From Planctomycetaceae bacterium (GTDB taxonomy: Bacteria; Planctomycetota; Planctomycetia; Pirellulales; Pirellulaceae), in the NCBI GenBank assembly GCA_012729315.1, contig JAAYDI010000063.1, positions 1 to 64,000 of the forward strand: a stretch of 64,000 bases of DNA, written 5' to 3'. The notes below the pieces were generated by a model. It worked only from the letters and a program-made list of their open reading frames with translations. It had not been told where the DNA came from and searched no databases. Positions 1-64,000 of this stretch are shown piece by piece. The first letter of the stretch is position 1, and the number at the start of each line of letters is the position of its first letter. Made by a program: the position numbers and the translations under genes.

Positions 1-91
1 CTTGGCTCCATCTCGAATGTTTCGTTCCCAGGTCCCCTCCAATCGCCGTAGTTTAACCGAAGAATCCCGAATTCTCCTATTGACGTTTTTC

Positions 92-120
92 GTTCAGCTT
101 TTGCCCTGCAAAAGCTGAAC
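92..120. repeat. 12-bp perfect hairpin
   Basis: GTTCAGCTTTTG (92-103) is followed by its exact reverse complement (109-120) with a 5-base loop. No T-run follows on either strand, so a Rho-independent terminator is not clear. It directly abuts the second inverted repeat that begins at 120. Confidence 0.7.
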
Positions 121-218
121 TGGTCCCCACACGGAGGGGTGAGTGTAACTGGCCTTGCCTTGGCCGCTGGAATCCGTTACAAGTCGCCCCCTGTTTCGTA
201 ATGTAACGTGGGGACCAG
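120..218. repeat. 11-bp inverted repeat flanking a 77-base spacer
   Basis: CTGGTCCCCAC (120-130) and GTGGGGACCAG (208-218) are exact reverse complements. Together with the hairpin just upstream this gives a structured leader region ahead of the small secreted protein at 264. Function unknown; a structured 5' UTR or a degenerate mobile repeat are both possible. Confidence 0.55.
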
Positions 219-263
219 TGCGCTCGCACCGGCTCGTCGCCTGTCATGTTCGGAGGCTCTACG

Positions 264-599
264 ATGAGGCAGTTTCTTTTGGCGCTCGCCGCCCTGATGC
301 TGGTGGGCAGTCCGTGGCTGGTCGGCACGTCCGCTGCGCGCACCAGCCCAGTCACCCAGACGGGTCGGGTGAACTCGGATGCGCTGCGCGAGATGCTGAC
401 CAAAGGGCTCAAGGCAACGCGGCCGGAGGAGACTCAGTACATCGACGTCGTCGTGGATCTGGTGGCGAAAGGGGACCTGCCCGTTTCGTACGTGTACGCA
501 TCGTTTCAATACGCGCGCAAACGACGTCCGGAATATCCGTTCCCGTATTTCCGTTACAGCATGAAGGCGCTGGCCAAACGCAAGAACATCGATCTCTAG
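264..599 (+). CDS. small secreted hypothetical protein
   Basis: A 111-residue protein that I do not recognise. It begins [15 protein letters not shown], a typical Sec signal peptide with likely cleavage after the SAA around residue 25. The mature part is basic near the end ([13 protein letters not shown], then MKALAKRKN). I chose ATG 264 over the in-frame ATG at 246 because GGAGG lies about 8 bases upstream of 264 and the signal peptide starts there. It is convergent with pyrC: the two stop codons share the palindrome CTAG at 596-599, so the genes overlap by four bases. The exported location is inferred from the signal peptide only. Confidence 0.6.
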
Positions 600-1939
600 C
601 CCGCCAGTGTTGTACGGCCCCAGTAGCCGCCCAGCGGATGGTCGAAAAGTACTTCGCGGTCGACCCGGGAAGGGTTGAACCGGCCTTCACAGTAGACCTC
701 CTGCCCCCGCACCCAGGTGCGCAGGGGCCAGCCGGTCAGGATCGTGCCGTGCCACGGGCTCCAGCGGCACCGGGTTTCCTGCTCCGCATCGCGCACTTCC
801 GCCCGCTTATACAGATCGACCAGCACCAGATCGGCGTCGAATCCGCGCACGATAGCCCCCTTGTTGCGCACGTCCCAGACGCGTGCGGGCGCCTCGCACA
901 TCCAGTGCACAACCTGTTCCAGCGTACACCGGCCCTCGTGGACCTGGGTGAGCATCAGGGCCAGCGAGTTCTCGACGGCCGGCAGACCTGAGGGGGACTC
1001 GGGATAGGGCCGGTTTTTCTCCTCGAGCGTGTGCGGGGCATGATCTGTCGCCACCAGCTGAATGTGATCCTCCCGCAGCGCCTCCCAGAGCCGGCGGTTG
1101 TCCGCCTCGGTTTTCAATGCCGGATTGATCTGCGCGCGGGTCCCGAGCCGCGGGTAGTCGTCGACGTTCAGCAGCAGATGGTGCGGGCAGACCTCGCCGG
1201 TCAGCCAGGGGCGCGCGGCGGGCAGCAGATCGGCCTCGGCGCCGGTGGAGACGTGCGCCACGTGGAACCGATGCCGGTGGCGGACGGCCAGGTCCATCGC
1301 GCGCTGCACTGCGATCAGCGCCGCCTGCTCGTCACGGATCTGTGAATGATCGGCCACGTGATCGGTGCGGGCGAAGCGGGCCATGTTGCGGCGCACGGTC
1401 CGCTCGTCTTCGCAGTGCCCGCAAAGCGGCAACTGTGTGGCCGCGAAGATCTGCTCCAACGCATCCTGTTCGTCGACCAGCAGATCGCCGGTGCTGGAGC
1501 CGATGAAGAGCTTGATACCCGGCGTACGGTGCACGGACCGCAGCTGCTGCAGGTTGTCGCGCGTCGCTCCGATGTAGAATCCGTAGTTGACGAGGCTGCG
1601 GTCAGCGGCCAGCGCCAGCTTCTCCTCCAGCAGATCGCCGGTGGTCGTGGTGGGATACGTGTTGGGCATGTCGAAGAATGTGGTCACGCCCCCCTTCGCG
1701 CATGCGCGCGTCGCGTGCGCGAGATCCTCTTTGTGCGTCAATCCCGGCTCGCGGAAATGCACATGGTCGTCGATCACACCCGGCAGCAGATACAGTCCAG
1801 CCGCGTCGATGTTGATGTCCACCGCGATCTGGGGCGCCGGGTCGATGTCGGCGATCCGAGTTCCCTCGATCAGCACCGACACGCGGCAGCAGCCTTCGGG
1901 CAGGACGACCGTGGCATTCTTGATCCGAGTTTTCTTCAT
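596..1939 (-). CDS. pyrC: dihydroorotase (class I)
   Basis: A 447-residue zinc amidohydrolase that closes N-carbamoyl-aspartate to dihydroorotate in pyrimidine synthesis. The order of motifs is that of the class I dihydroorotase/hydantoinase fold: [19 protein letters not shown] (metal-binding HxH) near residue 55-75, [24 protein letters not shown] and ATDHAPHT (metal/catalytic Asp). The start is ATG 1939, with CGGAG about 10 bases upstream; a longer open frame upstream lacks family similarity. It is divergent from the Pup-like gene, leaving 237 bases for both promoters. Allantoinase or dihydropyrimidinase is less likely because the REPG motif after HVHF is typical of dihydroorotase, but substrate cannot be proved by eye. 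Confidence 0.85.
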
Positions 1940-2176
1940 GGGCAAGACGCTCCGAGGGCAGGTCAGGTCGGGCGGCCGGCGGCTCCGGCAACGTAGTGTA
2001 CACGCGAGGCTTTCCCCAGGCGATGGCCGCGGAAACTGCACCCGGCTGGTTCCCGCGCCGGCCCCCTCGGACATCGCCTGCCAGTGTGGCCCGCGGTGGC
2101 GTTTGCTTGCCAGAGGCCGAACCCGCAGATAGGATAAGGTGAACAGGCATTCGGTTCCAGGAAAGGGTATTTCAGC

Positions 2177-2335
2177 ATGAACAGAGACGCGCTTCAGCAG
2201 CCTACGGTCGACCAGACGACCAGCCCCGCGCCGGCTCGTGCCCTGGCTGAAGTGGCACAGCAGGTACGCCGCGACGCCGTGACGAACAGCCAAGAGTATC
2301 TGGACGAAACCACAGTTCCTCACGGTGGCGAATAG
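2177..2335 (+). CDS. Pup/UBact-like small protein modifier ending in GGE
   Basis: A 52-residue protein with no globular hydrophobic core, rich in Gln, Ala, Asp and Thr, ending ETTVPHGGE. Prokaryotic ubiquitin-like protein (Pup) and its Gram-negative relative UBact are short, mostly disordered proteins ending Gly-Gly-Gln/Glu (or SGQ/E), attached through the C-terminal glutamate to lysines of target proteins by PafA-type ligases. This one already ends in Glu, so no deamidation by Dop would be needed. Residues 20-45 could form the helix that in Pup binds the proteasomal ATPase. It contains no lysine, so it could not itself be modified into chains on lysine. Start ATG 2177 has GGAAAGG about 10 bases upstream. 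The ligase gene overlaps its last 11 bases. The assignment rests on the terminus, size and this linkage, not on overall sequence identity. Confidence 0.85.
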
Positions 2336-4109
2336 TGTGCCTATCCTCGACCGACTGGTCGGATTGGAGACGGAATACGCCATCCGTTTCCATCCCCGAG
2401 CGGGTGCGGGTGAGCCTCCCACTCGGTTCCACCTTTATCAGGCGTTGATCACCTGCGTGAAGCAGCGCGTGTTGACCGCGCCGGCCAGGCATTTCAAGGA
2501 GGGGGTGTTCCTGGCCAACGGCGGCGCGGTGTGGTTTGAAACCGAGCGCCCGGCGGCCGGCGGCGGCTTGATCGAAGGGGCCACTCCGGAGTGCCGGGGA
2601 CCATCGCAGGTGGTGCGGTATCAGCGCGCCCAGGATCAGCTGCTCGGCCAGTGCGCGCGGATGGCGGAGGTCGACGGCGAGTTCTCGCTGGTCAAGAACG
2701 ATCGGGACGGGCGGGGGCACGTCTACGGCGCGCAGGAAAACTATGAAGCCGTGCTCGGCACCGGCTGGGCGCTGTGGGGCTGGCGGCTGGGGCTGCTCCT
2801 GCTGATCCCCCTGGTCGTACTCATGTGGCTCGTCACTCTCCTGACGATCGGCGGGATATTGGTCTACTATGGCCTGGCCGGCCTGGTGTACCTGCCGATG
2901 CGGCGATGCACGACGCAGCCGCGGCGGCTGGCCGTGGCACTCTTCGGGCGCGATCTGGTGGAAGGGCGGGAGACCGGTTGCCCGACCCCCGCCTGGCTGG
3001 AGACGCTGTTGTTGTGGTTTGCACGTCTGGTCCACGCGCCGCTGGCCGTGTGCCTGCTGAGTCTGATCCACTGTACCGCCTTTCGGCGCACGCGCCGCCA
3101 GCTGTTGCCGTTCCTGATCAGCCGCTGCATCGTGACCGGCGCGGGCCTGGTGGACGACGACGGACGGTTTCAACTGGCTGACAAGGCCCCGGCCATCAAC
3201 TGCCTGATCGGGCTGGGCGGATTCCTGAAGGACCGGCCGGTGTTCACGTTCGGGCACTTCTTCAAGACGCTGTGTGTCGAGTCATTCCTGTCACCGCGCG
3301 AGTATGGTCAGCTGTTCCGGCAACGGCAGCGTCTGCAGATCGGGCTGGGCGATTCGAACATGGCGGAGCTGGCGGAGTTCCTGCGGGTCGGTACGACCGC
3401 GCTGCTGCTGGACGTGATCGAGGCGGGCGAGCTGCCGCCGCTGTCGCGGCTGGTCCGACCGCTGGAGGGGCTGCACCAGTTCTGCAGCGACCCGACACTC
3501 ACCTGCCGCGTACGGCTGCAGAACGGTCAGCAGGCAACGGCGTTGCAGCTGCAGCGATTCTATCTGGCGGCGTGCCAGCAGTTCCTGGCCCGCCGCCCCG
3601 AGGCGCCGGAAGAGGCCCACGAAGTGGTGGCAGCGTGGGAGGAAGTGCTCGACGGGCTGGAACAGCTGCAGCACTCCGGCCAGCTGCCGGCCTGCTTGAT
3701 CGGCACCGTTGACTGGGTGACCAAGAAACAGCTGCTGGACGAGGCCGGCAACAACATACCCTGGGAGGCGCGCAAGAAGATCGATATCTGTTACCACGAA
3801 CTGGCACCGCTGGGCTACTTCCAGATGCTGCAGGCCGCCGGCCTGACCGCACCGATAGTTACTCCCCAGGAGCTGGAACGCGCTGTGCGGACGCCCCCTC
3901 CCAACTCGCCAGCCACCATGCGCGGTCACTATATCCGCGAATTCTCGTCGGACGATACCGAGCTGTCCGTGAACTGGAAATGCGTCGTGATCGGGCGCGG
4001 ATGCAACGGCCGGTCTATTCGACTCGCGCGCTACGAACGACCCTCGCGAGTCGCGTCGGACCGCCCGCCACTGAGCACCCACGACCGCTCGAACACGTAT
4101 GAACCATAG
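2325..4109 (+). CDS. PafA-type Pup/UBact ligase with hydrophobic insertion
   Basis: A 594-residue protein of the carboxylate-amine ligase family that holds PafA and Dop. Recognisable blocks: [10 protein letters not shown] (11-19, Mg/ATP glutamate), FLANGG (62-67), GATPEC (85-90), [17 protein letters not shown] (124-140), LPFLISR..GAG (261-274), [41 protein letters not shown] and [10 protein letters not shown]. Actinobacterial PafA is about 450-480 residues; the excess is mostly a segment at about 145-257 with hydrophobic stretches at 150-190 and 225-250, inserted between two conserved blocks, so the enzyme may be membrane anchored. Where PafA has the catalytic Asp (LYxD), my hand alignment places Glu72. 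Start GTG 2325 overlaps the modifier gene; GTG 2337 is an alternative. It presumably joins the neighbouring GGE protein to lysines. No proteasome or ATPase gene is in the window. Confidence 0.85.
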
Positions 4110-4117
4110 ATCCTCCG

Positions 4118-5008
4118 CTATCCTCCCAACCAGTAGCGCACGATGCAGTAGAGTGCGTTGAAGGCGTCGCGGAGGCCGATCTTCTTGCCTTCCGTATAGC
4201 TGCGTGCCTGGTAGTGGATCGGCACTTCCACGACGCGTGCGCCACGGCGGGCCAGTTTCGCAGTGATCTCCGGCTCGAAGCCAAACCGGTTCTGGCGGAT
4301 CTTGATCCCGCGCAGCACTTCACGCCGGAAGGCCTTGTAGCACGTTTCCATGTCGGTCAGGCGCAGGCCGGTGAACAGGTTGGAGGTGCGTGTCAGCAGT
4401 GCGTTTCCGAAGCGGTGCAGCCAGGACGGATCGCGGGGCACGGCGCCGAGGAATCGCGACCCATACACGGCGTCGGCATGGCCGTCGATGATCGGCCGAA
4501 GCAGTTCCGGGAAGTCGCGCGGATCATATTCCAGATCGGCGTCCTGCACGACGATCACATCCCCCGTGGCCGCGGCGAAGCCGGTCCGCAGCGCCGCCCC
4601 CTTCCCTTCGTTATGCGGCTTGCAGATGATCTGGAGGCCGGGGACGCCGGTAAGTGTCTGCAGGATCGCGCGCGTCCCGTCGGTACTGCAGTCGTCCACC
4701 AGGATGACCTCTTTCGGAATCGGCACACGGAAGACCCGGGCCAGGATGGTCCGCACCGTTGCCTCTTCGTTGTAGACCGGAATCACCACGGAGAGTTTGA
4801 AGTTGGCCGGCAGTGCGAAGTCCAGCGGGCGCACGACATACCCCGGCTCGTCATCCAGCAGCGCGCCGAGCGTTTCGAGGCGGTCAAGCGCATTGTCGAC
4901 ACGGTCGACCACCGTGGAGGCTGGCACGCACGCGTCATTGCAATTGGATCCTGTCACGGCCACTGCCGGAAGGCTGCAGGTGTCATCCTGGTGCGAGAAC
5001 GAAGTCAT
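4118..5008 (-). CDS. family 2 glycosyltransferase, dolichyl-phosphate mannosyltransferase-like
   Basis: A 296-residue GT-A enzyme. The core begins about residue 65 with LSVVIPVYNEEATVRTI, followed by KEVILVDDCSTDGT, the DxD-type metal site in VVQDADLEYDP, and VYGSRFLGAVPRDPSWLHRFGN. This is the arrangement of polyprenyl-phosphate mannose/glucose synthases, which load a sugar from a nucleotide donor onto a lipid carrier at the inner membrane. There is no C-terminal membrane domain, so it is the soluble DPM1-like form. The first 60 residues are unconserved and acidic. ATG 5008 is chosen because AAGGA lies upstream; an in-frame ATG at 5071 gives an unlikely basic extension. It is followed on the same strand by nothing and is convergent with the ligase (8-base gap). 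Donor and acceptor are unknown. Confidence 0.8.
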   Translation of the reverse strand: MTSFSHQDDTCSLPAVAVTGSNCNDACVPASTVVDRVDNALDRLETLGALLDDEPGYVVRPLDFALPANFKLSVVIPVYNEEATVRTILARVFRVPIPKEVILVDDCSTDGTRAILQTLTGVPGLQIICKPHNEGKGAALRTGFAAATGDVIVVQDADLEYDPRDFPELLRPIIDGHADAVYGSRFLGAVPRDPSWLHRFGNALLTRTSNLFTGLRLTDMETCYKAFRREVLRGIKIRQNRFGFEPEITAKLARRGARVVEVPIHYQARSYTEGKKIGLRDAFNALYCIVRYWLGG

Positions 5009-5101
5009 CACGATCAGTTCCTTGGTACTGGGTACCAGTAAATGTCTTCCAGTAAATGTCCGGCGCTCCATCGCGCCGGGACTTGCCGTCGGGCTATCGG
5101 T

Positions 5102-6874
5102 TCAGGGGGAGGCCATGCCGGCCAGCGCGAGAGGCGGCGGGCGGCGCGGCAGCGCCGGCCACGGCACCGTGCCGGTCTGCGGCGCGTCGCCGATGGTGCG
5201 CGCGCCCTGCGGCAGATACTGCGGATGCTCCGGATCGTCGTACACGTCGCGCCGCCCCCACAGCTGCGCGACCGCGTCCTGATACAGCACAATCCAGCGA
5301 TCGCGGTGCTGTTCCATCACCTGCACGGGATGCGGGTCCCGGCGGTCGATCAGTACCAGGTGGGGCTGTCTGTATGTCAGGATCCGGCCCCCGTCGACCG
5401 GCGGCGACTGCGGGCTGCGGCGCCGCATCGTCAGCGGCACCTGGCCGATCTCGAAATCGAAGTACATGTCGAGCACCTCCTGCGGGTAGCAGGTGTCGAA
5501 GCGGCCATCAAACGCGACCCGCAGCGGCGGGCGTTCGGTCGAGGCCGGCCCGAACGCGGCTACCGCGTACTGTGCCCACTTCATCTTCACCACCAGGTTC
5601 CCCTGCAGGTTCCGATCGGTGATGTACTGGAACGCAGCCACGGGGTAGCCGTCGCGCGGGACCGGAATCTGCCGCAGACGGGAAGCCAGTTTCCAGCTCA
5701 CCAGGCCCATGCCCAGCAGGAGCGTGCCCAGCAGTGCCCACCGCACGCGCGGCGAAAGCCGCTCGAACCGCACGTCCCGCGACCGTATGCGCCGCAGGCG
5801 GCGGAGCCAGGAGTCCACATGGACGGGCATCCAGAATCCAAACAGGATGGCATAGAACGCGATGTGCCGCCGGTATTCGCAGGCCTGCCACATCGTGACA
5901 CCCAGCACTGTCAGCTGGACCAGATCGCGCGGCCGCCGCGTGACACTCAGCGCCACCAGCGAGACCCCCAGCATGATCCACCAGGGTGACGACGCCAGGC
6001 TGAACAGTTTCGGCGGGTGCCATTCCATGATCTCCGGCGGCGGCACGTGCATCGCGCCGAACAGCCACCGGTGCAGCCCGACCCCGTACGGGTTGACGAA
6101 CGTGGCCAGACCGCAGGCCAGCACAACGGTCGCGAGCCAGGCCACCAGCGGCAGACCGCGACGCCCCCAGCGCGCCAGCGCCTCGACCGACCGTCCACCC
6201 AGGTACACGGCCAGGATGCAGAAGCCGGCCACGAAACCACCGTGGGCGTTGGTCCAGATGACAAACAGCGGCAGTAACAGCAACAGCCAGGGCCAGCGGC
6301 GGCGGTACTCGGCAAACATGGCAGCATCCGGTGCTTCCACCGCCTGGCGATCCAGCAGCGCGCGCCACGGCGTCTGCCAGTCGGCAAAACACCAGTCGCA
6401 CAGGACGATCATCAGCGCGAACAGCACGTAGGTCATCAGCTGGGGCCGGAGCGTCCAGGAGGGCATCAGATTGACGGCCACCAGCAGCATGCTGGAGTAG
6501 ATCGCCATGGCGGACACACCCTGCTTTGCCGCACGCCGATAGATCAGCATCAGCAGCCCGATGCCCAGCAGACTCTTGATCACCAGCATCCCACCAGGTC
6601 CCGGCCCGGCGACTCCCCACGCCATCAGGTACTCCGCAAGATTCTCGTGATTGACCCACGGGTACCCTTCCGCCGTGTATGTGTACGTGGCCGTCGCCGG
6701 CAGTCCGTCGGTCAGCGCATCCCGCCCGTACTGGACATGACCCCAGAAATCCGGGTCAGCCAGGTTGAACGACATGGCCAGCGCACAGGTCAGCAGCACG
6801 GTGGCAAACAGACTCCACTCCCACCACGCGGTAAGTCGATCGGTTCGGGATGTCGGCGGTAGTGTTGAGATCAT
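5102..6874 (-). CDS. polytopic membrane protein, possible GT-C-type glycosyltransferase
   Basis: A 590-residue protein with roughly ten hydrophobic helices in the first 400 residues and a soluble C-terminal third. After the first helix it has NLADPDFWGHVQYGRDAL and later YPWVNHENLAEYLM. An acidic/aromatic motif after helix 1 is typical of GT-C membrane glycosyltransferases that use lipid-linked sugars, but I cannot name a family with confidence. The C-terminal part contains DGYPVAAFQYI, LRVAFDGRFDTCYPQEVLDMYFDF and PHLVLIDRRD, similar in layout to planctomycete proteins of unknown function. It lies between the GT2 enzyme downstream and the lipoprotein gene 42 bases upstream, all on the minus strand. 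The GT2 product could provide its lipid-linked sugar; this is inference. Confidence 0.6.
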   Translation of the reverse strand: MISTLPPTSRTDRLTAWWEWSLFATVLLTCALAMSFNLADPDFWGHVQYGRDALTDGLPATATYTYTAEGYPWVNHENLAEYLMAWGVAGPGPGGMLVIKSLLGIGLLMLIYRRAAKQGVSAMAIYSSMLLVAVNLMPSWTLRPQLMTYVLFALMIVLCDWCFADWQTPWRALLDRQAVEAPDAAMFAEYRRRWPWLLLLLPLFVIWTNAHGGFVAGFCILAVYLGGRSVEALARWGRRGLPLVAWLATVVLACGLATFVNPYGVGLHRWLFGAMHVPPPEIMEWHPPKLFSLASSPWWIMLGVSLVALSVTRRPRDLVQLTVLGVTMWQACEYRRHIAFYAILFGFWMPVHVDSWLRRLRRIRSRDVRFERLSPRVRWALLGTLLLGMGLVSWKLASRLRQIPVPRDGYPVAAFQYITDRNLQGNLVVKMKWAQYAVAAFGPASTERPPLRVAFDGRFDTCYPQEVLDMYFDFEIGQVPLTMRRRSPQSPPVDGGRILTYRQPHLVLIDRRDPHPVQVMEQHRDRWIVLYQDAVAQLWGRRDVYDDPEHPQYLPQGARTIGDAPQTGTVPWPALPRRPPPLALAGMASP

Positions 6875-6916
6875 GTGTTCGAATTCTGGGACTGGAACAA
6901 TTCGGGTCCTGCCGGC

Positions 6917-7492
6917 TCAGCCACGATCGAGTGCGAACTCGCCAAACACCGCATTGCGCAGGATCGGCGTCTGCAGACTCTGGTTGATCGACTGGATCAA
7001 TTCGGACTTGAGCCAGCCCAATGCTGGGTCGTTGAGCTGTGTCAGATCGCTCCCCTGCACCGCCTCGCGGATGTTGCTCCGCACGCGTTCGCCATGTGTC
7101 TCGAGCAGCCGGGACAACTCCTCCAGACGATCATCGGCGACCACGCCATACAGGTGAAAGCGGATGATCAGGCAGGTCGGTTGTGGCCGCATAGCCACCT
7201 GGTCGTCTCCGGCGGCCGGGTCCGGTGCGGTTGCAGACGCGTCATCTGGCGTGGCGGGATCCGGTGCCGTGATCCGTTCGCGCCAAGCGACGGTGAATTC
7301 CCCGAGATCCACTTCGCTGTACGCGTAAGGGTCGTGGCGCTGCCGTTGCTGCTCGTAGTGTGCCAGCAGCGCGGTGACATCGAAGGTCGCCGCCGGCGGC
7401 TCCCCGCCGCACCCTGCCAGGCACAGCGGCGCAGTGGCCAGGCACAGGACGCTCAGGCTCCGGAGGCACCAGGTTTGGACATGCGGTTTCAT
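6917..7492 (-). CDS. lipoprotein with FliL-like C-terminal region
   Basis: A 191-residue protein. The N-terminus has a lipoprotein signal peptide with lipobox LAGC at about residues 25-28, so it should be lipid-anchored on the outer face of the inner membrane or sorted to the outer membrane. The C-terminal half (from CLIIRFHLYG to NAVFGEFALDRG) has the pattern of the FliL family: a beta strand, a helix containing RVRSNIREAV, a short DP-containing loop, then LKSELIQSINQSL and a final F-x-x-F strand. FliL proteins associate with flagellar stator units. No flagellar genes are nearby, so the role is uncertain. Start ATG 7492 is where the signal peptide begins. A Pro/Ala/Asp-rich linker lies at about 75-97. 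Confidence 0.6.
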   Translation of the reverse strand: MKPHVQTWCLRSLSVLCLATAPLCLAGCGGEPPAATFDVTALLAHYEQQRQRHDPYAYSEVDLGEFTVAWRERITAPDPATPDDASATAPDPAAGDDQVAMRPQPTCLIIRFHLYGVVADDRLEELSRLLETHGERVRSNIREAVQGSDLTQLNDPALGWLKSELIQSINQSLQTPILRNAVFGEFALDRG

Positions 7493-7633
7493 GACAAAAC
7501 GTACCTCGCCCCACGCCGCTGTTTGCCCATTTGCGGCCAGAAGATCTCCGGGCCTGACCGGTCGACCGGGATTAACGGGATGCACCGATCGTGCGGGGCA
7601 CCCGTTCTGGCCCACTGCCCCCGCGTCCTGCTC

Positions 7634-7661
7634 TTGCCCTGAATCTCAGGATTCGTATAGT
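7634..7661 (+). promoter_or_regulatory. putative sigma-70 promoter of mrfA-mrfB
   Basis: TTGCCC (7634-7639), a 16-base spacer and TATAGT (7656-7661). It lies about 90 bases ahead of the mrfA start in the spacer between two divergent genes. Assigned by eye only. Confidence 0.45.
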
Positions 7662-7749
7662 AGACGCATGTTTAGTAGCGCCTCGGGTACTGGCTGGCCG
7701 GGGGGGCGGACCACCAGCCCACAGCCGACGCTATCCAGGAGGCACCTGC

Positions 7750-10242
7750 ATGGATGTGGCGTCATTTCTGCGAGAGATCGAGAGCCAGCCCGGCTACGCG
7801 GGCCAGCTGGTGCATGTGGAGCACCTGGAGGAGCGCGCGGGGCGTTATGCCGAGCCGGGCCGCCCGTTGCCGGACGAGTTGCGGCATCTCCTGGCAGCCT
7901 CGGGCATCCAGCAGCTTTACGTGCATCAGGCCCAGGCGCTGGATGCCGCGCGGGACGGGCGCGACTGGGTGGTGGTGAGCGGCACGGCGAGCGGCAAGAC
8001 GCTGTGTTACAACCTGCCGATTCTCGAGGCTTGCCTGGCAGATCCCGCAGCGCGTGCGCTGTACCTGTTTCCCACCAAAGCGCTGGCGCAGGATCAGCTC
8101 AAAGGTCAGCTGGAACTGCTGGCGGCCGCGCCCGATGCATTCGCGGGGGTGCATCCCGGCGTGTATGACGGCGACACCCCGACCGCGCAGCGGCGGCGCA
8201 TCAAGGCGGAAGCGAATCTGGTGTTGTCCAATCCGGACATGCTGCACGCATCGATCCTGCCGTATCATCCGAAGTGGAGCCGCTTCTTCAGCGCGCTCAA
8301 GTTCGTCGTGCTCGACGAAGTGCACACGTACCGGGGGATTCTCGGTGCGCACGTCGCCTGTGTGCTGCGGCGGTTGAGCCGCGTTTGTGCCCACTACGGG
8401 GCCCACCCGGTGTTTCTGGCGGCCAGTGCCACGATCGCCAATCCGGGCGAGCTGGCTGCGCGTCTGACGGGCCGCCCGATGTCGGTAATCGACGACGACG
8501 GTTCGCCCCGCGGGCGAAAGTACTTCGCGTTGTGGAACCCGGCGGCGTCCCAGCAGGATGCGCTGGCACGGGGGAGCGCGACCGACGATGCAGTGTGGCT
8601 GATGGCCCAGGCCATGCAGCGCGGCGCACAGACGCTCACCTTCACGCGCACCCGGCAGGCCACGGAACTGGTCAATCGCTTCGTACAGCAGACGTTGCGC
8701 CACGCCGGCTCGCCACTGGCCGCTCAGATGCGCGCCTACCGCGGCGGCTATCTGCCGCACGAGCGGCGGGAGATCGAACAGGATCTGTTTGCGGGACGCC
8801 TGCGCGGCGTGGCCGCCACCAACGCGCTGGAACTCGGGATCGACATCGGCTCGCTCGACGTCACCCTCCTGCTCCACTACCCGGGCACCATTGCCAGTAC
8901 CTGGCAGCAAGCAGGCCGCAGCGGCCGGCGGCGCGGCGAGAGCCTGACTGTGTTGCTGGCAGGCAACGATCCGGTGGACCAGTACCTGGCGCGGCACCCC
9001 CGCTACTTCTTCGCTCAGTCCCCCGAACATGCGGTCGTGGATCCCGAGAATCCGTATGTCCTGGCGCGGCACCTCCAGGCCGCCGCCTTCGAACTGCCGC
9101 TCGATGAGCCAACCGTGTCGTCGTTCGCGCGCAGCGGACCGGCGGTGGCAGAGATCCTGTGCGACGCGCATCAGCTGTCGCACATCGACGGCCAGTATTA
9201 CTACAGCGGCGCGGTCAATCCGGCGCAGCAGATCAGTCTGCGGCACATGAGCGACAACACGTTCAGCATCGTGTTGCGCACTCAGCCGCCCCGCGCGCAG
9301 CGCGGCAGCACGGTCGTGGCAGCCGGCCGGTCATCGCAGCAGGTGAGCGACAGCCGCGCGCAGCGCGCGGTGCAATCGGGCGGCGGCGGTGCCGCGGTGC
9401 ACCCACCGGAGGCCGAGGCCGCGCATCACGTCATTGCGAATGTGGATGCGATCAGCGCTCCCGAACTGGTGTACCCCGAAGCGGTCTACCTGCACAACGG
9501 CGAATCGTACTTCGTGCGCGAACTGGACTGGGAAGGCCGCGTCGCCTATGTCGAGCGGCACGAAATGGACTACTATACCCAGGCGGTGCTCGACAGCAGT
9601 GTGGATATCACGCGCCAGACCTGCCAGCGCCGCGTGCCAGCCCTGGCCCTGCTGGCCTACGGCGAAGTGGATGTGAGCTGGAAGACGGTCGGTTTCAAGA
9701 AGATCCGTTTCGCCACTCGCGAGAATGTGGGGTACGGGACGGTCGATCTGCCGGCCCAGCGGCTGCCGACCACCGCCTGCTGGCTGACCCCCGACGAGTC
9801 GGTGCGGAGCGGCCTGCGGCAGGCCGGCTATCGCCCGAGTGAAGGGCTGTGCGGGCTGCGGAACCTGGCCGTCGTCGCGCTGCCGATGATCGCCATGTGT
9901 GACAGCCGCGACATCAGCGGCGTTGTGGACAGCAGGAATCTGGGGGCGAGCAGCCTGATCCTGTATGACCGCTATCCCGGCGGGCTGGGATACTGCGAGA
10001 AGGGATACACGCTGCTCGAAAACCTCCTGGTGCTCTGCCGGCAGCTGGTCCGCGAGTGCCCCTGCGATGCCGGCTGCCCAAGCTGTATCGGATTGCCCAA
10101 TCTGCGTCCGGCCATCCACAGCGATCCGGACCTGACACGCGGTTACCCGGTTCCCGACAAAGCGGCCACCCAACTGCTGCTGGATCTGCTGTGCGCTGCG
10201 GAACAAACCGTGGCCGCAGGGAAGACGCCTGACCCATGTTGA
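7750..10242 (+). CDS. mrfA: MrfA/YprA-type superfamily 2 DNA helicase with Zn-binding DUF1998 domain
   Basis: An 830-residue helicase. Domain 1 has the Walker A SGTASGKT (77-84), the DEVH box in FVVLDEVHTYRG (about 187) and a SAT-type motif (LAASATIANP). Domain 2 carries ATNALELGIDIGSLD and QQAGRSGRRRG (motif VI). The C-terminal region has the Cys cluster CPCDAGCPSC of DUF1998. In Bacillus this helicase (MrfA) acts with the exonuclease MrfB in a UvrABC-independent excision pathway for mitomycin C adducts. The next gene here is the MrfB homologue and overlaps it by 7 bases, which strongly supports the assignment. About 50 residues at 511-557 are a Gln/Ser/Gly-rich low-complexity insertion. ATG 7750 is preceded by AGGAGG. 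Confidence 0.88.
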   Translation: MDVASFLREIESQPGYAGQLVHVEHLEERAGRYAEPGRPLPDELRHLLAASGIQQLYVHQAQALDAARDGRDWVVVSGTASGKTLCYNLPILEACLADPAARALYLFPTKALAQDQLKGQLELLAAAPDAFAGVHPGVYDGDTPTAQRRRIKAEANLVLSNPDMLHASILPYHPKWSRFFSALKFVVLDEVHTYRGILGAHVACVLRRLSRVCAHYGAHPVFLAASATIANPGELAARLTGRPMSVIDDDGSPRGRKYFALWNPAASQQDALARGSATDDAVWLMAQAMQRGAQTLTFTRTRQATELVNRFVQQTLRHAGSPLAAQMRAYRGGYLPHERREIEQDLFAGRLRGVAATNALELGIDIGSLDVTLLLHYPGTIASTWQQAGRSGRRRGESLTVLLAGNDPVDQYLARHPRYFFAQSPEHAVVDPENPYVLARHLQAAAFELPLDEPTVSSFARSGPAVAEILCDAHQLSHIDGQYYYSGAVNPAQQISLRHMSDNTFSIVLRTQPPRAQRGSTVVAAGRSSQQVSDSRAQRAVQSGGGGAAVHPPEAEAAHHVIANVDAISAPELVYPEAVYLHNGESYFVRELDWEGRVAYVERHEMDYYTQAVLDSSVDITRQTCQRRVPALALLAYGEVDVSWKTVGFKKIRFATRENVGYGTVDLPAQRLPTTACWLTPDESVRSGLRQAGYRPSEGLCGLRNLAVVALPMIAMCDSRDISGVVDSRNLGASSLILYDRYPGGLGYCEKGYTLLENLLVLCRQLVRECPCDAGCPSCIGLPNLRPAIHSDPDLTRGYPVPDKAATQLLLDLLCAAEQTVAAGKTPDPC

Positions 10243-11165
10243 CCGACGACGTGCTTTCACGCTTGAGTCAGCTCGCGCGCAGCACCCTGCCGCTCGCGCC
10301 GCCACAGCCGTGCCCTGCACAGGACACTGCACCGGACGCTGCGCAGGAGCTCCGGCGGGAGACGCCGGACAACGATATGTCACAGCTGCCGCCCGGCTGC
10401 GAGGTGGACACGGCGTGGGGCAGACACTGGCTGCGCGAACGACGGCTCTGGGACCTCTGGCCGCACGGGGCCGAGTGGTTGAGTCGCGAGCAGATCCGGC
10501 TCGACGAACTCCGCACTCAGGCCCACCGGCGACCGGCGGAATTGCAGGCGTTCCTCCGCAGCCTGCCCGGCCAGGTCCTGCTCCTGGACCTGGAAACCTG
10601 CGGCTTTGCCGGTTCGCCCATCTTCCTGGCCGGCCTGTTGCACGAACAGAACGGTTGCTGGATGCTCTCGCAACTGCTGGCGCGCACGTACGCGGAAGAA
10701 AAACCGCTCCTCCACACGCTCTGGACCCTGGCTGCCGGGAAACAGGTGCTGGTCACATTCAACGGCAAAAGTTTCGACTGGCCCATGGTGCACGACCGCA
10801 GCACGCTGCACCATCTCGGCCAGGACCCGCGTGCCGTACCCGCGTCCGAATCTGCCGCCTCCGCGGCGGCCGGCTGCGCGCCACCAGCGCAGCGCGGCGA
10901 TCCGCGACCAGCTCTGATCCACTGCGACCTGCTGCACCATGCGCGGCGCCGCTGGGGCGGCCGGCTCCCCGATTGCCGCCTGCAGACGCTCGAACGGCAC
11001 GTCTGCCACCGGCGGCGCGAGGAAGACATTCCCGGCCACGCGATCCCGGCCGCATATCACGACTTCGTCCGCACCGGCGACGCCTGGCTGATGCGCAGCG
11101 TGCTGCACCACAACGCACTCGACCTGATCACGCTGCTGCAACTGGCCATGTTGGCCGTCCAGTAG
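10236..11165 (+). CDS. mrfB: MrfB/YprB-type RNase H-fold exonuclease
   Basis: A 309-residue protein. After a proline- and alanine-rich N-terminus it contains the DEDD exonuclease core: VLLLDLETCGFAGSPIFLAGLL (first Asp/Glu pair, about residue 117), VLVTFNGKSFDWPMV (second Asp) and a late HHNALDLITLL (third motif His/Asp). The sequence after the first motif (SPIFLAGLL) matches the YprB subfamily. It should resect DNA after its helicase partner opens it at adducts. A Pro/Ala-rich insertion sits at about residues 203-225. Its ATG overlaps the mrfA stop (ATGTTGA), indicating translational coupling. Confidence 0.85.
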   Translation: MLTDDVLSRLSQLARSTLPLAPPQPCPAQDTAPDAAQELRRETPDNDMSQLPPGCEVDTAWGRHWLRERRLWDLWPHGAEWLSREQIRLDELRTQAHRRPAELQAFLRSLPGQVLLLDLETCGFAGSPIFLAGLLHEQNGCWMLSQLLARTYAEEKPLLHTLWTLAAGKQVLVTFNGKSFDWPMVHDRSTLHHLGQDPRAVPASESAASAAAGCAPPAQRGDPRPALIHCDLLHHARRRWGGRLPDCRLQTLERHVCHRRREEDIPGHAIPAAYHDFVRTGDAWLMRSVLHHNALDLITLLQLAMLAVQ

Positions 11166-11219
11166 AAGCCCGGCAGCCAGACAACGCACAAAGCATCGCA
11201 CCACGAACAAAGAACAAAA

Positions 11220-11265
11220 AAAGGCTGTAACCGACCCAGCAGTGCTGGCTCAAGCTACAGCCTTT
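11220..11265. terminator. bidirectional hairpin terminator
   Basis: AAAGGCTGTA (11220-11229) pairs exactly with TACAGCCTTT (11256-11265); a second hairpin, CCAGC-AGT-GCTGG, sits in the loop. Read on the minus strand the stem is followed by a run of Ts (the A-run at about 11213-11222), as in a Rho-independent terminator. It can end mrfB transcripts and those of the minus-strand gene at 11552. Confidence 0.7.
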
Positions 11266-11551
11266 CCTATCTCAAACTTCCGGCCAATTGCGACAAATGG
11301 AGTCGCTGCGAGAAAGGCGAGGATCTGGCGTGCTACTGCACAAGCCGTTTGGTGATCCTGGCCAACGCGTTTCTTTTGGTCCCTCTGTCGGAATCACGAC
11401 CGGAAGTATTTGAGTCTCTGCTGGTATTGTACCTCACAGTCAATCGTGAAGCACTCAACCGGGAGTTTAATCGGCAATTTTCTGCGTCGCATGCAACACA
11501 AATCAAACATATAATCCTGTGCCGAACTCGAGAAATCTCTGATCCCGCCCG
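11266..11551. other. AT-richer spacer without a supported gene
   Basis: This stretch is visibly less GC-rich than its surroundings. It holds only short open frames with no recognisable motif (for example 11349-11561 plus), which I do not call. Confidence 0.5.
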
Positions 11552-12250
11552 TCAGGTGTGAGCCACCAGTCCAATGTCGATCAAGTGGCGCGCAAGTTGC
11601 GTGAGCTGAGGGGCGTCGACCAGCGCTGAGAGGCGTGCCCACTGGGCAACCGTACAGGGCTCGTAGTCGGCCAGTTCGTTGATCAGGACCTGCCCTTCGA
11701 GTCCCATGCGGATGCCGCGCAGATCGCTTCCATCCAGGAAAAACAAGGCGCTGCCCGACAGCCGGCTGTTTGCCGCCACATCCGACTCGGTGCTCCAGCG
11801 AATCCAGCAGTTCGCTGGATTCAAGTGCAGCTGACCTGTGCCGTCAGCGTTGGCGGACAGGGGCCGGTCGGCCATCGCTCGCTTCAGCTCCAGGAACCGC
11901 CGGTACCGTTTCGCGCGCCGCGCGATGGCTTGCTCGATGCGCAGGCGTGCCCGAGCGGCCACCACGACTTCCTGATGATAGGGGATCAGCCGGCACCAGC
12001 GATCGAGTCCGGCCAACGCGATCTCTGCCAGTCCGCTGCTCCCGAGACTCGGCGGATGGCGTGCCGGGAGAGCCCGTGCCACCACGCGGTCGGCGGCCTG
12101 CGCCACACGTACCGGCCAGGAGACCAGCACAGACTGACGCGGCTCAAACGCCGGCAACGCCACGAACGGTGGCAACACCGGTTGGTCCGCCGGGTTGGCA
12201 TCGCTGTGCTGCGGAACCCAGGCTTCCAGAGCCGGAACTAACGAGCTCAT
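11552..12250 (-). CDS. hypothetical protein
   Basis: A 232-residue protein that I do not recognise. It has a central basic helix-forming stretch (ARARLRIEQAIARRAKRYRRFLELKRAM) and a C-terminal part that could be a winged-helix-like fold (CTVAQWARLSAL...QLTQLARHLIDIGLV). There is no signal peptide or membrane segment. ATG 12250 is chosen over ATG 12271 because GGGAG lies 11 bases upstream of the former. It stands alone between repeat-bearing spacers, with the terminator at 11220-11265 downstream. Coding potential is supported by GC-rich third positions and uninterrupted frame, not by homology. Confidence 0.55.
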   Translation of the reverse strand: MSSLVPALEAWVPQHSDANPADQPVLPPFVALPAFEPRQSVLVSWPVRVAQAADRVVARALPARHPPSLGSSGLAEIALAGLDRWCRLIPYHQEVVVAARARLRIEQAIARRAKRYRRFLELKRAMADRPLSANADGTGQLHLNPANCWIRWSTESDVAANSRLSGSALFFLDGSDLRGIRMGLEGQVLINELADYEPCTVAQWARLSALVDAPQLTQLARHLIDIGLVAHT

Positions 12251-12427
12251 ATCTCGGTGCTCCCACGACATGCGATTCCAGGTTGGGTGAGGGGGGGGAA
12301 CAGTACACGAAAACCACCTTAGAGTTCAACATCCATTTCCAGGTGCCGGAACGCACTTTCTCGGGAGAGGGACCACAGGGGGAATTCAGGAATGCGGGAA
12401 TTCGGGAATTGGCAACTGGGCCGTGTG

Positions 12428-12451
12428 GCTTACTTGTTAGCCGTGCTGAAG
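12428..12451 (+). repeat. 24-base dispersed intergenic repeat, copy 1
   Basis: Contains the core TTACTTGTTAGCCGTG and matches 17748-17771 at 23 of 24 positions (one T/C difference). Both copies lie in spacers upstream of minus-strand genes or downstream of others. Confidence 0.7.
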
Positions 12452-12571
12452 GAGCGGATCGGTGAGCCCAACAACCAACAACTGGACGAGAAGCTGACGC
12501 ATCAGCACGCGGCTCATTGCCAACGTACGGCGTCTTGCCCCGGCTGTCCGCTTGTCCGCTGTTCTTTACCG

Positions 12572-12619
12572 CGAAGCGGTTACACTCCGCAGCCCGGGGT
12601 GCGGAGTGTAACGCCTTCG
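12572..12619. repeat. 19-bp near-perfect hairpin
   Basis: The arms 12572-12590 and 12601-12619 are reverse complements at 17 of 19 positions; the inner 12 (GTTACACTCCGC) are perfect. Loop of 10 bases. No T-run follows, so a REP/MITE-like repeat is as likely as a terminator. Confidence 0.7.
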
Positions 12620-12846
12620 GCGCACTCAGTCGCTGCAATCAGCAGGAATCGCGCAAACGGAACAAGAGACAGCGGGTGGGGGGGTCAGCGCGCGTTCCCG
12701 GTGAGTTCCCCGGGAGTTGGACGGGGCGGGTGCACGATACATAACACGAGGAGGACCGCAAGGTCTTCTTTCCCGAGGTGGCTGTGGCGGGGAGCCGGCG
12801 TCGTGGGGATGCCGCTCGATCCCGCGCAGGGCGCCTGAACGGTTGC

Positions 12847-12959
12847 GGAACAGGACGATGAGGTCTGCGGGTTGCGTTGGGCGACGAGGTTAGCTTCCCT
12901 CGTGACGCATTGGGCCGTTACGCCCGGCGAGACTGACGCTGGACCTGTCGTCCTGTTCC
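12847..12959. repeat. 12-bp inverted repeat ends of a ~110-base element
   Basis: GGAACAGGACGA (12847-12858) and TCGTCCTGTTCC (12948-12959) are exact reverse complements enclosing about 90 bases. Could be the ends of a small non-coding element; no target duplication was seen. Confidence 0.45.
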
Positions 12960-12970
12960 GACCGTGTCCT

Positions 12971-13004
12971 GGGGGTACCGTGATCGCGGGGGTACGGTGA
13001 TCGC
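12971..13004. repeat. two tandem 17-base repeats
   Basis: Two adjacent copies of GGGGGTAC(C/G)GTGATCGC (12971-12987, 12988-13004), ending five bases before the purU stop codon. Confidence 0.75.
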
Positions 13005-13008
13005 GGGA

Positions 13009-13863
13009 TCAGTACTGAGCCACGACGCGTTGGAAGTGCAACCGGACCTCGCGGTCCACGACGCGCCGCACACCCTCGACCAGGCACCGCGGCTCGTTGT
13101 CTTCCTGCCCGATCCGGATGATGTCATCCAGTTTCATGCCGGGTGGGGTCGTGAAGGTGGACTGGAAGATGATCTGATTTCCGGCATCCAGTTCGGGCAC
13201 GACGAAGTGGCATGTGGCGCCGTAGGTGAGCATGCGGCTGGCGAACGCATCGTGATAGGGTCGCGCACCGGGGAAGCTCGGCAGCAGTCCGTGGTGCAGG
13301 TTGATGATGCGCCCGCCCGCGTAGGCCCAGCAGGTCGCGGGGGGCAGAATGCGCATGTAGCGGGCGAGCACGACGTAGTCGGTTTCGTACTCGTCCAGCA
13401 GTGCCAGCATCTGGTCGTCATGGGGGTTGCCCTGTTCGTCCGCCGTCAGATGCCAGGGGACGTGGAACTGTTCGGCCAGTCCGCGGCAGGCCGGGCGGTT
13501 ACCCATCATCACGGCGATGTCGGCGGCCAGCCGCCCGTCGCGGACGGCGCGCAGCAGCGCCAGGGGAGGCTCCGTGCGGTGGGTGGTCCAGAGGGCCAGA
13601 CGCGGGCGCTGCGCGCGGAGTTCGGGGGACCAGACGCGAATGGCCAGGTTCGTGCGCTGGCCGATCTGCTCCATGGCCTCGCCCAGTTCCGCGTACTTGC
13701 CGGCGGGCAGTGCGATCCGCAGCAGCATGGCAAACAGCGCGGCCGAGTCGTGATTGTACATCTGGATTTCTTCGATATTGGCCCCCTGCCCGGTCACGAA
13801 ATGGACGATCGGGTCGGCCAGCCCCACGTTGTCGGGCCCCAGAGCGGTGATAATGGTTTCCAT
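13009..13863 (-). CDS. purU: formyltetrahydrofolate deformylase
   Basis: A 284-residue enzyme that hydrolyses 10-formyl-THF to THF and formate. The N-terminal ACT domain (about 1-80) starts METIITALGPDNVGLADPIVHFV. The C-terminal formyltransferase-fold domain contains the conserved INLHHGLLPSFPGARPYHDAF (catalytic Asn and His) and FVVPELDAGNQII (catalytic Asp region). Length agrees with the family (about 280). It is monocistronic, divergent from the YkgJ-type gene. ATG 13863 starts directly with the ACT domain, with no residues to spare. Confidence 0.9.
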   Translation of the reverse strand: METIITALGPDNVGLADPIVHFVTGQGANIEEIQMYNHDSAALFAMLLRIALPAGKYAELGEAMEQIGQRTNLAIRVWSPELRAQRPRLALWTTHRTEPPLALLRAVRDGRLAADIAVMMGNRPACRGLAEQFHVPWHLTADEQGNPHDDQMLALLDEYETDYVVLARYMRILPPATCWAYAGGRIINLHHGLLPSFPGARPYHDAFASRMLTYGATCHFVVPELDAGNQIIFQSTFTTPPGMKLDDIIRIGQEDNEPRCLVEGVRRVVDREVRLHFQRVVAQY

Positions 13864-14010
13864 CGCGTATTCTGCGTCAACTGGTCAAGCGTGACCCTGT
13901 CTGATACCCTTAACTGATTAGCCAAATATAGGCTCTGCCGCCGCGGCCGGCCGCTGGTCGGGCTGCGATTTGGCCCTCTCCCCGGACCCCGTTTATCGCA
14001 CATATCCGTC

Positions 14011-14451
14011 ATGACCGAGCCGATTCCCCAGCAGACCTCCCGCGCGCAGCTCCAGCCTGGCGAAGTGCTGTGCGATTACTGCACCGGCCGCTGCTGCCGG
14101 TACTTTGCCCTTCCGATCGATGCGCCGACGGAGCAGGCCGATTTCGAGTATATCCGGTGGTATCTGCTGCATGACCGCGCGACGGTGTTCACGGAGGACG
14201 GCCAGTGGTACCTGCTGGTCCACACCACGTGCAAGCATCTGCAGCCGGACAACCGCTGCGGGATCTACGCCACGCGGCCGCAGATCTGCCGCGAGTACTC
14301 GACCGATGCCTGTGAGTACGACGACGACTTCACGTACGAACGGTACTTTGAAACACCGGAGCAGATCAGCGAGTATGCGGAGGCGGTCCTGCAGAAGCCC
14401 GGCCAGGAGGTCCGCAGTCCGCGACCCGCGTTGCTCCCCGTATTGAATTGA
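14011..14451 (+). CDS. YkgJ-family cysteine cluster protein
   Basis: A 146-residue protein with CDYCTGRCCRY at residues 21-31 followed by CKHLQPDNRCGIYATRPQICREY; this C-x2-C-x3-CC ... C ... C-x8-C pattern defines the YkgJ (CxxCxxCC, PF03692) family, thought to bind zinc or an iron-sulfur cluster. Biological role unknown. It lies 24 bases ahead of hisS and is probably co-transcribed with it. Confidence 0.8.
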   Translation: MTEPIPQQTSRAQLQPGEVLCDYCTGRCCRYFALPIDAPTEQADFEYIRWYLLHDRATVFTEDGQWYLLVHTTCKHLQPDNRCGIYATRPQICREYSTDACEYDDDFTYERYFETPEQISEYAEAVLQKPGQEVRSPRPALLPVLN

Positions 14452-14475
14452 ACTTCCGGCAGAAGGCGCCCCACC

Positions 14476-15834
14476 GTGTCCCTCATCACTCCGCGCACGC
14501 TGAAAGGCTTTCGCGACTACGTACCAAGCTCCATGATGCCGCGCGAGCGGCTGATCGAGACGGCCAAACGCGTTTACCGGTCGTACGGCTTCAGTCCGAT
14601 TGACACGCCGGCGCTCGAGTACCTGGAAGTGCTTCAAGGCAAGGGCAGCGACGAGACCGATCGCCAGCTATATCAGTTTGTCGATCATGGTGGGCGCGCG
14701 GTAGGGCTGCGGTTCGATCTGACGGTGCCCCTGGCGCGGTTCGTGGCCCAGCATGCGTCCGAGCTGGGGATGCCCTTCAAGCGGTACCATGTCGCCACCG
14801 TCTGGCGCGGCGAGAACACGCAGCGGGGCCGGTACCGGGAGTTCATGCAGTGTGACTTCGACACGATCGGGACCCAGAGCGTAGTGGCCGACATCGAAAC
14901 AGCGCTCGTGATCCACGACCTGATGCTGGCCATCGGCTTCGACCAGTTCACGATCTGCGTCAACAACCGCCTGGTCCTCAACGGCCTGCTCGAAAAGCTC
15001 GGCCTGGCGGCCCAGGCGACCGCTATCCTGCGGGCGCTCGACAAGCTCGCCAAAATCGGCGCGGAGAACGTGCTCGAGGAGATGCAGCAGCAGGCGCAGG
15101 CGACCCGCGCGCAGGCCCAGCAGGTGCTCCAGCTGGCCGCCCTGCGCGGCACGGCCGATGAGGTGCTGCAGCAGCTCGACACCATCCTGGCGGGCAGCGC
15201 GAACGGTGCGGCCGGCGCCGAGAGCCTGCGGCAGGTGCTCTCCGGGGTACGGGCGGCCGGTGTGCCGGACACGCGCGTGAAGCTCGATCTGTCCATCGCC
15301 CGCGGGCTCGACTACTACACCGGCACCATCTTCGAGACCTACCTGGGCCCGCTCCCCACGATCGGCAGCGTCTGCTCGGGCGGCCGCTACGACAATCTCG
15401 CCGGGCTGTTCACGAAACAGCATCTGCCGGGCATCGGCGCCTCGCTCGGACTCGACCGGCTGCTGGCCGCGATGGAAGAGCTGGGCATGGTCGAGAAGGT
15501 AGCCACGCCGGCCTCGGTGCTCCTTACCTATTTCGCCCCGGATCACCTGCCGGCCTACCTCCAGCTGGCCGCTCAGCTGCGTGCGGCCGGGCTGCGCGTC
15601 GAGCTGTACCCGGAAGCCAAACGGTTGGGCCAGCAACTCAAGTACGCCGACCAGCGCGGATTCCGCGTGGCGCTGGTGGCCGGTGACGACGAATGGGCAC
15701 GGCGGACCTGCCAGGTCAAGGATCTGCGTACCGGCGAGAGCCAGGAGGTGAATCTGGACCCGGACGCCGAGCCGGTCGCCCAGGCAATCCATGCGATTCT
15801 CAGCAGCGATCTGCCGGCGCCGGAGGAGCACTGA
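14476..15834 (+). CDS. hisS: histidyl-tRNA synthetase
   Basis: A 452-residue class II synthetase. It begins PRTLKGFRDYVP, has motif 2 in RGRYREFMQCDFD, the HisRS-specific LDYYTGTIFE and the histidine-binding GIGASLGLDRLL (motif 3). The C-terminal anticodon domain follows (ASVLLTYFAPDHLPAYLQLA...). There is an Ala/Gln-rich stretch at about 205-225 within the insertion domain. Start is GTG 14476, 24 bases after the YkgJ-like gene. Confidence 0.93.
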   Translation: MSLITPRTLKGFRDYVPSSMMPRERLIETAKRVYRSYGFSPIDTPALEYLEVLQGKGSDETDRQLYQFVDHGGRAVGLRFDLTVPLARFVAQHASELGMPFKRYHVATVWRGENTQRGRYREFMQCDFDTIGTQSVVADIETALVIHDLMLAIGFDQFTICVNNRLVLNGLLEKLGLAAQATAILRALDKLAKIGAENVLEEMQQQAQATRAQAQQVLQLAALRGTADEVLQQLDTILAGSANGAAGAESLRQVLSGVRAAGVPDTRVKLDLSIARGLDYYTGTIFETYLGPLPTIGSVCSGGRYDNLAGLFTKQHLPGIGASLGLDRLLAAMEELGMVEKVATPASVLLTYFAPDHLPAYLQLAAQLRAAGLRVELYPEAKRLGQQLKYADQRGFRVALVAGDDEWARRTCQVKDLRTGESQEVNLDPDAEPVAQAIHAILSSDLPAPEEH

Positions 15835-15953
15835 CAAGCGCCCGACTCGCGTTTGGCAGTCCGGCCGCGGTGGATTACAATAAGCACCCGGCGCGACCCG
15901 TGTCGCCGCGCCTGCCACCCGTGCCCGCATCAACCCCGACTGTCGCCGATATC

Positions 15954-16190
15954 ATGATGTCACAGCCACCCGCGCTCCGCCGCCACCTGCTGGTGATCGT
16001 CCTGTCCGCTCTCCTGCTCGCCACGCACACGGCACCGGCCGCCGCCGCGGTCCCCGCGGCGCTGGCATTGCCGGTGCTGTGCGGCAAGAGTTGGATGATC
16101 GGTTACGCGCTGCTGTTCCTCGGCATACTGCTCGGCATGCTCGCGCTGCTGATCCCTTCCATGCGCAAGGTGCTGCGCAAGAAGGACTGA
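15954..16190 (+). CDS. small membrane protein
   Basis: A 78-residue protein starting at ATG 15954 or the adjacent ATG 15957. It has a signal-peptide-like hydrophobic N-terminus ending AAAAVPA, a second helix (GYALLFLGILLGMLALLIP) and a basic tail MRKVLRKKD. This topology suggests an inner-membrane protein with a cytoplasmic C-terminus, and I do not know its role. It follows hisS by 119 bases and converges on the aminotransferase gene. The longer open frame upstream (from 15693) is a shadow within hisS. Confidence 0.6.
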   Translation: MMSQPPALRRHLLVIVLSALLLATHTAPAAAAVPAALALPVLCGKSWMIGYALLFLGILLGMLALLIPSMRKVLRKKD

Positions 16191-16211
16191 GCACGAGGCG
16201 GCCGGCCCGGC

Positions 16212-17387
16212 CTAGGCCGCGGACCGCATCCGCTTCGTGTAGTAGCGGCCGATCTGGCCGACCACCGCCGCCTGCTGGGCTTCGGTCAGCTCCGGATAGA
16301 TCGGCAGACTGAGCACTTCGTTGGCCGCCCGTTCCGTCTCCGGCAGACTGCCAACCTGGTACCCCAGCGGCTCAAAACACTCCTGCAGATGCAGCGGCAC
16401 CGGATAGTAGATCTCGCTGCCAATGTTGGCCTTCGCCAGGTAGGCGCGCAGCGCGTCGCGCTGGCCGTCCGGCACGCGGATCGTGTACTGATTCCAGACG
16501 TGACACTGCTTCCTGGTCGTCGTCGGCAAGACCAGCTGCCGGTCGAGCGTGGCCGCCGTGAACAGCTCGTCATAGCGCGCGGCGTTCCGCGCCCGCGCCT
16601 GGTTCCACGCGTCGAGCTGCTGCAGCTTCACGTTCAGCACGGCCGCTTGGATCGAATCCAGACGGCTGTTGATGCCGACCACCTGGTGATAGTAACGCGG
16701 CTCCATGCCGTGCGCCGCGTACAGGGCCAGACGATTGGCCAGTTTTTCGTCCCGGGTCGTCAGCATGCCACCGTCACCCATCCCGCCGAGATTCTTCGTG
16801 GGATAGAAACTGAAGCAGCCGACGTGCCCCCAGGACCCGGCCGGCCGGCCCTGATAACTGGCGCCGATCGATTGGGCCGCATCTTCCACGACGTACAGGT
16901 CGTGCTGCTGGGCAATCCGGTTGATCTCGTCCATCGCCACGCATTGCCCGAACAGATGGACCGGAATGATCGCCCGCGTGGCACGTGTGATCGACGCCTC
17001 CACCTGCTCCGGATCCATGTTGAACGTCACCGGGTCGATGTCGACGAAGACCGGCTGCGCTCCCACACGCCACACGCAGCTGGCCGTCGCGAAAAACGTG
17101 AAACTCGGCACGATGACCTCGTCGCCAGGGCCGATCCCGAACGCCATCATGGCCAGCAGCAATGCATCGCTGCCCGATGCACAGCTGACGGCGCGCGGCA
17201 CCTCGCACCGCCGCGCCACCTCGGCCTCCAACTGCCGACAGTCCGGTCCGTGCAGGAACCGGCCGGAATCCACCACGCGCGCGATCGCCGCCAGAATCTC
17301 GTCACGCAGCGGCGCATTGCCGCCCACGACGTCCAACAAGGGAACCGATACGGGAGTGGTGCCTGAGAGATGCTGCGATGCGTTCAT
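16212..17387 (-). CDS. DegT/DnrJ/EryC1/StrS-family aminotransferase
   Basis: A 391-residue PLP enzyme that usually transfers an amino group from glutamate to a keto sugar nucleotide. Lys198 in CFSFYPTKNLGGMGDGG is the expected PLP-linked residue; VVEDAAQSIGA holds the cofactor-binding Asp169; ASGSDALLLAM (70-80) binds the phosphate. The start ATG 17387 is preceded by AAGGAGG. There are no sugar-nucleotide genes nearby, so the substrate is open; some members are regulatory or act on other ketones. Confidence 0.88.
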   Translation of the reverse strand: MNASQHLSGTTPVSVPLLDVVGGNAPLRDEILAAIARVVDSGRFLHGPDCRQLEAEVARRCEVPRAVSCASGSDALLLAMMAFGIGPGDEVIVPSFTFFATASCVWRVGAQPVFVDIDPVTFNMDPEQVEASITRATRAIIPVHLFGQCVAMDEINRIAQQHDLYVVEDAAQSIGASYQGRPAGSWGHVGCFSFYPTKNLGGMGDGGMLTTRDEKLANRLALYAAHGMEPRYYHQVVGINSRLDSIQAAVLNVKLQQLDAWNQARARNAARYDELFTAATLDRQLVLPTTTRKQCHVWNQYTIRVPDGQRDALRAYLAKANIGSEIYYPVPLHLQECFEPLGYQVGSLPETERAANEVLSLPIYPELTEAQQAAVVGQIGRYYTKRMRSAA

Positions 17388-17855
17388 GTCGATACCCTTG
17401 CCTCCTTGCCTAGGTGCTCGCGGCGCATCGCCCAACTGCCCACCCGCGCCTGGGTTGCGCCAGATTGGGGGCCAGCATAGATTTCCCTGGCAAACGGGTC
17501 AAGATCGGAAGCACCGCCCCCCAGCTAGCACCGGACGCTGTCATCCCTGAGCGCGCGAGAGGAGAAAGTAGAGAGGAGACCGCAGGAGCGAGGAACCATC
17601 GGTCCTATCGCGGTCCCCCGTTCCCACCACGTAATCCAAGGCCGTCAGGTGCCGCCATGTCGATTGAACTTCCGCGGATGGGCCCATCCATGGCATGGAT
17701 TTGCCCACTACAACTGGCTCAGAATGACCGAGCCTTTCACCGTCCCAGCTTACTTGTTAGCCGTGCCGAAGCGCCATGGTGTGACGTTGCTCGCGAGGCG
17801 GCCGCGTGACGATGGATGCGGCGAGTGACGCGAGCGCGTCACACCCTACGGATAC
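17388..17855. other. spacer with repeat, no gene
   Basis: About 470 bases without a supported gene. It holds a purine-rich tract near 17552-17582 (GAGAGGAGAAAG), the second copy of the dispersed 24-base repeat (17748-17771) and the palindromic words GTGACGCG/CGCGTCAC near 17825-17842. Confidence 0.6.
17748..17771 (+). repeat. 24-base dispersed intergenic repeat, copy 2
   Basis: Matches 12428-12451 at 23 of 24 positions. A weaker 9-base match (TGTTAGCCG, minus strand) occurs at 57858-57866. Confidence 0.7.
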
Positions 17856-18854
17856 TCAGACCCGATAGCAGGCCTTCGCGTTATCGTGAAACAGCTTCCG
17901 CCGCTCGACCTCCGGCCGCTTCTGGACGATTTCATGGAGTGCGGCGATCCACTGGCCGAGTTCCGCGCCGGCGCGGCACACGGGCCAGTCGCCGCCGAAC
18001 ACGACGCGGTCCGGGCCGAACGAGTCGAGGCAGTGATTGACGATCGGCGCCAGGTCGTCGGGAGTCCACTCGGGTTTCGGAGCCTGGGCCACGATGCCGC
18101 TGATCTTGCAGATCGTGTTGGGAGCCTGGGCGAGATCGGCCATCGCGCGGCGCCAGAGGTCCGGATCATGGGAGGGAGCGGCACCACCGCGCCGCGCGGC
18201 GGGAAGGAACGCTTTCGGGTCCGCATTGCCGCAGTGGTCGACGATGAAACGTGTTTCGGGACAGCGCGTGACGAGTTCCACCGCGTCGGGCAACTCGCCG
18301 GGCCGCACGCAGATGTCGAAGCTGAGCCCCAGTTCGCCGAGGAGCTTCATGGACGCGACAAACGATTCCTGCAGGCAGTACCCGCGAGGCGTATCGCCGT
18401 GGAGGACCTGGCGGACGCCGCGCACATAGGGGTTGTGGACGTGGGTGCGGATGTAGTCGGCGAAGGAAGGTTCGCCCGGTCGGCCCCCAATCACGGCGGC
18501 CACGGTCGGATACTTGCCGCTGCGGCACAGTTCAGTGATCACTTCCACCTCTGCCGCATGGTCGTCCGGCGCGACATTGATCTCCATGTAGATGGCCTGC
18601 ACGACGTTCCAGTCTCGCGTCGCCTCGAGGTAGTCGTCGATCCAGTAGCTCCGGCCGAGCAGGCCTTTTCCTTTTTCCAGCCACGGCACGCGCTGGCGAT
18701 CGAGATCCCACAGATGCTGATGCGTGTCGAGGATGGGCAGCGGGTCAGCGGCCGCCGGCGCGGCGGCGGCGCGACCGAGTGTCCGTGTAGACTCCCACAG
18801 GCCGCCGGCCAGGAGGGCGGCGGCGACGCGGCGGTGAAACTCACGGCGTTGCAT
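17856..18854 (-). CDS. Tat-exported amidohydrolase (amidohydrolase-2 family)
   Basis: A 332-residue protein starting MQRREFHRRVAAALLAGG, a twin-arginine signal. The mature part has PILDTHQHLWDLD (metal-binding HxH in the form typical of amidohydrolase-2/L-fuconolactonase-like enzymes), FIVDHCGNADP and VVFGGDWPV (late Asp). These TIM-barrel enzymes hydrolyse lactones or decarboxylate aromatic acids; an L-fuconolactone- or sugar-lactone-type substrate is plausible. Upstream on the same strand lies the carB 5' remnant, so this gene sits where the remainder of carB would be. ATG 18854 begins the signal peptide. Confidence 0.82.
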   Translation of the reverse strand: MQRREFHRRVAAALLAGGLWESTRTLGRAAAAPAAADPLPILDTHQHLWDLDRQRVPWLEKGKGLLGRSYWIDDYLEATRDWNVVQAIYMEINVAPDDHAAEVEVITELCRSGKYPTVAAVIGGRPGEPSFADYIRTHVHNPYVRGVRQVLHGDTPRGYCLQESFVASMKLLGELGLSFDICVRPGELPDAVELVTRCPETRFIVDHCGNADPKAFLPAARRGGAAPSHDPDLWRRAMADLAQAPNTICKISGIVAQAPKPEWTPDDLAPIVNHCLDSFGPDRVVFGGDWPVCRAGAELGQWIAALHEIVQKRPEVERRKLFHDNAKACYRV

Positions 18855-18912
18855 GGTGTCAGTAGCTCCTCTTGGGGTATCCTTCCGCGATTGCTGGAAC
18901 TTCTCCCGGTCT

Positions 18913-19002
18913 TCCGCAGTAATCGAACTCGCAGGTCTGGCCAATCACAATCGGGCCGGAGCCGATCAGCAGGATTATTCGCAGGCCGTCACGTCGTGGC
19001 AC
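18913..19002 (-). pseudogene. carB: 5' remnant of carbamoyl-phosphate synthase large subunit
   Basis: Thirty codons from GTG 19002 read [20 protein letters not shown] and continue [10 protein letters not shown]. The CarB N-terminus is very conserved as MPxR..I..ILI(I/L)GxGPIVIGQxCEFDYSG, so about 20 of 30 positions agree. After the Gly at 18913-18915 the similarity stops, and the frame reaches a stop at 18859 within 18 codons. A functional CarB has about 1070 residues, so this is a fragment. It lies in the spacer between the Tat amidohydrolase and argH and could be a scar of a rearrangement; a full-length carB must be elsewhere if the organism makes carbamoyl phosphate. Confidence 0.75.
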
Positions 19003-19145
19003 GCTGACGGGTCCTCGTGCGGTGAAGATCCTGCAGTCTGTAATAATTAACACCGCCCTGGAAAACCTGGCAAGGGGATACGGCAGACCCGCCCGGTTGC
19101 CTGGACGCTGCTGCCTAGACACTGTGCACCGTCAACCAGGTCGCG

Positions 19146-19174
19146 TTGACAGTGCTCAACACCCTGCTTAGTAT
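19146..19174 (+). promoter_or_regulatory. sigma-70 promoter of the argH-hemA operon
   Basis: TTGACA (19146-19151), a 17-base spacer and TAGTAT (19169-19174), a near-consensus pair. The predicted transcription start is near 19181, giving a leader of about 100 bases before argH. Confidence 0.7.
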
Positions 19175-19281
19175 GGACTTATGTTTTTTCTGCCGGGGTG
19201 TGTGTACAGCGGCGCAGCGTGAGCTGCCCGTCTTCCGGTCAACTTGTTGGTCAGGCGCTGTGACCCGCGCCAGTTCCCCTC

Positions 19282-20676
19282 ATGGTAAACGAGCGCTGCG
19301 TGACAAGTCCTTCTCGTTCGGGAGTGTTTGGAACATCCACCGACCAGCGGGTCGACCGGTTCACGGAGAGCGTGAGCTTCGACCAGCGGCTCTATGCCCA
19401 CGACATCGCCGGTTCGATCGCCCATGCCCAGATGCTGGCCGACGTGGAGCTGATATCGCGAGATGAATGCCAGCAGTTGGTCGTGACGCTCGAGGCGATC
19501 CGCCAGGAGTTGGAGGCGGGCACGCTCCCGTTGCGTGTGGAGTTGGAGGATATCCACATGCACATCGAGCAGGCGCTCATCGAGCGGCTGGGGGATGTGG
19601 GGCGGAAGTTGCACACGGGGCGCAGCCGCAATGATCAGGTGAGTACGGCCACGCGGCTGTGGGTGCGGGACGCTGTTGATCGGGTCGATCAACGACTGGT
19701 CGCGCTGCAGCGGGCATTTGTTGGCCGGTGCGAATCGGATGGTGATGTGGTCCTGCCGGCTTACACGCATCTGCAGCGAGCGCAGCCGGTACTGGCCGCG
19801 CACTACTGGCTGGCCTACTGCGAGAAGTTCGAGCGTGATCGGCAGCGCCTCGCGGACTGCCGTCGCCGGGTGAATGCCTGCTCACTCGGGACAGCCGCGG
19901 TGGCGGGCAGCTCGCTCCGCATCGACCGCGAGAATGTAGCGCGGCGATTGGGCTTCGAGACGATCCTGGCCAACAGCATCGACGCTTCGAGCGACCGGGA
20001 TTTCGTGCTGGAACCCCTGTTCGTCCTGTCCCTGATCGCGTGCCATTTGAGTACGTGGGCCGAGGAGTGGATCCTGTGGTCGACGGCGGAATTCGGGTTC
20101 CTGCGGCTGCCCCACGAGTTCTGCACCGGCTCGTCGATCATGCCGCAGAAAGTGAACCCCGACGTGCTGGAACTGACGCGCGGCAAGACGGCCCGCGTCA
20201 TTGGCGATCTGCAGACCCTCCTGGTGCTCGTCAAGGGCCTGCCGTTGGCGTACAACCGTGATCTGCAGGAAGACAAACGCCCGTTGTTTGACGCGTTCGA
20301 CACCGTGGAAGCCTGCCTGGAGCTGGCCGAACCGCTGGTGCACGGTGCTCAGCTCGATCGCTCGGCCATCCAGAGCCGACTCGAGCGCGGCTATCTGGAC
20401 GCCACCACGCTGATGGAGTTCTTCATCCAGCGCGGGGTGGCCCAGCGACGCGCTCATCACTTCGTGGGCCAGCTGGTCGCCAAAGCGATGGAACAAGGTC
20501 TGCAGCTGGCCGAATTGCCGCTGGCCGAATTCCAGCAGCTCGATCCGACACTCGACTCGACCGTCTACAACGTGCTGGGCGCCGCCCACGCCGTGGCCGC
20601 TTTTGTTTCGTATGGTTCCACTGCCCCGCACCAGGTGGCGCAGCAAGTACAACACTGGAAGAAGCAGCTCGCATGA
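19282..20676 (+). CDS. argH: argininosuccinate lyase
   Basis: A 464-residue member of the fumarase/aspartase superfamily that splits argininosuccinate to arginine and fumarate. It has EDIHMHIEQALIERLGDVGRK and LHTGRSRNDQVSTATRLW early, and the signature GSSIMPQKVNPD near residue 283-294, whose Ser is the catalytic residue. Length is normal. ATG 19282 is preceded by no clear ribosome site; GTG 19302 is an alternative. Its stop overlaps the next gene's start (ATGA), so it heads a run of five tightly spaced genes. Confidence 0.93.
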   Translation: MVNERCVTSPSRSGVFGTSTDQRVDRFTESVSFDQRLYAHDIAGSIAHAQMLADVELISRDECQQLVVTLEAIRQELEAGTLPLRVELEDIHMHIEQALIERLGDVGRKLHTGRSRNDQVSTATRLWVRDAVDRVDQRLVALQRAFVGRCESDGDVVLPAYTHLQRAQPVLAAHYWLAYCEKFERDRQRLADCRRRVNACSLGTAAVAGSSLRIDRENVARRLGFETILANSIDASSDRDFVLEPLFVLSLIACHLSTWAEEWILWSTAEFGFLRLPHEFCTGSSIMPQKVNPDVLELTRGKTARVIGDLQTLLVLVKGLPLAYNRDLQEDKRPLFDAFDTVEACLELAEPLVHGAQLDRSAIQSRLERGYLDATTLMEFFIQRGVAQRRAHHFVGQLVAKAMEQGLQLAELPLAEFQQLDPTLDSTVYNVLGAAHAVAAFVSYGSTAPHQVAQQVQHWKKQLA

Positions 20677-22994
20677 ACAGCCAATATGCACCTCTGCGGA
20701 ACCACCTGTCCTGGATCTTCATCCTGGCGCTGCTGCTGGTCACAGCGCGGGGCGCGGCGCAGGATGGCGCGGCGGGCCCAGCTCCGCCGGCGGCCCCTGC
20801 GGCCGCGGAGCAGGCAGCGTCAGAGCCGGCGGCCGGAGACGAGGGGACGGCAGCCGAGCAGCCCCAGGAAGAGGCGCTCCCGCCCGAAACCGACCCCTTC
20901 GTGCTGTCGGTGTTGGAGGTCAAGCCCACCACTCCCGTGCACTGGCTGCAGGACATCCGAACTTTGATCCAGCTGAACCGGCCGGCGCTGGCCAAGCAGT
21001 ACCTGGAGCAGTTCGCCGCGTCGCTGCCCGCGGCCAGCGAACTGGTGGAACTCCACACGCGCTTCGGGTCGGCGTTCTTCCTGGAGCTGTCGACTCAGGA
21101 GGCGCTGCAGCCGGCAGGCAAGGAGGTGGCTGATGCGGTCCTGCAGGCGACCGACGCGCGGAGGCGGGACGTGGAGCGGCTGGCCGGTCTGGTGGATCGC
21201 CTGGCGGGAGCGGACGCCGCTGCCCGGCGGCTGGCGATGTCCGATCTGGTGCAGGCCGGGCCGGTAGCGATTCCTGTCCTGGTCGAGGCACTGGCCGATC
21301 CCACGCGGGCCGCCACGCATGCGGCGGTGCAGCGAACTCTGGCGGCGATCGGCCCGAGTGCGGTCCCCCCGTTGACCGCCGCGCTGGCATCGCCGGACCC
21401 GGCCGTACAGGTGGCGGTGGCGAGCGTGCTGGGCGAACTCAAATCGCGCGAGGCGGTACCGTACCTGCTGGCTCCGGCCTGGAAGCAAGAGGGCGACCCG
21501 GCGGTACGGGACGCGGCCCAGCAGGCGCTCCAGGCACTCATCGGCTCCGTCCCGTCGCGCGGCGAAGCGGTGTCGTATCTGACGCAGCGGATCGAAGCGT
21601 TCCTGGCCGGGGCCACGCCGGGGGCGGTCGATGCGCGCGGCCTGGTGGCGTTGTGGACCTGGGATGCGGCGCAACAGCGACTGGTGACACGCGACTGGTC
21701 CGAGGCCGATGCGGCCTTCGTGAAGGCCGGCGAGTTGGCCGCGCTGCGCTATCTGGTCGACCCGGCGGTGGAGGAGTCCCGGATCGTGTACCTGGTCACG
21801 GCGCTGGAGTTGGCCAAGCGGGAAGCCGGCTATGACCGGGCGTTGAACGCGGCCGACGCGCCGATCGTCGCCAACGCGGCGCAGGGGGGCGCCGACCTCC
21901 TGGAGCGTGTGTTGGACCGGGCGTTGAAGATCCAGTCTTACGGGGCGGCGATCGCGGCGATCGATCTGCTGGGCGATCTGCAGGACAGCACCCTGGTGGA
22001 AAGTGCCGACGGCCAGCCGCGCCTGCTGGTCCGGGCCTTGCTCGACCCGCACCGCCGCATCCAGTTTGCGGCCGCCCAGGCGATCCTGAAGTGCGATCCG
22101 CGGCGGTCATATCCGGGCAGCAGCTTCTTGCCGGAGGTGCTGGGACACTTGTCGGCGTCGGGGGGGCGCTTGCGCGTGTTGATCGGCGATCCCCGGGCGG
22201 AGCTAGCGCGCACGCTCGCCGGGTACTTCACGGAACTGGGATATGAGTCCGACGCCGAATTCGCCGGCCGCGCGGTGGCGCTGCGCGCATTCACCAGCCC
22301 GGACTATGCGTTCGTCCTGCTGAGCGATGCGATCGACCAGCCACCGTTTGCGGAGCTGGTGCAGGTGCTGCGGCGCGATCCCCGGACGGCCGACCTGCCG
22401 ATCGGCATCATGGCGCGCGACATACACACCGCGGCGGCGCGGCGGCTGGCCACTCGGGACCCGTTGACCGTGGTGTTGGCGCCGCCGCAAACGCGCGAGG
22501 ACCTGATTGCCGACACGCAGCAACTGATCGCCGCGGCGGGGCGGCAATGGGTGCCGGAGGAGCAACGGTTACGGGCCGCCACCTGGGCCCTCGATGCGGT
22601 GGCCCGCCTGGCGGCCGATTCCGACACGTATGGTTTCTACGACCTGATGCGACTGGACGGGCGGATGCAGCAGGCGCTGCTCTATCCCCCCTTCGCTGTG
22701 TCGGCCAGCCGCGTGCTCGGCCTGCTGGGTTCCCCCGGCGCGCAGCAGGCGCTGGTCGAGTTCGCCAGCAACGATCTGCAGCCGCTCTCGGCGCGGCAGG
22801 CGGCGGCCGAGGCCTTGCGCGTCGCGGTCACGCGCCGCGGCCTGCGGCTCTCCCGCACCCAACTGCAGCAGCAATACGACTTGTACAATGCCAGCGAGGG
22901 GTTGGATCGTGGCACCCAGGAGGTCCTGGCGTCCATTCTCGACACGGTCGAAGCGCCGACCCGCCAGGCAGATCCCTCCCAGACGGACGATTAA
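20673..22994 (+). CDS. HEAT-repeat protein with degenerate receiver-like domain
   Basis: A 773-residue protein with a hydrophobic N-terminal segment (LSWIFILALLLVTARGAAQ) that can be a signal peptide, then an Ala/Pro/Glu-rich linker to about residue 75. HEAT-like helical repeats are clear at about 185-290 (GPVAIPVLVEAL, GPSAVPPLTAAL, SREAVPYLLAP) and again at 440-475 and 670-710. Between them, about 497-585, LRVLIGDPRAELARTLAGYF to FVLLSDAID to LPIGIMARD has the beta-alpha layout of a response-regulator receiver, but the phospho-acceptor position is Ser, not Asp. Such a domain in a probably exported protein is odd. It starts in an ATGA overlap with argH. Probably a scaffold; the partner is unknown. 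Confidence 0.7.
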   Translation: MNSQYAPLRNHLSWIFILALLLVTARGAAQDGAAGPAPPAAPAAAEQAASEPAAGDEGTAAEQPQEEALPPETDPFVLSVLEVKPTTPVHWLQDIRTLIQLNRPALAKQYLEQFAASLPAASELVELHTRFGSAFFLELSTQEALQPAGKEVADAVLQATDARRRDVERLAGLVDRLAGADAAARRLAMSDLVQAGPVAIPVLVEALADPTRAATHAAVQRTLAAIGPSAVPPLTAALASPDPAVQVAVASVLGELKSREAVPYLLAPAWKQEGDPAVRDAAQQALQALIGSVPSRGEAVSYLTQRIEAFLAGATPGAVDARGLVALWTWDAAQQRLVTRDWSEADAAFVKAGELAALRYLVDPAVEESRIVYLVTALELAKREAGYDRALNAADAPIVANAAQGGADLLERVLDRALKIQSYGAAIAAIDLLGDLQDSTLVESADGQPRLLVRALLDPHRRIQFAAAQAILKCDPRRSYPGSSFLPEVLGHLSASGGRLRVLIGDPRAELARTLAGYFTELGYESDAEFAGRAVALRAFTSPDYAFVLLSDAIDQPPFAELVQVLRRDPRTADLPIGIMARDIHTAAARRLATRDPLTVVLAPPQTREDLIADTQQLIAAAGRQWVPEEQRLRAATWALDAVARLAADSDTYGFYDLMRLDGRMQQALLYPPFAVSASRVLGLLGSPGAQQALVEFASNDLQPLSARQAAAEALRVAVTRRGLRLSRTQLQQQYDLYNASEGLDRGTQEVLASILDTVEAPTRQADPSQTDD

Positions 22995-23017
22995 ATCAAC
23001 GCTGGTTCAACAGAACC

Positions 23018-24076
23018 ATGGGCAGTTATCTCCCGCGCACAGCACACGAATCCGGGCCACCCATTCCCGGCATCATCGGATCCAGCCCGGCGATGGAAGA
23101 GGTGTATCGGATCACGCGCCGCGTGGCCCGCAGCAACGCCTCGGTGCTGCTGCTCGGCGAGACCGGCACCGGCAAGGAGCTGATCGCCGCCGCGATTCAC
23201 CATCTGAGCAATCGGGCCACCGGCCCCTTCGTCCGCGTCAACTGCGGGGCGTTGAGCGAGAGTCTGCTGGAGAGCGAGCTGTTCGGGCACGTGCACGGCG
23301 CGTTCACCGGCGCGATCAAGAACCGGACCGGGCGCTTCGAGGCCGCCCACACCGGCACCATCTTCCTGGATGAAATCAACTCCACCTCGCGCATGCTGCA
23401 GGTCAAACTGCTGCGCGTGTTGCAGGAACGCGAGTTCGAGCGGGTGGGTGACACCCAGACCATTCAGGTCGATGTGCGGGTCATCGCCGCCAGCAACCGG
23501 AATCTGCTGCAGATGGTCGACGACGACGGTTTCCGGGAAGACCTCTACTGGCGGCTGAACGTCGTGCCGATCGAGATTCCGCCGCTGCGGCACCGCCGCG
23601 AGGACATTCCGGAACTGGTCGCGCACTTCCTCAACCACTACAGTGAACTGAATGACCGGTACGTGGTGCACATCCAGCGCGAGGCGCTCGATGCATTGCA
23701 AAACTACCATTGGCCAGGTAATGTGCGCGAACTGCAGAACTATGCGGAACGTGCCGTGGTCATGGCGGACGGCGATGAGTTGACGCTGGATCTGCTGCCG
23801 CCGGCGGTCGTCGGCCGGGAGCAGCCGCGGAAGTTGGAGCGCGGCATCGACTTCGAGACGCTGACCTACGAAGTAGTCCAACAGGGTCTGTCGACCGCGG
23901 CGCCGGACGAAGATAGGCTGCACGCGAAGATCGTCAACCGGGTGGAGCGGGAATTGATCGTCCAGGTGATGCTCTCGTGCAATAATGTGCAGACGAAGGC
24001 GGCCGCCCGCCTGGGCATCAACCGCAACACACTCCACAAGAAACTCAAGGAATATGACCTCGAGACACCTCTGTGA
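23018..24076 (+). CDS. sigma-54-dependent transcriptional activator
   Basis: A 352-residue bacterial enhancer-binding protein consisting of an AAA+ domain and a Fis-type helix-turn-helix only. Walker A is GETGTGKE (47-54); GAFTGA (94-99), which contacts sigma-54, is intact; Walker B is TIFLDEI; the sensor region VRVIAASNRN and the WPGNVRELQNYAER segment follow. The C-terminal helix-turn-helix is TKAAARLGINRNTLHKKLKE. It has no receiver, GAF or PAS domain, so it resembles PspF: activity would be controlled by a partner protein. The HEAT/receiver-like protein encoded 23 bases upstream could be connected, but no evidence shows this. The last codon overlaps the next start (GTGA). Confidence 0.9.
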   Translation: MGSYLPRTAHESGPPIPGIIGSSPAMEEVYRITRRVARSNASVLLLGETGTGKELIAAAIHHLSNRATGPFVRVNCGALSESLLESELFGHVHGAFTGAIKNRTGRFEAAHTGTIFLDEINSTSRMLQVKLLRVLQEREFERVGDTQTIQVDVRVIAASNRNLLQMVDDDGFREDLYWRLNVVPIEIPPLRHRREDIPELVAHFLNHYSELNDRYVVHIQREALDALQNYHWPGNVRELQNYAERAVVMADGDELTLDLLPPAVVGREQPRKLERGIDFETLTYEVVQQGLSTAAPDEDRLHAKIVNRVERELIVQVMLSCNNVQTKAAARLGINRNTLHKKLKEYDLETPL

Positions 24077-25014
24077 TTGTTGGACGCTATGACATGTTAT
24101 CCGGGATAACCATCACCTGTTTTGCGTCCAGTTACGCGATCACCCTGGCGCTGGAGGTGTCCCGGCTGTTCTTCCGGGTGCCGGTCCGCTGGATCCTGAT
24201 GATCGTGTTCGCCGCGGCCGGGCTGCTGGCGCACACGATATACTTGTCGACGTTGACGCGTCAGGAGCTGCAGACGGCCAACGTGACGCCGCTGGCCAGC
24301 TGGTACGACTGGTGCCTGCTGGCGGCCTGGATCCTGGCGGCCGCCTATCTGGCGATGGCCGTCCGCCGACCGGCGACCACGGTCGGGATCTTCCTGTTGC
24401 CGCTGGTGCTGGCCCTGATCGGCACGGCCCATGCCGTGCGGCTGTTGCCGCCGTTTGCCCGGGCACAGGCGTTGAGCTACTGGGCGCTGCTGCACGGCAT
24501 CGCGCTGATGCTGGCGACGGCGGTCACCGCGCTCGGATTCGCCGGGGGGGTGATGTATCTGCTGCAATCGTATCGGCTCAAGCGCAAGCTCCCACCGCGG
24601 CCCGGCTTCCGTCTGCCGCCGCTCGAGTGGTTACAGCGCATCAATCGGCGGTCGTTGCTGTGGTCGACGTGCCTGCTGGGCCTGGGCCTGCTGGCCGGTC
24701 TGGCCCTGAACCTGATCCGCCACTCCGATCGCGACGGGAGGGTGGTCTGGATCGACCCGGTCATCCTCGGATCCGGCGTGCTGTTTCTGTGGATGGCCTT
24801 CTCGCTGTTGTGCGAGTCGTTCTGCCGGCCGGCCAGGGAGGGGCGCAGGGTAGCCTACGTGACGCTGACCAGTTTCGTGTTCCTCGGATTCGTCCTCTGC
24901 CTCGTGCTGCTGGGGCAGCACGGGATCGCGCGCCCCCCGGACGACGCGCTTTCCACGCCCGCGGCGCCAACTCGGGCAGCGGACCGCACACCTTCTCCGC
25001 AGTGGGGGAGGTAG
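24073..25014 (+). CDS. CcsA/HemX-like inner membrane protein
   Basis: A 313-residue protein with about eight hydrophobic helices. It belongs by layout to the cytochrome c assembly protein family (CcsA/HemX, PF01578): LEVSRLFF early, a helix pair around AHAVRLLPPF and HGIALMLATAVTALGFAGGVMYLLQSYRLKRK. HemX is found next to hemA in many bacteria, where it influences glutamyl-tRNA reductase abundance, and here hemA begins three bases after its stop. The GTG 24073 start overlaps the upstream stop; ATG 24094 is an alternative. Confidence 0.78.
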   Translation: MIVGRYDMLSGITITCFASSYAITLALEVSRLFFRVPVRWILMIVFAAAGLLAHTIYLSTLTRQELQTANVTPLASWYDWCLLAAWILAAAYLAMAVRRPATTVGIFLLPLVLALIGTAHAVRLLPPFARAQALSYWALLHGIALMLATAVTALGFAGGVMYLLQSYRLKRKLPPRPGFRLPPLEWLQRINRRSLLWSTCLLGLGLLAGLALNLIRHSDRDGRVVWIDPVILGSGVLFLWMAFSLLCESFCRPAREGRRVAYVTLTSFVFLGFVLCLVLLGQHGIARPPDDALSTPAAPTRAADRTPSPQWGR

Positions 25015-25017
25015 CCG

Positions 25018-26292
25018 ATGAATCTCCATCTGGTGGGATGCAGCCACCGCAGTGCGTCCGTGGACATCCGCGAGCGTCTGGCGTTCAGCCGTATGCAGAC
25101 CGAGGCTGCGCTGCGGGCCCTGCGCACTGCCTACCCAACGGTAGAAGCCGTGCTGTTGTCCACCTGCAATCGCGTGGAGCTGTACGTGGCGGCGGACGGC
25201 GCGGGCGATCTGCCCAGCCATCCGCAACTCGTCCGCTTCCTGGCCAACTTCCAGGGACTGGACGACCGCGATGTGCTGGGGCACATGTACCAGTACTCTG
25301 GCGCGGACGTGGTGCGGCATCTCTTCGCGGTGGCGTCGAGTCTGGACAGCATGGTGGTGGGAGAGGCGCAGATTCTCTCACAGGTGAAGCAGGCGTTTGC
25401 CGTCGCCCAGGAGCAGCAGCTGACCGGCCCGGTCACGCACCTCGCCTTTGAGGCGGCCAACCGGGCGGCCAAACGTGTGGCCACCGAAACCGACATCAAC
25501 CGGCGGCGGGTGAGCATTCCGAGCGTGGCGGTGGCGGACTTTGCCAAACAGCTGTTCGAGACGTTTCACGACAAGCATGTGTTGTTGCTCGGCGCCGGCG
25601 AGATGGGGGAAGAAACGCTGCGCTACCTGCGCGACGAAGGTGTCCAGCAGATCGTGATCCTCAATCGCAATCCGGCGCGGGCCAAGGCTCTGGCACAGCG
25701 CGTCCACGCCGAAGTCGACACCTGGCAGCAGCTCGACGCGCGGCTCACCTGGGCCGATCTGGTGGTCAGCATCACCGGCGCTCCGGAGCCTGTGGTCACC
25801 GCCCACCGTTTCCACGACATCCACTGCCGCCGCAACCAACGCCCCCTCTTCATCCTGGACCTCGCGCTGCCCCGCGATTTCGAGCCGGCCATCGGGCAGT
25901 TCAACAACGTGTACCTCTACTGCATCGATGACCTCAAGACCGCCTGCGAACGGAACCGCCTGGCGCGCGAAAAAGAATGGCCCAAAGCCCAGCAGATCGT
26001 CACCGAAGAGACCGAGCGCTTCGTGGCCGATGTCAAACACCGCATCACCGGCCCAACCATCCGTCGCCTCAAAGAACAAGCCGAAGAACTCAAACGCGAT
26101 GAGCTGCGCCGCCTGCTCAACAAACTCGGAGATACCGACGCCCGGACGCGCGAAGAAATCGAACGCTCCTTCGATCGGCTCGTCAACAAGCTGCTGCACC
26201 CACCACTGGAATCCCTGCGCGATGAAGCCAGCCTGGGATCTCCCACACGCCTGCTCGAGGCGCTGCGACACCTGTTTCAAATCACCGATTGA
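25018..26292 (+). CDS. hemA: glutamyl-tRNA reductase
   Basis: A 424-residue NADPH enzyme making glutamate-1-semialdehyde, the first step of C5 haem synthesis. It has the catalytic cysteine in LLSTCNRVELY (about residue 50), MVVGEAQILSQVKQAF, the Rossmann stretch HVLLLGAGEMGEETLRYL and the C-terminal dimerisation helices. ATG 25018 begins the conserved LHLVGCSHRSASVDIRERL. It ends the argH-HEAT-sigma-54-ccsA-hemA run. Third positions and codons are uniform with the neighbours. Confidence 0.95.
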   Translation: MNLHLVGCSHRSASVDIRERLAFSRMQTEAALRALRTAYPTVEAVLLSTCNRVELYVAADGAGDLPSHPQLVRFLANFQGLDDRDVLGHMYQYSGADVVRHLFAVASSLDSMVVGEAQILSQVKQAFAVAQEQQLTGPVTHLAFEAANRAAKRVATETDINRRRVSIPSVAVADFAKQLFETFHDKHVLLLGAGEMGEETLRYLRDEGVQQIVILNRNPARAKALAQRVHAEVDTWQQLDARLTWADLVVSITGAPEPVVTAHRFHDIHCRRNQRPLFILDLALPRDFEPAIGQFNNVYLYCIDDLKTACERNRLAREKEWPKAQQIVTEETERFVADVKHRITGPTIRRLKEQAEELKRDELRRLLNKLGDTDARTREEIERSFDRLVNKLLHPPLESLRDEASLGSPTRLLEALRHLFQITD

Positions 26293-26322
26293 CCGTCGCA
26301 GCGCACACCGCCCGGCGATCCC

Positions 26323-27405
26323 TCATTCCCACTCCTCGTCGTCGTCCTCCTCCTCGAAATCCTCATCCTCGGATTCCTCCTCGTCGTCGAACTCCTCCTC
26401 GTCCTCCTCCCACTCCTCGTCGTCATCCCAGCCTTCATCGAGGTCGTCGTCGTCTTCGACTTCTTCCCACTCCTCGTCCTCGAAGTCGTCCTCGTCCTCC
26501 TCCTCGTCTTCCTCCTCGTCGAACTCTTCCTCCTCGAAATCCTCTTCGTCGTCGAGCTCGTCCTCGTCGAGCTCTTTGTCGTCTTCTTCCTCCTCGAAGT
26601 CGTCGTCGTACTCCTCGTGCTCATCGTAACCGCAGTGCGGTACGGTGGCCGTGCGGGAGGTGGAATCCTCGATCATTTCGTCGACAAGCTGATAGGTAGG
26701 CAATGTAAGACTCACTTCCGACTTCTCCTGCTCCTGTTGTTGACCGTCGGTGGACATGGGTACGGTGACTACTCCGAGGGCTTGATCTGTCGAGCGACTG
26801 TCATTACGCAACAAAAATGCTCGTGGCAAATCGTCCAGGCTCTGGAGACCAAACAGTTGTAGAAAACGTTTAGTGGTTGTGTAAAGGTAGGGACGACCCA
26901 ATTCCTCGCTGCGCCCGCTGATACGGACCAGATCGCGATCCATCAGTTGCCGCAGGATCTCGCCGCACACGACCCCTCGAATAGCTTCAATTTCGGCACG
27001 CAACACTGGTTGACGATAGGCGACAACCGCTAAAGTTTCCATAGCAGGTGCCGAAAGCCGCTCTACCGGGGGTATATGGGTCAACCGTCGCAGCCAGGGC
27101 GCGAACTGCCGCCGGGTCAACAGCCGGAACCCGCCCCCTATCGACTCCACGCGAAAGGCCCGCCCGGTCTCGTCATACTGCCGATTCAACTGGCGGACCA
27201 GCGTGCGCGCTTCGGTGCCATCGGCTAACTGCGCGTATTCGGCCAGCTTGCGGCTGTTGAGCGGCTCCCGGGCAATCAACAGGATGGCCTCCAATCGCTG
27301 CCGCCGCGCCAGGGCCGTGTCCGTGCTGCGCTCGCACGCCGCCGCCGGCGGCAGTCCCAGCAGCCACCTCGGACGAGGCCGCGCTCGGCGCATGTACTCA
27401 GGCAT
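26323..27405 (-). CDS. scpB: segregation and condensation protein B with acidic C-terminal tail
   Basis: A 360-residue ScpB, the winged-helix subunit of the SMC-ScpAB condensin that organises chromosomes. The core has RQRLEAILLIAREPLNSRKLAEYA, LSAPAMETLAVVAYRQPVLRAEIE and LVRISGRSEELGRPYLYTTTKRFLQLFGL, the standard family blocks ending near residue 200. After a Gln/Ser linker, the last ~100 residues are almost entirely Glu and Asp with occasional Phe/Trp. Usual ScpB is 180-260 residues. scpA and smc are not in the window. The start is uncertain: ATG 27405 is used, while GTG-rich coding sequence suggests 27459 (MVSAECLH) is also possible. Confidence 0.82.
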   Translation of the reverse strand: MPEYMRRARPRPRWLLGLPPAAACERSTDTALARRQRLEAILLIAREPLNSRKLAEYAQLADGTEARTLVRQLNRQYDETGRAFRVESIGGGFRLLTRRQFAPWLRRLTHIPPVERLSAPAMETLAVVAYRQPVLRAEIEAIRGVVCGEILRQLMDRDLVRISGRSEELGRPYLYTTTKRFLQLFGLQSLDDLPRAFLLRNDSRSTDQALGVVTVPMSTDGQQQEQEKSEVSLTLPTYQLVDEMIEDSTSRTATVPHCGYDEHEEYDDDFEEEEDDKELDEDELDDEEDFEEEEFDEEEDEEEDEDDFEDEEWEEVEDDDDLDEGWDDDEEWEEDEEEFDDEEESEDEDFEEEDDDEEWE

Positions 27406-27813
27406 CGTCACGCCGCGATACCGCAACGCCACGCTGTGCAGGCATTCCGCACTCACCATCGCCCTGACTCGCATGGCAGACCCGTTCTGCACCGCACGCC
27501 ACAGTGCGAACTCAACCCGGACCCTCGATCGACAATCGACAACTGAACCGTCAGTTGGCACGCTCCCGCACTGCTAAGTATCCCGCCTGCGAAAGTCCGG
27601 ACAATAGCGGTTTGTGCGCCGACGGGAAGACGTGTCCCCACTATAGGAGGGACCCAGCACCAGGTCCCCGACTCTCTTCTCTCCTTTCTCCTCTCTTCTC
27701 ACTCTTCTCTTCTCAGTCCTCTGGTAGAATCCTGAGGTGATCGGTGCGCTCTTGTGGAAAGCGCACGGTGCAGACCTGCCGGTCGGATCCCAGCCGAATC
27801 CAAGGCCTCCCCT
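27406..27813. other. divergent promoter region with polypyrimidine tract
   Basis: About 400 bases between divergent genes. Positions 27675-27719 are an almost pure C/T tract. Its complement shares GAGAGGAGAAAG-type words with the purine tract near 17552-17582. TAGAAT near 27726 could be a -10 element. No gene supported. Confidence 0.45.
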
Positions 27814-28509
27814 ATGCGACGTATCGTGACGCGTGTACTCGTCGCCCTGCCGGTTCTCGTCGGCGCGCTGCTGATCGTGTGGACCGGCACGCTGTTCTTC
27901 GGCGAGGTGTTCGGCAAGGAATTTTCCCCCGACACGTTTGAACGCCGCAGCTACACGTACTTCGAATTGCCAGTCGTGCGCATCCAGGTGACCCCCGTCA
28001 GGCGCACTGTCCGCCGGCCGCAGCTGGAACAGGCACTGGTCGACCACCAATACATCGCGAGCCAATCCCCCCCTGGAAGATGGGATCTCGCGGTGTCCAT
28101 GCGTCTGGGCCAGATATGGCGGGAGGGGGATGCCCACATTCTCACCCGGTACCTGGACGCGCGGAATGTGGAGGGAGAACTGCACTGGCTGGAATGGACG
28201 ACCAGTAACCCGGCACAGGCCCGGATCTTCTGGCCGGAGATTGCCAGGCTGGCCCAACAAGAACTCTATCTTTTCATGCCGGATCTGTTTGCGTTGGCGG
28301 CGCAGCCGGCGACGGCTCAGGCGTTTCAAGGCGAGCTGAACCGGTTGTTGGCGGGCAAGTATGAGGAGTTAGCGGGGGTGGAGTTGGACCTGCAGAACTG
28401 GGCGGCGGCGGAGCGCTTCTACACGGAGGCTTTGCGGTGCGAGCCGCATCGCGCGTCAAGCGTGCGTGGGCGCGCACAGGCCCGGGCTCATTCGGGGCGA
28501 GAATCGTGA
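27814..28509 (+). CDS. membrane-anchored hypothetical protein
   Basis: A 231-residue protein, not recognised. Residues 7-28 (RVLVALPVLVGALLIVWTGTLFF) form one membrane helix; the rest is predicted exported. The C-terminal part (ELAGVELDLQNWAAAERFYTEALRCEP) looks like one TPR repeat. ATG 27814 begins just ahead of the helix; an upstream in-frame ATG at 27754 lacks support. Its stop (TGA 28507-28509) overlaps the cysteine desulfurase start by one base, so the two are likely co-translated. Confidence 0.6.
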   Translation: MRRIVTRVLVALPVLVGALLIVWTGTLFFGEVFGKEFSPDTFERRSYTYFELPVVRIQVTPVRRTVRRPQLEQALVDHQYIASQSPPGRWDLAVSMRLGQIWREGDAHILTRYLDARNVEGELHWLEWTTSNPAQARIFWPEIARLAQQELYLFMPDLFALAAQPATAQAFQGELNRLLAGKYEELAGVELDLQNWAAAERFYTEALRCEPHRASSVRGRAQARAHSGRES

Positions 28510-29684
28510 TGATCAATCTGGACCACAACGCGACGACGGCGATTCATCCTGAAGTTGTGCAGGCGATGTCCGATTGTTATCTGGCTGGCTACGGCAACGC
28601 AGCCAGTTCGCATCAGCACGGGCGGCGCGCGCGCCAGGTGCTGGAAGATGCCCGCGAGGGCATTGGCCGCCTGGTCGGTGCGGACATGTTGGGGCTGCAG
28701 GCAGACCGCGTCATTCTGACCAGTGGGGGCACGGAGACCAACAATCTGGCGCTGTGCGGCCTGGTGGGCACGCAGCCCGGCCGCGTGATTATTTCCGCGG
28801 TGGAGCATCCGAGTGTGATGGGTCCGGCCGAGCAGCTTGCGCAGCACGGTTTCGACGTCTGTCGTGTGCGGGTCGATTCGTCGGGCGTGATCGACCAGGC
28901 GCATTTCGACTCGCTGCTGACGCCGGCGACGCGTCTGGTGAGCATCATGCTGGCCAACAATGAAACGGGGGTGTTACAGCCGATCGAAGCGCTGGCCGGC
29001 CGCTGCCGCGCCGCCGGAGTCCCGTTCCACACGGACGCGGTACAGGGGGTGGGCAAGATCCGGGTGCACTTCCGGCAGTTGCAGGTCACGGCGCTGACCC
29101 TCACCGGGCATAAGTTCCACGGCCCGCGCGGCATCGGGGCGCTGATCATCCGCCGTAGCGCGCAGCTTGCTCCCATCCTCTTCGGCGGCTTCCAGCAATC
29201 GGGCATGCGACCGGGTACTGAGCCGGTGGAGCTGGCGGTCGGCCTGCACCATGCGCTGCAGGTCTGGCAGCGTGATGCGGAGACGCGGACCGCGCGCATG
29301 GCGGCGCTGCGCGACCGTTTCGAGCAGTTGCTGCGCGACGCAGACGTCGGGGTCGTGGTTAACTCCGTGGGTGCCCCGCGGTTGCCACACACGTCGAATG
29401 TGGCTTTCCCGGGACTCAACTGCCAGGCTGTACACATGGCGCTCGATCTGCTGGGCGTCTCCTGCTCGATCGGGTCGGCCTGCGCCAGCGGGTCGACCGA
29501 GCCATCGGCCGTCCTGCAGGCCATGCAGCTACCGCCGGACATCGTGGCCAGTTCGTTGCGATTCAGTCTGGGCGCCTTCACCACGCGTCAGGACATCGAC
29601 ACGGCGGCGGCCCGTATCATCCAGGCGATCCGACGTCTCCGCACGGAGTACCATCCGGCTGCCAGAACGCCGCTGGCGCGGTGA
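28509..29684 (+). CDS. cysteine desulfurase (NifS/IscS type)
   Basis: A 391-residue PLP enzyme that takes sulfur from cysteine for iron-sulfur clusters and thio-modifications. Markers: MINLDHNATTAIHPEV at the start, TSGGTETNNLAL, VEHPSVM, LTGHKFHGPRGIGAL (PLP lysine) and the mobile catalytic loop CSIGSACASGSTEPS with its active-site cysteine. The group I layout fits IscS/NifS. There is no iscU or nifU nearby, so a specific name is not assigned. Start ATG 28509 overlaps the preceding stop. Confidence 0.9.
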   Translation: MINLDHNATTAIHPEVVQAMSDCYLAGYGNAASSHQHGRRARQVLEDAREGIGRLVGADMLGLQADRVILTSGGTETNNLALCGLVGTQPGRVIISAVEHPSVMGPAEQLAQHGFDVCRVRVDSSGVIDQAHFDSLLTPATRLVSIMLANNETGVLQPIEALAGRCRAAGVPFHTDAVQGVGKIRVHFRQLQVTALTLTGHKFHGPRGIGALIIRRSAQLAPILFGGFQQSGMRPGTEPVELAVGLHHALQVWQRDAETRTARMAALRDRFEQLLRDADVGVVVNSVGAPRLPHTSNVAFPGLNCQAVHMALDLLGVSCSIGSACASGSTEPSAVLQAMQLPPDIVASSLRFSLGAFTTRQDIDTAAARIIQAIRRLRTEYHPAARTPLAR

Positions 29685-29818
29685 CGGGCGCGGCGGGTCA
29701 CGCCGGCCGGAAGCGGGGCCGTCCCATCGCCATATTTGCCTGCGGTTCAAGCAGTTGCGGCCAGCTCGGCGGCCGCGAATTTCCGCCTCGCCGTCTCGCG
29801 GAAGTGGGGGAAAATCGC

Positions 29819-29824
29819 TATAAT
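29819..29824 (+). promoter_or_regulatory. -10 element of the dnaA promoter
   Basis: Perfect TATAAT 24 bases before the dnaA start codon; no good -35 hexamer is visible upstream. It implies a very short leader of about 16 bases. Confidence 0.5.
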
Positions 29825-29847
29825 TCGGGCTCCGGTTTGAGGCCCCC

Positions 29848-30993
29848 GTGGCCAGGTGGATTGGTGGGACTTTTGCGGACGGAGTCTGGGTGGTTAGCGG
29901 CGTATTTTCGATCCCTCTCGAGGCGTGTTCAGCGCCACCGCTCAAGGCACCCTCACGCGGCACACCGCGCGGGGTGGCGGTGCGCGAGTACATTGGGAGT
30001 GAAGAAAACCGCCTGGTCCAGTTCGCGGTCCAGGAGCTCTTCGCCGCCCAGCGGCGCTACAACCCGGTCGTGTTCTGCGGTCCGACCGGGACAGGCAAGA
30101 CGCTGCTGGCCGAAGGGTTGGCGGACCGCTGGCGGCAGGAACGACCTGGTGAGCCGCTGATCGCCACGTGTGGCGCCGATTTCGCGCGCAGCTACGCGTA
30201 CGCGCTGGATACGGACAGCCTGGCGGATTTTCGCGACAAGCTGGCGGCTGCGCGGTTCTTCGTGGTGGACGACCTGCAGCAGCTGCGGCAGAAACCGGCC
30301 GCCCAGGAGGAACTCGCACGCCTGCTCGATCGGTTGCTCGACTGCGGCACGGCCGTCCTCCTCGCCACGTCGCAGCCTCCCGGGACACACGACGGCCTGG
30401 CGCCCCGCCTGCGGAGCCGTCTGTCGAGCGGGCTGACGATCCCGCTCTTGGCTCCCGGTGCTCCGGCCCGCCGCGTGCTGCTCCAACAGCTCGCAGAGAA
30501 ACACGCCGTGTGCCTGTCGGAGGAGGCGCTCGACCTGCTGGCGGCAGGCACCGAACCAGAGCGACTGACCGTTCCCCAGTTGAACCATGCGATCCTGCAG
30601 CTCGGGCACGCGGCCCGAGTAGAAGACGCGGATGCGGCGCGCGACACCGACTGGATTCGCGCGTTTCTCGAGGATCAGGCCCGCGCCCGGCAACCCAGTT
30701 TCCGCGTGATCGCAGGCAAGACCGCCCGGTACTTCAGCGTCACGATGCAGCAGCTGCGGGGGCCGTCACGGCGCAGCCAGGTGGTGCGCGCCCGCGGCGT
30801 CGCCATGCTCCTGGCACGGACCCTGACCGGCAGGAGTCTGGAACTGATTGGACAATACTTTGGCAACCGAGACCACACGACAGTGCTGCACGCCTGCCGC
30901 AAGACCGAATCGTTACGGCATACAGACCTGGCCATCGCCACAGCGGTGGATCACCTGTCACAGGAACTAGCCGGCCCCTCATCACTGACGTGA
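29848..30993 (+). CDS. dnaA: chromosomal replication initiator, lacking domain I
   Basis: A 381-residue DnaA. The AAA+ domain III begins near residue 50 (ENRLVQFAVQELF), with Walker A CGPTGTGKT, Walker B FFVVDDL and RLRSRLSSGL with the arginine finger region. Domain IV ends with RGVAMLLARTLTGRSLELIGQYFG and NRDHTTVLHACRK, the DnaA-box-binding signature. Most DnaA proteins are 440-520 residues and start with domain I, which recruits DnaB; that is absent here. The first 45 residues show no similarity. GTG 29848 (GAGG six bases upstream) is chosen. Its position before oriC, dnaN, dciA and gyrB is classical. Confidence 0.9.
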   Translation: MARWIGGTFADGVWVVSGVFSIPLEACSAPPLKAPSRGTPRGVAVREYIGSEENRLVQFAVQELFAAQRRYNPVVFCGPTGTGKTLLAEGLADRWRQERPGEPLIATCGADFARSYAYALDTDSLADFRDKLAAARFFVVDDLQQLRQKPAAQEELARLLDRLLDCGTAVLLATSQPPGTHDGLAPRLRSRLSSGLTIPLLAPGAPARRVLLQQLAEKHAVCLSEEALDLLAAGTEPERLTVPQLNHAILQLGHAARVEDADAARDTDWIRAFLEDQARARQPSFRVIAGKTARYFSVTMQQLRGPSRRSQVVRARGVAMLLARTLTGRSLELIGQYFGNRDHTTVLHACRKTESLRHTDLAIATAVDHLSQELAGPSSLT

Positions 30994-31420
30994 CAGTTGC
31001 GCGCGGAGTGCGAGTGAAAGGAAACGGACTGAACACCAAGGATTCATCGGAGTGATATGCAGGTTGTGGAGAACATGTGGATGGGCTGTTGATGACTGTT
31101 GATAGATCAGCCGGTTACCAACAGGCTGCACGGGACGCGCCGGTTTTCCACCACGACATGTCAGGAAACCAACAAGTCCCAGACATCGCAGCAACACGTT
31201 TTCCCCACTGGTCCGCGGCCGGGCAACGTGTGCCAAACCGTGACCGGGGAACGTTTTACGCCTGGCATACACGCGGTTGTCGACAGTCTGGGGAGCCGGA
31301 ATATAACTGCTGCTGGAGAATACCTAAGAAAGAAGAAGAACCTAGGCCGACGTGGACGCCGAGATGCCAACGGTCAGTCCGGCCGGCAGTCAAGTCCACG
31401 ACGAGAAAAGGTAGTGCCCC
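30994..31420. other. oriC: candidate chromosomal origin (oriC)
   Basis: A 427-base spacer between dnaA and dnaN with clustered DnaA-box-like 9-mers (consensus TTATCCACA or TGTGGATAA). On one strand: TGTGGAGAA (31065), TGTGGATGG (31076), TGTTGATGA (31087) and TGTTGATAG (31097), spaced 11, 11 and 10 bases. Reverse orientation: TTACCAACA (31115), TTTTCCACC (31144), TTTTCCCCA (31204 region). An A-rich stretch at 31299-31345 could be the unwinding element. No ORF is supported here. Confidence 0.75.
31065..31105 (-). repeat. four helically phased DnaA-box-like repeats
   Basis: Four 9-mers of the form TGTKGA(T/G)RR start at 31065, 31076, 31087 and 31097. The first differs from the consensus box by one base, the others by two. 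The 10-11-base spacing places them on one helix face. Confidence 0.65.
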
Positions 31421-32536
31421 ATGAAATTCGTATGTGACCGCGAGAAGTTGCTGGCCGCCTTTCAGACTGCAGCGACAGTCGCTCCTAGCCGCAGTCCCAA
31501 GTCGATTCTGCAAAACGTCAAACTGGTCGTCACGCAGGAACAGGCCACATTGTTGGCCACCGACATGGAGACCGGCATCCGGATAGATGTGCCGGGAATC
31601 GAAGTCGAAGCGTTGGGCAGCGCCGTGCTGCCGGTCGTCCGGTTCGGATCAATCCTGCGGGAAAGCGTGGACACCCAACTGCGGGTGGAAGCCGATCCGC
31701 AGGGCCTGCGGGTGCGGGGGGACCGGAGTGAATTCAACTTGCCGGGTCAGAACCCGGACGAGTTTCCGGAGGTGGCAGCGTTCGAGGATGAGGCCTATCA
31801 CGAGGTATCCGCCCGCCTGCTGAAAGAACTCATCCGCCGCACGCTGTTTGCCACGGACACGGAGAGCAGCCGCTACGCCCTGGGGGGTGTGTTACTGGAG
31901 TTTGTCGAGAACCAGATCATCGCCGTGGGGACCGATGGTCGGCGGCTGGCGAAGATGGAGGGGCCGTGCGTCAGTGTTGGGCAAGTCACGCATGTGGATG
32001 GTACGACCATCGTGCCGTCCCGCTCCATGCAGCTGATCGAGCGGGCGTTTACCGACCTGGACGCCACCATCCGCATCGCGGTGCATGCCAACGACGTCTT
32101 GCTCAAGAGCCCGCAGGTGACGATTTACTCCCGGTTGGTGGAGGGGCGTTTTCCGAAGTGGCGGGATGTGTTTCCGCAGCGGCGGGAGGCGGTGCGGATC
32201 CAGATGGCGGTGGGGCCGGTCCACGCGGCTCTGCGGCAGGCGGCGATCGTGGCCAACGAGGATAGCCGCGGGATCGATTTCGCGTTTGTCGATGGTTCGC
32301 TGGTGCTCAGCGCGTCGACGGCCGAAGTGGGGCAATCGCGGGTGGAGATGCCGGTCGGGTATTCCGGGCCGCCGCTGACCGTGAGCCTGGACCATCGCTT
32401 CGTGTCGGATTTCCTCAAGGCGCTTGACCCGGAGAAGACGTTCACCTTCGACGTGGAGAGCACGGAAGCCGCCGCACTGTTCACCACCGACGACGGATAC
32501 GGCTACGTCGTGATGCCTTTGGCGCGGGATCGATGA
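31421..32536 (+). CDS. dnaN: DNA polymerase III beta clamp
   Basis: A 371-residue sliding clamp, the normal length for the family, with three repeated domains. It starts MKFVCDREKLLAAFQTAATV and ends YGYVVMPLARDR, matching the hydrophobic-pocket C-terminus (usually PMRL or PMKL; here PLAR). Internal blocks LLKELIRRTLFATDTESSRYALGGVL and IVPSRSMQLIERAF are typical. AAAGG is upstream. It follows oriC directly. Confidence 0.95.
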   Translation: MKFVCDREKLLAAFQTAATVAPSRSPKSILQNVKLVVTQEQATLLATDMETGIRIDVPGIEVEALGSAVLPVVRFGSILRESVDTQLRVEADPQGLRVRGDRSEFNLPGQNPDEFPEVAAFEDEAYHEVSARLLKELIRRTLFATDTESSRYALGGVLLEFVENQIIAVGTDGRRLAKMEGPCVSVGQVTHVDGTTIVPSRSMQLIERAFTDLDATIRIAVHANDVLLKSPQVTIYSRLVEGRFPKWRDVFPQRREAVRIQMAVGPVHAALRQAAIVANEDSRGIDFAFVDGSLVLSASTAEVGQSRVEMPVGYSGPPLTVSLDHRFVSDFLKALDPEKTFTFDVESTEAAALFTTDDGYGYVVMPLARDR

Positions 32537-32563
32537 AGGCCTGTTGGCCAGAGAGCTTGAACG

Positions 32564-32929
32564 ATGTCCAAACCCGTGGATGAAGAAATCCGGCAGTTGC
32601 ACAACGACGTCCGACGGCGGCAACACTATGCCAGGGGCCCGCAACCGATTGCCGAGACGCTCAGCGTGCTGCTGGCACGCCGCGGTTATGCGTTCGTGGA
32701 GTCGGCTGCGGAGCGGGAGAACGCCTGGGGGGCGGTCGTCGGTGACACCCTGGCGCGGTACAGCCGGATAGGAAGCGTCCGGCGCGGCGTGGTGGAGGTG
32801 ACCGTCTGTAACTCGGCCGTGCTACAGGAACTGACGTTCCAGAAGAAACAACTGCTGAAGAAACTTGTCGTTGCCTTACCTGATCAGAAGATTACTGACG
32901 TGCGTTTTCGAATCGGCGTCGTGAAATGA
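32564..32929 (+). CDS. dciA: DciA/DUF721-type protein
   Basis: A 121-residue DUF721 protein. DciA is the ancestral loader/operator of the replicative helicase DnaB in bacteria without phage-derived DnaC or DnaI. The conserved core is LSVLLARRGYAF, ENAWGAVVGDTLARYSR and VVEVTVCNSAVLQELTFQKKQLLKKL. It stands where recF is found in many bacteria, between dnaN and gyrB, and its stop overlaps the gyrB start (ATGA). The absence of DnaA domain I in the same cluster makes this helicase link interesting. Confidence 0.85.
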   Translation: MSKPVDEEIRQLHNDVRRRQHYARGPQPIAETLSVLLARRGYAFVESAAERENAWGAVVGDTLARYSRIGSVRRGVVEVTVCNSAVLQELTFQKKQLLKKLVVALPDQKITDVRFRIGVVK

Positions 32930-35439
32930 ATGACCTTATGAATGGCGAGCCATCGGCGGAACAGCCGCGGGACAAGAAACCCGAACGTACACCGGAGAAA
33001 CCGAACGCCGACTACCGGCCGGAGGACTTGCAGCATCTGTCGGATATGGACCACGTGCGGAAACGCCCGGCGATGTATATCGGCGACGTGACTACGCGCG
33101 GTCTGCACCACCTGGTGTACGAAGTCGTCGACAACTCGATTGACGAGGCCATGGCAGGCTTTGCCAAGAACATCAAGGTGACTGTCAATGCGGACGGCTC
33201 GGTCACCGTCGAGGACGATGGACGTGGCATCCCCGTCGAGCCGCACGAACAGCTCTCCAAGGAACTCGGACGCGACGTCTCGACGCTCGAAGGCGTCATG
33301 ACGGTCTTGAAGTTCGGCGGCAAGTTCGAAAAGGGGGCCTACCAGACGTCGGGCGGACTGCACGGTGTCGGCGTCACGGTCGTCAACTTCCTGTCGCAAT
33401 GGTGCGACGTCGAAGTCTCGCGCGATGGGGTTGTCTACCAGCAGGAATACGAGCGGGGGATTCCCGTCGGCCCAGTACAACGTGTCGGGACGACCAAGAA
33501 GGTCGGCACCAAGACGACGTTCAAGCCGGACGCCATGATCTTCCAGACGACCAAGTTCAGCTACGACCTCCTCTACAAACGGCTGCAGGAACTGGCGTTT
33601 CTCAACAGCGGCGTGCGGATTGAGTTCTTTGACGAGCGGACGAATCAAGGGGATCAGTTCTTGTACGAACGGGGGATCATCCAGTTCGTCGAGCATCTGA
33701 ATCGGGCCAGCGACACGCTGCACAAGGAAGTCATCTACGTGCGGGGGGAAGAGGAAGGTGTCGGTTATGAGATCGCGCTGCAGTATTCGGCCGAGTACAC
33801 CGAGAATCTCCATTCGTACGTCAACAACATCCACACGATCGAGGGCGGGACGCACGTGTCGGGTTTCCGCGCGGCGCTGACCAGGACGCTCAACAACTAC
33901 GGGCGCAAAGAGGGTATCTTCAAGGATCTGCAGCCGACCGGGGACGATTTCCGCGAAGGGCTCACCGTGGTCCTGTCGTTGCGTGTCCCGCATCCGCAGT
34001 TCGAGGGCCAGACCAAGACGAAGCTGGGCAACGGCGAAGTCGAAGGTATCGTGAATTCCGTGCTGGGCGAATTTCTGGCCAGGTATCTGGAAGAGAACCC
34101 CAAAGTCGCCCGATCGATCGTCCGCAAGGGGGTGCTGGCCGCCGAAGCGCGCGAGGCGGCGCGGAAGGCCAAGGACATCCTCCGCAAACGGAAGGACGCA
34201 TTGAGCGGCGGTGGTCTGCCGGGGAAACTGCGCGACTGCATCAGCCGGGAAGCTGACAAGTGCGAACTCTACCTGGTGGAAGGGAACTCGGCCGGCGGGA
34301 GCGCGGAAGGGGGCCGATTGCGGGAGTACCAGGCTGTCCTGCCCCTGCGCGGCAAGATCATCAACGCCTACAAGTCGCGCGAAGATAAAGTACTCGCCAA
34401 CGAAGAAGTGCAGAGCATGATCCATGCGATCGGCAGCGGTATCGGCGGCGAACAGGATCTGAGCAAGTTACGCTACGACAAGATCATCATCATGACCGAC
34501 GCGGACGTGGATGGTTCCCATATTCGTACGCTGCTGCTGACGTTCTTCTATCGCCAGATGTACCAGCTGGTTGCCAACGGGCACGTCTATGCCGCCCAAC
34601 CGCCGCTGTTCCGCGTCCGCAGCAAGAAAGAGACCTACTACGTGCAGACCGAAGAGGAGATGAAGACGCAGCTCCTCGAGAAAGGTCTGGCCGATGCCGT
34701 GTTCGAGCCGGGGGACGGGCGGAAGATCAGTGGCGACGAGATGCGCCAGCTCTGCTACACGCTCGCCGACATGGAAGAAGCCCTGCTGGCGCTGGAGCGG
34801 CGCGGCGTCAGTCTGCGGGCCCATGCCGAGCGCGTGGACCCGGAGACCGGCAAGCTCCCCGTCATTCACCTCGTGCTCGGCCGCGAAGAATACTGGCTGC
34901 GCGGCCGCGTCACGCTCAATGCGTTCCTGAAAGAACAAGAAGCCAAGATCGGACGGGAACTGACCGTCGACAACTCGGCTGACGGCGACGACCACAACGG
35001 CGGGACGCCCCAAATGTACGTCACCGAGCTGCATGAAGTGCGGACCATCAACGCGGGCGTCAGCGAACTCAACAAGATGGGGTTCGACATCCAGGCCTTG
35101 ATTCCCCAGGAACGCACGGGGATCGAAGAACCGCGGTATGTACTGCGGCGCGGCGATTCCTCCAGCGCCCTGGAGGATCTGCGCGGGCTGGTACCCGCCA
35201 TCCGGGCGGCCGGCGAAAAGGGATTGCACGTCACCCGCTTCAAAGGGCTGGGTGAAATGAACCCGGACGAGCTCCGGGAGACGACGCTCGACCCGGCCCA
35301 TCGCACGCTCGTGCGGGTCAATATGCGCGACGTGGGGGCCGCGGACGACATGTTCCGCGTGCTGATGGGGGACAAGGTCGAGCCGCGCCGCGAGTTCATC
35401 GAAAAGCACGCCCTCGAGGTCCGCAATCTGGATGTGTGA
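32926..35439 (+). CDS. gyrB: DNA gyrase subunit B
   Basis: An 837-residue type IIA topoisomerase ATPase subunit. GHKL motifs: YEVVDNSIDEAMAG, VEDDGRGIPVE, GGLHGVGVTVVN. TOPRIM: LYLVEGNSAGGSAEGG and IIIMTDADVDGSHIRTL. The C-terminus ends DKVEPRREFIEKHALEVRNLDV as in GyrB. An additional segment of about 150 residues lies between the TOPRIM core and the C-terminal FKGLGEMNPDEL; related inserts occur in several Gram-negative GyrBs. gyrA is not in the window. Confidence 0.95.
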   Translation: MNDLMNGEPSAEQPRDKKPERTPEKPNADYRPEDLQHLSDMDHVRKRPAMYIGDVTTRGLHHLVYEVVDNSIDEAMAGFAKNIKVTVNADGSVTVEDDGRGIPVEPHEQLSKELGRDVSTLEGVMTVLKFGGKFEKGAYQTSGGLHGVGVTVVNFLSQWCDVEVSRDGVVYQQEYERGIPVGPVQRVGTTKKVGTKTTFKPDAMIFQTTKFSYDLLYKRLQELAFLNSGVRIEFFDERTNQGDQFLYERGIIQFVEHLNRASDTLHKEVIYVRGEEEGVGYEIALQYSAEYTENLHSYVNNIHTIEGGTHVSGFRAALTRTLNNYGRKEGIFKDLQPTGDDFREGLTVVLSLRVPHPQFEGQTKTKLGNGEVEGIVNSVLGEFLARYLEENPKVARSIVRKGVLAAEAREAARKAKDILRKRKDALSGGGLPGKLRDCISREADKCELYLVEGNSAGGSAEGGRLREYQAVLPLRGKIINAYKSREDKVLANEEVQSMIHAIGSGIGGEQDLSKLRYDKIIIMTDADVDGSHIRTLLLTFFYRQMYQLVANGHVYAAQPPLFRVRSKKETYYVQTEEEMKTQLLEKGLADAVFEPGDGRKISGDEMRQLCYTLADMEEALLALERRGVSLRAHAERVDPETGKLPVIHLVLGREEYWLRGRVTLNAFLKEQEAKIGRELTVDNSADGDDHNGGTPQMYVTELHEVRTINAGVSELNKMGFDIQALIPQERTGIEEPRYVLRRGDSSSALEDLRGLVPAIRAAGEKGLHVTRFKGLGEMNPDELRETTLDPAHRTLVRVNMRDVGAADDMFRVLMGDKVEPRREFIEKHALEVRNLDV

Positions 35440-35625
35440 GTGAGGCTTCCGGCAACGGCAGGGCGAGGACACCGACCTGGTCTGCTGACAAAGTCCGCCT
35501 AATCCAGACAACTGGCTCGTTACACGCTTCTGATGAACCTCGTCCGGGTCCACCGGTGAAGAATTCCCCGCTACAGCTCCGAATTCTGAAGTGTCCCAGA
35601 TACTTTCTCCACGGAGCAGTGCGAT

Positions 35626-36981
35626 ATGGATATCTCACGGTGGCTTCTCGGCCTGGTCAGCGTGTCAATCGTCTTCTTGGTAGCCGGCGTGTCCGGTGCG
35701 GGTGTCCTGGCTGATGATGCGGGTTGTATGGAGGTCGCCGTCACGGACTGCTGCGGCGCGGGTCTGCTGACCGACGAAGCGATGGCATGTGCTCTCCAGG
35801 GCAGTAGCTGCTCCGGCACCTGCGGTGCAGGTCAGGCTGACGCTCCCTGGTCACTGCCGCAGCCCTGCCTGCTGCAACGGACCGGATTCAGACTCGGGGG
35901 CTGGATCGAGCAAGGAATCACCTTCAATGACCACCACAGCGGCGATGGTTTTAACGGTCCCGTCGCGACCAATGACTGGGACGACGATTACCAACTGAAC
36001 CAGATCTGGCTGTACCTCGACCGGCCCGCCAAGAACGATGGCTACGGCTTCGCCTGGGGGGGGCGCTTCGATATAGTTTACGGCACCGACTGGCGGTTCG
36101 GCATCAATCAGGGGCTGGAAGACCGCATCAACGGTTTCGACTACCAGCGCTACGGCCTGGTGATTCCGCAGGCGTACCTGGAGTTCGCGATCAACAATTT
36201 GTCGATCAAGTTGGGCCACTTCGCGGGCATCCTGGACTACGAAGCCGTCCCGTGCGTGATGAACCCGTTCTATTCGCATTCGTACTCCTACGGATACACG
36301 GTCCCGCTACTTGTCACCGGTTTGCTGGGGGAATACAAGCTGACGGATCAACTCGCGCTGCTGGCCGGATTCCACCGGGGCTGGAGCATGTTCGAGGACG
36401 CCAACGACTCGCTGGACTTCATGGGGGGCGTGAAGTGGAACAGCCAGAATCAGCGCACCAAGATCACCTACGCGGTTTCGGTCGGCCCGCAGGATCCGCC
36501 GGGTGATTTCAATGGGATTCCGGGTGATCAGAACAGGTTCGTCTACAGTCTGGTCTTCCAGCAGAAGCTCTTCGAGCGGCTGCAATACGTGCTGGTGCAT
36601 AACCTGGGCACGGAACAGAACGCACCCACCGCGGGAAACACGGCGGAATGGTACGGGCTCAACCAGTACTTGCTGTACGAGATCAATCCGCGCTGGAGCA
36701 CCGCCCTGCGCGTGGAGTGGATGCGCGACGACGACGGCGTGCGGATCGCGGGACCTGGCAACATTCCGGGTGTCTACGCGTGGTCGGGGCGCGGGTTCGC
36801 CGGTAACTTCTACAACCTCACGGCCGGTCTGAACTGGCGGCCCACTGGCAACCTGATCGTCCGCCCCGAGCTGCGCTGGGACTGGTATGACGGCCTGGAG
36901 GGTCCGACTGGTCTGCCCTTTGACGGGGGCCACGACGACGAGCAGCTGACGGCAGCCATCGACGTCATCGTCACGTTCTAG
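35626..36981 (+). CDS. outer-membrane beta-barrel porin, BBP2 type
   Basis: A 451-residue exported protein. A signal peptide (residues 1-29) and a Cys-rich segment (about 34-69, eight cysteines) precede the barrel, which begins FRLGGWIEQGITFNDH and has the alternating strands and aromatic girdles of the putative beta-barrel porin-2 family (PF07642). The sequence ends with Phe (VIVTF), as required for BAM-dependent assembly. ATG 35626 has GGAG 11 bases upstream. It is monocistronic after gyrB; transport substrate unknown. The cysteine-rich N-terminal region is unusual and could be crosslinked or bind metal. Confidence 0.8.
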   Translation: MDISRWLLGLVSVSIVFLVAGVSGAGVLADDAGCMEVAVTDCCGAGLLTDEAMACALQGSSCSGTCGAGQADAPWSLPQPCLLQRTGFRLGGWIEQGITFNDHHSGDGFNGPVATNDWDDDYQLNQIWLYLDRPAKNDGYGFAWGGRFDIVYGTDWRFGINQGLEDRINGFDYQRYGLVIPQAYLEFAINNLSIKLGHFAGILDYEAVPCVMNPFYSHSYSYGYTVPLLVTGLLGEYKLTDQLALLAGFHRGWSMFEDANDSLDFMGGVKWNSQNQRTKITYAVSVGPQDPPGDFNGIPGDQNRFVYSLVFQQKLFERLQYVLVHNLGTEQNAPTAGNTAEWYGLNQYLLYEINPRWSTALRVEWMRDDDGVRIAGPGNIPGVYAWSGRGFAGNFYNLTAGLNWRPTGNLIVRPELRWDWYDGLEGPTGLPFDGGHDDEQLTAAIDVIVTF

Positions 36982-36984
36982 GGT

Positions 36985-37980
36985 TCACCGAGCAGACGCA
37001 TGCCCGAGAACATGTCGGTCGCGCCACCGGTGCCGCGCTGAACCGGTGGCCTCCGAGACCGAAAACAACCGCGGCAGGGCATCCGAGTCGATCGCACGCA
37101 GCCGATGCAGCAATCCGCGGCGGTTGGCAATTTGAATGGCCAGCCCGGGGCGCGCGTTGGCTTCGAGGACGATCGGGCCGCGGTTCTCGTCGAGTACGAA
37201 GTCGATCCCGACGTAACCCAGTTCCAGACGGGTCGCCAGACGTACGGATGCGGCCAGCAGCTCCTGCCAGCCGGGAATCACGATGCCCGCAATCGGCTGG
37301 TGTGTATCCGGGTGCGTGTCGACGATGCGGGAGCGGCATACGCCGCCGGTGGTGCGACCGCTCGACAGATCGATTCCCGCCGCGACGGCGCCCTGATGCA
37401 GATTCGCGCGGCCGCGCGACGCCACGGTCGGCAGACGCACCATGGCCATGGCCGGAACGTTACGGTACACGACGACCCGAATGTCAGGTGTGCCGCCGAC
37501 CGTCACGTGGGCAAGCGCGCCGTGCCGTGTCAGGCGTTCTTCAATCACCGCACGGTCCGGACGGCCACCGAGCGAGTACAAGCCGGCCAGGATCGCCGAC
37601 AGATGATACTGCATGTCAGCCTGCCGGATCTCCTCGCCCGCGGACGTGATCCAGCCGCCGGCTGTGCGTCCGGCGATCACGAGGATGCCGCGGCCGCCAC
37701 TCCCCTGCGTCGGCTTGACTACGAATTCCGCGCGATCGCCCAGGATGCCTGCGATCCGGCGGACGTCCCCCTGGCGTTCCAGCACGGCCAGGGTGTGGGG
37801 CACCGGGATCCCGGCCTGTTCGCAGATCTGCTTGGTCAGCAGTTTGTCGTCCACGCGGGCGAAATACTGCCGCGGGTTGTGGGGGAGAATGTAGGACGCG
37901 TTGCGCTGGTTCATGCCGAGAATTCCGGCTTGCCGCAATTCACGAGGCCAGGCCCAGCACCGCCAGCGAAACCGCACCAC
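36985..37980 (-). CDS. RimK-like ATP-grasp ligase (alpha-L-glutamate ligase-like)
   Basis: A 331-residue ATP-grasp enzyme. The N-terminus GILGMNQRNASYILPHNPR and VDDKLLTKQICEQAGIPVPHTL are diagnostic of a RimK-like subfamily found next to 7TM transglutaminase-like proteins; FVVKPTQGSGGRGILV binds ATP, and GIDFVLDENRGPIVLEANARPGL holds the metal ligands. It should add an amino acid, perhaps glutamate, to a peptide or small molecule. GTG 37980 has GAGGAG upstream. The partner is encoded 31 bases upstream. Confidence 0.8.
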   Translation of the reverse strand: MVRFRWRCWAWPRELRQAGILGMNQRNASYILPHNPRQYFARVDDKLLTKQICEQAGIPVPHTLAVLERQGDVRRIAGILGDRAEFVVKPTQGSGGRGILVIAGRTAGGWITSAGEEIRQADMQYHLSAILAGLYSLGGRPDRAVIEERLTRHGALAHVTVGGTPDIRVVVYRNVPAMAMVRLPTVASRGRANLHQGAVAAGIDLSSGRTTGGVCRSRIVDTHPDTHQPIAGIVIPGWQELLAASVRLATRLELGYVGIDFVLDENRGPIVLEANARPGLAIQIANRRGLLHRLRAIDSDALPRLFSVSEATGSARHRWRDRHVLGHASAR

Positions 37981-38011
37981 GTATCATTCTCCTCGTTCGC
38001 TGCGGCCCGCC

Positions 38012-39583
38012 TCACGCTGCCCGCTCATTGGCCAGATCGCGAAAACGCCACGGCTCAAGCAATTGGTATCCGGTATAGCGGCCGATCAACACCAGCAGGG
38101 CGACGGTGAAGCAATGGGCTTCCGGGTACGCCAGGATCCATTGCGCCACTGCCTCCCAGCATAGCACCAAATAACAGCAGAAGCCGACGGCAAGCGTGCC
38201 CGCTAGGTGCTGCAGCGCCACGCGCGCCCCGTCTTCCTGCGAGGTCATGTAAAACCGCTCCACCAGCATCGTCAGGATCGCCATCGGCAACAGCACAGCC
38301 TGCGTTTCCGGTGCGATGCGGAAATACTCCAGGGCCGACACTCCGAACACCATGCAGAAGACGACCAGGGTGAGCATGATGCTCAACCGGGGAAGTATCA
38401 GCAGCTTCAGGCCGTCAATCAGGTACCGGGTCACGATCCCCAGCAGGAACGCCGCGACCAGGATGATGCAGCCGGTCTTCCAGTCGGCAAACACGAAACA
38501 CAGCGCCAGCAGCGTGGGGGTGAATGTGCCCGAGGTTCTCAGTCCGACGATGTTGCGGAACAGGCAGGTGACCAGCGCGCCGAAAGGCATCAGCAGGATC
38601 AGGGCAAGCACTCGCTGCATCTCCAGCGGCAGACGCGTCAGGTCCAGAATGTCCGCCGGAGACCGCCCCGCGGCGGTGATCTCCAGCACACCGCGCGGCA
38701 GCGGGTCGATGTCGTACTCGACGCGCAGATTCCGGACGCCGCGGGCCATCACAATCTGATCGTCCCCGCGCCGCGCCGGCACGAAGTTGCTCGGCAACTC
38801 CTCCTCGTACCCGTTCACCGGATCATAGGGCACCCAGCGCTCCTCCTGGAACACCTCGACCCATACATGGGCCGCCGCGTCGTCGCCCGCCGTGACGATG
38901 AACCCGGCCACCGGTCGTGCGGGAATCTTCGCCGCCCGGCAGAGGGCGAGCAGCGCGCGGGCACAGCCGAGCGGCGTGCCGCGACCTTCGGCGAGCACGG
39001 TGGCGGCATCGTCGGCCGCCTCGACGTCCTCGGTCGCCAGCTGCGCTCGGCAGAACTGGTACAGACGCTGTGCCAGCCCGGACTGGCTCGCTCCGCCGTC
39101 CCGCGCGGCGGTCAGAATCTCGGACACCACCGGATGGTGGACCTGAATCTCCGGCGTGGCGCGGAGCCACATCGCGCGCTGGTCAGCGGTCAGCGTGCCG
39201 CGCAGCTCGTGCGTCAGCCAGCTGGCCCGCGGATTCAGGCGGAGATCGAACCGCAGCGTCATCTGGCAGCGTCCCGGTCGTTCCGCCCGCGCGACCACTT
39301 CCCAACCCTGGGCAGATGACCGTCCCCGCGGATTGATACGCAGGTTCTCCTGGCGGAAATCCTGCCGGAATACGCGGCAGTGCGCCGTGTCGGCCGGCGC
39401 CGCCGCCCGTAGATCGGCCGCCGCCCGGCGGGCTTCCCCTTCGATGAAGTACATCAGTCGCCAGGCGGTGTCGTCCAGTCCATGCTGGAGGTCGTGGCGC
39501 GCGCGATACCGCAATGCCACCCCGGCGGTGCCGCACACAACCAGGACCAAAAAAACGTGCGTGGCGTATTTCCTGTGAAGCAC
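38012..39583 (-). CDS. inactive transglutaminase fused to seven-TM domain
   Basis: A 523-residue membrane protein. After one N-terminal helix, the exported region (about 60-300) ends with a transglutaminase-like domain, CARALLALCRAAKIPARPVAGF and AAAHVWVEVFQEERWVPYDPVNG; the position of the catalytic Cys holds RGTPLGCARALL, compatible with a modified site. Seven helices follow from about residue 310. This is the Transglut_i_TM/7TM_transglut architecture, always linked with a RimK-like ligase and usually with an exported retropepsin-like protease. No such protease is adjacent here. GTG 39583 start; ribosome site weak. Confidence 0.8.
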   Translation of the reverse strand: MLHRKYATHVFLVLVVCGTAGVALRYRARHDLQHGLDDTAWRLMYFIEGEARRAAADLRAAAPADTAHCRVFRQDFRQENLRINPRGRSSAQGWEVVARAERPGRCQMTLRFDLRLNPRASWLTHELRGTLTADQRAMWLRATPEIQVHHPVVSEILTAARDGGASQSGLAQRLYQFCRAQLATEDVEAADDAATVLAEGRGTPLGCARALLALCRAAKIPARPVAGFIVTAGDDAAAHVWVEVFQEERWVPYDPVNGYEEELPSNFVPARRGDDQIVMARGVRNLRVEYDIDPLPRGVLEITAAGRSPADILDLTRLPLEMQRVLALILLMPFGALVTCLFRNIVGLRTSGTFTPTLLALCFVFADWKTGCIILVAAFLLGIVTRYLIDGLKLLILPRLSIMLTLVVFCMVFGVSALEYFRIAPETQAVLLPMAILTMLVERFYMTSQEDGARVALQHLAGTLAVGFCCYLVLCWEAVAQWILAYPEAHCFTVALLVLIGRYTGYQLLEPWRFRDLANERAA

Positions 39584-39620
39584 CGGCCGCTACCCCTGGG
39601 GAACGATTCTGCCGCTCAGT

Positions 39621-42600
39621 CTAATCTGCACTCGGCACACTGTCGACGTCGTCCCCCTGCACCAGCAGCTCGTAATCGGCCTGCAGACCGGAGGCCAGTT
39701 CCTCGATCTGCAAGTGCCACGCCCCCGGAAGATCGTTACGTGCCAGCTCGAAGCTCAACTCCAACTGCCCCGCGATCGCCGCGTGATACCCGGAATACTC
39801 GGCCGGCCGACCGTCCGGATCGCTCAAGGTCACGCGCAGCGGCAGCACGGCCGGCACAGGCGCCTCCAGGTCGTCGAGTACCTCGATCCGGCAGCGCGCC
39901 GCCGCGCCACGAGCGACCGAAGGTGGCAAGGAGACGCGCAGCGACGAAATAGGACGCGGCACCGCCAGGAACAGACGGCCGTCGCATGGGCCCAGCGTCA
40001 CAGGCCACGAACACGTGGCCGGCAGCGCGTCCCCCCCCGGTACCGGAACCGACTCCACACGGCGATGCGCCACCAGGTCGTACACGACACTGCCCGGCGG
40101 GTCAGTCCGCAGCGTCACGGTCCCGGCCGACAGCCGGCCCGCCTCCTGCACGAGACCATGTTGCCCCACGTACTGGCCGAACGCGCGGCAATCGTTGACC
40201 AGGAACAGGTACGTGGATGCACCGCCACCGGGCGCACTGAATGTCCGCCGATACGGCACGATGTCCGGATTGGACGACTCAGCCGGCCACTCGTACCTGC
40301 CGGCCAGCTCCTGCCGCAGAGTCGCGGCCAGCGCCAGCAGCGCAGCCTTGTCGACATCCGCCTGCTGCGTGCGGACCAGTGGCGTCAGGCGGATGTCAGG
40401 CGTGATGGCCGAGGCCAGACGGTCGTCCGCCACGACAATGCCGCCCGCCTGCTGAAACGCCCGCACACGCTCCGCAACCGTCTGAGTCAGCACGTCGGCG
40501 TCGGGCATCACCAGCACCTTGTAGTTGTCGAGCCCCAAGTCGCTGATACTCTCGTCGTACAACACATCCGCCTGGAGTCCGGCATGTTGCAACACCTGAT
40601 AACAGTCGCCGGTCCAGGTGTGGCTCCAGCCATACGCGCCGCGCTGAGCGAACATCTGCGCCGCGAAGCTCTCGTAGAAGGCCACGTCGTGGCGGGCCGC
40701 CGGAACGTTCCGCAGCATTGGCCCCAGCGGTTCGACAATCTCGTGGACCAGACGTTGCAACTCGTGCTGCGTCTGAGTGTGCGTGTAGCGATAAATCGCC
40801 GGATAGTCAGTCGCGACCAGGCTCTCCCAACCGTGATACATGATTCCCTGAATCGGCCGGCTGATCTTGGTCCAGAACGCCTCGCGCAGGTGCATCGGAG
40901 CGATTGTGATGAAGGCTGCGTCCGGGTCGGTGTCGACCCACGGCGAGCGGACCTGCGGTGCCGCTCCCTTCGTGACCGGGGCGGTTTCCGAGCGGTACCA
41001 GATGATCTGTGTCATTTTCATCACGCGCTGCGGCGTGGATGCGCCGCGCACCATCGCCAGCAGTTCGTCGGTAGGCAGGCCGATGCGCAGCGGCTCGGGG
41101 TACGAATACGTCCACTGGGACAGCACGTCGACTTCACCCCCGCTGCCGAACACGCTCGCCACCCGCACGGCCGGGTCGTGAAACGTCCACAGATCCGCCC
41201 GGTGCGGAGCGCCGCGCTTGAGCCCGCGGGCGGTCGCCGTATTGAGCACGGGCCAGGCGTCCCCCGTGCGCCAGAACCATTGCAGGTACCGGTACAGCGG
41301 GTGATCGTCCGGAATCACGCCGTCGTCCGGAAAACCGGCCAGTGTGTGGCGGTCGATGCCCCATTTCGCAATGACCTCGTCCGGAATTTCAGCGCCTGTC
41401 GCCTGCCGGTATGCCGCCCGATCGGCATCGCTGTAACTCAGCGCGACCGCGTCGCGCGTTTCCGTGTGAATCAGCGCGCCGGCAAACGCTGGGAAGGGGC
41501 CGTAGAGCTGCCCGGCCGAACAGCCGACGTCCTCGCAGAACTTCTGCACCGGGGCGTACCAGCCGTTGATCCCCGCTTCCGACAACGGATTGCCCGCCCG
41601 ATCGACGCGCGCAAACTCGCTGGTCATGTGCTCCAGACTGCTGCCGGGCGACAGCGAGATCAGCACGCGGAAGTCGTTGGCCAGGGCTTCGTCAAGCATG
41701 GCCGCCACCGCGCTCCGTTTTTCCTCCGGCCAGCTCTGCTGCGGCTGCTGTGCCTTCCAGACCTGCGCCTCGTCCACATCCAGACCCAGGCAGTGTGTGA
41801 ATCCGAGCTGTTTCAGACGCGGGAGTTCTTTCACGACGGCCGACACCCCGCCGACACCCCACTGCACGACCGGCATGCGGTCCGGTACTGGCCGCGCCAC
41901 CAGGCGGATCGGGTAAGTTGTGACAAGGCTGTCAGGGAGGCTGCCCGGCTGTGCCGCTTCGCCGCGCGCGAGGGTGGCGCGGATCTGCAAATCGTACAGG
42001 TCCGGCCGAAGACTGGTGTCGAGCGGGAATGTAATTGTCTGCGGCTTGCCTGGCAGCAGATCGCTCAGCTCAAAGTCACCGGCAGGCAGACCCGAGAGCG
42101 CCGCCGAGACCGTCACGGCCGCGAGTGGTTCGCTCCGCAGGTTCAGAACGTGGACGGTCGCCGTCGGCGGTGGCTCCTGCCGCACAAACACGCGGCGCTC
42201 CAAATCCAGCTCCACCCGCAGCTGGGCGAACTCGCGTACGCCCTGACTGAGGCGGATCTGGTCGAGAATGCCGGCGAAGCCAGAGTACAGACTCCCGGTA
42301 CGTTCGCCCAGTGACAGCGGCAGCGGACCGGGGGAGATCGCCCGTCGACCGGGCGCCGTGCGCCCCCCCAGCGACTGACCGTTGCGGTAGAACCGAACCG
42401 TGCCGGCGCCGTCGTAGGTGACCGCAATGTGCTGCCACTCGTCTGCCGGCCACGCGACGGCGTCGGAGTAGAAGTGTTCCGAGTCGGACCCGAAACCCAG
42501 GCAGCAGTGCAGCCGGCGCGCGCCCCCTGCGGCCGCCGTCAGCAGCAGCTGGTAGTCGTGGTGTGAGACGTATTTCTTGCACAGCAGGTAACAGTTGCCG

Positions 42601-42962
42601 CCCGGCGGCAGGTCGGGCGACGGCTTGAGCCACAGGTCGATGCTGAACGCGCCAGCCGGTGACAGATCGGGATGTGCGGGTGCCACGGCCGCATGGCGCA
42701 CGTCCTCGATGGGCCAGCCGGGGAAGGACTGCAAGCCACCACCGAATCGTCCTTCGGCACAGGTTTGAGCCCCTGCCAGCTCCAGGGTGTGGCCGTGTCC
42801 GGACGAGTCCTCCAGTTCCGCACCCGCATGGAACTGCCAGAGGGCGATCACGTGCGCGCTCTGGGCCTCCGCGGACGTGTACTCGCGCTGCCAGGGATCA
42901 GCCAGCGGCACGGTGGCCAGTGCCGTCAGCGCGAGACTCCAACTGCTCAATAGTGACATCAT
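39621..42962 (-). CDS. exported LamG-domain protein with glycosidase-like barrel
   Basis: A 1113-residue protein with a signal peptide (1-22). Residues about 45-245 form a LamG/concanavalin-like domain (IALWQFHAG, WQHIAVTYDGAGTVRFYRNG, GFAGILDQIRLS). Then an Ig-like segment, a TIM-barrel-like region (PVVQWGVGGVSAVVKELPRLK, LGLDVDEAQ, FRVLISLSPG) and a GATase-like fold (YKVLVMPDADVLTQTVAERV, GGIVVADDRL) as seen after beta-galactosidase-type barrels. A C-terminal Ig-like domain ends it. I cannot assign a GH family. Its start overlaps the stop of the upstream SGNH-PQQ gene by four bases, so the two are an operon. Confidence 0.7.
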   Translation of the reverse strand: MMSLLSSWSLALTALATVPLADPWQREYTSAEAQSAHVIALWQFHAGAELEDSSGHGHTLELAGAQTCAEGRFGGGLQSFPGWPIEDVRHAAVAPAHPDLSPAGAFSIDLWLKPSPDLPPGGNCYLLCKKYVSHHDYQLLLTAAAGGARRLHCCLGFGSDSEHFYSDAVAWPADEWQHIAVTYDGAGTVRFYRNGQSLGGRTAPGRRAISPGPLPLSLGERTGSLYSGFAGILDQIRLSQGVREFAQLRVELDLERRVFVRQEPPPTATVHVLNLRSEPLAAVTVSAALSGLPAGDFELSDLLPGKPQTITFPLDTSLRPDLYDLQIRATLARGEAAQPGSLPDSLVTTYPIRLVARPVPDRMPVVQWGVGGVSAVVKELPRLKQLGFTHCLGLDVDEAQVWKAQQPQQSWPEEKRSAVAAMLDEALANDFRVLISLSPGSSLEHMTSEFARVDRAGNPLSEAGINGWYAPVQKFCEDVGCSAGQLYGPFPAFAGALIHTETRDAVALSYSDADRAAYRQATGAEIPDEVIAKWGIDRHTLAGFPDDGVIPDDHPLYRYLQWFWRTGDAWPVLNTATARGLKRGAPHRADLWTFHDPAVRVASVFGSGGEVDVLSQWTYSYPEPLRIGLPTDELLAMVRGASTPQRVMKMTQIIWYRSETAPVTKGAAPQVRSPWVDTDPDAAFITIAPMHLREAFWTKISRPIQGIMYHGWESLVATDYPAIYRYTHTQTQHELQRLVHEIVEPLGPMLRNVPAARHDVAFYESFAAQMFAQRGAYGWSHTWTGDCYQVLQHAGLQADVLYDESISDLGLDNYKVLVMPDADVLTQTVAERVRAFQQAGGIVVADDRLASAITPDIRLTPLVRTQQADVDKAALLALAATLRQELAGRYEWPAESSNPDIVPYRRTFSAPGGGASTYLFLVNDCRAFGQYVGQHGLVQEAGRLSAGTVTLRTDPPGSVVYDLVAHRRVESVPVPGGDALPATCSWPVTLGPCDGRLFLAVPRPISSLRVSLPPSVARGAAARCRIEVLDDLEAPVPAVLPLRVTLSDPDGRPAEYSGYHAAIAGQLELSFELARNDLPGAWHLQIEELASGLQADYELLVQGDDVDSVPSAD

Positions 42963-44878
42963 GGGTTCTCGATCCTGTAAAGGTGGGTGCGGGTTCGGAT
43001 GATCAGCGCGCGACCAGCAACGGCCGGACTCGCTTTCACTTCTCCGTCCAGAAGGTTCCGGGCCAGGACCTGATACTCGAGGCCCGGCGCGAGCACCGTC
43101 GTCCGGCCATCCTGTGCGAAACAGTAGATCCGCCCGTCGGCGTACAGGGGTGAGGCCGCGTAGTTGCCCCCCACACGATGCCTCCAGATGACCTTGCCAG
43201 TCTGCGCTTCGATGCAGGAGGCGATGCCGGAATCGGCAATCGTGTACAGACATTCGTCGATCAACAGCAGGGACGGCTGCGCCGGCACCGACTGATCGAT
43301 CGTCCAGACCATGTGGCTGCCGGTGACGTCCCCCGCGCCGCCCGGGCGGATCGCCCACAACTCCGGACGTTCGAAGTCATTCACGAAGAACACCAGGCCA
43401 TGGCCGGCCACGGGGCGTGGCACCAGCGACCATCCGTCGTGCCGGATTTTCCACAGTTCCTCACCCGTCCGAGGATCGTATCCCAGGATGGCCTTGGCCG
43501 CGGGACTGATCAGCTCCATGCGCGGGCCGGCATTGATCACCACGGGTGTGCAGAACGCTTTGCGCGAATTGTCCGAGAACTGGCTGTAGTCGATCGAGCG
43601 GTCCGTCTTCCAGACGGTCTGCCCCGTAGCCCGGTCCAGCGCGACGACGTATTGGACGTCGCGACCGTCGACGTGGACGATCAACAGGTTCTCGTAGAGC
43701 ATCGGCGAGGAGCCGGGGCCTTCGTGATGGTCGCAATTCAGATCGCGGCGCGTCCACAGCACCTGGCCGGATCCGGTGTCCAGGCAGGCGGTACCGTAGG
43801 TGCCGTAGTGGACGTACAGGCGCCCGGCCTCGATCGCGGGAGTGGGTGAGGCGTAGCTGTTGACCGAGGCAACATGCTCGGGTTTGTCGACATCAAAGAC
43901 CTTCACGTCGTGCACGATGTGACCGGTATCGCTGTCCACGCAGACCGCGAACAGCTGCGTGCCGTCCTCGGTCCCGGTCGTGACCCAGATCTGGTTCTGC
44001 CAGACGACGGGCGACGACCAGCCGTGATCGTGAATGGGAGTCTTCCAGGTGACGTTCTCGGTTTCGCTCCAGGTAAGTGGCAGGCCGGGCGCACCCGCAT
44101 GTCCATTGGAAGCCGGCCCGCGGAATTCCGGCCAGTTCGTTCCCGCGGCGTGCTGTGCGAGCGCTTGCCAGATGCCATCGGCGATCGCCTGCATGCCCTG
44201 ATCGCCCGGATGCGCTGCGACGCCGGCATGCTCGAACGAGCGTTCGGCCCGGGCGAAGTTCGCTTCCACCTGGTCCAGATTCTGCAGCGCCACAAACGTG
44301 GCCCCCGTTTCCCGGCAGGCCTGCGCCATGAGTCCATTCCGGATCGGTTCTGCCCAGAATGTGCCGCGCACGAAAATCGCCGGCCGGCCGCGTTGGCTCA
44401 GCGTCTGGAGCAGATTGACGAAGGCCGTTCGATACGCCGCCTGCTGCTCCTCGGTCTCCAGCGCCGGGACGTTTTCACCCACCGCGATGATGATCAGGTC
44501 TGCTTGAAAGTCCAGCGCGTCCTTCAGACCGGTGGTCAGGTCGTACGTCGCATACTGCCGCTCGAAATCCGCCACGTTCCTGACCAGCAGCTGCGGCTCG
44601 CACCCGGTCGCTTGCCGGAGGCGTTCAGCCAGCAGATGGACGTAGTCCTTCTCCGCCGCACTGGCGGCCATGCCCCAGTTGCCGGACCAGCCGATATGTT
44701 CGGCCGGGCCATGCAACGTGATACTGTTGCCCAGAAACAGGACCTTCTCGGCGCGCGGATTCTTCAGGTGCGGATCGGTGGCAGCGCCGGCGGGATCCTC
44801 CGCAGCTCCCGCGGCACGGAGCGCCAGCAGGAGCACCAGCATGGACAGGTTCAGGCTGCGGTTGCGTCGGTGTGTCAT
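42959..44878 (-). CDS. SGNH hydrolase fused to PQQ-like beta-propeller, exported
   Basis: A 639-residue protein. Signal peptide at 1-26. Residues 45-240 are an SGNH/GDSL hydrolase: KVLFLGNSITLHG (Ser52), AVGEN (133-136 region) and AAHPGDQGM (His223), the typical block I, III and V. From about 248, WPEFRGPASNGHAG begins a PQQ-type propeller with repeated W-x-x-x-x SPVV and Y.SP blades. In planctomycetes these two domains are usually separate proteins. Likely an esterase/deacetylase acting on polysaccharides with the propeller as binding platform; this is inference. ATG 44878 begins the signal; an upstream frame to 45004 is ignored. Confidence 0.78.
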   Translation of the reverse strand: MTHRRNRSLNLSMLVLLLALRAAGAAEDPAGAATDPHLKNPRAEKVLFLGNSITLHGPAEHIGWSGNWGMAASAAEKDYVHLLAERLRQATGCEPQLLVRNVADFERQYATYDLTTGLKDALDFQADLIIIAVGENVPALETEEQQAAYRTAFVNLLQTLSQRGRPAIFVRGTFWAEPIRNGLMAQACRETGATFVALQNLDQVEANFARAERSFEHAGVAAHPGDQGMQAIADGIWQALAQHAAGTNWPEFRGPASNGHAGAPGLPLTWSETENVTWKTPIHDHGWSSPVVWQNQIWVTTGTEDGTQLFAVCVDSDTGHIVHDVKVFDVDKPEHVASVNSYASPTPAIEAGRLYVHYGTYGTACLDTGSGQVLWTRRDLNCDHHEGPGSSPMLYENLLIVHVDGRDVQYVVALDRATGQTVWKTDRSIDYSQFSDNSRKAFCTPVVINAGPRMELISPAAKAILGYDPRTGEELWKIRHDGWSLVPRPVAGHGLVFFVNDFERPELWAIRPGGAGDVTGSHMVWTIDQSVPAQPSLLLIDECLYTIADSGIASCIEAQTGKVIWRHRVGGNYAASPLYADGRIYCFAQDGRTTVLAPGLEYQVLARNLLDGEVKASPAVAGRALIIRTRTHLYRIENP

Positions 44879-45229
44879 AGAGGTCGGTTCCCCATGGTTG
44901 TGCAGTATTGCAGTATTGTTGGCGCGGCGGGCAGTGACACAGGTGTGACCCTTGAGGCTGGATGAACGTCCGGGCAGCGCACCGGACTGTCCCCATTGTG
45001 CCACATTCTACCTGGGCCGTGCCCCCTCCTCACCCCCGCGAACGGCACCGGGCATGGAATTCCGCGCCGTGCGTGCTCCGGCGGGGCAGTCGCCGCGCGG
45101 CTGTTGCACCGGGTCAGACAGCGGACTAGACTGGCGCGAAAGTCGCGCGAAAGTCGCGCGACGTCGAGCCGCTGTGCTAGAGAGCCCTGCTCGTTTACCG
45201 CCCTGTTTGATCTACCAAGGAGCACATAT
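44879..45229. other. divergent promoter region with iteron-like repeats
   Basis: Spacer between divergent SGNH-PQQ and Gfo/Idh genes. It has a tandem 8-base repeat GCAGTATT x2 at 44902-44917 and three 11-base units of GCGCGAAAGTC at 45134-45165 (the last imperfect). These may be operator sites. No gene supported. Confidence 0.5.
45134..45165. repeat. three tandem 11-base repeats
   Basis: GCGCGAAAGTC at 45134-45144 and 45145-45155, then GCGCGACGTC at 45156-45165, about 65 bases ahead of the Gfo/Idh start. Confidence 0.7.
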
Positions 45230-46543
45230 ATGAGTCGCACGTCGTCCACCCGACGGGATTTTTTGAAGCATTCGGCAGCCGCTGCCGGCACGCTGGCCGC
45301 GCTGCAGGCCAGCGCGGTGCGCTACGCGCATGCCGCAGCCGACAGCACCTGCAAGATCGCCTTGATTGGCTGCGGCGGGCGCGGCACGGGCGCCGTGGAC
45401 AACTGCCTGGATGCGGCCAAGATCGTGGGTCAGCCCATGAAACTGGTGGCGGTCGCGGATGCCTTCGCGGATCGTGCGAACAACGCCTTGAAAGCGATCC
45501 AGGAGAAGTGGCAGGATAGCGTCGATGTCCCGGCCGAACGCATCTTCACCGGACTGGACGGCTACCAGAAGGCCATTGACTGCGGGGTCGACCTGGTGCT
45601 CATGGCCTCCCCTCCCGGCTTCCGCCCGATGCAGTATGCGGCCGCCGTCAAAGCCGGCAAGAATGTCTTCATGGAGAAGCCGCTGTGCACCGATGCGCCC
45701 GGATTCCGGCAGCTGGTGGAGGCCAACGAGCTGGCGGACAAGAAAGGGCTCAAGGTGGTGGTCGGGCTGCAACGGCACCACCAGGGTCCGTACATCCAGG
45801 GGATTCAGGAGATTCACGACGGCAAGCTCGGCGAGATCGAACTCCTGCGCATCTACTGGAACGGATCGGGCGGCGGCGCCCGGGACCTCGGCCCACGCCC
45901 GCAGAACGATCCTGAGGAGATGATGTTCCAGATTCGCAACTGGGGCTGCTTCCGCTGGCTCTACGGTGACAACATTGTGGAACAGCACGTCCACAACATC
46001 GATATCGCCAACTGGGTCATGGCCAAGGACGGCAATCCGAAGAATGCCCATCCGGTGGAGGCTAACGGGATGGGCGGCCGCGTCGATCGTGGCAACTACG
46101 GTGATATCTTCGACCACCACTTCGTCGAGTTCACCTACGCCGACGGCGTGAAGGTGTTCAGCCAGAGCCGCCATCAGCCGGGGACGTGGGACCAGGTGGA
46201 CGAGTTCGCGCATGGGACGAAGGGCCGCCGCAAAGTGGCCAACGGCAGCGGCCCCAAACTCGAGAGCGACAACCCCTACGTCCAGGAACACGTGGATCTG
46301 ATGAAGGCGATCGCCGCCGACACCTATCTGAATGAAGGCTGGTTCGGCGCGGTGAGCAGCATGACGGCCGTGCTCGGCCGCATGGCCACGTACTCCGGCA
46401 AGGTCGTCAAGTGGGACGACGCGGTGGCCCATGGCCAGCAGGAGTCCCCGGAGACGATTGCCTGGGACGCCACGCCACGCAGCCTGCCGGACGACAAGGG
46501 ATTCTACCCGTTCCCCATCCCGGGTATCTCGCCCCCGTTCTAA
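45230..46543 (+). CDS. Tat-exported Gfo/Idh/MocA-family oxidoreductase
   Basis: A 437-residue protein. The N-terminus TRRDFLKHSAAAAGTLAAL is a twin-arginine signal; then KIALIGCGGRGTGAVDNCL binds NAD(P), and GKNVFMEKPLCTDAPG is the family EKP motif with its catalytic lysine. The C-terminal beta-sheet domain includes EQHVHNIDIANWV. Tat export with the cofactor bound in the cytoplasm is usual in planctomycetes. The substrate is probably a sugar or inositol derivative. AAGGAG is seven bases before ATG 45230. A hairpin terminator follows. Confidence 0.88.
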   Translation: MSRTSSTRRDFLKHSAAAAGTLAALQASAVRYAHAAADSTCKIALIGCGGRGTGAVDNCLDAAKIVGQPMKLVAVADAFADRANNALKAIQEKWQDSVDVPAERIFTGLDGYQKAIDCGVDLVLMASPPGFRPMQYAAAVKAGKNVFMEKPLCTDAPGFRQLVEANELADKKGLKVVVGLQRHHQGPYIQGIQEIHDGKLGEIELLRIYWNGSGGGARDLGPRPQNDPEEMMFQIRNWGCFRWLYGDNIVEQHVHNIDIANWVMAKDGNPKNAHPVEANGMGGRVDRGNYGDIFDHHFVEFTYADGVKVFSQSRHQPGTWDQVDEFAHGTKGRRKVANGSGPKLESDNPYVQEHVDLMKAIAADTYLNEGWFGAVSSMTAVLGRMATYSGKVVKWDDAVAHGQQESPETIAWDATPRSLPDDKGFYPFPIPGISPPF

Positions 46544-46571
46544 GCCGAGATGCGGCCGGCTGTCCTCTTAC

Positions 46572-46597
46572 GTCCCGTCCGATCAGGCGGACGGGAC
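46572..46597. terminator. 10-bp hairpin between convergent genes
   Basis: GTCCCGTCCG (46572-46581) pairs exactly with CGGACGGGAC (46588-46597), 6-base loop. The motif GGACGGGAC repeats once more after it. No U-tract, so a weak or protein-assisted terminator. Confidence 0.55.
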
Positions 46598-46618
46598 AGG
46601 ACGGACGGGACCCGTACT

Positions 46619-49600
46619 TCAGTCCAGATAGCCCCACGCGCGGAGCTGCACGTCGAAGTCGGGTGGCTCCGCGGCTGCCGGTGGACTGTCCTCGGCATGG
46701 CCGGGCGGCCGGCTGCTCGCAAACCGCAGCAGATTGACTAGCAGTCGGCCGGCCACCGGATGCCGCGGGAGCTGCTCGCGGATCCGCAGCGTATTGAGCA
46801 CGAACCGGCCCGCGCCCAGATTGTAGACGGCGACGGTCAGCCCGGACGCATAGTCCTGCGACGCCTTGATGGCGCCGGCCACCGCCTCGTCCGGCTGATC
46901 CTGCCCCGACCAGACGGCGTCGGGGATGAGTTCCCGGTAGTAGGCATAGTCCATCAGGCCGCCGGCCGGCAGCGCATCGAAGATGGGATGCCGCTTGCAC
47001 CATTCGTCCTTCAGGTACAGCCAGCCATGGATGGCGGTGAGTGTTCCCTTGTTCGCCAGCGGCAACCAGCCCGTGGGGTCGCTGCCGCGCTGGAAAACTT
47101 CCGGTGCGAGGAAGACGACGGTCTGGCCGCGCACCATGCGACGCGCCAGGTCACAGAACAGGTCGCGTTTGGGTTCGGCGATGGTGCCGGAGACCAGCAC
47201 CACCTCCTGCTTGGGTGGCGCTCCGACAGTCAACGGCCGGGCGTTGATCTTGTGGTCGGTGAGCCAGGCCAGCAGTTCGGGATCGTGGCCGGCGAGCAGG
47301 ACATCCGTTTCCACCGGTGGCAGTTGCGCCCGGTCGCTCACATGGAATGACACGTCGCCGCCCGTGGCGGCGGCCCCTTCGAGAAACGTGGCCAGCAGCC
47401 GATATTGGCCGGGCGGCCCGTCCAGCACGACATCTTCCTCCCACACCAGTTGCGCCAAGGGGGGCTCCGGCGACGCGCCCGGCTCGGGAATCGTGACCGT
47501 CAGCGAGCGATCGAGCACGCGCGCCAGGTCGGGGCCGACCACCTGGATCCGCACCGGGTACGCGCCCGGCCGCAGTGCATCCTCGTTGGCCAGCACGGCC
47601 TCCAGGTGGATGGTGTCGCCGCACGCCGCGTGTACCGGTTCGGCAAACAGGCACCAGCGCAGTGGAGCCCAGGCCTCGTAGAGCGCGTCGATCGTGCCCG
47701 GTTTGAGTTCGCGGAACAGCGTCGTGAGTCCTTCACCACACATGACGTGATCGATCGCGCCGGTCAGGCTGTGCCCCACCAGGTGCGGATTCGAACGGAT
47801 GGCGTTGAGTCCCAGGGTGCGCTGGGGGGCCATCTTCCGGAGACTCTCGGCAAAGAAATCCTCCGGCCGCGCATAGATGTCGTCGAGTCGCCACTGGGCC
47901 CAGTCTGCCAGGAACCGATTCAGCTTGTCACGGAAGAACTGGGCATCCTCCACCTCCGGCGCACCCGCCTGCTCGAAATGCCGGACGGCACGCCACAGAT
48001 CGACGGCGCTGCCGATCCCGTACTCGGTCAGGAAGACCGGTTTTTCCGGGTTGGACATCGTGCGGAGTGACTGAATAATGTCACCCGTGTGCGGCACGCG
48101 CGGATAGTAGTGCCGATCGTCGAGGGTATCTTCCCAGACGCTGGAACCGGGATTCGCCAGGCTGCCGATCCGAGCGCTGGCGGCATCCGCGCTGTAGAGC
48201 GCAAACGTCGCCGCGTCGGGTGTGGCACCGGGTGCCAGCTGGCCGTAGCACCACGCACCGCGGGGATTCTCCTCTGCGGAAAAGTCAGCCGTGGCATCGC
48301 TGCCGCGCCCGGTGTCGTACGTGACCGTGGCGGACAGCCCGGTCGTGTCGGCTCCGTAGTTGCCGTTGCCGACGCCGACGACCCAGTCCAACGTGTCGTG
48401 GCGCGCGACCGCCAGCTCCTGCAGATGCTCGACGGAGTTGCCCCCGCCGCGCAGATTGAGCAACTCAGTGAACAGCGCGCGGCCGTTGTGCAGCAGGTGC
48501 ACGTCGGTCGTGGCGGACTCGGCCAGTCCGGTGAAACGTGTCGCAACCCGCACGGTGCCATCCTCGGGCGCCGTCCACCGCACCACGCTGTATTCGCCTT
48601 GCGGGCCGGGGTGCAGCGCCAGGTGCCCTGCCGGCCAGGTGATCCCCAAGGCGCGGATGACCTCCGCGGTCTTGTTGATGGCAACCCATGGCTCCGTCGG
48701 CACAACACGCGGCCAGATGGCCAGACCCGCAACGCCGCCGATCCCACCGAACCCGGCGAAGTCGTACCGGCCGCTGTTGAGCATCACCAGCCGCGTGTCA
48801 TCCAGCTGCCGCACGAGCGGCAGCATCTCCACTGCGTGGCGAAAGGCCGGCCCGTCCGGCGCCTCGTTCAGCAAGCCCCAGATCACGACACTCGCATGGT
48901 TCCGGTCGCGCTGAATCAACTCCGTCACGTTCTGGTCGAACAGCTCCGTCATCCGCGGCGAGTCGGCAATCGGCATCGAGGCATACGACTCCTCGTACAC
49001 CAGCAGGCCGACCTCGTCGCACAGGTCAAGCTGGACACGCGAGGCGCCCCCCCAGATGAACCGGACCATGTTGAAACCCATGACCTTCAGGTTCAGCAGA
49101 TCGCGGCGCAGCAGGTCGGGGTCGCGCGGGAACTGCAGGCCGATCGGATAGTGGTTGCAGGTGTGCGTACTGCGCACGTACAGCCGGCGACCGTTGAGCC
49201 GGAAGTAGCCATCGGCGAAACGGAAGTCCCGGAATCCACACTGCACCGACTGCTCATCACAGCCGGCCGGCCGATCGGACTCGACGCGCGCGACCACACG
49301 GTACAGATACGGATCTCCCAGGTTCCAGAGTCGCGGCTGCGCCAGCCGAAGCTGGCCGTCAATCGCCGAGGTCCCGGGCGGAAACGTGTGTGCCTGCTGC
49401 GCTGCCTGCTGCGTCTTGCCGCCGGCCGCCGGCGCGGCGCTCAACAAGAGTCGGCCCGCGACTGGCTCGGTGGTGGTGTTGTGGACCACCGCCAGCACCT
49501 GGATCGCGCCGGTCCGAACATCGGGGCGCACTACGAGATCCTCCAGGTACACGCCGGGCACGATCAGCAGTTCGACCGAGTCGACGATGCCGCCATGATT

Positions 49601-50134
49601 GAACCCGGCGCCGGCCGAGTAGGGTATGACTTTGCAGCGGCGTGCGGTCTGGTTCAGGACGATGCCGTCGATCGGTGCGTGGGTCGGATTGAGGACCCGC
49701 ACTGCCAGTTGGTTCGGCTGGCCCGGCCGGATCGCCGCGGTCACGTCCAGCACGAAGGGGGTCTCGCCCCCTTCATGCCCGCCCACGGGCACGCCGTTGA
49801 GCCAGACCTCGGCCAGGTAATCCACCGCCCAGAATCGCAGCAGGTAGCGGCCTGCGGCGGGGGCGGAAGCCGGAGCCACAAAGTCGCGCCAGTACCAGGC
49901 CACACCGTGATAGCCGGGAAATAACTCTTGTATGATCCACGGCACCCGGGTCGTCCGCGCCTCTGGGCGCGGCCGTGCGAACCACGCCTCCTCCCGACCG
50001 GCATTCTGCGGGTCGGTTGCGAGCAACCAGTCGCCGTCGAGCGAGACGACACGTTCGCCGGACGCGAACGCAACCGGCGCAACTGGCGACACAGTCGCCA
50101 GCAGGAACACGATGGCCTGGACAGATCGGGACAT
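46619..50134 (-). CDS. exported glycoside hydrolase family 2 enzyme
   Basis: A 1171-residue enzyme with a signal peptide (1-25). The GH2 order is visible: sugar-binding jelly-roll (RYLLRFWAVDYLAEVWLNGVPVGGHEG), Ig-like domain and TIM barrel starting RRLYVRSTHTCNHYPIG. The acid/base is in VVIWGLLNEAPDG and the nucleophile probably in VFLTEYGIGSAVD. Between these lies an inserted region of about 170 residues (about 470-640) that looks like a carbohydrate-binding module (TAPEDGTVRVATRFTGL). The C-terminal 400 residues are Ig-like and GATase-like. Beta-galactosidase, mannosidase or glucuronidase specificity cannot be told. ATG 50134 follows AGGAGG. Confidence 0.83.
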   Translation of the reverse strand: MSRSVQAIVFLLATVSPVAPVAFASGERVVSLDGDWLLATDPQNAGREEAWFARPRPEARTTRVPWIIQELFPGYHGVAWYWRDFVAPASAPAAGRYLLRFWAVDYLAEVWLNGVPVGGHEGGETPFVLDVTAAIRPGQPNQLAVRVLNPTHAPIDGIVLNQTARRCKVIPYSAGAGFNHGGIVDSVELLIVPGVYLEDLVVRPDVRTGAIQVLAVVHNTTTEPVAGRLLLSAAPAAGGKTQQAAQQAHTFPPGTSAIDGQLRLAQPRLWNLGDPYLYRVVARVESDRPAGCDEQSVQCGFRDFRFADGYFRLNGRRLYVRSTHTCNHYPIGLQFPRDPDLLRRDLLNLKVMGFNMVRFIWGGASRVQLDLCDEVGLLVYEESYASMPIADSPRMTELFDQNVTELIQRDRNHASVVIWGLLNEAPDGPAFRHAVEMLPLVRQLDDTRLVMLNSGRYDFAGFGGIGGVAGLAIWPRVVPTEPWVAINKTAEVIRALGITWPAGHLALHPGPQGEYSVVRWTAPEDGTVRVATRFTGLAESATTDVHLLHNGRALFTELLNLRGGGNSVEHLQELAVARHDTLDWVVGVGNGNYGADTTGLSATVTYDTGRGSDATADFSAEENPRGAWCYGQLAPGATPDAATFALYSADAASARIGSLANPGSSVWEDTLDDRHYYPRVPHTGDIIQSLRTMSNPEKPVFLTEYGIGSAVDLWRAVRHFEQAGAPEVEDAQFFRDKLNRFLADWAQWRLDDIYARPEDFFAESLRKMAPQRTLGLNAIRSNPHLVGHSLTGAIDHVMCGEGLTTLFRELKPGTIDALYEAWAPLRWCLFAEPVHAACGDTIHLEAVLANEDALRPGAYPVRIQVVGPDLARVLDRSLTVTIPEPGASPEPPLAQLVWEEDVVLDGPPGQYRLLATFLEGAAATGGDVSFHVSDRAQLPPVETDVLLAGHDPELLAWLTDHKINARPLTVGAPPKQEVVLVSGTIAEPKRDLFCDLARRMVRGQTVVFLAPEVFQRGSDPTGWLPLANKGTLTAIHGWLYLKDEWCKRHPIFDALPAGGLMDYAYYRELIPDAVWSGQDQPDEAVAGAIKASQDYASGLTVAVYNLGAGRFVLNTLRIREQLPRHPVAGRLLVNLLRFASSRPPGHAEDSPPAAAEPPDFDVQLRAWGYLD

Positions 50135-50277
50135 GGGCACCTCCTATACAGGTTTGTCGCCTTCCAGTGTACGGGAGCTGGCGTTCTCTGAACACTCAAC
50201 GAACACTCGGCTCAACCTGCACCGGGCGCGCGGATACCCCGACTCGTCCCAAGCGGCCAGCAGGAACTCGGCCCGCC

Positions 50278-51687
50278 TCAGGCGATAAGTTGTTTGAGCA
50301 TGGCGATGGCGCCGGCGGTCATGGTCCGCGTCGACGTCGGCAGGAACGGCGGCAAGTCGATGATCTTGGGGACCGTGACTGCCGAGTACTCCGCGTCCCG
50401 GTAGGCGTTCGGGTCCGGCAGGTAGCCGATACTGTCATCGGTGTAGCCCACGACCAGCGTCTCGGGCAAGGGTGAATCGCGCTGGATCATCAGTCCGTAG
50501 CAGCTGTACAACTCGCCCGGATGGAACACCAGGCCGACCTCACCCAGCTGCATGACGCTCAGCGGGATCGGCAGCGTCGTCTGGCTCAAATCGCGCTGGG
50601 CCGAGCCGCGATACCAGTCTTCGGCAAATCCCGCGTCGACCCAGTTTCCACTGGTGCATTTCGACGGGTCCGCACGGTACTCGTCGAGCCACTGGCGGAA
50701 CGTATCGATGTCGAGCGGCATCGGGAACTGCTGGGTCGCGACGCGCAGCTGGTCCACCGGCACCGACCGGGCGCTGTCCAACGCGCTGGCGATCGCCGCC
50801 GCCACGGGTTCGGCGGTGTTCTCGATCGAACCGATCCAGTGAGTGGCATCGCCGGCATTCACGTCACCACAGTGCCCCTGCAGATAGGAAGGCGCCAGCT
50901 GGAACCGCTGCTGGATCAGGTCCTCGACCATGCCCGGCCAGTCGGGACCGGCCAGTTCATCCTGGAAGCAGACAGGATGCGCGGAGAAGTGATACCACAG
51001 CAGATCACGTTTGTCCGCGCCGCGCTCGAAGTGCAGCACACGGACCACCGAGTCGAGCCAGCGATCGTCGTCCGTCGAATCCTGGGTGAACTGCTCGTCG
51101 GTCTTCCAGGTCTGTCCCTCCTTCATTGTCCGGTTATTGCTGGCGCCCGGCGCGCGGCTCTTGCCCACGCTCAACGCCGCTGGCGCCAGATCGGCCTTGG
51201 CCAGCTCCACCGCCTGGCACAGTTTCTCTTCGAAGGTTGCCATGTACTCTGGTGACAGCGCGCCCCATTGGCGCATAGCGCGGAAGCCGGGCATCGAATG
51301 TGAATGGGTGGCACACAGCCGGATGTTCGACACCGGAATGCCCAGCTGCGCCGCGATCCGTTGCTGCACCCGCCGGGTCATCTCCCCGGAAAACGAGAGG
51401 AGATCGGCGGAGACCACGGCCGCCTGCACCTCACCCAGCTGCAGCATGATCGCCCGCACGGCCGTGGCGCGGCGGATCCCTCTGACCCGCCGTTCCTGGC
51501 CGACCGGCCGGTGAAAACCGTGCAACTCGATGCCCAGCGGCGGTGTCGTGTCCACCACCCCTTCCCCGACCTCCAGCACCGGCTTGCCTGCACCCGCCAG
51601 GCTGGACCGCATCGGCAGCGCGCACGCCGCCGCGCCAAGGGCTGTGCTCTTGAGAAATGAACGTCGGGTCTGGTTGTCCAGTTTCAT
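50278..51687 (-). CDS. neutral/alkaline ceramidase-like exported protein (paralogue 1)
   Basis: A 469-residue protein with a Tat-type signal QTRRSFLKSTALGAAACALP. The N-terminal part has VGEGVVDTTPPLG, ATAVRAIMLQLG and LCATHSHSMPG, the zinc-ligand region (usually HTHS), and later FSAHPVCF and LQGHCGDVNAGD, the blocks of non-lysosomal ceramidase (PF04734). Related proteins are common in planctomycetes and may hydrolyse amide bonds in lipids or serve other roles. It lies between the GH2 gene and the Gfo/AKR fusion on the same strand. ATG 51687 has GGAGA upstream. Confidence 0.8.
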   Translation of the reverse strand: MKLDNQTRRSFLKSTALGAAACALPMRSSLAGAGKPVLEVGEGVVDTTPPLGIELHGFHRPVGQERRVRGIRRATAVRAIMLQLGEVQAAVVSADLLSFSGEMTRRVQQRIAAQLGIPVSNIRLCATHSHSMPGFRAMRQWGALSPEYMATFEEKLCQAVELAKADLAPAALSVGKSRAPGASNNRTMKEGQTWKTDEQFTQDSTDDDRWLDSVVRVLHFERGADKRDLLWYHFSAHPVCFQDELAGPDWPGMVEDLIQQRFQLAPSYLQGHCGDVNAGDATHWIGSIENTAEPVAAAIASALDSARSVPVDQLRVATQQFPMPLDIDTFRQWLDEYRADPSKCTSGNWVDAGFAEDWYRGSAQRDLSQTTLPIPLSVMQLGEVGLVFHPGELYSCYGLMIQRDSPLPETLVVGYTDDSIGYLPDPNAYRDAEYSAVTVPKIIDLPPFLPTSTRTMTAGAIAMLKQLIA

Positions 51688-51784
51688 GATCGTCTCCGGT
51701 ATCATCTGCGCCCGGTCCGTCCCCGGGGCCCTGCCCGACGGATCGAGCTGCGACACGTCATCGTTCTGATACATCGACCTGATA

Positions 51785-54124
51785 CTAAGCCACGTCGCCG
51801 AAATGCGGGCCCCATTGGCGCGCCAGCTGGCGTCCCAGTTGCGTCAGCGCGCGCTCCTCGTCCTCGGAGAGCGGCGTGTATTGCTTCACCAGCTCGAGGT
51901 TCTGCCGCAACTGGTCTACATTGTGTACCCCCAGGTTCACCGTGCAAACCCCCGGCGTGCCCAACGCATACCGCACCGCGTTCGGAAGGTGCGCGACATC
52001 CATCTCGGGCGGCGCCTCGGGGTTCTCGTACGAACCGGCACTTCTGCGCGCGCCGCCAAACACCTTCATGGCTACGATGCCCACGTTGTGCTTGCGCGCG
52101 ACCGGCAACACCTTGTCTTCAAAGCCGTACGTGTGGCGGTCGACGAAATTGATGACCGCCAACAACACGTCCACTTCCCCTGTTTCCAGCAAGGGGACGC
52201 ATCTCTTGGGGCGGTTGTGCCCGGAAATGCCCAGGAAGCGGAACCGGCCCGCCTTCTTCTGCTTCACCAGCCAGTCGAATACGCCGCCTGGTTCCATCGC
52301 CTTCTCCACATCGTGATCGCCCGCGCTGTGATAGTAGACCAGATCAATCCAGTCCGTCTTGAGCAGCTCGAACGACTTGTCCAGCGATTTCTGCGCCTCG
52401 TCGACCGTGTCGGCCAGCACCTTGGTGGCCAGGAACACGTCTTTGCGCCGGGCGCCGAGCGCCATGCCAACCGATTCTTCGGCTTTCACGTAGGCAGGTG
52501 CCGTGTCGATCGAGGTGATCCCCAGATCGATCGCCAGATTCACAATCCGGGCGACCTCCGTCGTGGAGATCTTGGGGCACAGACTACAGGGTGCCGTGCC
52601 CAATGTCATCGTGGTGACAGACGCGCCCGTGCGCCCGAGCACCCGCCGTGACAAAGGTGTGGCCGAAGAGGATGCCGCCTGTACCGCCGTCTCCCGCGCG
52701 GCCGCCACCCGACCCACCGCGCCTGCGCCTACCAGCAAACCAGTGGTCATCAGGCCAGTCTGCAGGACAAATGCGCGCCGCGACACGGCAGCACGGGATT
52801 GACGCTCCTGGTTTGCGTGCGGCACATTGCCGAGCGTCCACGGTTCCCGCATCGGCCGGGACAGCAGAGCATTGGCCTCGTCATCGCCGGGGAAGACTTC
52901 CTGATCCGGATCCCAGGAGAGCCGGCGGCCGAGCTTGACCGCGATGTTGGCCAGGTGACAGATCGTCGACACCCGGTGCCCGATGTCGGCCGGGAAGTAC
53001 GGGTCCTGGCGGCTCTTGACGCAGTTGATGAAGTTGCGGTGCTCGCCCGCAGGATCGGTAAACAGGTGGAGCTCGTCAGGGCCGATGACCGAATTGAGAA
53101 TCTCGTCCGAACTGGCTTCGAGCTTGCCGCGCCAGCCGCGATTGCCGACCCAGCCGTCGGTGCCGATGAACTTGATGCTCGGATCACCCGGTTGGCACGT
53201 CATGACCACGCCGTTGGCATACGTGTAGGTGACATCGTAGTCTTTGATGGTGTCGTAGAGCCCGCCGTGCCAGAACGTCCCGGTGCCCTCCACCATGACC
53301 GGTCCGGTCCGTTCGGTGTCGTTGCCCCACTGCGCCGTATCAAACAGATGGGTGCCCCAATCGCAGATGATCCCGCCGGAGTAGCTGGAGACCCAGCGGA
53401 AGTTGAAGTGCACGCCGTCGGGGGTGTACGGCGCCGCCGGAGCGGGACCGAGCCACAGGTCCCAATCCAACTCCGGGGGCACGGGCTGCGGTGTCGCGTC
53501 ACCGGGCCGGTTGGGCAGCAGCGGCAGCAGGACTTCGATCCGCTGCAGCCTGCCGATGCGCCCGTTGCGGACCAGTTCCGCCATGCGGTGATAGACGGGC
53601 AGCGAGCGATCCTCGGTGCTGGTCTGGAACACCCGGTTGAGCTGCCGGACTGTCTGCACGAGGATCTTGCCCTCGCCGATCGTGTAGGTCGGCTTCTCGC
53701 ACTGCACGTCCTTGCCCGCCTGCATCGCCAGGACACTCATCAGCACGTGCCAATGGTCCGGTGTGGAGATCATGACCGCGTCGATGTCGTCGCGGGCCAG
53801 GATGTCGCGGAAGTCGCGGGTGGTGGCACAGTCCGCCGTGCCGTAGCGGGCGTCCACCTGCTGCTTCGCCTGTGCCATGTGGTTGCTGTCTACGTCGCAC
53901 ACGGCCCGCACGCGCGCGTCGGGCAACTCGAGGTAGGCGCGCAGATTCCAGCCGGTACCGTGGCTGCCGGTTCCGATGCAGCCGACCGTGATCGTGTCGC
54001 TGGGCGGCACGGCACCGCCGTATCCCAACACGGTGGACGGCACGAAATAGGGAGCCGACCACACGGCCCCGGCGGTGCCCAGCGTCCGGCGCAGGAAGGT
54101 GCGACGAGGCAGAGTACCGGTCAT
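51785..54124 (-). CDS. Gfo/Idh/MocA oxidoreductase fused to aldo/keto reductase with internal Tat signal
   Basis: One open frame of 779 residues. Residues 1-450: Tat signal LPRRTFLRRTLGTAGAV, ITVGCIGTGSHGTGWNLRAYL (NAD site), GKDVQCEKPTYT (EKP) and a C-terminus ending SRPMREPW, where such proteins usually stop. A linker of about 18 residues leads to SRRAFVLQTGLMTTGLLVGA, which is itself a twin-arginine signal. Residues about 500-775 are an aldo/keto reductase: LGRTGASVTTMTLGT, ITSIDTAPAY (Asp, Tyr), LATKV (Lys), LVYYHSAGD (His), GISGHNRP. No stop separates the two. A GTG at 52786 could start the second half alone. Either a gene fusion by stop-codon loss or a sequencing error. Confidence 0.82.
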   Translation of the reverse strand: MTGTLPRRTFLRRTLGTAGAVWSAPYFVPSTVLGYGGAVPPSDTITVGCIGTGSHGTGWNLRAYLELPDARVRAVCDVDSNHMAQAKQQVDARYGTADCATTRDFRDILARDDIDAVMISTPDHWHVLMSVLAMQAGKDVQCEKPTYTIGEGKILVQTVRQLNRVFQTSTEDRSLPVYHRMAELVRNGRIGRLQRIEVLLPLLPNRPGDATPQPVPPELDWDLWLGPAPAAPYTPDGVHFNFRWVSSYSGGIICDWGTHLFDTAQWGNDTERTGPVMVEGTGTFWHGGLYDTIKDYDVTYTYANGVVMTCQPGDPSIKFIGTDGWVGNRGWRGKLEASSDEILNSVIGPDELHLFTDPAGEHRNFINCVKSRQDPYFPADIGHRVSTICHLANIAVKLGRRLSWDPDQEVFPGDDEANALLSRPMREPWTLGNVPHANQERQSRAAVSRRAFVLQTGLMTTGLLVGAGAVGRVAAARETAVQAASSSATPLSRRVLGRTGASVTTMTLGTAPCSLCPKISTTEVARIVNLAIDLGITSIDTAPAYVKAEESVGMALGARRKDVFLATKVLADTVDEAQKSLDKSFELLKTDWIDLVYYHSAGDHDVEKAMEPGGVFDWLVKQKKAGRFRFLGISGHNRPKRCVPLLETGEVDVLLAVINFVDRHTYGFEDKVLPVARKHNVGIVAMKVFGGARRSAGSYENPEAPPEMDVAHLPNAVRYALGTPGVCTVNLGVHNVDQLRQNLELVKQYTPLSEDEERALTQLGRQLARQWGPHFGDVA

Positions 54125-54245
54125 GGCAAGTCCTTTCAAGCGAACGGGTGGACGGGATTGCCTGTGCGCCCCTTGACCGCCATCATACTCCGTGGTGGCG
54201 CGGACAACGAGAGCGGGCGGGGGTCGATACGGGGAGGGCACGGCA

Positions 54246-56807
54246 GTGACGGACGGCGCATCAGCCATGTCGGGCTCTGGTGTGACTCCCGCCGTGGAAC
54301 TGCTCTCGCCGGCAGGAGACTGGGACTGCGCGAAAGCGGCTGTTGCCAACGGCGCGGACGCCGTCTACTTCGGGCTCGACTCCGGTTTCAATGCGCGGGC
54401 GCGCGCGGCCAGCTTCGCGCTGGAGGAGCTCCCGGAACTGCTGGCGTTCCTGCACCAGCACGGCGTGGCCGGCTACGTCACGATCAATATCCTGGCGTTC
54501 TCCAGCGAACTGGAGTCGCTCGAGGCGACCGTGCGCAGGATCGCCGAGGCCGGTGCGGATGGCGTGCTGGTCCAGGATCTGGGGCTGGTCCGGGTCGTCC
54601 GGCAGGTGGCGCCCGAGTTGCCGATCCACGCCTCCACCCAGATGTCGCTCACCAGCGCGGAGTGCATCAACCAGGTCCAGCAGCTGGGCATTGAACGGGT
54701 GGTCCTGCCGCGCGAGCTCTCGATTCGCCAGATCGCGATGATCCACGCACGGACGACGGTCCAGTTGGAAGTCTTCGTGCATGGGGCATTGTGTGTGGCG
54801 TACAGCGGCCAGTGTCTGACCAGCGAGTCGCTCGGCGGCCGCAGCGCCAACCGCGGCCAGTGCGCGCAGGCCTGCCGGCTGCCGTACGCGCTGATCTGCG
54901 ATGGCCGCCAGGTCGACCTGGGGGATCGGCAGTACCTGCTCAGTCCGCAGGATCTGGCCGCCTATGCGCTGATTCCGGAGTTGATTGCGGCGGGGGCGGC
55001 CGCACTGAAGATCGAGGGACGACTCAAGACCCCCGAATACGTGGCCAACATCACGCGGCACTACCGGCGGGCGATCGATGCCGCCCGGTCCGGGACGCCG
55101 CTGGAATTCTCCCCGCAGCAGGTGGAGGAAATGGAGTTGTCCTTCTCGCGCGGGTTCTCCGTCGGCTGGCTGCGCGGGTGCGACCACAAGGCACTGGTGC
55201 CAGCCACCAACTCGGCCAAGCGGGGCGTGCTGGTGGGCACGGTGCGCGGCGCCCGCCGCGGGCGGGTCCGCGTCGATCTGCAGCGGTCGGTTAAAGCGGG
55301 GGACGGGCTGGTGTTCGAAGGTGACCGGGCAGCGGGCCGGGAGCAGGGTGGCCGCGTCTTCCAGGTGTGGCAGGCGGGGCAGCCGGTGGACGGGCCGGTT
55401 GCGTCGGGCCTGGCGGAATTCACATTTCACGGCCAGTCGGTGGATGCCCGCCAGTTGTGGCCGGGCCAGAAGGTCTGGAAGAATGACGATCCCGCACTCT
55501 CCCGCCGGCTGCGGAAGTCCTACGCCACGGGGAACCTGCCGCGACGTGCCGTGCCGCTTGCCGTCCATGTCGATGCGCGGGTGGGGCAGCCGCTGCAGGT
55601 GCGCGCGCAGGGGCCCGGGCTGGCCGCCGTTACCTGTTGCAGCTCCGACCCGCTGGCCGCCGCCACCAAACACCCGCTCACTGTCGATACGCTCCGCAAG
55701 CAGCTGGGGCGACTCGGAGGCAGCGGGTTCGCACTCGAACAGCTCACGGCGTCGATCGGTGGGGAGCCGATGGTTCCGCTGAGCGTCCTGGGCCAGCTGC
55801 GCCGCGATCTGGTGGCACAGCTCAACGCAGCCCGCACGGCCGCGCAGCGACCGCCCTGCCAGTTGAGCGCAGTGCCGGTGGTGCCACGGCTCCGGCGCGA
55901 CATCCAGGAACACGACAGGTCACGCCCGGCCGAGCCACCCGCCCTGCCCCAGCTGCTCGTGCTGTGCCGCTCGCTCGTTCAGGTGCAGACCGTGCTGGAA
56001 CTCGATGTGCCGCTTATATATGGCGAATTCCAGGATGCGCGCGCATGCCAGGAGGCTGTAGCGATCACGCGCGGCGGCCCGACGCGCCTCTACCTGGTCA
56101 CGCCGCGCATCCACAAGCCGGGAGAGTCCGGTATGTTCCAGACACTCGCACGCTACGAGCCCGACGGCATGCTCGTGCGGAACCTGGCCGGTCTGGAGTT
56201 CTTCACCAGCCGGCATGTGCCGTGCGTCACCGACTATTCGCTCAACGCCGCTAACGAGCTGACGGCCGCCTACCTGCAGCAACAGGGCGCGCAGCGCGTC
56301 ACCGTATCGTACGATCTGAACCGCGAACAGCTGGTCGATATGGCGCGCTGCGCCAACACCGACCGGCTGGAGGTGGTCATCCACCAGCACATGCCCATGT
56401 TCCACATGGAGCACTGTGTGTTCTGCGCGGTGCTGTCGCCCGGTACGAATCGCACGAACTGCGGCCGACCGTGTGACCAGCACGTGATTCAGCTGCGCGA
56501 CCGCGTGGGGAGCCGGCATCTGCTGGTGGCCGACGCCGGTTGCCGCAACACGCTGTTCAACGGCATGGCCCAGAGCGGTGCGGAGGCGGTGGAGCAGCTC
56601 TTGGGATTGGGCGTGCGGCAGTTTCGCGTCGAGTTCCTGCCCCAGGAGCTTCCAGGCGCAGTCCGCCGTTGTGTCCGTCTGTACCGCGAGCTGATCGATG
56701 GGCGCGTTTCCGGACGGGATGTCTGGACGACGCTTCGGGCCGCCAACCGGGCCGGGGTGACACGCGGCACGCTCGAACAGCGGCGTGATCCGCTGGCGAT
56801 TCTCTAG
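54246..56807 (+). CDS. U32-family peptidase-like protein with DUF3656 region
   Basis: An 853-residue protein of the U32 family (RlhA/TrhP-like). It begins VELLSPAGDWDCAKAAVANGADAVYFGL and has HASTQMSLTSAE, HGALCVAYSGQCLTS and GGRSANRGQCAQACRLPY with the conserved cysteines thought to bind an iron-sulfur cluster. A second Cys cluster, HCVFCAVLSPGTNRTNCGRPC, lies near residue 720. The long form resembles the E. coli RlhA group, which hydroxylates 23S rRNA. GTG 54246 is chosen because GGGGAGGG lies seven bases upstream; ATG 54267 has none. rdgB starts seven bases after its stop. Confidence 0.85.
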   Translation: MTDGASAMSGSGVTPAVELLSPAGDWDCAKAAVANGADAVYFGLDSGFNARARAASFALEELPELLAFLHQHGVAGYVTINILAFSSELESLEATVRRIAEAGADGVLVQDLGLVRVVRQVAPELPIHASTQMSLTSAECINQVQQLGIERVVLPRELSIRQIAMIHARTTVQLEVFVHGALCVAYSGQCLTSESLGGRSANRGQCAQACRLPYALICDGRQVDLGDRQYLLSPQDLAAYALIPELIAAGAAALKIEGRLKTPEYVANITRHYRRAIDAARSGTPLEFSPQQVEEMELSFSRGFSVGWLRGCDHKALVPATNSAKRGVLVGTVRGARRGRVRVDLQRSVKAGDGLVFEGDRAAGREQGGRVFQVWQAGQPVDGPVASGLAEFTFHGQSVDARQLWPGQKVWKNDDPALSRRLRKSYATGNLPRRAVPLAVHVDARVGQPLQVRAQGPGLAAVTCCSSDPLAAATKHPLTVDTLRKQLGRLGGSGFALEQLTASIGGEPMVPLSVLGQLRRDLVAQLNAARTAAQRPPCQLSAVPVVPRLRRDIQEHDRSRPAEPPALPQLLVLCRSLVQVQTVLELDVPLIYGEFQDARACQEAVAITRGGPTRLYLVTPRIHKPGESGMFQTLARYEPDGMLVRNLAGLEFFTSRHVPCVTDYSLNAANELTAAYLQQQGAQRVTVSYDLNREQLVDMARCANTDRLEVVIHQHMPMFHMEHCVFCAVLSPGTNRTNCGRPCDQHVIQLRDRVGSRHLLVADAGCRNTLFNGMAQSGAEAVEQLLGLGVRQFRVEFLPQELPGAVRRCVRLYRELIDGRVSGRDVWTTLRAANRAGVTRGTLEQRRDPLAIL

Positions 56808-56813
56808 TACGGG

Positions 56814-57428
56814 ATGCGGCGCATGGTTCCTTCTGCCGTCACGACGCTGGTGCTGGCGACCGGCAACCAACACAAGGCGCGCGAGCTGGCTGCGCTGCTG
56901 TCCCCGCTCCGCCTGCGACTCGTCTCCCTGGCCGACTTCCCGGCCGTCAGACCGGTCGTGGAACGTGGCACGACACCTGCAGACAACGCACGGCAGAAAG
57001 CGTGCGGCTACGCGCGGCAGCTCGCACAGTGGGTCCTGGCTGATGACACCGCGCTGCACGTCGATGCGCTCTGCGGCGCACCCGGTGTGCGGTCCGCACG
57101 GTACGCCGGACCACACGCCACGATGGCCGAAAACCGGGCGAAACTGCTGGCCGACCTCACCGACGTCCCGGACCCACACCGCACCGCACGTTTTGTCTGC
57201 CACCTGGCTGTGGCCAATCCCACCGGGCAGATTGTGGTCGAGGCGGCGGGGGTCTGCCCCGGCCATATCCGCCGCACCCCGGCCACCGGTGAGTATGGCT
57301 TCGGATACGACACGCTGTTCGAAGTCGCCGCATGCGGCCAGACACTCGCCGAACTCGCTCCAGATATGACGGCCGCCGTCGGGCATCGCGGGCACGCCAT
57401 GCGCGCCTTGTTGACCAGGTGGCGATGA
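56814..57428 (+). CDS. rdgB: non-canonical purine NTP pyrophosphatase (Ham1/RdgB family)
   Basis: A 204-residue house-cleaning enzyme that hydrolyses ITP, dITP and XTP. LVLATGNQHKARELAALL, VLADDTALHVDALCGAPGVRSARYAG and FGYDTLF match the family (usual ADDSGLEVDALxGxPGVxSARYAG and FGYDPxF). The late K/SHR motif reads VGHRGHAMRAL, so the Asn/Lys and Ser usually before HR are changed. Activity is likely but the deviations deserve note. ATG 56814 or 56823 could start. Confidence 0.82.
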   Translation: MRRMVPSAVTTLVLATGNQHKARELAALLSPLRLRLVSLADFPAVRPVVERGTTPADNARQKACGYARQLAQWVLADDTALHVDALCGAPGVRSARYAGPHATMAENRAKLLADLTDVPDPHRTARFVCHLAVANPTGQIVVEAAGVCPGHIRRTPATGEYGFGYDTLFEVAACGQTLAELAPDMTAAVGHRGHAMRALLTRWR

Positions 57429-57479
57429 CTGGAGATGAGAACGGGCGCGAGCCGGAGAGTGGGCCACTGACAAACAACA

Positions 57480-57512
57480 ACTCCGAGGTAGTCTCGATTG
57501 CCACCTCGGAGT
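57480..57512. terminator. 10-bp hairpin between rdgB and ferredoxin
   Basis: ACTCCGAGGT (57480-57489) pairs exactly with ACCTCGGAGT (57503-57512), 13-base loop. It lies between convergent genes; there is no clear T-run. Confidence 0.55.
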
Positions 57513-57575
57513 CGAAACACGGCTTAGCCAACATCCCACCAGCCGCGGCCGCACTGGCGGGACACAGCTGGCGGA

Positions 57576-57761
57576 CTACTCGATGATGATGGCCTCGCAC
57601 GGGCACCCGTCGGCGGCTTCCTGGCAGGCCTCTTCGTTCGCTTCGGGGACGGGGTTCACCTTGACCACGACAACGCCATCGCCCATCTCGAACACTTCGG
57701 GACAGGTGTCCACACAAACTTCACAACCTGTGCAGAGCGTCTCGTCGACTCGCACTTGCAT
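57576..57761 (-). CDS. small [4Fe-4S]-type ferredoxin
   Basis: A 61-residue acidic ferredoxin. MQVRVDETLCTGCEVCVDTCPEVFEM has the C-x2-C-x2-x3-C pattern of the first cluster and CPCEAI near residue 53-58 supplies the fourth cysteine; it resembles mono-cluster ferredoxins. AAAGGA is 9 bases upstream of ATG 57761. No partner gene is adjacent; electron acceptor unknown. Confidence 0.85.
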   Translation of the reverse strand: MQVRVDETLCTGCEVCVDTCPEVFEMGDGVVVVKVNPVPEANEEACQEAADGCPCEAIIIE

Positions 57762-57961
57762 CGGAACGTCCTTTCGATAGGAAGGGTAGTTGGATTTGAT
57801 TGTGCTGGTCGCCCCCGCAACCTTCAGTCGCTGGCGATGCGTTCAAGAATACACGCGCGGCTAACAGGGCAGAAGCCCCCTTCTGCGGAGTGGTCTATCG
57901 CATGGCATGGGTGGCCGCCGGGCGTCGTTAACTGATCTCCCAGCCGCTGCGATAGGATTCT
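57762..57961. other. spacer with weak repeat match
   Basis: Holds the 9-base match (57858-57866, minus) to the dispersed repeat. I see no gene. Confidence 0.4.
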
Positions 57962-59422
57962 TTAGTCCGTAGGGGCCGGCGGGTCGACGGGTTCCGAGGC
58001 GGCGGACGCGCGATCCGGCGGCAGGACGCGCTGCAATGCCGCCCGGATCCGCTGTTCCGAACTGGGGCCGACCCATTGCCAGTCGTCGTAAAACCCGTCC
58101 TGGAACGCCGCGTCGGTCGCGACGTAGCCAGGCCAGCACTCGCCGAACCCGATCGACATCACGAACGCATCGGGACGCATCTGCTGCGCCATCAACTGCA
58201 GACCGACGAACGACTCGCCCGGGAAGAGCACGATTTGGGCGGGGCCCAGGTCCAGGCACGGGAAGTCGATCGGCTGTCCCGCCGCCACCCGCTGCCGGCT
58301 TGACAGCCCCATCGCGGCCAGAATGCGCTGCTCCACCGTGCGGCTGGTGTCGTCAAGCGCCGCGCGGAGTGCCTCTTCCGTCAGACTCGGATCGGGGTGG
58401 AATTCCAGTTGCAGCTCGGTGTTGCGCAGCACACTCTGGGTCAGCGGCGTGCGGCGCGTGTTTTCCCAGGCGGCAACCATCGCCCGGTACATCCGGTCGA
58501 CCAGCGCGTGGCGGTCGTCAAGCGAGCCGGTGTTGAACTTGCCGGCGGTCACATCGCCGCTGCACCCGCTCACATAGATCTGCGCGATGGATGGATCATC
58601 GCGTTGCCGGCGTTCGCGCGCCAGGCCGACGAAGTCCGAGGTGACTTCGCCGCGCCCGTAGAAACTCATCGGATGCGTCGCATAGGCGTGCAGTGCCAGG
58701 AGCGGCACGTCACCGTCCCAGAAGGAGATCGTTTTCAGCCAGGGGTCAATCAGCCCTTCAGGCTGTTCGCGGCAGAAGGGGTCGCCGCCGCTACTGCTGC
58801 CCCGGCCGAACGTCACGCGGCCGTCCGGGTACACCACGCGGCGATTCGAGGCCACCGAGTCGACGCGCGCCTGGCCAAGTCCCAGGTGAGTGACGCGTCG
58901 CGCACCGGACAAGCTCTCCCGGAGCGCCGCGGCCACCCGCCGCACCGCGTCGTCATGAAACGCCTCATCATACAGCTCGCCGGGCAAGCCGGCGTCCGCC
59001 AGCAGCCGCGCGGCACCGGCATCGGTCACCGGCGCGTCGTGCTGGTGGACCGAACAGACCAGGACGCACTGACGCGTCGTGCCCGCCGCTGCCGCCAATG
59101 CGTCTCGCCACTGGTCATACGCACCGTTGCGGATCTCGCACCAGTCCACCGCGCACAACACGATCGGCCGCTCGCCCCCTTGCAACACGAAGCCGTGCGC
59201 GTAGAGCGGGTCGACAATCTTCACCGACTTCGTCGGCAGAATGCCCATGCAGCGATGCTGCAGCGGGATCGTCACGTCAACGGAGAATACCGCCAGCGAG
59301 AAATCCGCCGCCAGCACCGCCGGGGCGGACGCCGCGGACCAGATTCCTGCCACTCCGGCCACGACCCACAACAGACCAGCCCATACGCGATGCCATACAC
59401 GACGCCGATTGATCGACAACAT
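57962..59422 (-). CDS. neutral/alkaline ceramidase-like exported protein (paralogue 2)
   Basis: A 486-residue protein with a signal/anchor helix (VWAGLLWVVAGVAGIWSA). Blocks of the ceramidase-like fold: FSVDVTIPLQHRCMG, VLCAVDWCEIRNGAYDQW, VCSVHQHDAPVTDAG (ligand His), LHAYATHPMSFYGRGEVTSDFVGLAR and VSGCSGDVTAGKFNTG. It shares the same order with the protein at 50278 but is distant in sequence, so this is a paralogous family rather than a recent duplicate. ATG 59422 has AAAGG upstream. Substrate unknown. Confidence 0.75.
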   Translation of the reverse strand: MLSINRRRVWHRVWAGLLWVVAGVAGIWSAASAPAVLAADFSLAVFSVDVTIPLQHRCMGILPTKSVKIVDPLYAHGFVLQGGERPIVLCAVDWCEIRNGAYDQWRDALAAAAGTTRQCVLVCSVHQHDAPVTDAGAARLLADAGLPGELYDEAFHDDAVRRVAAALRESLSGARRVTHLGLGQARVDSVASNRRVVYPDGRVTFGRGSSSGGDPFCREQPEGLIDPWLKTISFWDGDVPLLALHAYATHPMSFYGRGEVTSDFVGLARERRQRDDPSIAQIYVSGCSGDVTAGKFNTGSLDDRHALVDRMYRAMVAAWENTRRTPLTQSVLRNTELQLEFHPDPSLTEEALRAALDDTSRTVEQRILAAMGLSSRQRVAAGQPIDFPCLDLGPAQIVLFPGESFVGLQLMAQQMRPDAFVMSIGFGECWPGYVATDAAFQDGFYDDWQWVGPSSEQRIRAALQRVLPPDRASAASEPVDPPAPTD

Positions 59423-59677
59423 CAGTACACCTTTCCGCCCCGCACCCGCACACCTACCCCCCAACACAGAACACCACACACCAGACACACTCACCGGCTC
59501 AGATCCGAGCCGCCCCGCCGCACACCACGGCCGGCACCGCCAGTATAACCGCTCCACCGCCAGAGCTGTGCCAGGGGGCGGGAAGAAACAGTCGGCGTTG
59601 CCTGGACGTACTGCGGGGTCCGACTGCCGCCGCGCAAGGATAGCTGGCGCCTGCCGACTACTGGAAACCGCTGGAAA

Positions 59678-60886
59678 CTACTGGAAGAAGTATCCGGGCA
59701 GTTGCGCGGTGTGCTGCATGGGGGCCGATTCGTAGACGTGGAACTCCGCCCAGACTGGGAAATGGTCCGAGACTTCGAGTGCCTGGTCCATGGTCAAACG
59801 GAATACGGACTGGACGTCCACTACCCCCCACCGCCCGGTGAACTCGGACGTTGCAAAACGGTTGAACAGGATGTTGTCGTAAGTCTTCGTCTTCCGGGTG
59901 TTGGTCGTGATGCCGCTGACGACCCAGGTAATGCCGGGCAGCTGGCCCAGGAGGCCAAGCTGGTGCTCGTTGGCATTGAGATCGCCCAGCAGGATTACGT
60001 CGTCTTCGTCCGCTCGCGCCGCCTGCATCACCTGGAACACGCCCGCCAGCACGTCGACTTCGGAGGCCACCTCGTCCGGATCGGTGTGGATGTTCACCAG
60101 CCAGAAGGAGAATGGAAGGCCGGCACCGCTGCTCCGCGTGCGGAACCGTGCGACGAGTGGTTCGCGATGCAGCATGTCCGCGGGATCCGACATGCTGGCG
60201 ACCGACGAGCGATCCACTTCGATCCGCTGCGTGTCGTATACAAAGGCGTACTGTTCGGTGCTGATCGTGCGGCCCACCCGCGGGCCGATGACATAGTCGT
60301 AGCGGCTGCCATCGGCGTTGACCACGGCCAGGAAAGTCGGCATGAGTTGATCGTCCTGCGTGCGGATCTCCTGAATCGCAACAATGTCGAAGTGCCGCAC
60401 GACCTGCGCGAGCGTCTCGACCACCCAGGGCTTTCCCATCTTGGTTGTGCCGAATACCTCAATGTTGTAGCTGGCAATGCGGATCGTCTGGGCAGACTTC
60501 GCCACGCGCGCCGCGGACGTCGCGCCGGGGTAGGTGGGCACCTGCGCGCCGGGAACGGTGGGCACCTGGTAGCCGGCTCCCGAAGTGGCGTGAACCGCCG
60601 CCTGATGCTCGCGCAGTTTCTTCTTGAGGAATCCCAGCTTGCCCTGCCAGGCCTCGTCCGGCGCCAAGTCAATGACTTTGTTGACCCGCTCGTCACTCAG
60701 GATCTCGTTGACGGTCTTGTTGCCCAGCACTTGCTGGATCAGTGGTCCCACCAAGGGCATGCCGGGGATAATCCAGCCGGCGATGCTGCTACCCGTGACC
60801 ACCGTCCAGACAATCCAGATGACACGCGACAGGACGACGGAACGCGCCCCTTTACGGCGGGTGGATGTCGACCGTCTGCGTGTCAT
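59678..60886 (-). CDS. endonuclease/exonuclease/phosphatase-family protein with N-terminal membrane anchor
   Basis: A 402-residue protein. The first 15 residues are basic (RRRSTSTRRKGAR), followed by one helix (VIWIVWTVVTGSSIAGWIIPG) and a proline-rich linker. The DNase I-like core has all catalytic pieces: IASYNIEVFG, FDIVAIQEIR, FWLVNIHTDPDE, VILLGDLNANE and VSDHFPVWAEF. The layout suggests a surface- or periplasm-exposed nuclease or phosphoesterase. GGGAGG precedes ATG 60886; it follows the HEAT gene by 26 bases. Confidence 0.82.
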   Translation of the reverse strand: MTRRRSTSTRRKGARSVVLSRVIWIVWTVVTGSSIAGWIIPGMPLVGPLIQQVLGNKTVNEILSDERVNKVIDLAPDEAWQGKLGFLKKKLREHQAAVHATSGAGYQVPTVPGAQVPTYPGATSAARVAKSAQTIRIASYNIEVFGTTKMGKPWVVETLAQVVRHFDIVAIQEIRTQDDQLMPTFLAVVNADGSRYDYVIGPRVGRTISTEQYAFVYDTQRIEVDRSSVASMSDPADMLHREPLVARFRTRSSGAGLPFSFWLVNIHTDPDEVASEVDVLAGVFQVMQAARADEDDVILLGDLNANEHQLGLLGQLPGITWVVSGITTNTRKTKTYDNILFNRFATSEFTGRWGVVDVQSVFRLTMDQALEVSDHFPVWAEFHVYESAPMQHTAQLPGYFFQ

Positions 60887-60912
60887 GCGGGCCTCCCTGC
60901 CCTGCCGTTCCA

Positions 60913-61440
60913 TCAGCCGCACGCATGCGTCCTCGAGTGGAAGTCAGAGGCTGTCCTGTCATTGTCCAGGGATTCCGCCGCCAGCCGCGCCAGGCGGGGA
61001 TCGCCGCTGCTCTTGACCCGCTCCAATGCCGCGATCGTCGCGGCACTCTGGTCCCGAATCCGGCCCAGTGCCCATGCCGCCCGCTGACGCACGGCCGGAT
61101 GCGGCGACGTCTCGAGAACCGAAACCAGCGCCGGAGCGGCCGCGAACGCCTCGGGCCCCGCCCGCCCGAGAAGCGTCACCGCCCAGTAGGCAACCAGTTC
61201 CTGCGCAGCGGCCGCCAGGCTACAGAGCGGCTCGAGGGAGCTCGCCGGCGGCGGACCCAATTCCTCCAGCGCGGCAACCGCCCACTCCCGGACCACTTCT
61301 TCTTCATCCCCACACGCCCGCACCAGCTCCACCGCCACGCACGCAGCGTCTCCGCACCGCCCCAGCCGCTCGGCAGCTTGAGCGCGCACGCTGGCTTGCT
61401 TATCCTGCAACTGCCGTGCTAGCACTGTCACGTCGGACAT
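60913..61440 (-). CDS. small HEAT-repeat protein
   Basis: A 175-residue cytoplasmic protein made of about five HEAT/PBS-type repeats (KQASVRAQAAERLGRCGD, EVVREWAVAALEELG, AAQELVAYWAVTLLGRAG, HPAVRQRAAWALGRI, GDPRLARLAAESL). These bind other proteins; the partner is unknown. It is upstream of and probably co-transcribed with the nuclease-like gene. ATG 61440 has AAGGG upstream. Confidence 0.75.
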   Translation of the reverse strand: MSDVTVLARQLQDKQASVRAQAAERLGRCGDAACVAVELVRACGDEEEVVREWAVAALEELGPPPASSLEPLCSLAAAAQELVAYWAVTLLGRAGPEAFAAAPALVSVLETSPHPAVRQRAAWALGRIRDQSAATIAALERVKSSGDPRLARLAAESLDNDRTASDFHSRTHACG

Positions 61441-61582
61441 GTGTTGGCCCTTGAGGTCCTGATCGATACTCCCGCCAACTTGAGGCCCCAGGGGAATAGT
61501 CAATCCGCGACAAACAGGCAAGATCAGTTTGTCTGGATTCTCGGGGCTCCTCGAGGCCTGCGGACGAAGAGGAGAATGCCTG

Positions 61583-63037
61583 ATGTGGTGCACGCCTTGG
61601 AGATCGTCACGAAGCGAGTTGGTGTCGGGTGCCTGCAGGACGGGCGGTACGACCGTGGCGGCGGGGCCGGGCGGTCGGGCGGGGTGTCGTGCGGCCGGGA
61701 GGTGCAGCCGGTTTCGAGCTGCGCGGTGGGCAGTCGGATGTGTGCTGGTCGCGGCCGCCACGTGGCTGGTACGTCCGGCGATTGCTGGGGCGGCAGGCGG
61801 GGACGAGCGGGTGCAGAGCGACCTGCCGCGGTTTCTACCCAACCACGGCAACAGTGTGTACGAGGTGTCGGGGCTGTTGCGCACCTGGCCGCCGGAGGGT
61901 CCGCGGCAGCTATGGCGCGAGGAGATTGGCTGGGGCAAGAGCGCGGTGGTGGAGGTGGGTGGTGCCGCCTATACGCTTACCGAGACGGACGAGCAGCAGT
62001 ATGCGATCTGCCTGGATCCCGCCACCGGCGCGACGCGCTGGAAGCGTCTGCTGTTGCCGAAGCCCAACCGTCATTTTGCCTGGGGGCCGGTCACGTCGCC
62101 GGTAGTGGATGAGGACCGCCTGTACGTCGTGCCGTACGACACCTTCGAAAAGGACGTGTGGGAGGTACGGTGTCCCATCATCTGTCTGCGGACCGACGGC
62201 ACGGAACTGTGGCGCGCGGACCAGACGTTCTGGGCCACGGAAGCCTCGACGCCGCTGGTCGTCGGGGACACGTTGTACGTATCGGCCGACAACCCGCATC
62301 GCGTCGTCCTCGTGGCGCTCGACAAGTACACCGGCGAGCTCCGCTGGTCGACCGTGGCGGAATCGGACAAGCAGAACGAGCTGGGTGCTCCGGCCTCGCT
62401 CACCTATCAGGAAGTCGATGGGGTACCGCAGGTGATCGTAGCCACGTACGGCACCTGCGAAGTGCTGGGGGTCCATGCCGAGACGGGCGAGATCATGTGG
62501 CGCTATCCCTACCCTGCCGACATCGCCATCGGTCTGGTCAGTACACCGGTCGCCGTCGGATCGCGACTGTTCGTCTGTGGCGGCGAAGGCAAAGGCAAGG
62601 ACTTTGCCGTTTGCCTGCAGATGAGTGCCGCGGATGGCCGGATCAGCTGCCGGGAGCTCTACTTGACCACGGAGCTGCAGAACAACATGTACAACACGGT
62701 CGCGATCTATCAGGACGCGGTGTTTGGGTTCGGTGGTGGTGCGCGCGCGGGGAGCCTCCAGTGTACGAACCTGGACGACGGTCGCCTGGTGTGGGAGCAC
62801 AAGCACCGCGACTGGACCAAGGACCAGAACCTGGTTGTGGCCGACGGACTGATCTTCGCCATCACGAGCGGGGGGGAACTGGTACTGGCGGAAGCCACCC
62901 GCGCGGGATATCACGAACTGGGGCGGGTCAAGGTGCCGGCCGATCTGGACAAGCCGCAGCAGCCGACGATTGCCAACGGTCGGCTGTACATCCGGGGCAC
63001 GGACACGGTGGTGTGCTACCAGGTCGGTGCGCCGTAA
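61583..63037 (+). CDS. exported PQQ-type beta-propeller protein
   Basis: A 484-residue protein. The N-terminus is Arg/Gly-rich with a helix (WAVGCVLVAAATWLVRPAIA) that can be a signal peptide. Blades of a PQQ-like propeller follow: YAICLDPATGATRWKRLL, VVDEDRLYVVPYD, TPLVVGDTLYVSADN, VVLVALDKYTGELRWST, LVWEHKHRDW. Catalytic PQQ-binding residues are not identifiable, so it is more likely structural or assembly-like. ATG 61583 has GAGGAG nine bases upstream. Confidence 0.78.
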   Translation: MWCTPWRSSRSELVSGACRTGGTTVAAGPGGRAGCRAAGRCSRFRAARWAVGCVLVAAATWLVRPAIAGAAGGDERVQSDLPRFLPNHGNSVYEVSGLLRTWPPEGPRQLWREEIGWGKSAVVEVGGAAYTLTETDEQQYAICLDPATGATRWKRLLLPKPNRHFAWGPVTSPVVDEDRLYVVPYDTFEKDVWEVRCPIICLRTDGTELWRADQTFWATEASTPLVVGDTLYVSADNPHRVVLVALDKYTGELRWSTVAESDKQNELGAPASLTYQEVDGVPQVIVATYGTCEVLGVHAETGEIMWRYPYPADIAIGLVSTPVAVGSRLFVCGGEGKGKDFAVCLQMSAADGRISCRELYLTTELQNNMYNTVAIYQDAVFGFGGGARAGSLQCTNLDDGRLVWEHKHRDWTKDQNLVVADGLIFAITSGGELVLAEATRAGYHELGRVKVPADLDKPQQPTIANGRLYIRGTDTVVCYQVGAP

Positions 63038-63059
63038 AGGGGGCGCGGCGCGCGAGTTG

Positions 63060-63257
63060 CCCGGCATGCGGCGCACACAGCGGCCCACATGCGCCATAAC
63101 CCTGGGTGACGTGCAGCCGCTGCAGCGCCGCCGCGCGCCCCTGCGGGTCCGCGTCCGCCACCGCCACGATCTCGCAGCCGGGAATGTTCCGCCACACCTC
63201 ATCGAGGCCGTGGCCGTAGTCCCCTCGGCCTGTGTGTCCGATCACGGCAACTCGCAT
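63060..63257 (-). pseudogene. 5' fragment of a Gfo/Idh/MocA oxidoreductase
   Basis: From ATG 63257 the frame reads MRVAVIGHTGRGDYGHGLDE and continues VWRNIPGCEIVAVADADPQGRAAALQRLHV: the complete first Rossmann unit of a Gfo/Idh protein. After about 55 codons similarity stops and the frame runs into the antisense of the intact PQQ gene. A functional protein has 350 or more residues with an EKP motif, which is absent. It is a truncated remnant. Confidence 0.7.
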
Positions 63258-63517
63258 GGTATCCACAGCAGACCTCCATTCGGGGAAGAGGCAACAGGTG
63301 ACAGGCGGGCGCACGTGGTATTCTAGTACATGGGGGCGACGTTCGACATCGAGAGGCAGAGTGTCTGCTAAGGGCGACGCCCGCATCCCCGGGCCCGGGA
63401 CCTCTTCCGCTGGACGCGCGATCGTGCGACATTAGTGCATGGCGAGCTGGTCCCCCGTGACTGACGGTCCGGTTCGATGATGACTGCCTGCAAGAGAACT
63501 GCTGACGAGGAGCTGCC

Positions 63518-64000
63518 ATGAAAGACCCATTTGTTGCGCACACGCTCGGGGAGGTCAGTCAGCGCCGTATTCGCGACGACGTGTACCACTTGGCCTCCAA
63601 CCCGCTGCCGATGCGCAAACTGAACCTGACGTTGCCGAATCACGAGAAGAGCACGCTCGAGGAAGCCGACGACTTTCTGGCCGGGCAGTTGGAGGCCTGC
63701 GGTTACACGGTCAGGCGAGAGGGGATGCGTGTGCAGGCCTACCGGTGCGACACCAGCAAGCCGAAGGCCCACCAGTACTCGCCGCCGGCCCCTGAGGATC
63801 CGTGGTACACGGCCTACAATCTCCTCGCCGAACGCCGCGGGGAGTCGGTGCCGGAAGAGATCATCGTGCTGCTGGCACACAAGGACTCGCAGAGCTGGGT
63901 CCACTCGCCCGGCGCTTACGACAATGCGGTGGGCACCGCGGCGATCCTGGAGATTGCCCGGATCGTCGCCCAGCTCGAGTTGCGGCGCACCGTCCGCTTC
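63518..64000 (+). CDS. M28-family peptidase, partial
   Basis: The first 161 residues of a protein that runs off the window. IIVLLAHKDSQSW (metal-binding HxD) and GAYDNAVGTAAILEIARI (bridging Asp and the next conserved block) identify a zinc aminopeptidase/glutaminyl cyclase-like M28 fold. There is no signal peptide. GAGGAG is about seven bases upstream of ATG 63518. The rest lies downstream. Confidence 0.8.
   Translation, partial: MKDPFVAHTLGEVSQRRIRDDVYHLASNPLPMRKLNLTLPNHEKSTLEEADDFLAGQLEACGYTVRREGMRVQAYRCDTSKPKAHQYSPPAPEDPWYTAYNLLAERRGESVPEEIIVLLAHKDSQSWVHSPGAYDNAVGTAAILEIARIVAQLELRRTVRF

Follow-up and report, generated by a model that had tools for sequence, protein, structure and literature searches.

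A candidate two-gene membrane pupylation cassette in a Planctomycetaceae genome

Pupylation has been studied mainly in Actinobacteria, where it usually feeds the proteasome. In the reaction catalysed by PafA, ATP serves to phosphorylate the gamma-carboxylate of the Pup glutamate, which is attacked by the amine of a lysine. Short Pup-like proteins named UBact occur in Gram-negative phyla, in loci that also carry proteasome genes. The chemistry of PafA is treated in PMC3511204 and PMC7947786, the second of which uses single-copy homologues from planctomycetes as an outgroup of PafA and Dop. The closest described system is that of Iyer, Burroughs and Aravind 2008 (PMC2588565), who report, for Rhodopirellula and Plesiocystis, a Pup accompanied by a ligase that has four transmembrane segments, and propose that pupylation takes place at the membrane. 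As described there, the insert follows the fourth core strand of the ligase, Pup ends in G[EQ] and is invariably adjacent, a membrane-protein gene is linked, and the neighbourhood holds no proteasomal genes. Our search of the open-licence literature found no laboratory test of this membrane variant. The arrangement was thus already published in 2008, and the locus presented here is a further member of it.

The window, i.e. the whole stretch of DNA analysed (64,000 nucleotides, from contig JAAYDI010000063.1 of a Planctomycetaceae bacterium), was originally predicted to hold a 52-codon open reading frame ending in Gly-Gly-Glu, followed by a ligase reading frame at 2325..4109 (+ strand, GTG start), and both are present exactly as described. 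That prediction missed the transmembrane insert of the ligase, as well as the 2008 publication. Our reading, to which we give a probability of roughly 80%, is that the two genes form a self-contained tagging cassette, in which a membrane-held, proteasome-independent PupE-lysine ligase would act with its own modifier. The features of the small gene are as follows.

2177..2335, + strand: pup-like modifier gene, PupE type (52 aa; recognised by profile A2, by the profile made without the window and by the structure model)
2324..2332, + strand: C-terminal Gly-Gly-Glu codons, the putative conjugation end (from the sequence; Glu ends 67/67 adjacent candidates)

The small frame (2177-2335, + strand) translates as MNRD...ETTVPHGGE*, so that the protein ends in His-Gly-Gly-Glu; it contains no lysine, and its ATG is preceded by a purine-rich stretch at about 2158-2167. 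In the structure model (mean pLDDT 76), helices are predicted at residues 20-36 and 38-43, the N-terminus being loose and the tail extended. Profile searches had been suggested as a check for both proteins. The ligase does match PF03136, but the small protein has no match at E <= 1 to a model of any name in Pfam and NCBIfam. This includes PF05639 (Pup), although the same library recognises the Pup of Nonomuraea at 1.6e-30. Against actinobacterial Pup, hhalign gives a weak match, the C-terminal 29 columns being in register (E 5.7e-4, probability 29%). Profile A2, which includes the window row, has the small frame as its sole match at E <= 1 in the own genome (E 7.1e-16), and a profile made from relatives without the window ranks it first among the six-frame reading frames of the window (E 5.3e-15, the next one at 0.81). 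Over the last 24 codons, dN and dS are 0.13 and 1.24 against locus L035 (ratio about 0.10), and 0.34 and 0.95 against L036 (ratio about 0.35). The small frame is a genuine conserved protein, with a tail under purifying selection. Iyer et al. (2008) take Pup in a wide sense as a protein of 50-90 residues with a G[EQ] end, encoded beside a Pup ligase; this one has 52 residues, ends in GGE and is adjacent to the ligase.

We then asked how often such a gene accompanies related ligases, using a scan of 84,980 species genomes, from which the best 80 of 108 relatives were kept as loci. The pattern for candidate modifier frames allowed the ends GE, GQ and GxE. A Pup-like candidate lies 5' of the ligase in 67 of the 80 loci, or 65 once the doubtful L108 and L109 are dropped; their candidates lack the usual helix motif and were excluded from the Pup profile and the counts. 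Conservation of the small gene beside the ligase in related genomes, on which the original prediction had staked itself, is therefore borne out (65/80). Although Gln was allowed, all 67 adjacent candidates end in Glu and none in Gln, with GGE in 55 of 67 (53/65). For 73 ligases the locus extends 500 bases or more upstream, and 51 of them have a GGE-ending frame of at least 30 codons in the roughly 450 bases on their 5' side. At random positions within these loci the tally was 12 out of 1477. The gap between Pup and the matched start of the ligase amounts to 250-410 bases in 3 of 65 loci (L084, L088 and L093).

Among the 13 loci lacking an adjacent candidate, two (L047 and L114, the latter an actinobacterial fragment) start near a contig edge. 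For the remaining 11, a search of the whole genome with the Pup profile was positive every time (E 9e-11 to 0.2), and the matched protein always ended in GE or GAE. Chance-like matches start near E 0.3 in this search; the match of G396 (0.198), near that range, was accepted for its tail RSNTGHDGE, which is common to its group. Tails resembling this one, on a gene apart from the ligase, were found in 9 of the 11 genomes, 6 of them titled Rhodopirellula or Rubripirellula, and those of their ligases that were included in the tree group together. Altogether the 76 accepted Pup-like proteins (65 adjacent and those of the 11 genomes with a non-adjacent gene) terminate in Glu, and none in Gln.

These data bear on the idea that the small frame, rather than a modifier, is a leader peptide through which the ligase gene is regulated or translationally coupled. 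Its position directly 5' of the ligase, at a gap that is often a few tens of bases or less, would suit a leader. Against it, the amino-acid sequence is conserved, with a tail under purifying selection, and in the Rhodopirellula group Pup is conserved though away from the ligase: 7 of 12 unlinked Pup genes (counting those of Roseiconus, G629 and G644) lie beside a reading frame with a HisA-like motif, an assignment based on the motif only. In addition, two copies of Pup accompany two ligases in some genomes (see below). We consider a mere leader barely conceivable, and keep the small gene as a Pup-like modifier, which its C-terminal Glu would make conjugation-ready.

The second gene carries the following features.

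2337..4109, + strand: membrane-type Pup ligase (590 aa from GTG 2337; 594 aa from GTG 2325)
2361..2375, + strand: GLETE nucleotide-binding block (GhExE), residues 9-13 (E11 and E13 in 48/48 rows)

The GhExE motif is named in section 6 of PMC7947786. As to the start of the gene, an 11-base overlap with the Pup frame had been predicted, and the GTG at 2325 that it requires does exist. It is created by GGT GGC, the codons for Gly-Gly in the tail itself, and a second GTG at 2337, one base past the Pup stop, appears to fit the relatives better: in many of them the start makes R-L-x-G-L-E-T-E begin with its Arg near residues 4-6, as GTG 2337 would. The overlap may nonetheless be real, because both starts are kept in L035 and L036, and because in L053 and L055 the GTG at -11 is present and no start was found behind the Pup stop. 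We therefore hold the overlap to be uncertain.

The ligase matches Pfam PF03136 (Pup_ligase) over nearly its full length (profile positions 1-440 of 441, E 3.1e-85, 287 bits for a cut-off of 25). It reaches the cut-off of neither subfamily model, with 164 bits for PafA (TIGR03686, cut-off 551.3) and 164.9 bits for Dop (TIGR03688, cut-off 492.3). An AlphaFold2 model obtained with 48 sequences has a mean pLDDT of 91.8 and a pTM of 0.91. With this model, Foldseek returns a list headed by PafA/Dop and other carboxylate-amine ligases (best E 3.8e-27). VIA-align superposes it on Dop 4b0r with Z 43.5 (414 residues, 2.4 A) and on the PafA-Pup complex 4bjr with Z 37.8 (417 residues), the next best being YbdK and glutamate-cysteine ligases, at Z 16-21. 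The predicted structure thus has the PafA/Dop fold. Calling the enzyme of PafA type, as was done originally, is right in that it is a Pup_ligase homologue, but goes too far given the 164 bits to both models and the membrane-inserted form. Likewise, the claim that all main PafA/Dop blocks are present goes somewhat too far: Glu68 replaces Asp, the TRDEPHA block is replaced, and about 100 residues with hydrophobic helices are inserted.

The common superfamily fold with YbdK and glutamate-cysteine ligases, together with the changed active-site residue, raises the question of whether the enzyme has abandoned protein tagging and, like glutamate-cysteine ligases, forms a gamma-glutamyl peptide or small molecule. 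We judge this very improbable, in view of the far better match to PafA/Dop than to YbdK or glutamate-cysteine ligases, and because the enzyme is conserved together with a Pup-like protein whose C-terminus is constant.

Within the PafA/Dop family, model scores and inspection by eye would place the enzyme between PafA and Dop: at the residue positions given in table 1 of PMC7947786, the window protein shows by eye a mixture of the two. With PafA and Dop models tied at 164 bits, ligase and depupylase cannot be separated from the sequence. The enzyme might then be mainly a Dop-like hydrolase, removing or processing Pup that another enzyme has conjugated. In addition to the equal scores, the structural match is slightly better to Dop, and the alpha-loop region of the window protein bears, by eye, a partial resemblance to Dop (GL...LK). 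The Dop loop is absent, however, and the Ala-Thr before Pro-Glu-Cys is PafA-like when set against that same table, while a Glu-ended Pup requires no deamidase. Moreover, the Pup_ligase gene is the only one found in the own genome, as it is in 25 of 28 membrane-type genomes (see below), which leaves no other family member to make the conjugates. If conjugates exist, this enzyme must therefore be the ligase, and a hydrolase as its main activity seems quite improbable to us. We continue with the reading of a Pup ligase that depends on ATP and has the carboxylate-amine ligase fold.

Two properties set this ligase apart from the canonical enzymes, an insert and a substitution.

2538..2540, + strand: Glu68 codon, at the place of the PafA/Dop catalytic Asp (Glu in 48/49 membrane-type rows)
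2745..3101, + strand: membrane insert region, from the YGAQENY block to the RRQLLPF helix (119 aa)
2805..2909, + strand: predicted long hydrophobic helix, residues 157-191 (hydrophobicity and AlphaFold2 model)
2991..3074, + strand: predicted helix, residues 219-246, second half hydrophobic (hydrophobicity and AlphaFold2 model)

The region past YGAQENY, 119 aa long in the window, measures 14 in both PafA and Dop of Nonomuraea, and 12-20 in the other 12 non-membrane rows. With two hydrophobic peaks (residues 153-171 and 231-249), the roughly 100 inserted residues are predicted to form a transmembrane helical insert. An even number of membrane crossings would be expected, since the catalytic domain lies at either end of the insert. 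At the position of the catalytic Asp, proposed as base or nucleophile in the relevant passages of PMC3511204, Glu is found in 48 of the 49 membrane-type rows (the exception, L051, has Asp), against Asp in all 14 other Pup_ligase rows, PafA and Dop of Nonomuraea among them. In the membrane-type rows shown, the window protein included, the TRDEPHA-type block of these two Nonomuraea proteins is likewise replaced.

A tree of 63 rows separates all 49 membrane-type rows from the others by one branch (support 100/99), and L067, the ligase of R. baltica, is in the same clade as that of the window. By these alignments, the membrane insert and Glu68 mark a single clade. Alignment A3, which comprises 47 of the 80 loci plus the window, underlies this analysis, a second Roseiconus ligase being added for the Glu68 counts and the tree. 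Seven loci were set aside for a stop or broken frame in the match range (L037, L061, L076, L080, L087, L094 and L105), and 26 further ones as near-copies, partial matches or not picked. The Plesiocystis locus (L105) is outside the tree for this reason, its match range holding a stop. Judging from locus titles, several of them of MAGs, the clade extends beyond Planctomycetota and Myxococcota to Acidobacteriota, Thermoanaerobaculia, Leptospiraceae and Uabimicrobium. One Bacillota MAG also matched the ligase, and its row is absent from the tree.

The distribution of the system is patchy. Pup_ligase genes, whatever their type, occur in 38 of 392 genomes drawn from the phylum; of the 9 members of the own family listed in this draw, 8 have none. 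In the own order, the ligase alignment matches 36 of 296 genomes at E <= 1e-30. Of these, 34 belong to the own family, and the two from other families match over the C-terminal half only. Pup follows the ligase: in 18 chosen genomes, the Pup profile at E <= 0.05 was positive for 10 of the 12 with a ligase and none of the 6 without. The two missed were G704 and G373, the latter (locus L011) having a GGE-ended frame adjoining its ligase, too divergent for this threshold.

Two complete genomes of one genus (G577 and G617) hold two ligases and two different Pups, each Pup directly 5' of its own ligase, with the tails VVVPDGGE and ANTQQQGE. Roseiconus also has two ligases and two Pup-like proteins. 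A bolder version of our reading, which is possible but in our eyes doubtful, is that one Glu68 membrane enzyme serves as both ligase and depupylase for its own Glu-ended Pup, free of any proteasome and on membrane targets, and that two such pairs can be orthogonal within one cell. Genomes with two pairs would permit direct tests of the specificity between tag and enzyme.

We next examined the surroundings of the cassette. On the other strand it is flanked by a dihydroorotase gene (NF005751, 643.6 bits for a cut-off of 529); the other flanking gene is glycosyltransferase-like, and neither emerged as belonging to the system. The dihydroorotase was discarded as a conserved partner, tblastn finding it only beside the ligases of the window, L035 and L036. 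A neighbour cluster covering 55 loci was also rejected, as an antisense reading of the ligase itself. Once overlapping frames were removed, the largest cluster of neighbours covered 15 loci at scattered distances, its example being protein-kinase-like by eye. Except for Pup, no conserved neighbour was found in the loci compared, where frames of at least 90 codons were considered and many flanks are short.

Partners of known pupylation systems were also sought genome-wide. The own genome is a draft (5.47 Mb, 96.65% complete, 213 contigs), in which a gene may be missing through a gap. It yielded a single Pup_ligase match, so that neither a second ligase nor a separate Dop was found in this draft; this agrees with the original proposal that a C-terminal Glu allows ligation without a deamidase. 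The suggested search for Mpa/ARC and 20S subunits found neither of them in the draft, returning HslV and FtsH-like matches only. Specifically, the single PF00227 match (E <= 1) proved to be HslV (255.9 bits, the cut-off being 137), and at E <= 0.001 three matches to pup_AAA (TIGR03689) were obtained, the best with 149 bits against a cut-off of 504.75. These three cover the AAA module only; when the matched stretches were scanned, two were best to FtsH, and the third scored about equally for FtsH and CDC48.

This survey was extended to 33 chosen entries, 29 of the membrane type and 4 with tandem ligases. The 29 correspond to 28 distinct genomes, G107 and G408 showing identical places. For these other genomes, the verdict on proteasome and Mpa rests on the number of matches and their coverage. 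The Pup_ligase gene is single in 25 of the 28; G405 has a second one of membrane type, and G410 and G411 have an additional tandem pair. No 20S alpha-beta pair was found in the 28 membrane-type genomes, PF00227 (E <= 0.001) having no match in 11 and one in 17 (in G418 it falls in two pieces). No pup_AAA match exceeded the cut-off in the 33 surveyed, matches at E <= 1e-40 being considered, and those of the membrane-type genomes span the AAA module only. The near-full-length Mpa-like genes of G013, G016 and G050, which adjoin tandem non-membrane ligases, miss the TIGR03689 cut-off too. In the divergent operon of L138, an Mpa-like gene scores 5e-24, which falls short of the E <= 1e-40 level, so a very divergent Mpa in other genomes could escape this criterion.

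With no second family enzyme, Mpa or 20S found, the tag would most likely be regulatory, or be recognised by a general protease, FtsH for example. Carried further, the latter idea makes the tag a destruction mark, pupylated membrane proteins being passed to FtsH or another AAA protease. Pup leads to an AAA ring in known systems, the own genome has, besides HslV, two AAA stretches that match FtsH best, and the ligase, like FtsH, is predicted to sit in the membrane. FtsH is near-universal in bacteria, however, so its presence is uninformative, and no protease or AAA gene emerged as a conserved neighbour of the cassette. All in all, we regard destruction as unlikely, yet worth keeping in view.

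Returning to our preferred reading of a stand-alone cassette, we propose that the transmembrane helical insert would hold the ligase on the inner membrane, facing the cytoplasm. Deamidation would be unnecessary because Pup ends in Glu. The enzyme, with Glu68 probably standing in for the canonical catalytic Asp, would use ATP to phosphorylate the gamma-carboxylate of the C-terminal Glu of Pup, and attack by a lysine amine would join Pup to nearby, probably membrane-associated, proteins. Anchoring would confine targets to the membrane or its surface, as also proposed by Iyer et al. Removal of the tag, if any, might be due to the same enzyme or an unrelated one.

To the description of 2008, this analysis adds the spread of the clade, the tails ending in Glu only, the replacement of Asp by Glu, the Pup lying apart from the ligase in the Rhodopirellula group, the lack of a further conserved neighbour in the loci compared, and the genomes with two pairs. 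The cassette resembles a minimal pupylation, with one tag and one membrane-bound enzyme, no deamidase, ATPase or proteasome having been found. If our reading is right, Pup tagging can stand alone, with an enzyme intermediate in sequence between PafA and Dop, and the two-gene system could be transferred to E. coli for testing. The clade-wide Asp-to-Glu change is a concrete prediction that can be probed by mutation.

How does the cassette compare with known systems? It shares with UBact a short Pup-like protein in a Gram-negative phylum; unlike in UBact loci, no proteasome genes were found here. With the actinobacterial Pup/PafA/Dop system it has in common the fold, the GhExE and YGxxENY blocks, and a helical Pup with a Gly-Gly-Glu tail; some actinobacterial Pups are likewise Glu-ended, that of Nonomuraea ending in KGGE. 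It differs by having one enzyme instead of two, Glu for Asp, a membrane insert, and neither Mpa nor 20S found. The Corynebacterium type, as presented in passages of PMC3511204, keeps Dop and a proteasomal ATPase, neither of which was found here; the two are alike in the position of Pup directly 5' of the ligase and in the absence of a 20S core, and the Pup of C. glutamicum ends in Glu (PMC3511204). Set against the passages of Iyer et al. 2008 on the membrane variant, our results diverge on three points. The window model shows two long helices and two hydrophobic peaks, where they report four transmembrane segments; Pup, described as always adjacent, was found away from the ligase in the Rhodopirellula group (the R. 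baltica strain compared, BR-MGV, may differ from theirs); and instead of a linked membrane-protein gene, no conserved neighbour but Pup appears. The loci of both Plesiocystis pacifica (L105) and Rhodopirellula baltica (L067) were nevertheless recovered among the relatives of the window, and the cassette has the hallmarks given for that system, a Pup_ligase with a predicted transmembrane insert at the same place, a small Pup with a G[EQ] end, and a neighbourhood free of proteasomal genes.

Three Planctomycetota loci (L-numbers), each in its own genome (G-numbers), carry an Mpa-like ATPase, two non-membrane Pup ligases in tandem and a Pup, ending as follows:

L142, genome G016: Pup ending in GGQ
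L143, genome G013: Pup ending in GGQ
L144, genome G050: Pup ending in GGE

Profile search of these genomes with PF00227, the proteasome 20S-type subunit profile, gave no match at E≤0.001. Judging from their sequences, G016, G013 and G050 would have a form of pupylation in which the ATPase is present but no 20S core was detected.

Membrane-type ligases are those with a predicted transmembrane helical insert. Two such ligases and two different Pups were found in G577 and G617 (L159, L160, L169, L170), where every Pup adjoins its own ligase, and in Roseiconus (L090, L135, L145). In the Rhodopirellula-Rubripirellula group, the Pup gene is unlinked from the ligase (L121, L125, L126, L127, L128, L129, L131), and repeatedly adjoins an ORF with a HisA-like motif. 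In a few membrane-type systems (L101, L104, L123), the modifier ends in Gly-Ala-Glu instead of Gly-Gly-Glu. The window itself contains a 117-aa ORF for which Pfam and NCBIfam searches gave no match at E≤1:

window 246-599: N-terminus signal-peptide-like

Another, very divergent type of Pup-like operon was observed in Planctomycetota, with two tandem Pup_ligase-family genes (PF03136 matches, E 1e-28 to 1e-40) and a small ORF between them, whose C-terminus is given here:

L136, genome G411: RRNRSGQ
L137, genome G410: RRNRSGQ
L138, genome G266: RRNRSGQ
L139, genome G019: RKNLPGE
L140, genome G192: RRNTSGE

L138, the sole locus scanned, has a divergent ATPase resembling pup_AAA, the Mpa/ARC model (E 5e-24), ahead of the tandem ligases. 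L141 (G238) has a single divergent-type Pup_ligase gene, preceded by an ORF with an SSGE end; in the 63-row ligase tree, it forms a separate clade with the second ligases of the divergent operon (support 100/100). G410, the genome of the window ligase's nearest relative, contains both a membrane-type system and the divergent operon.
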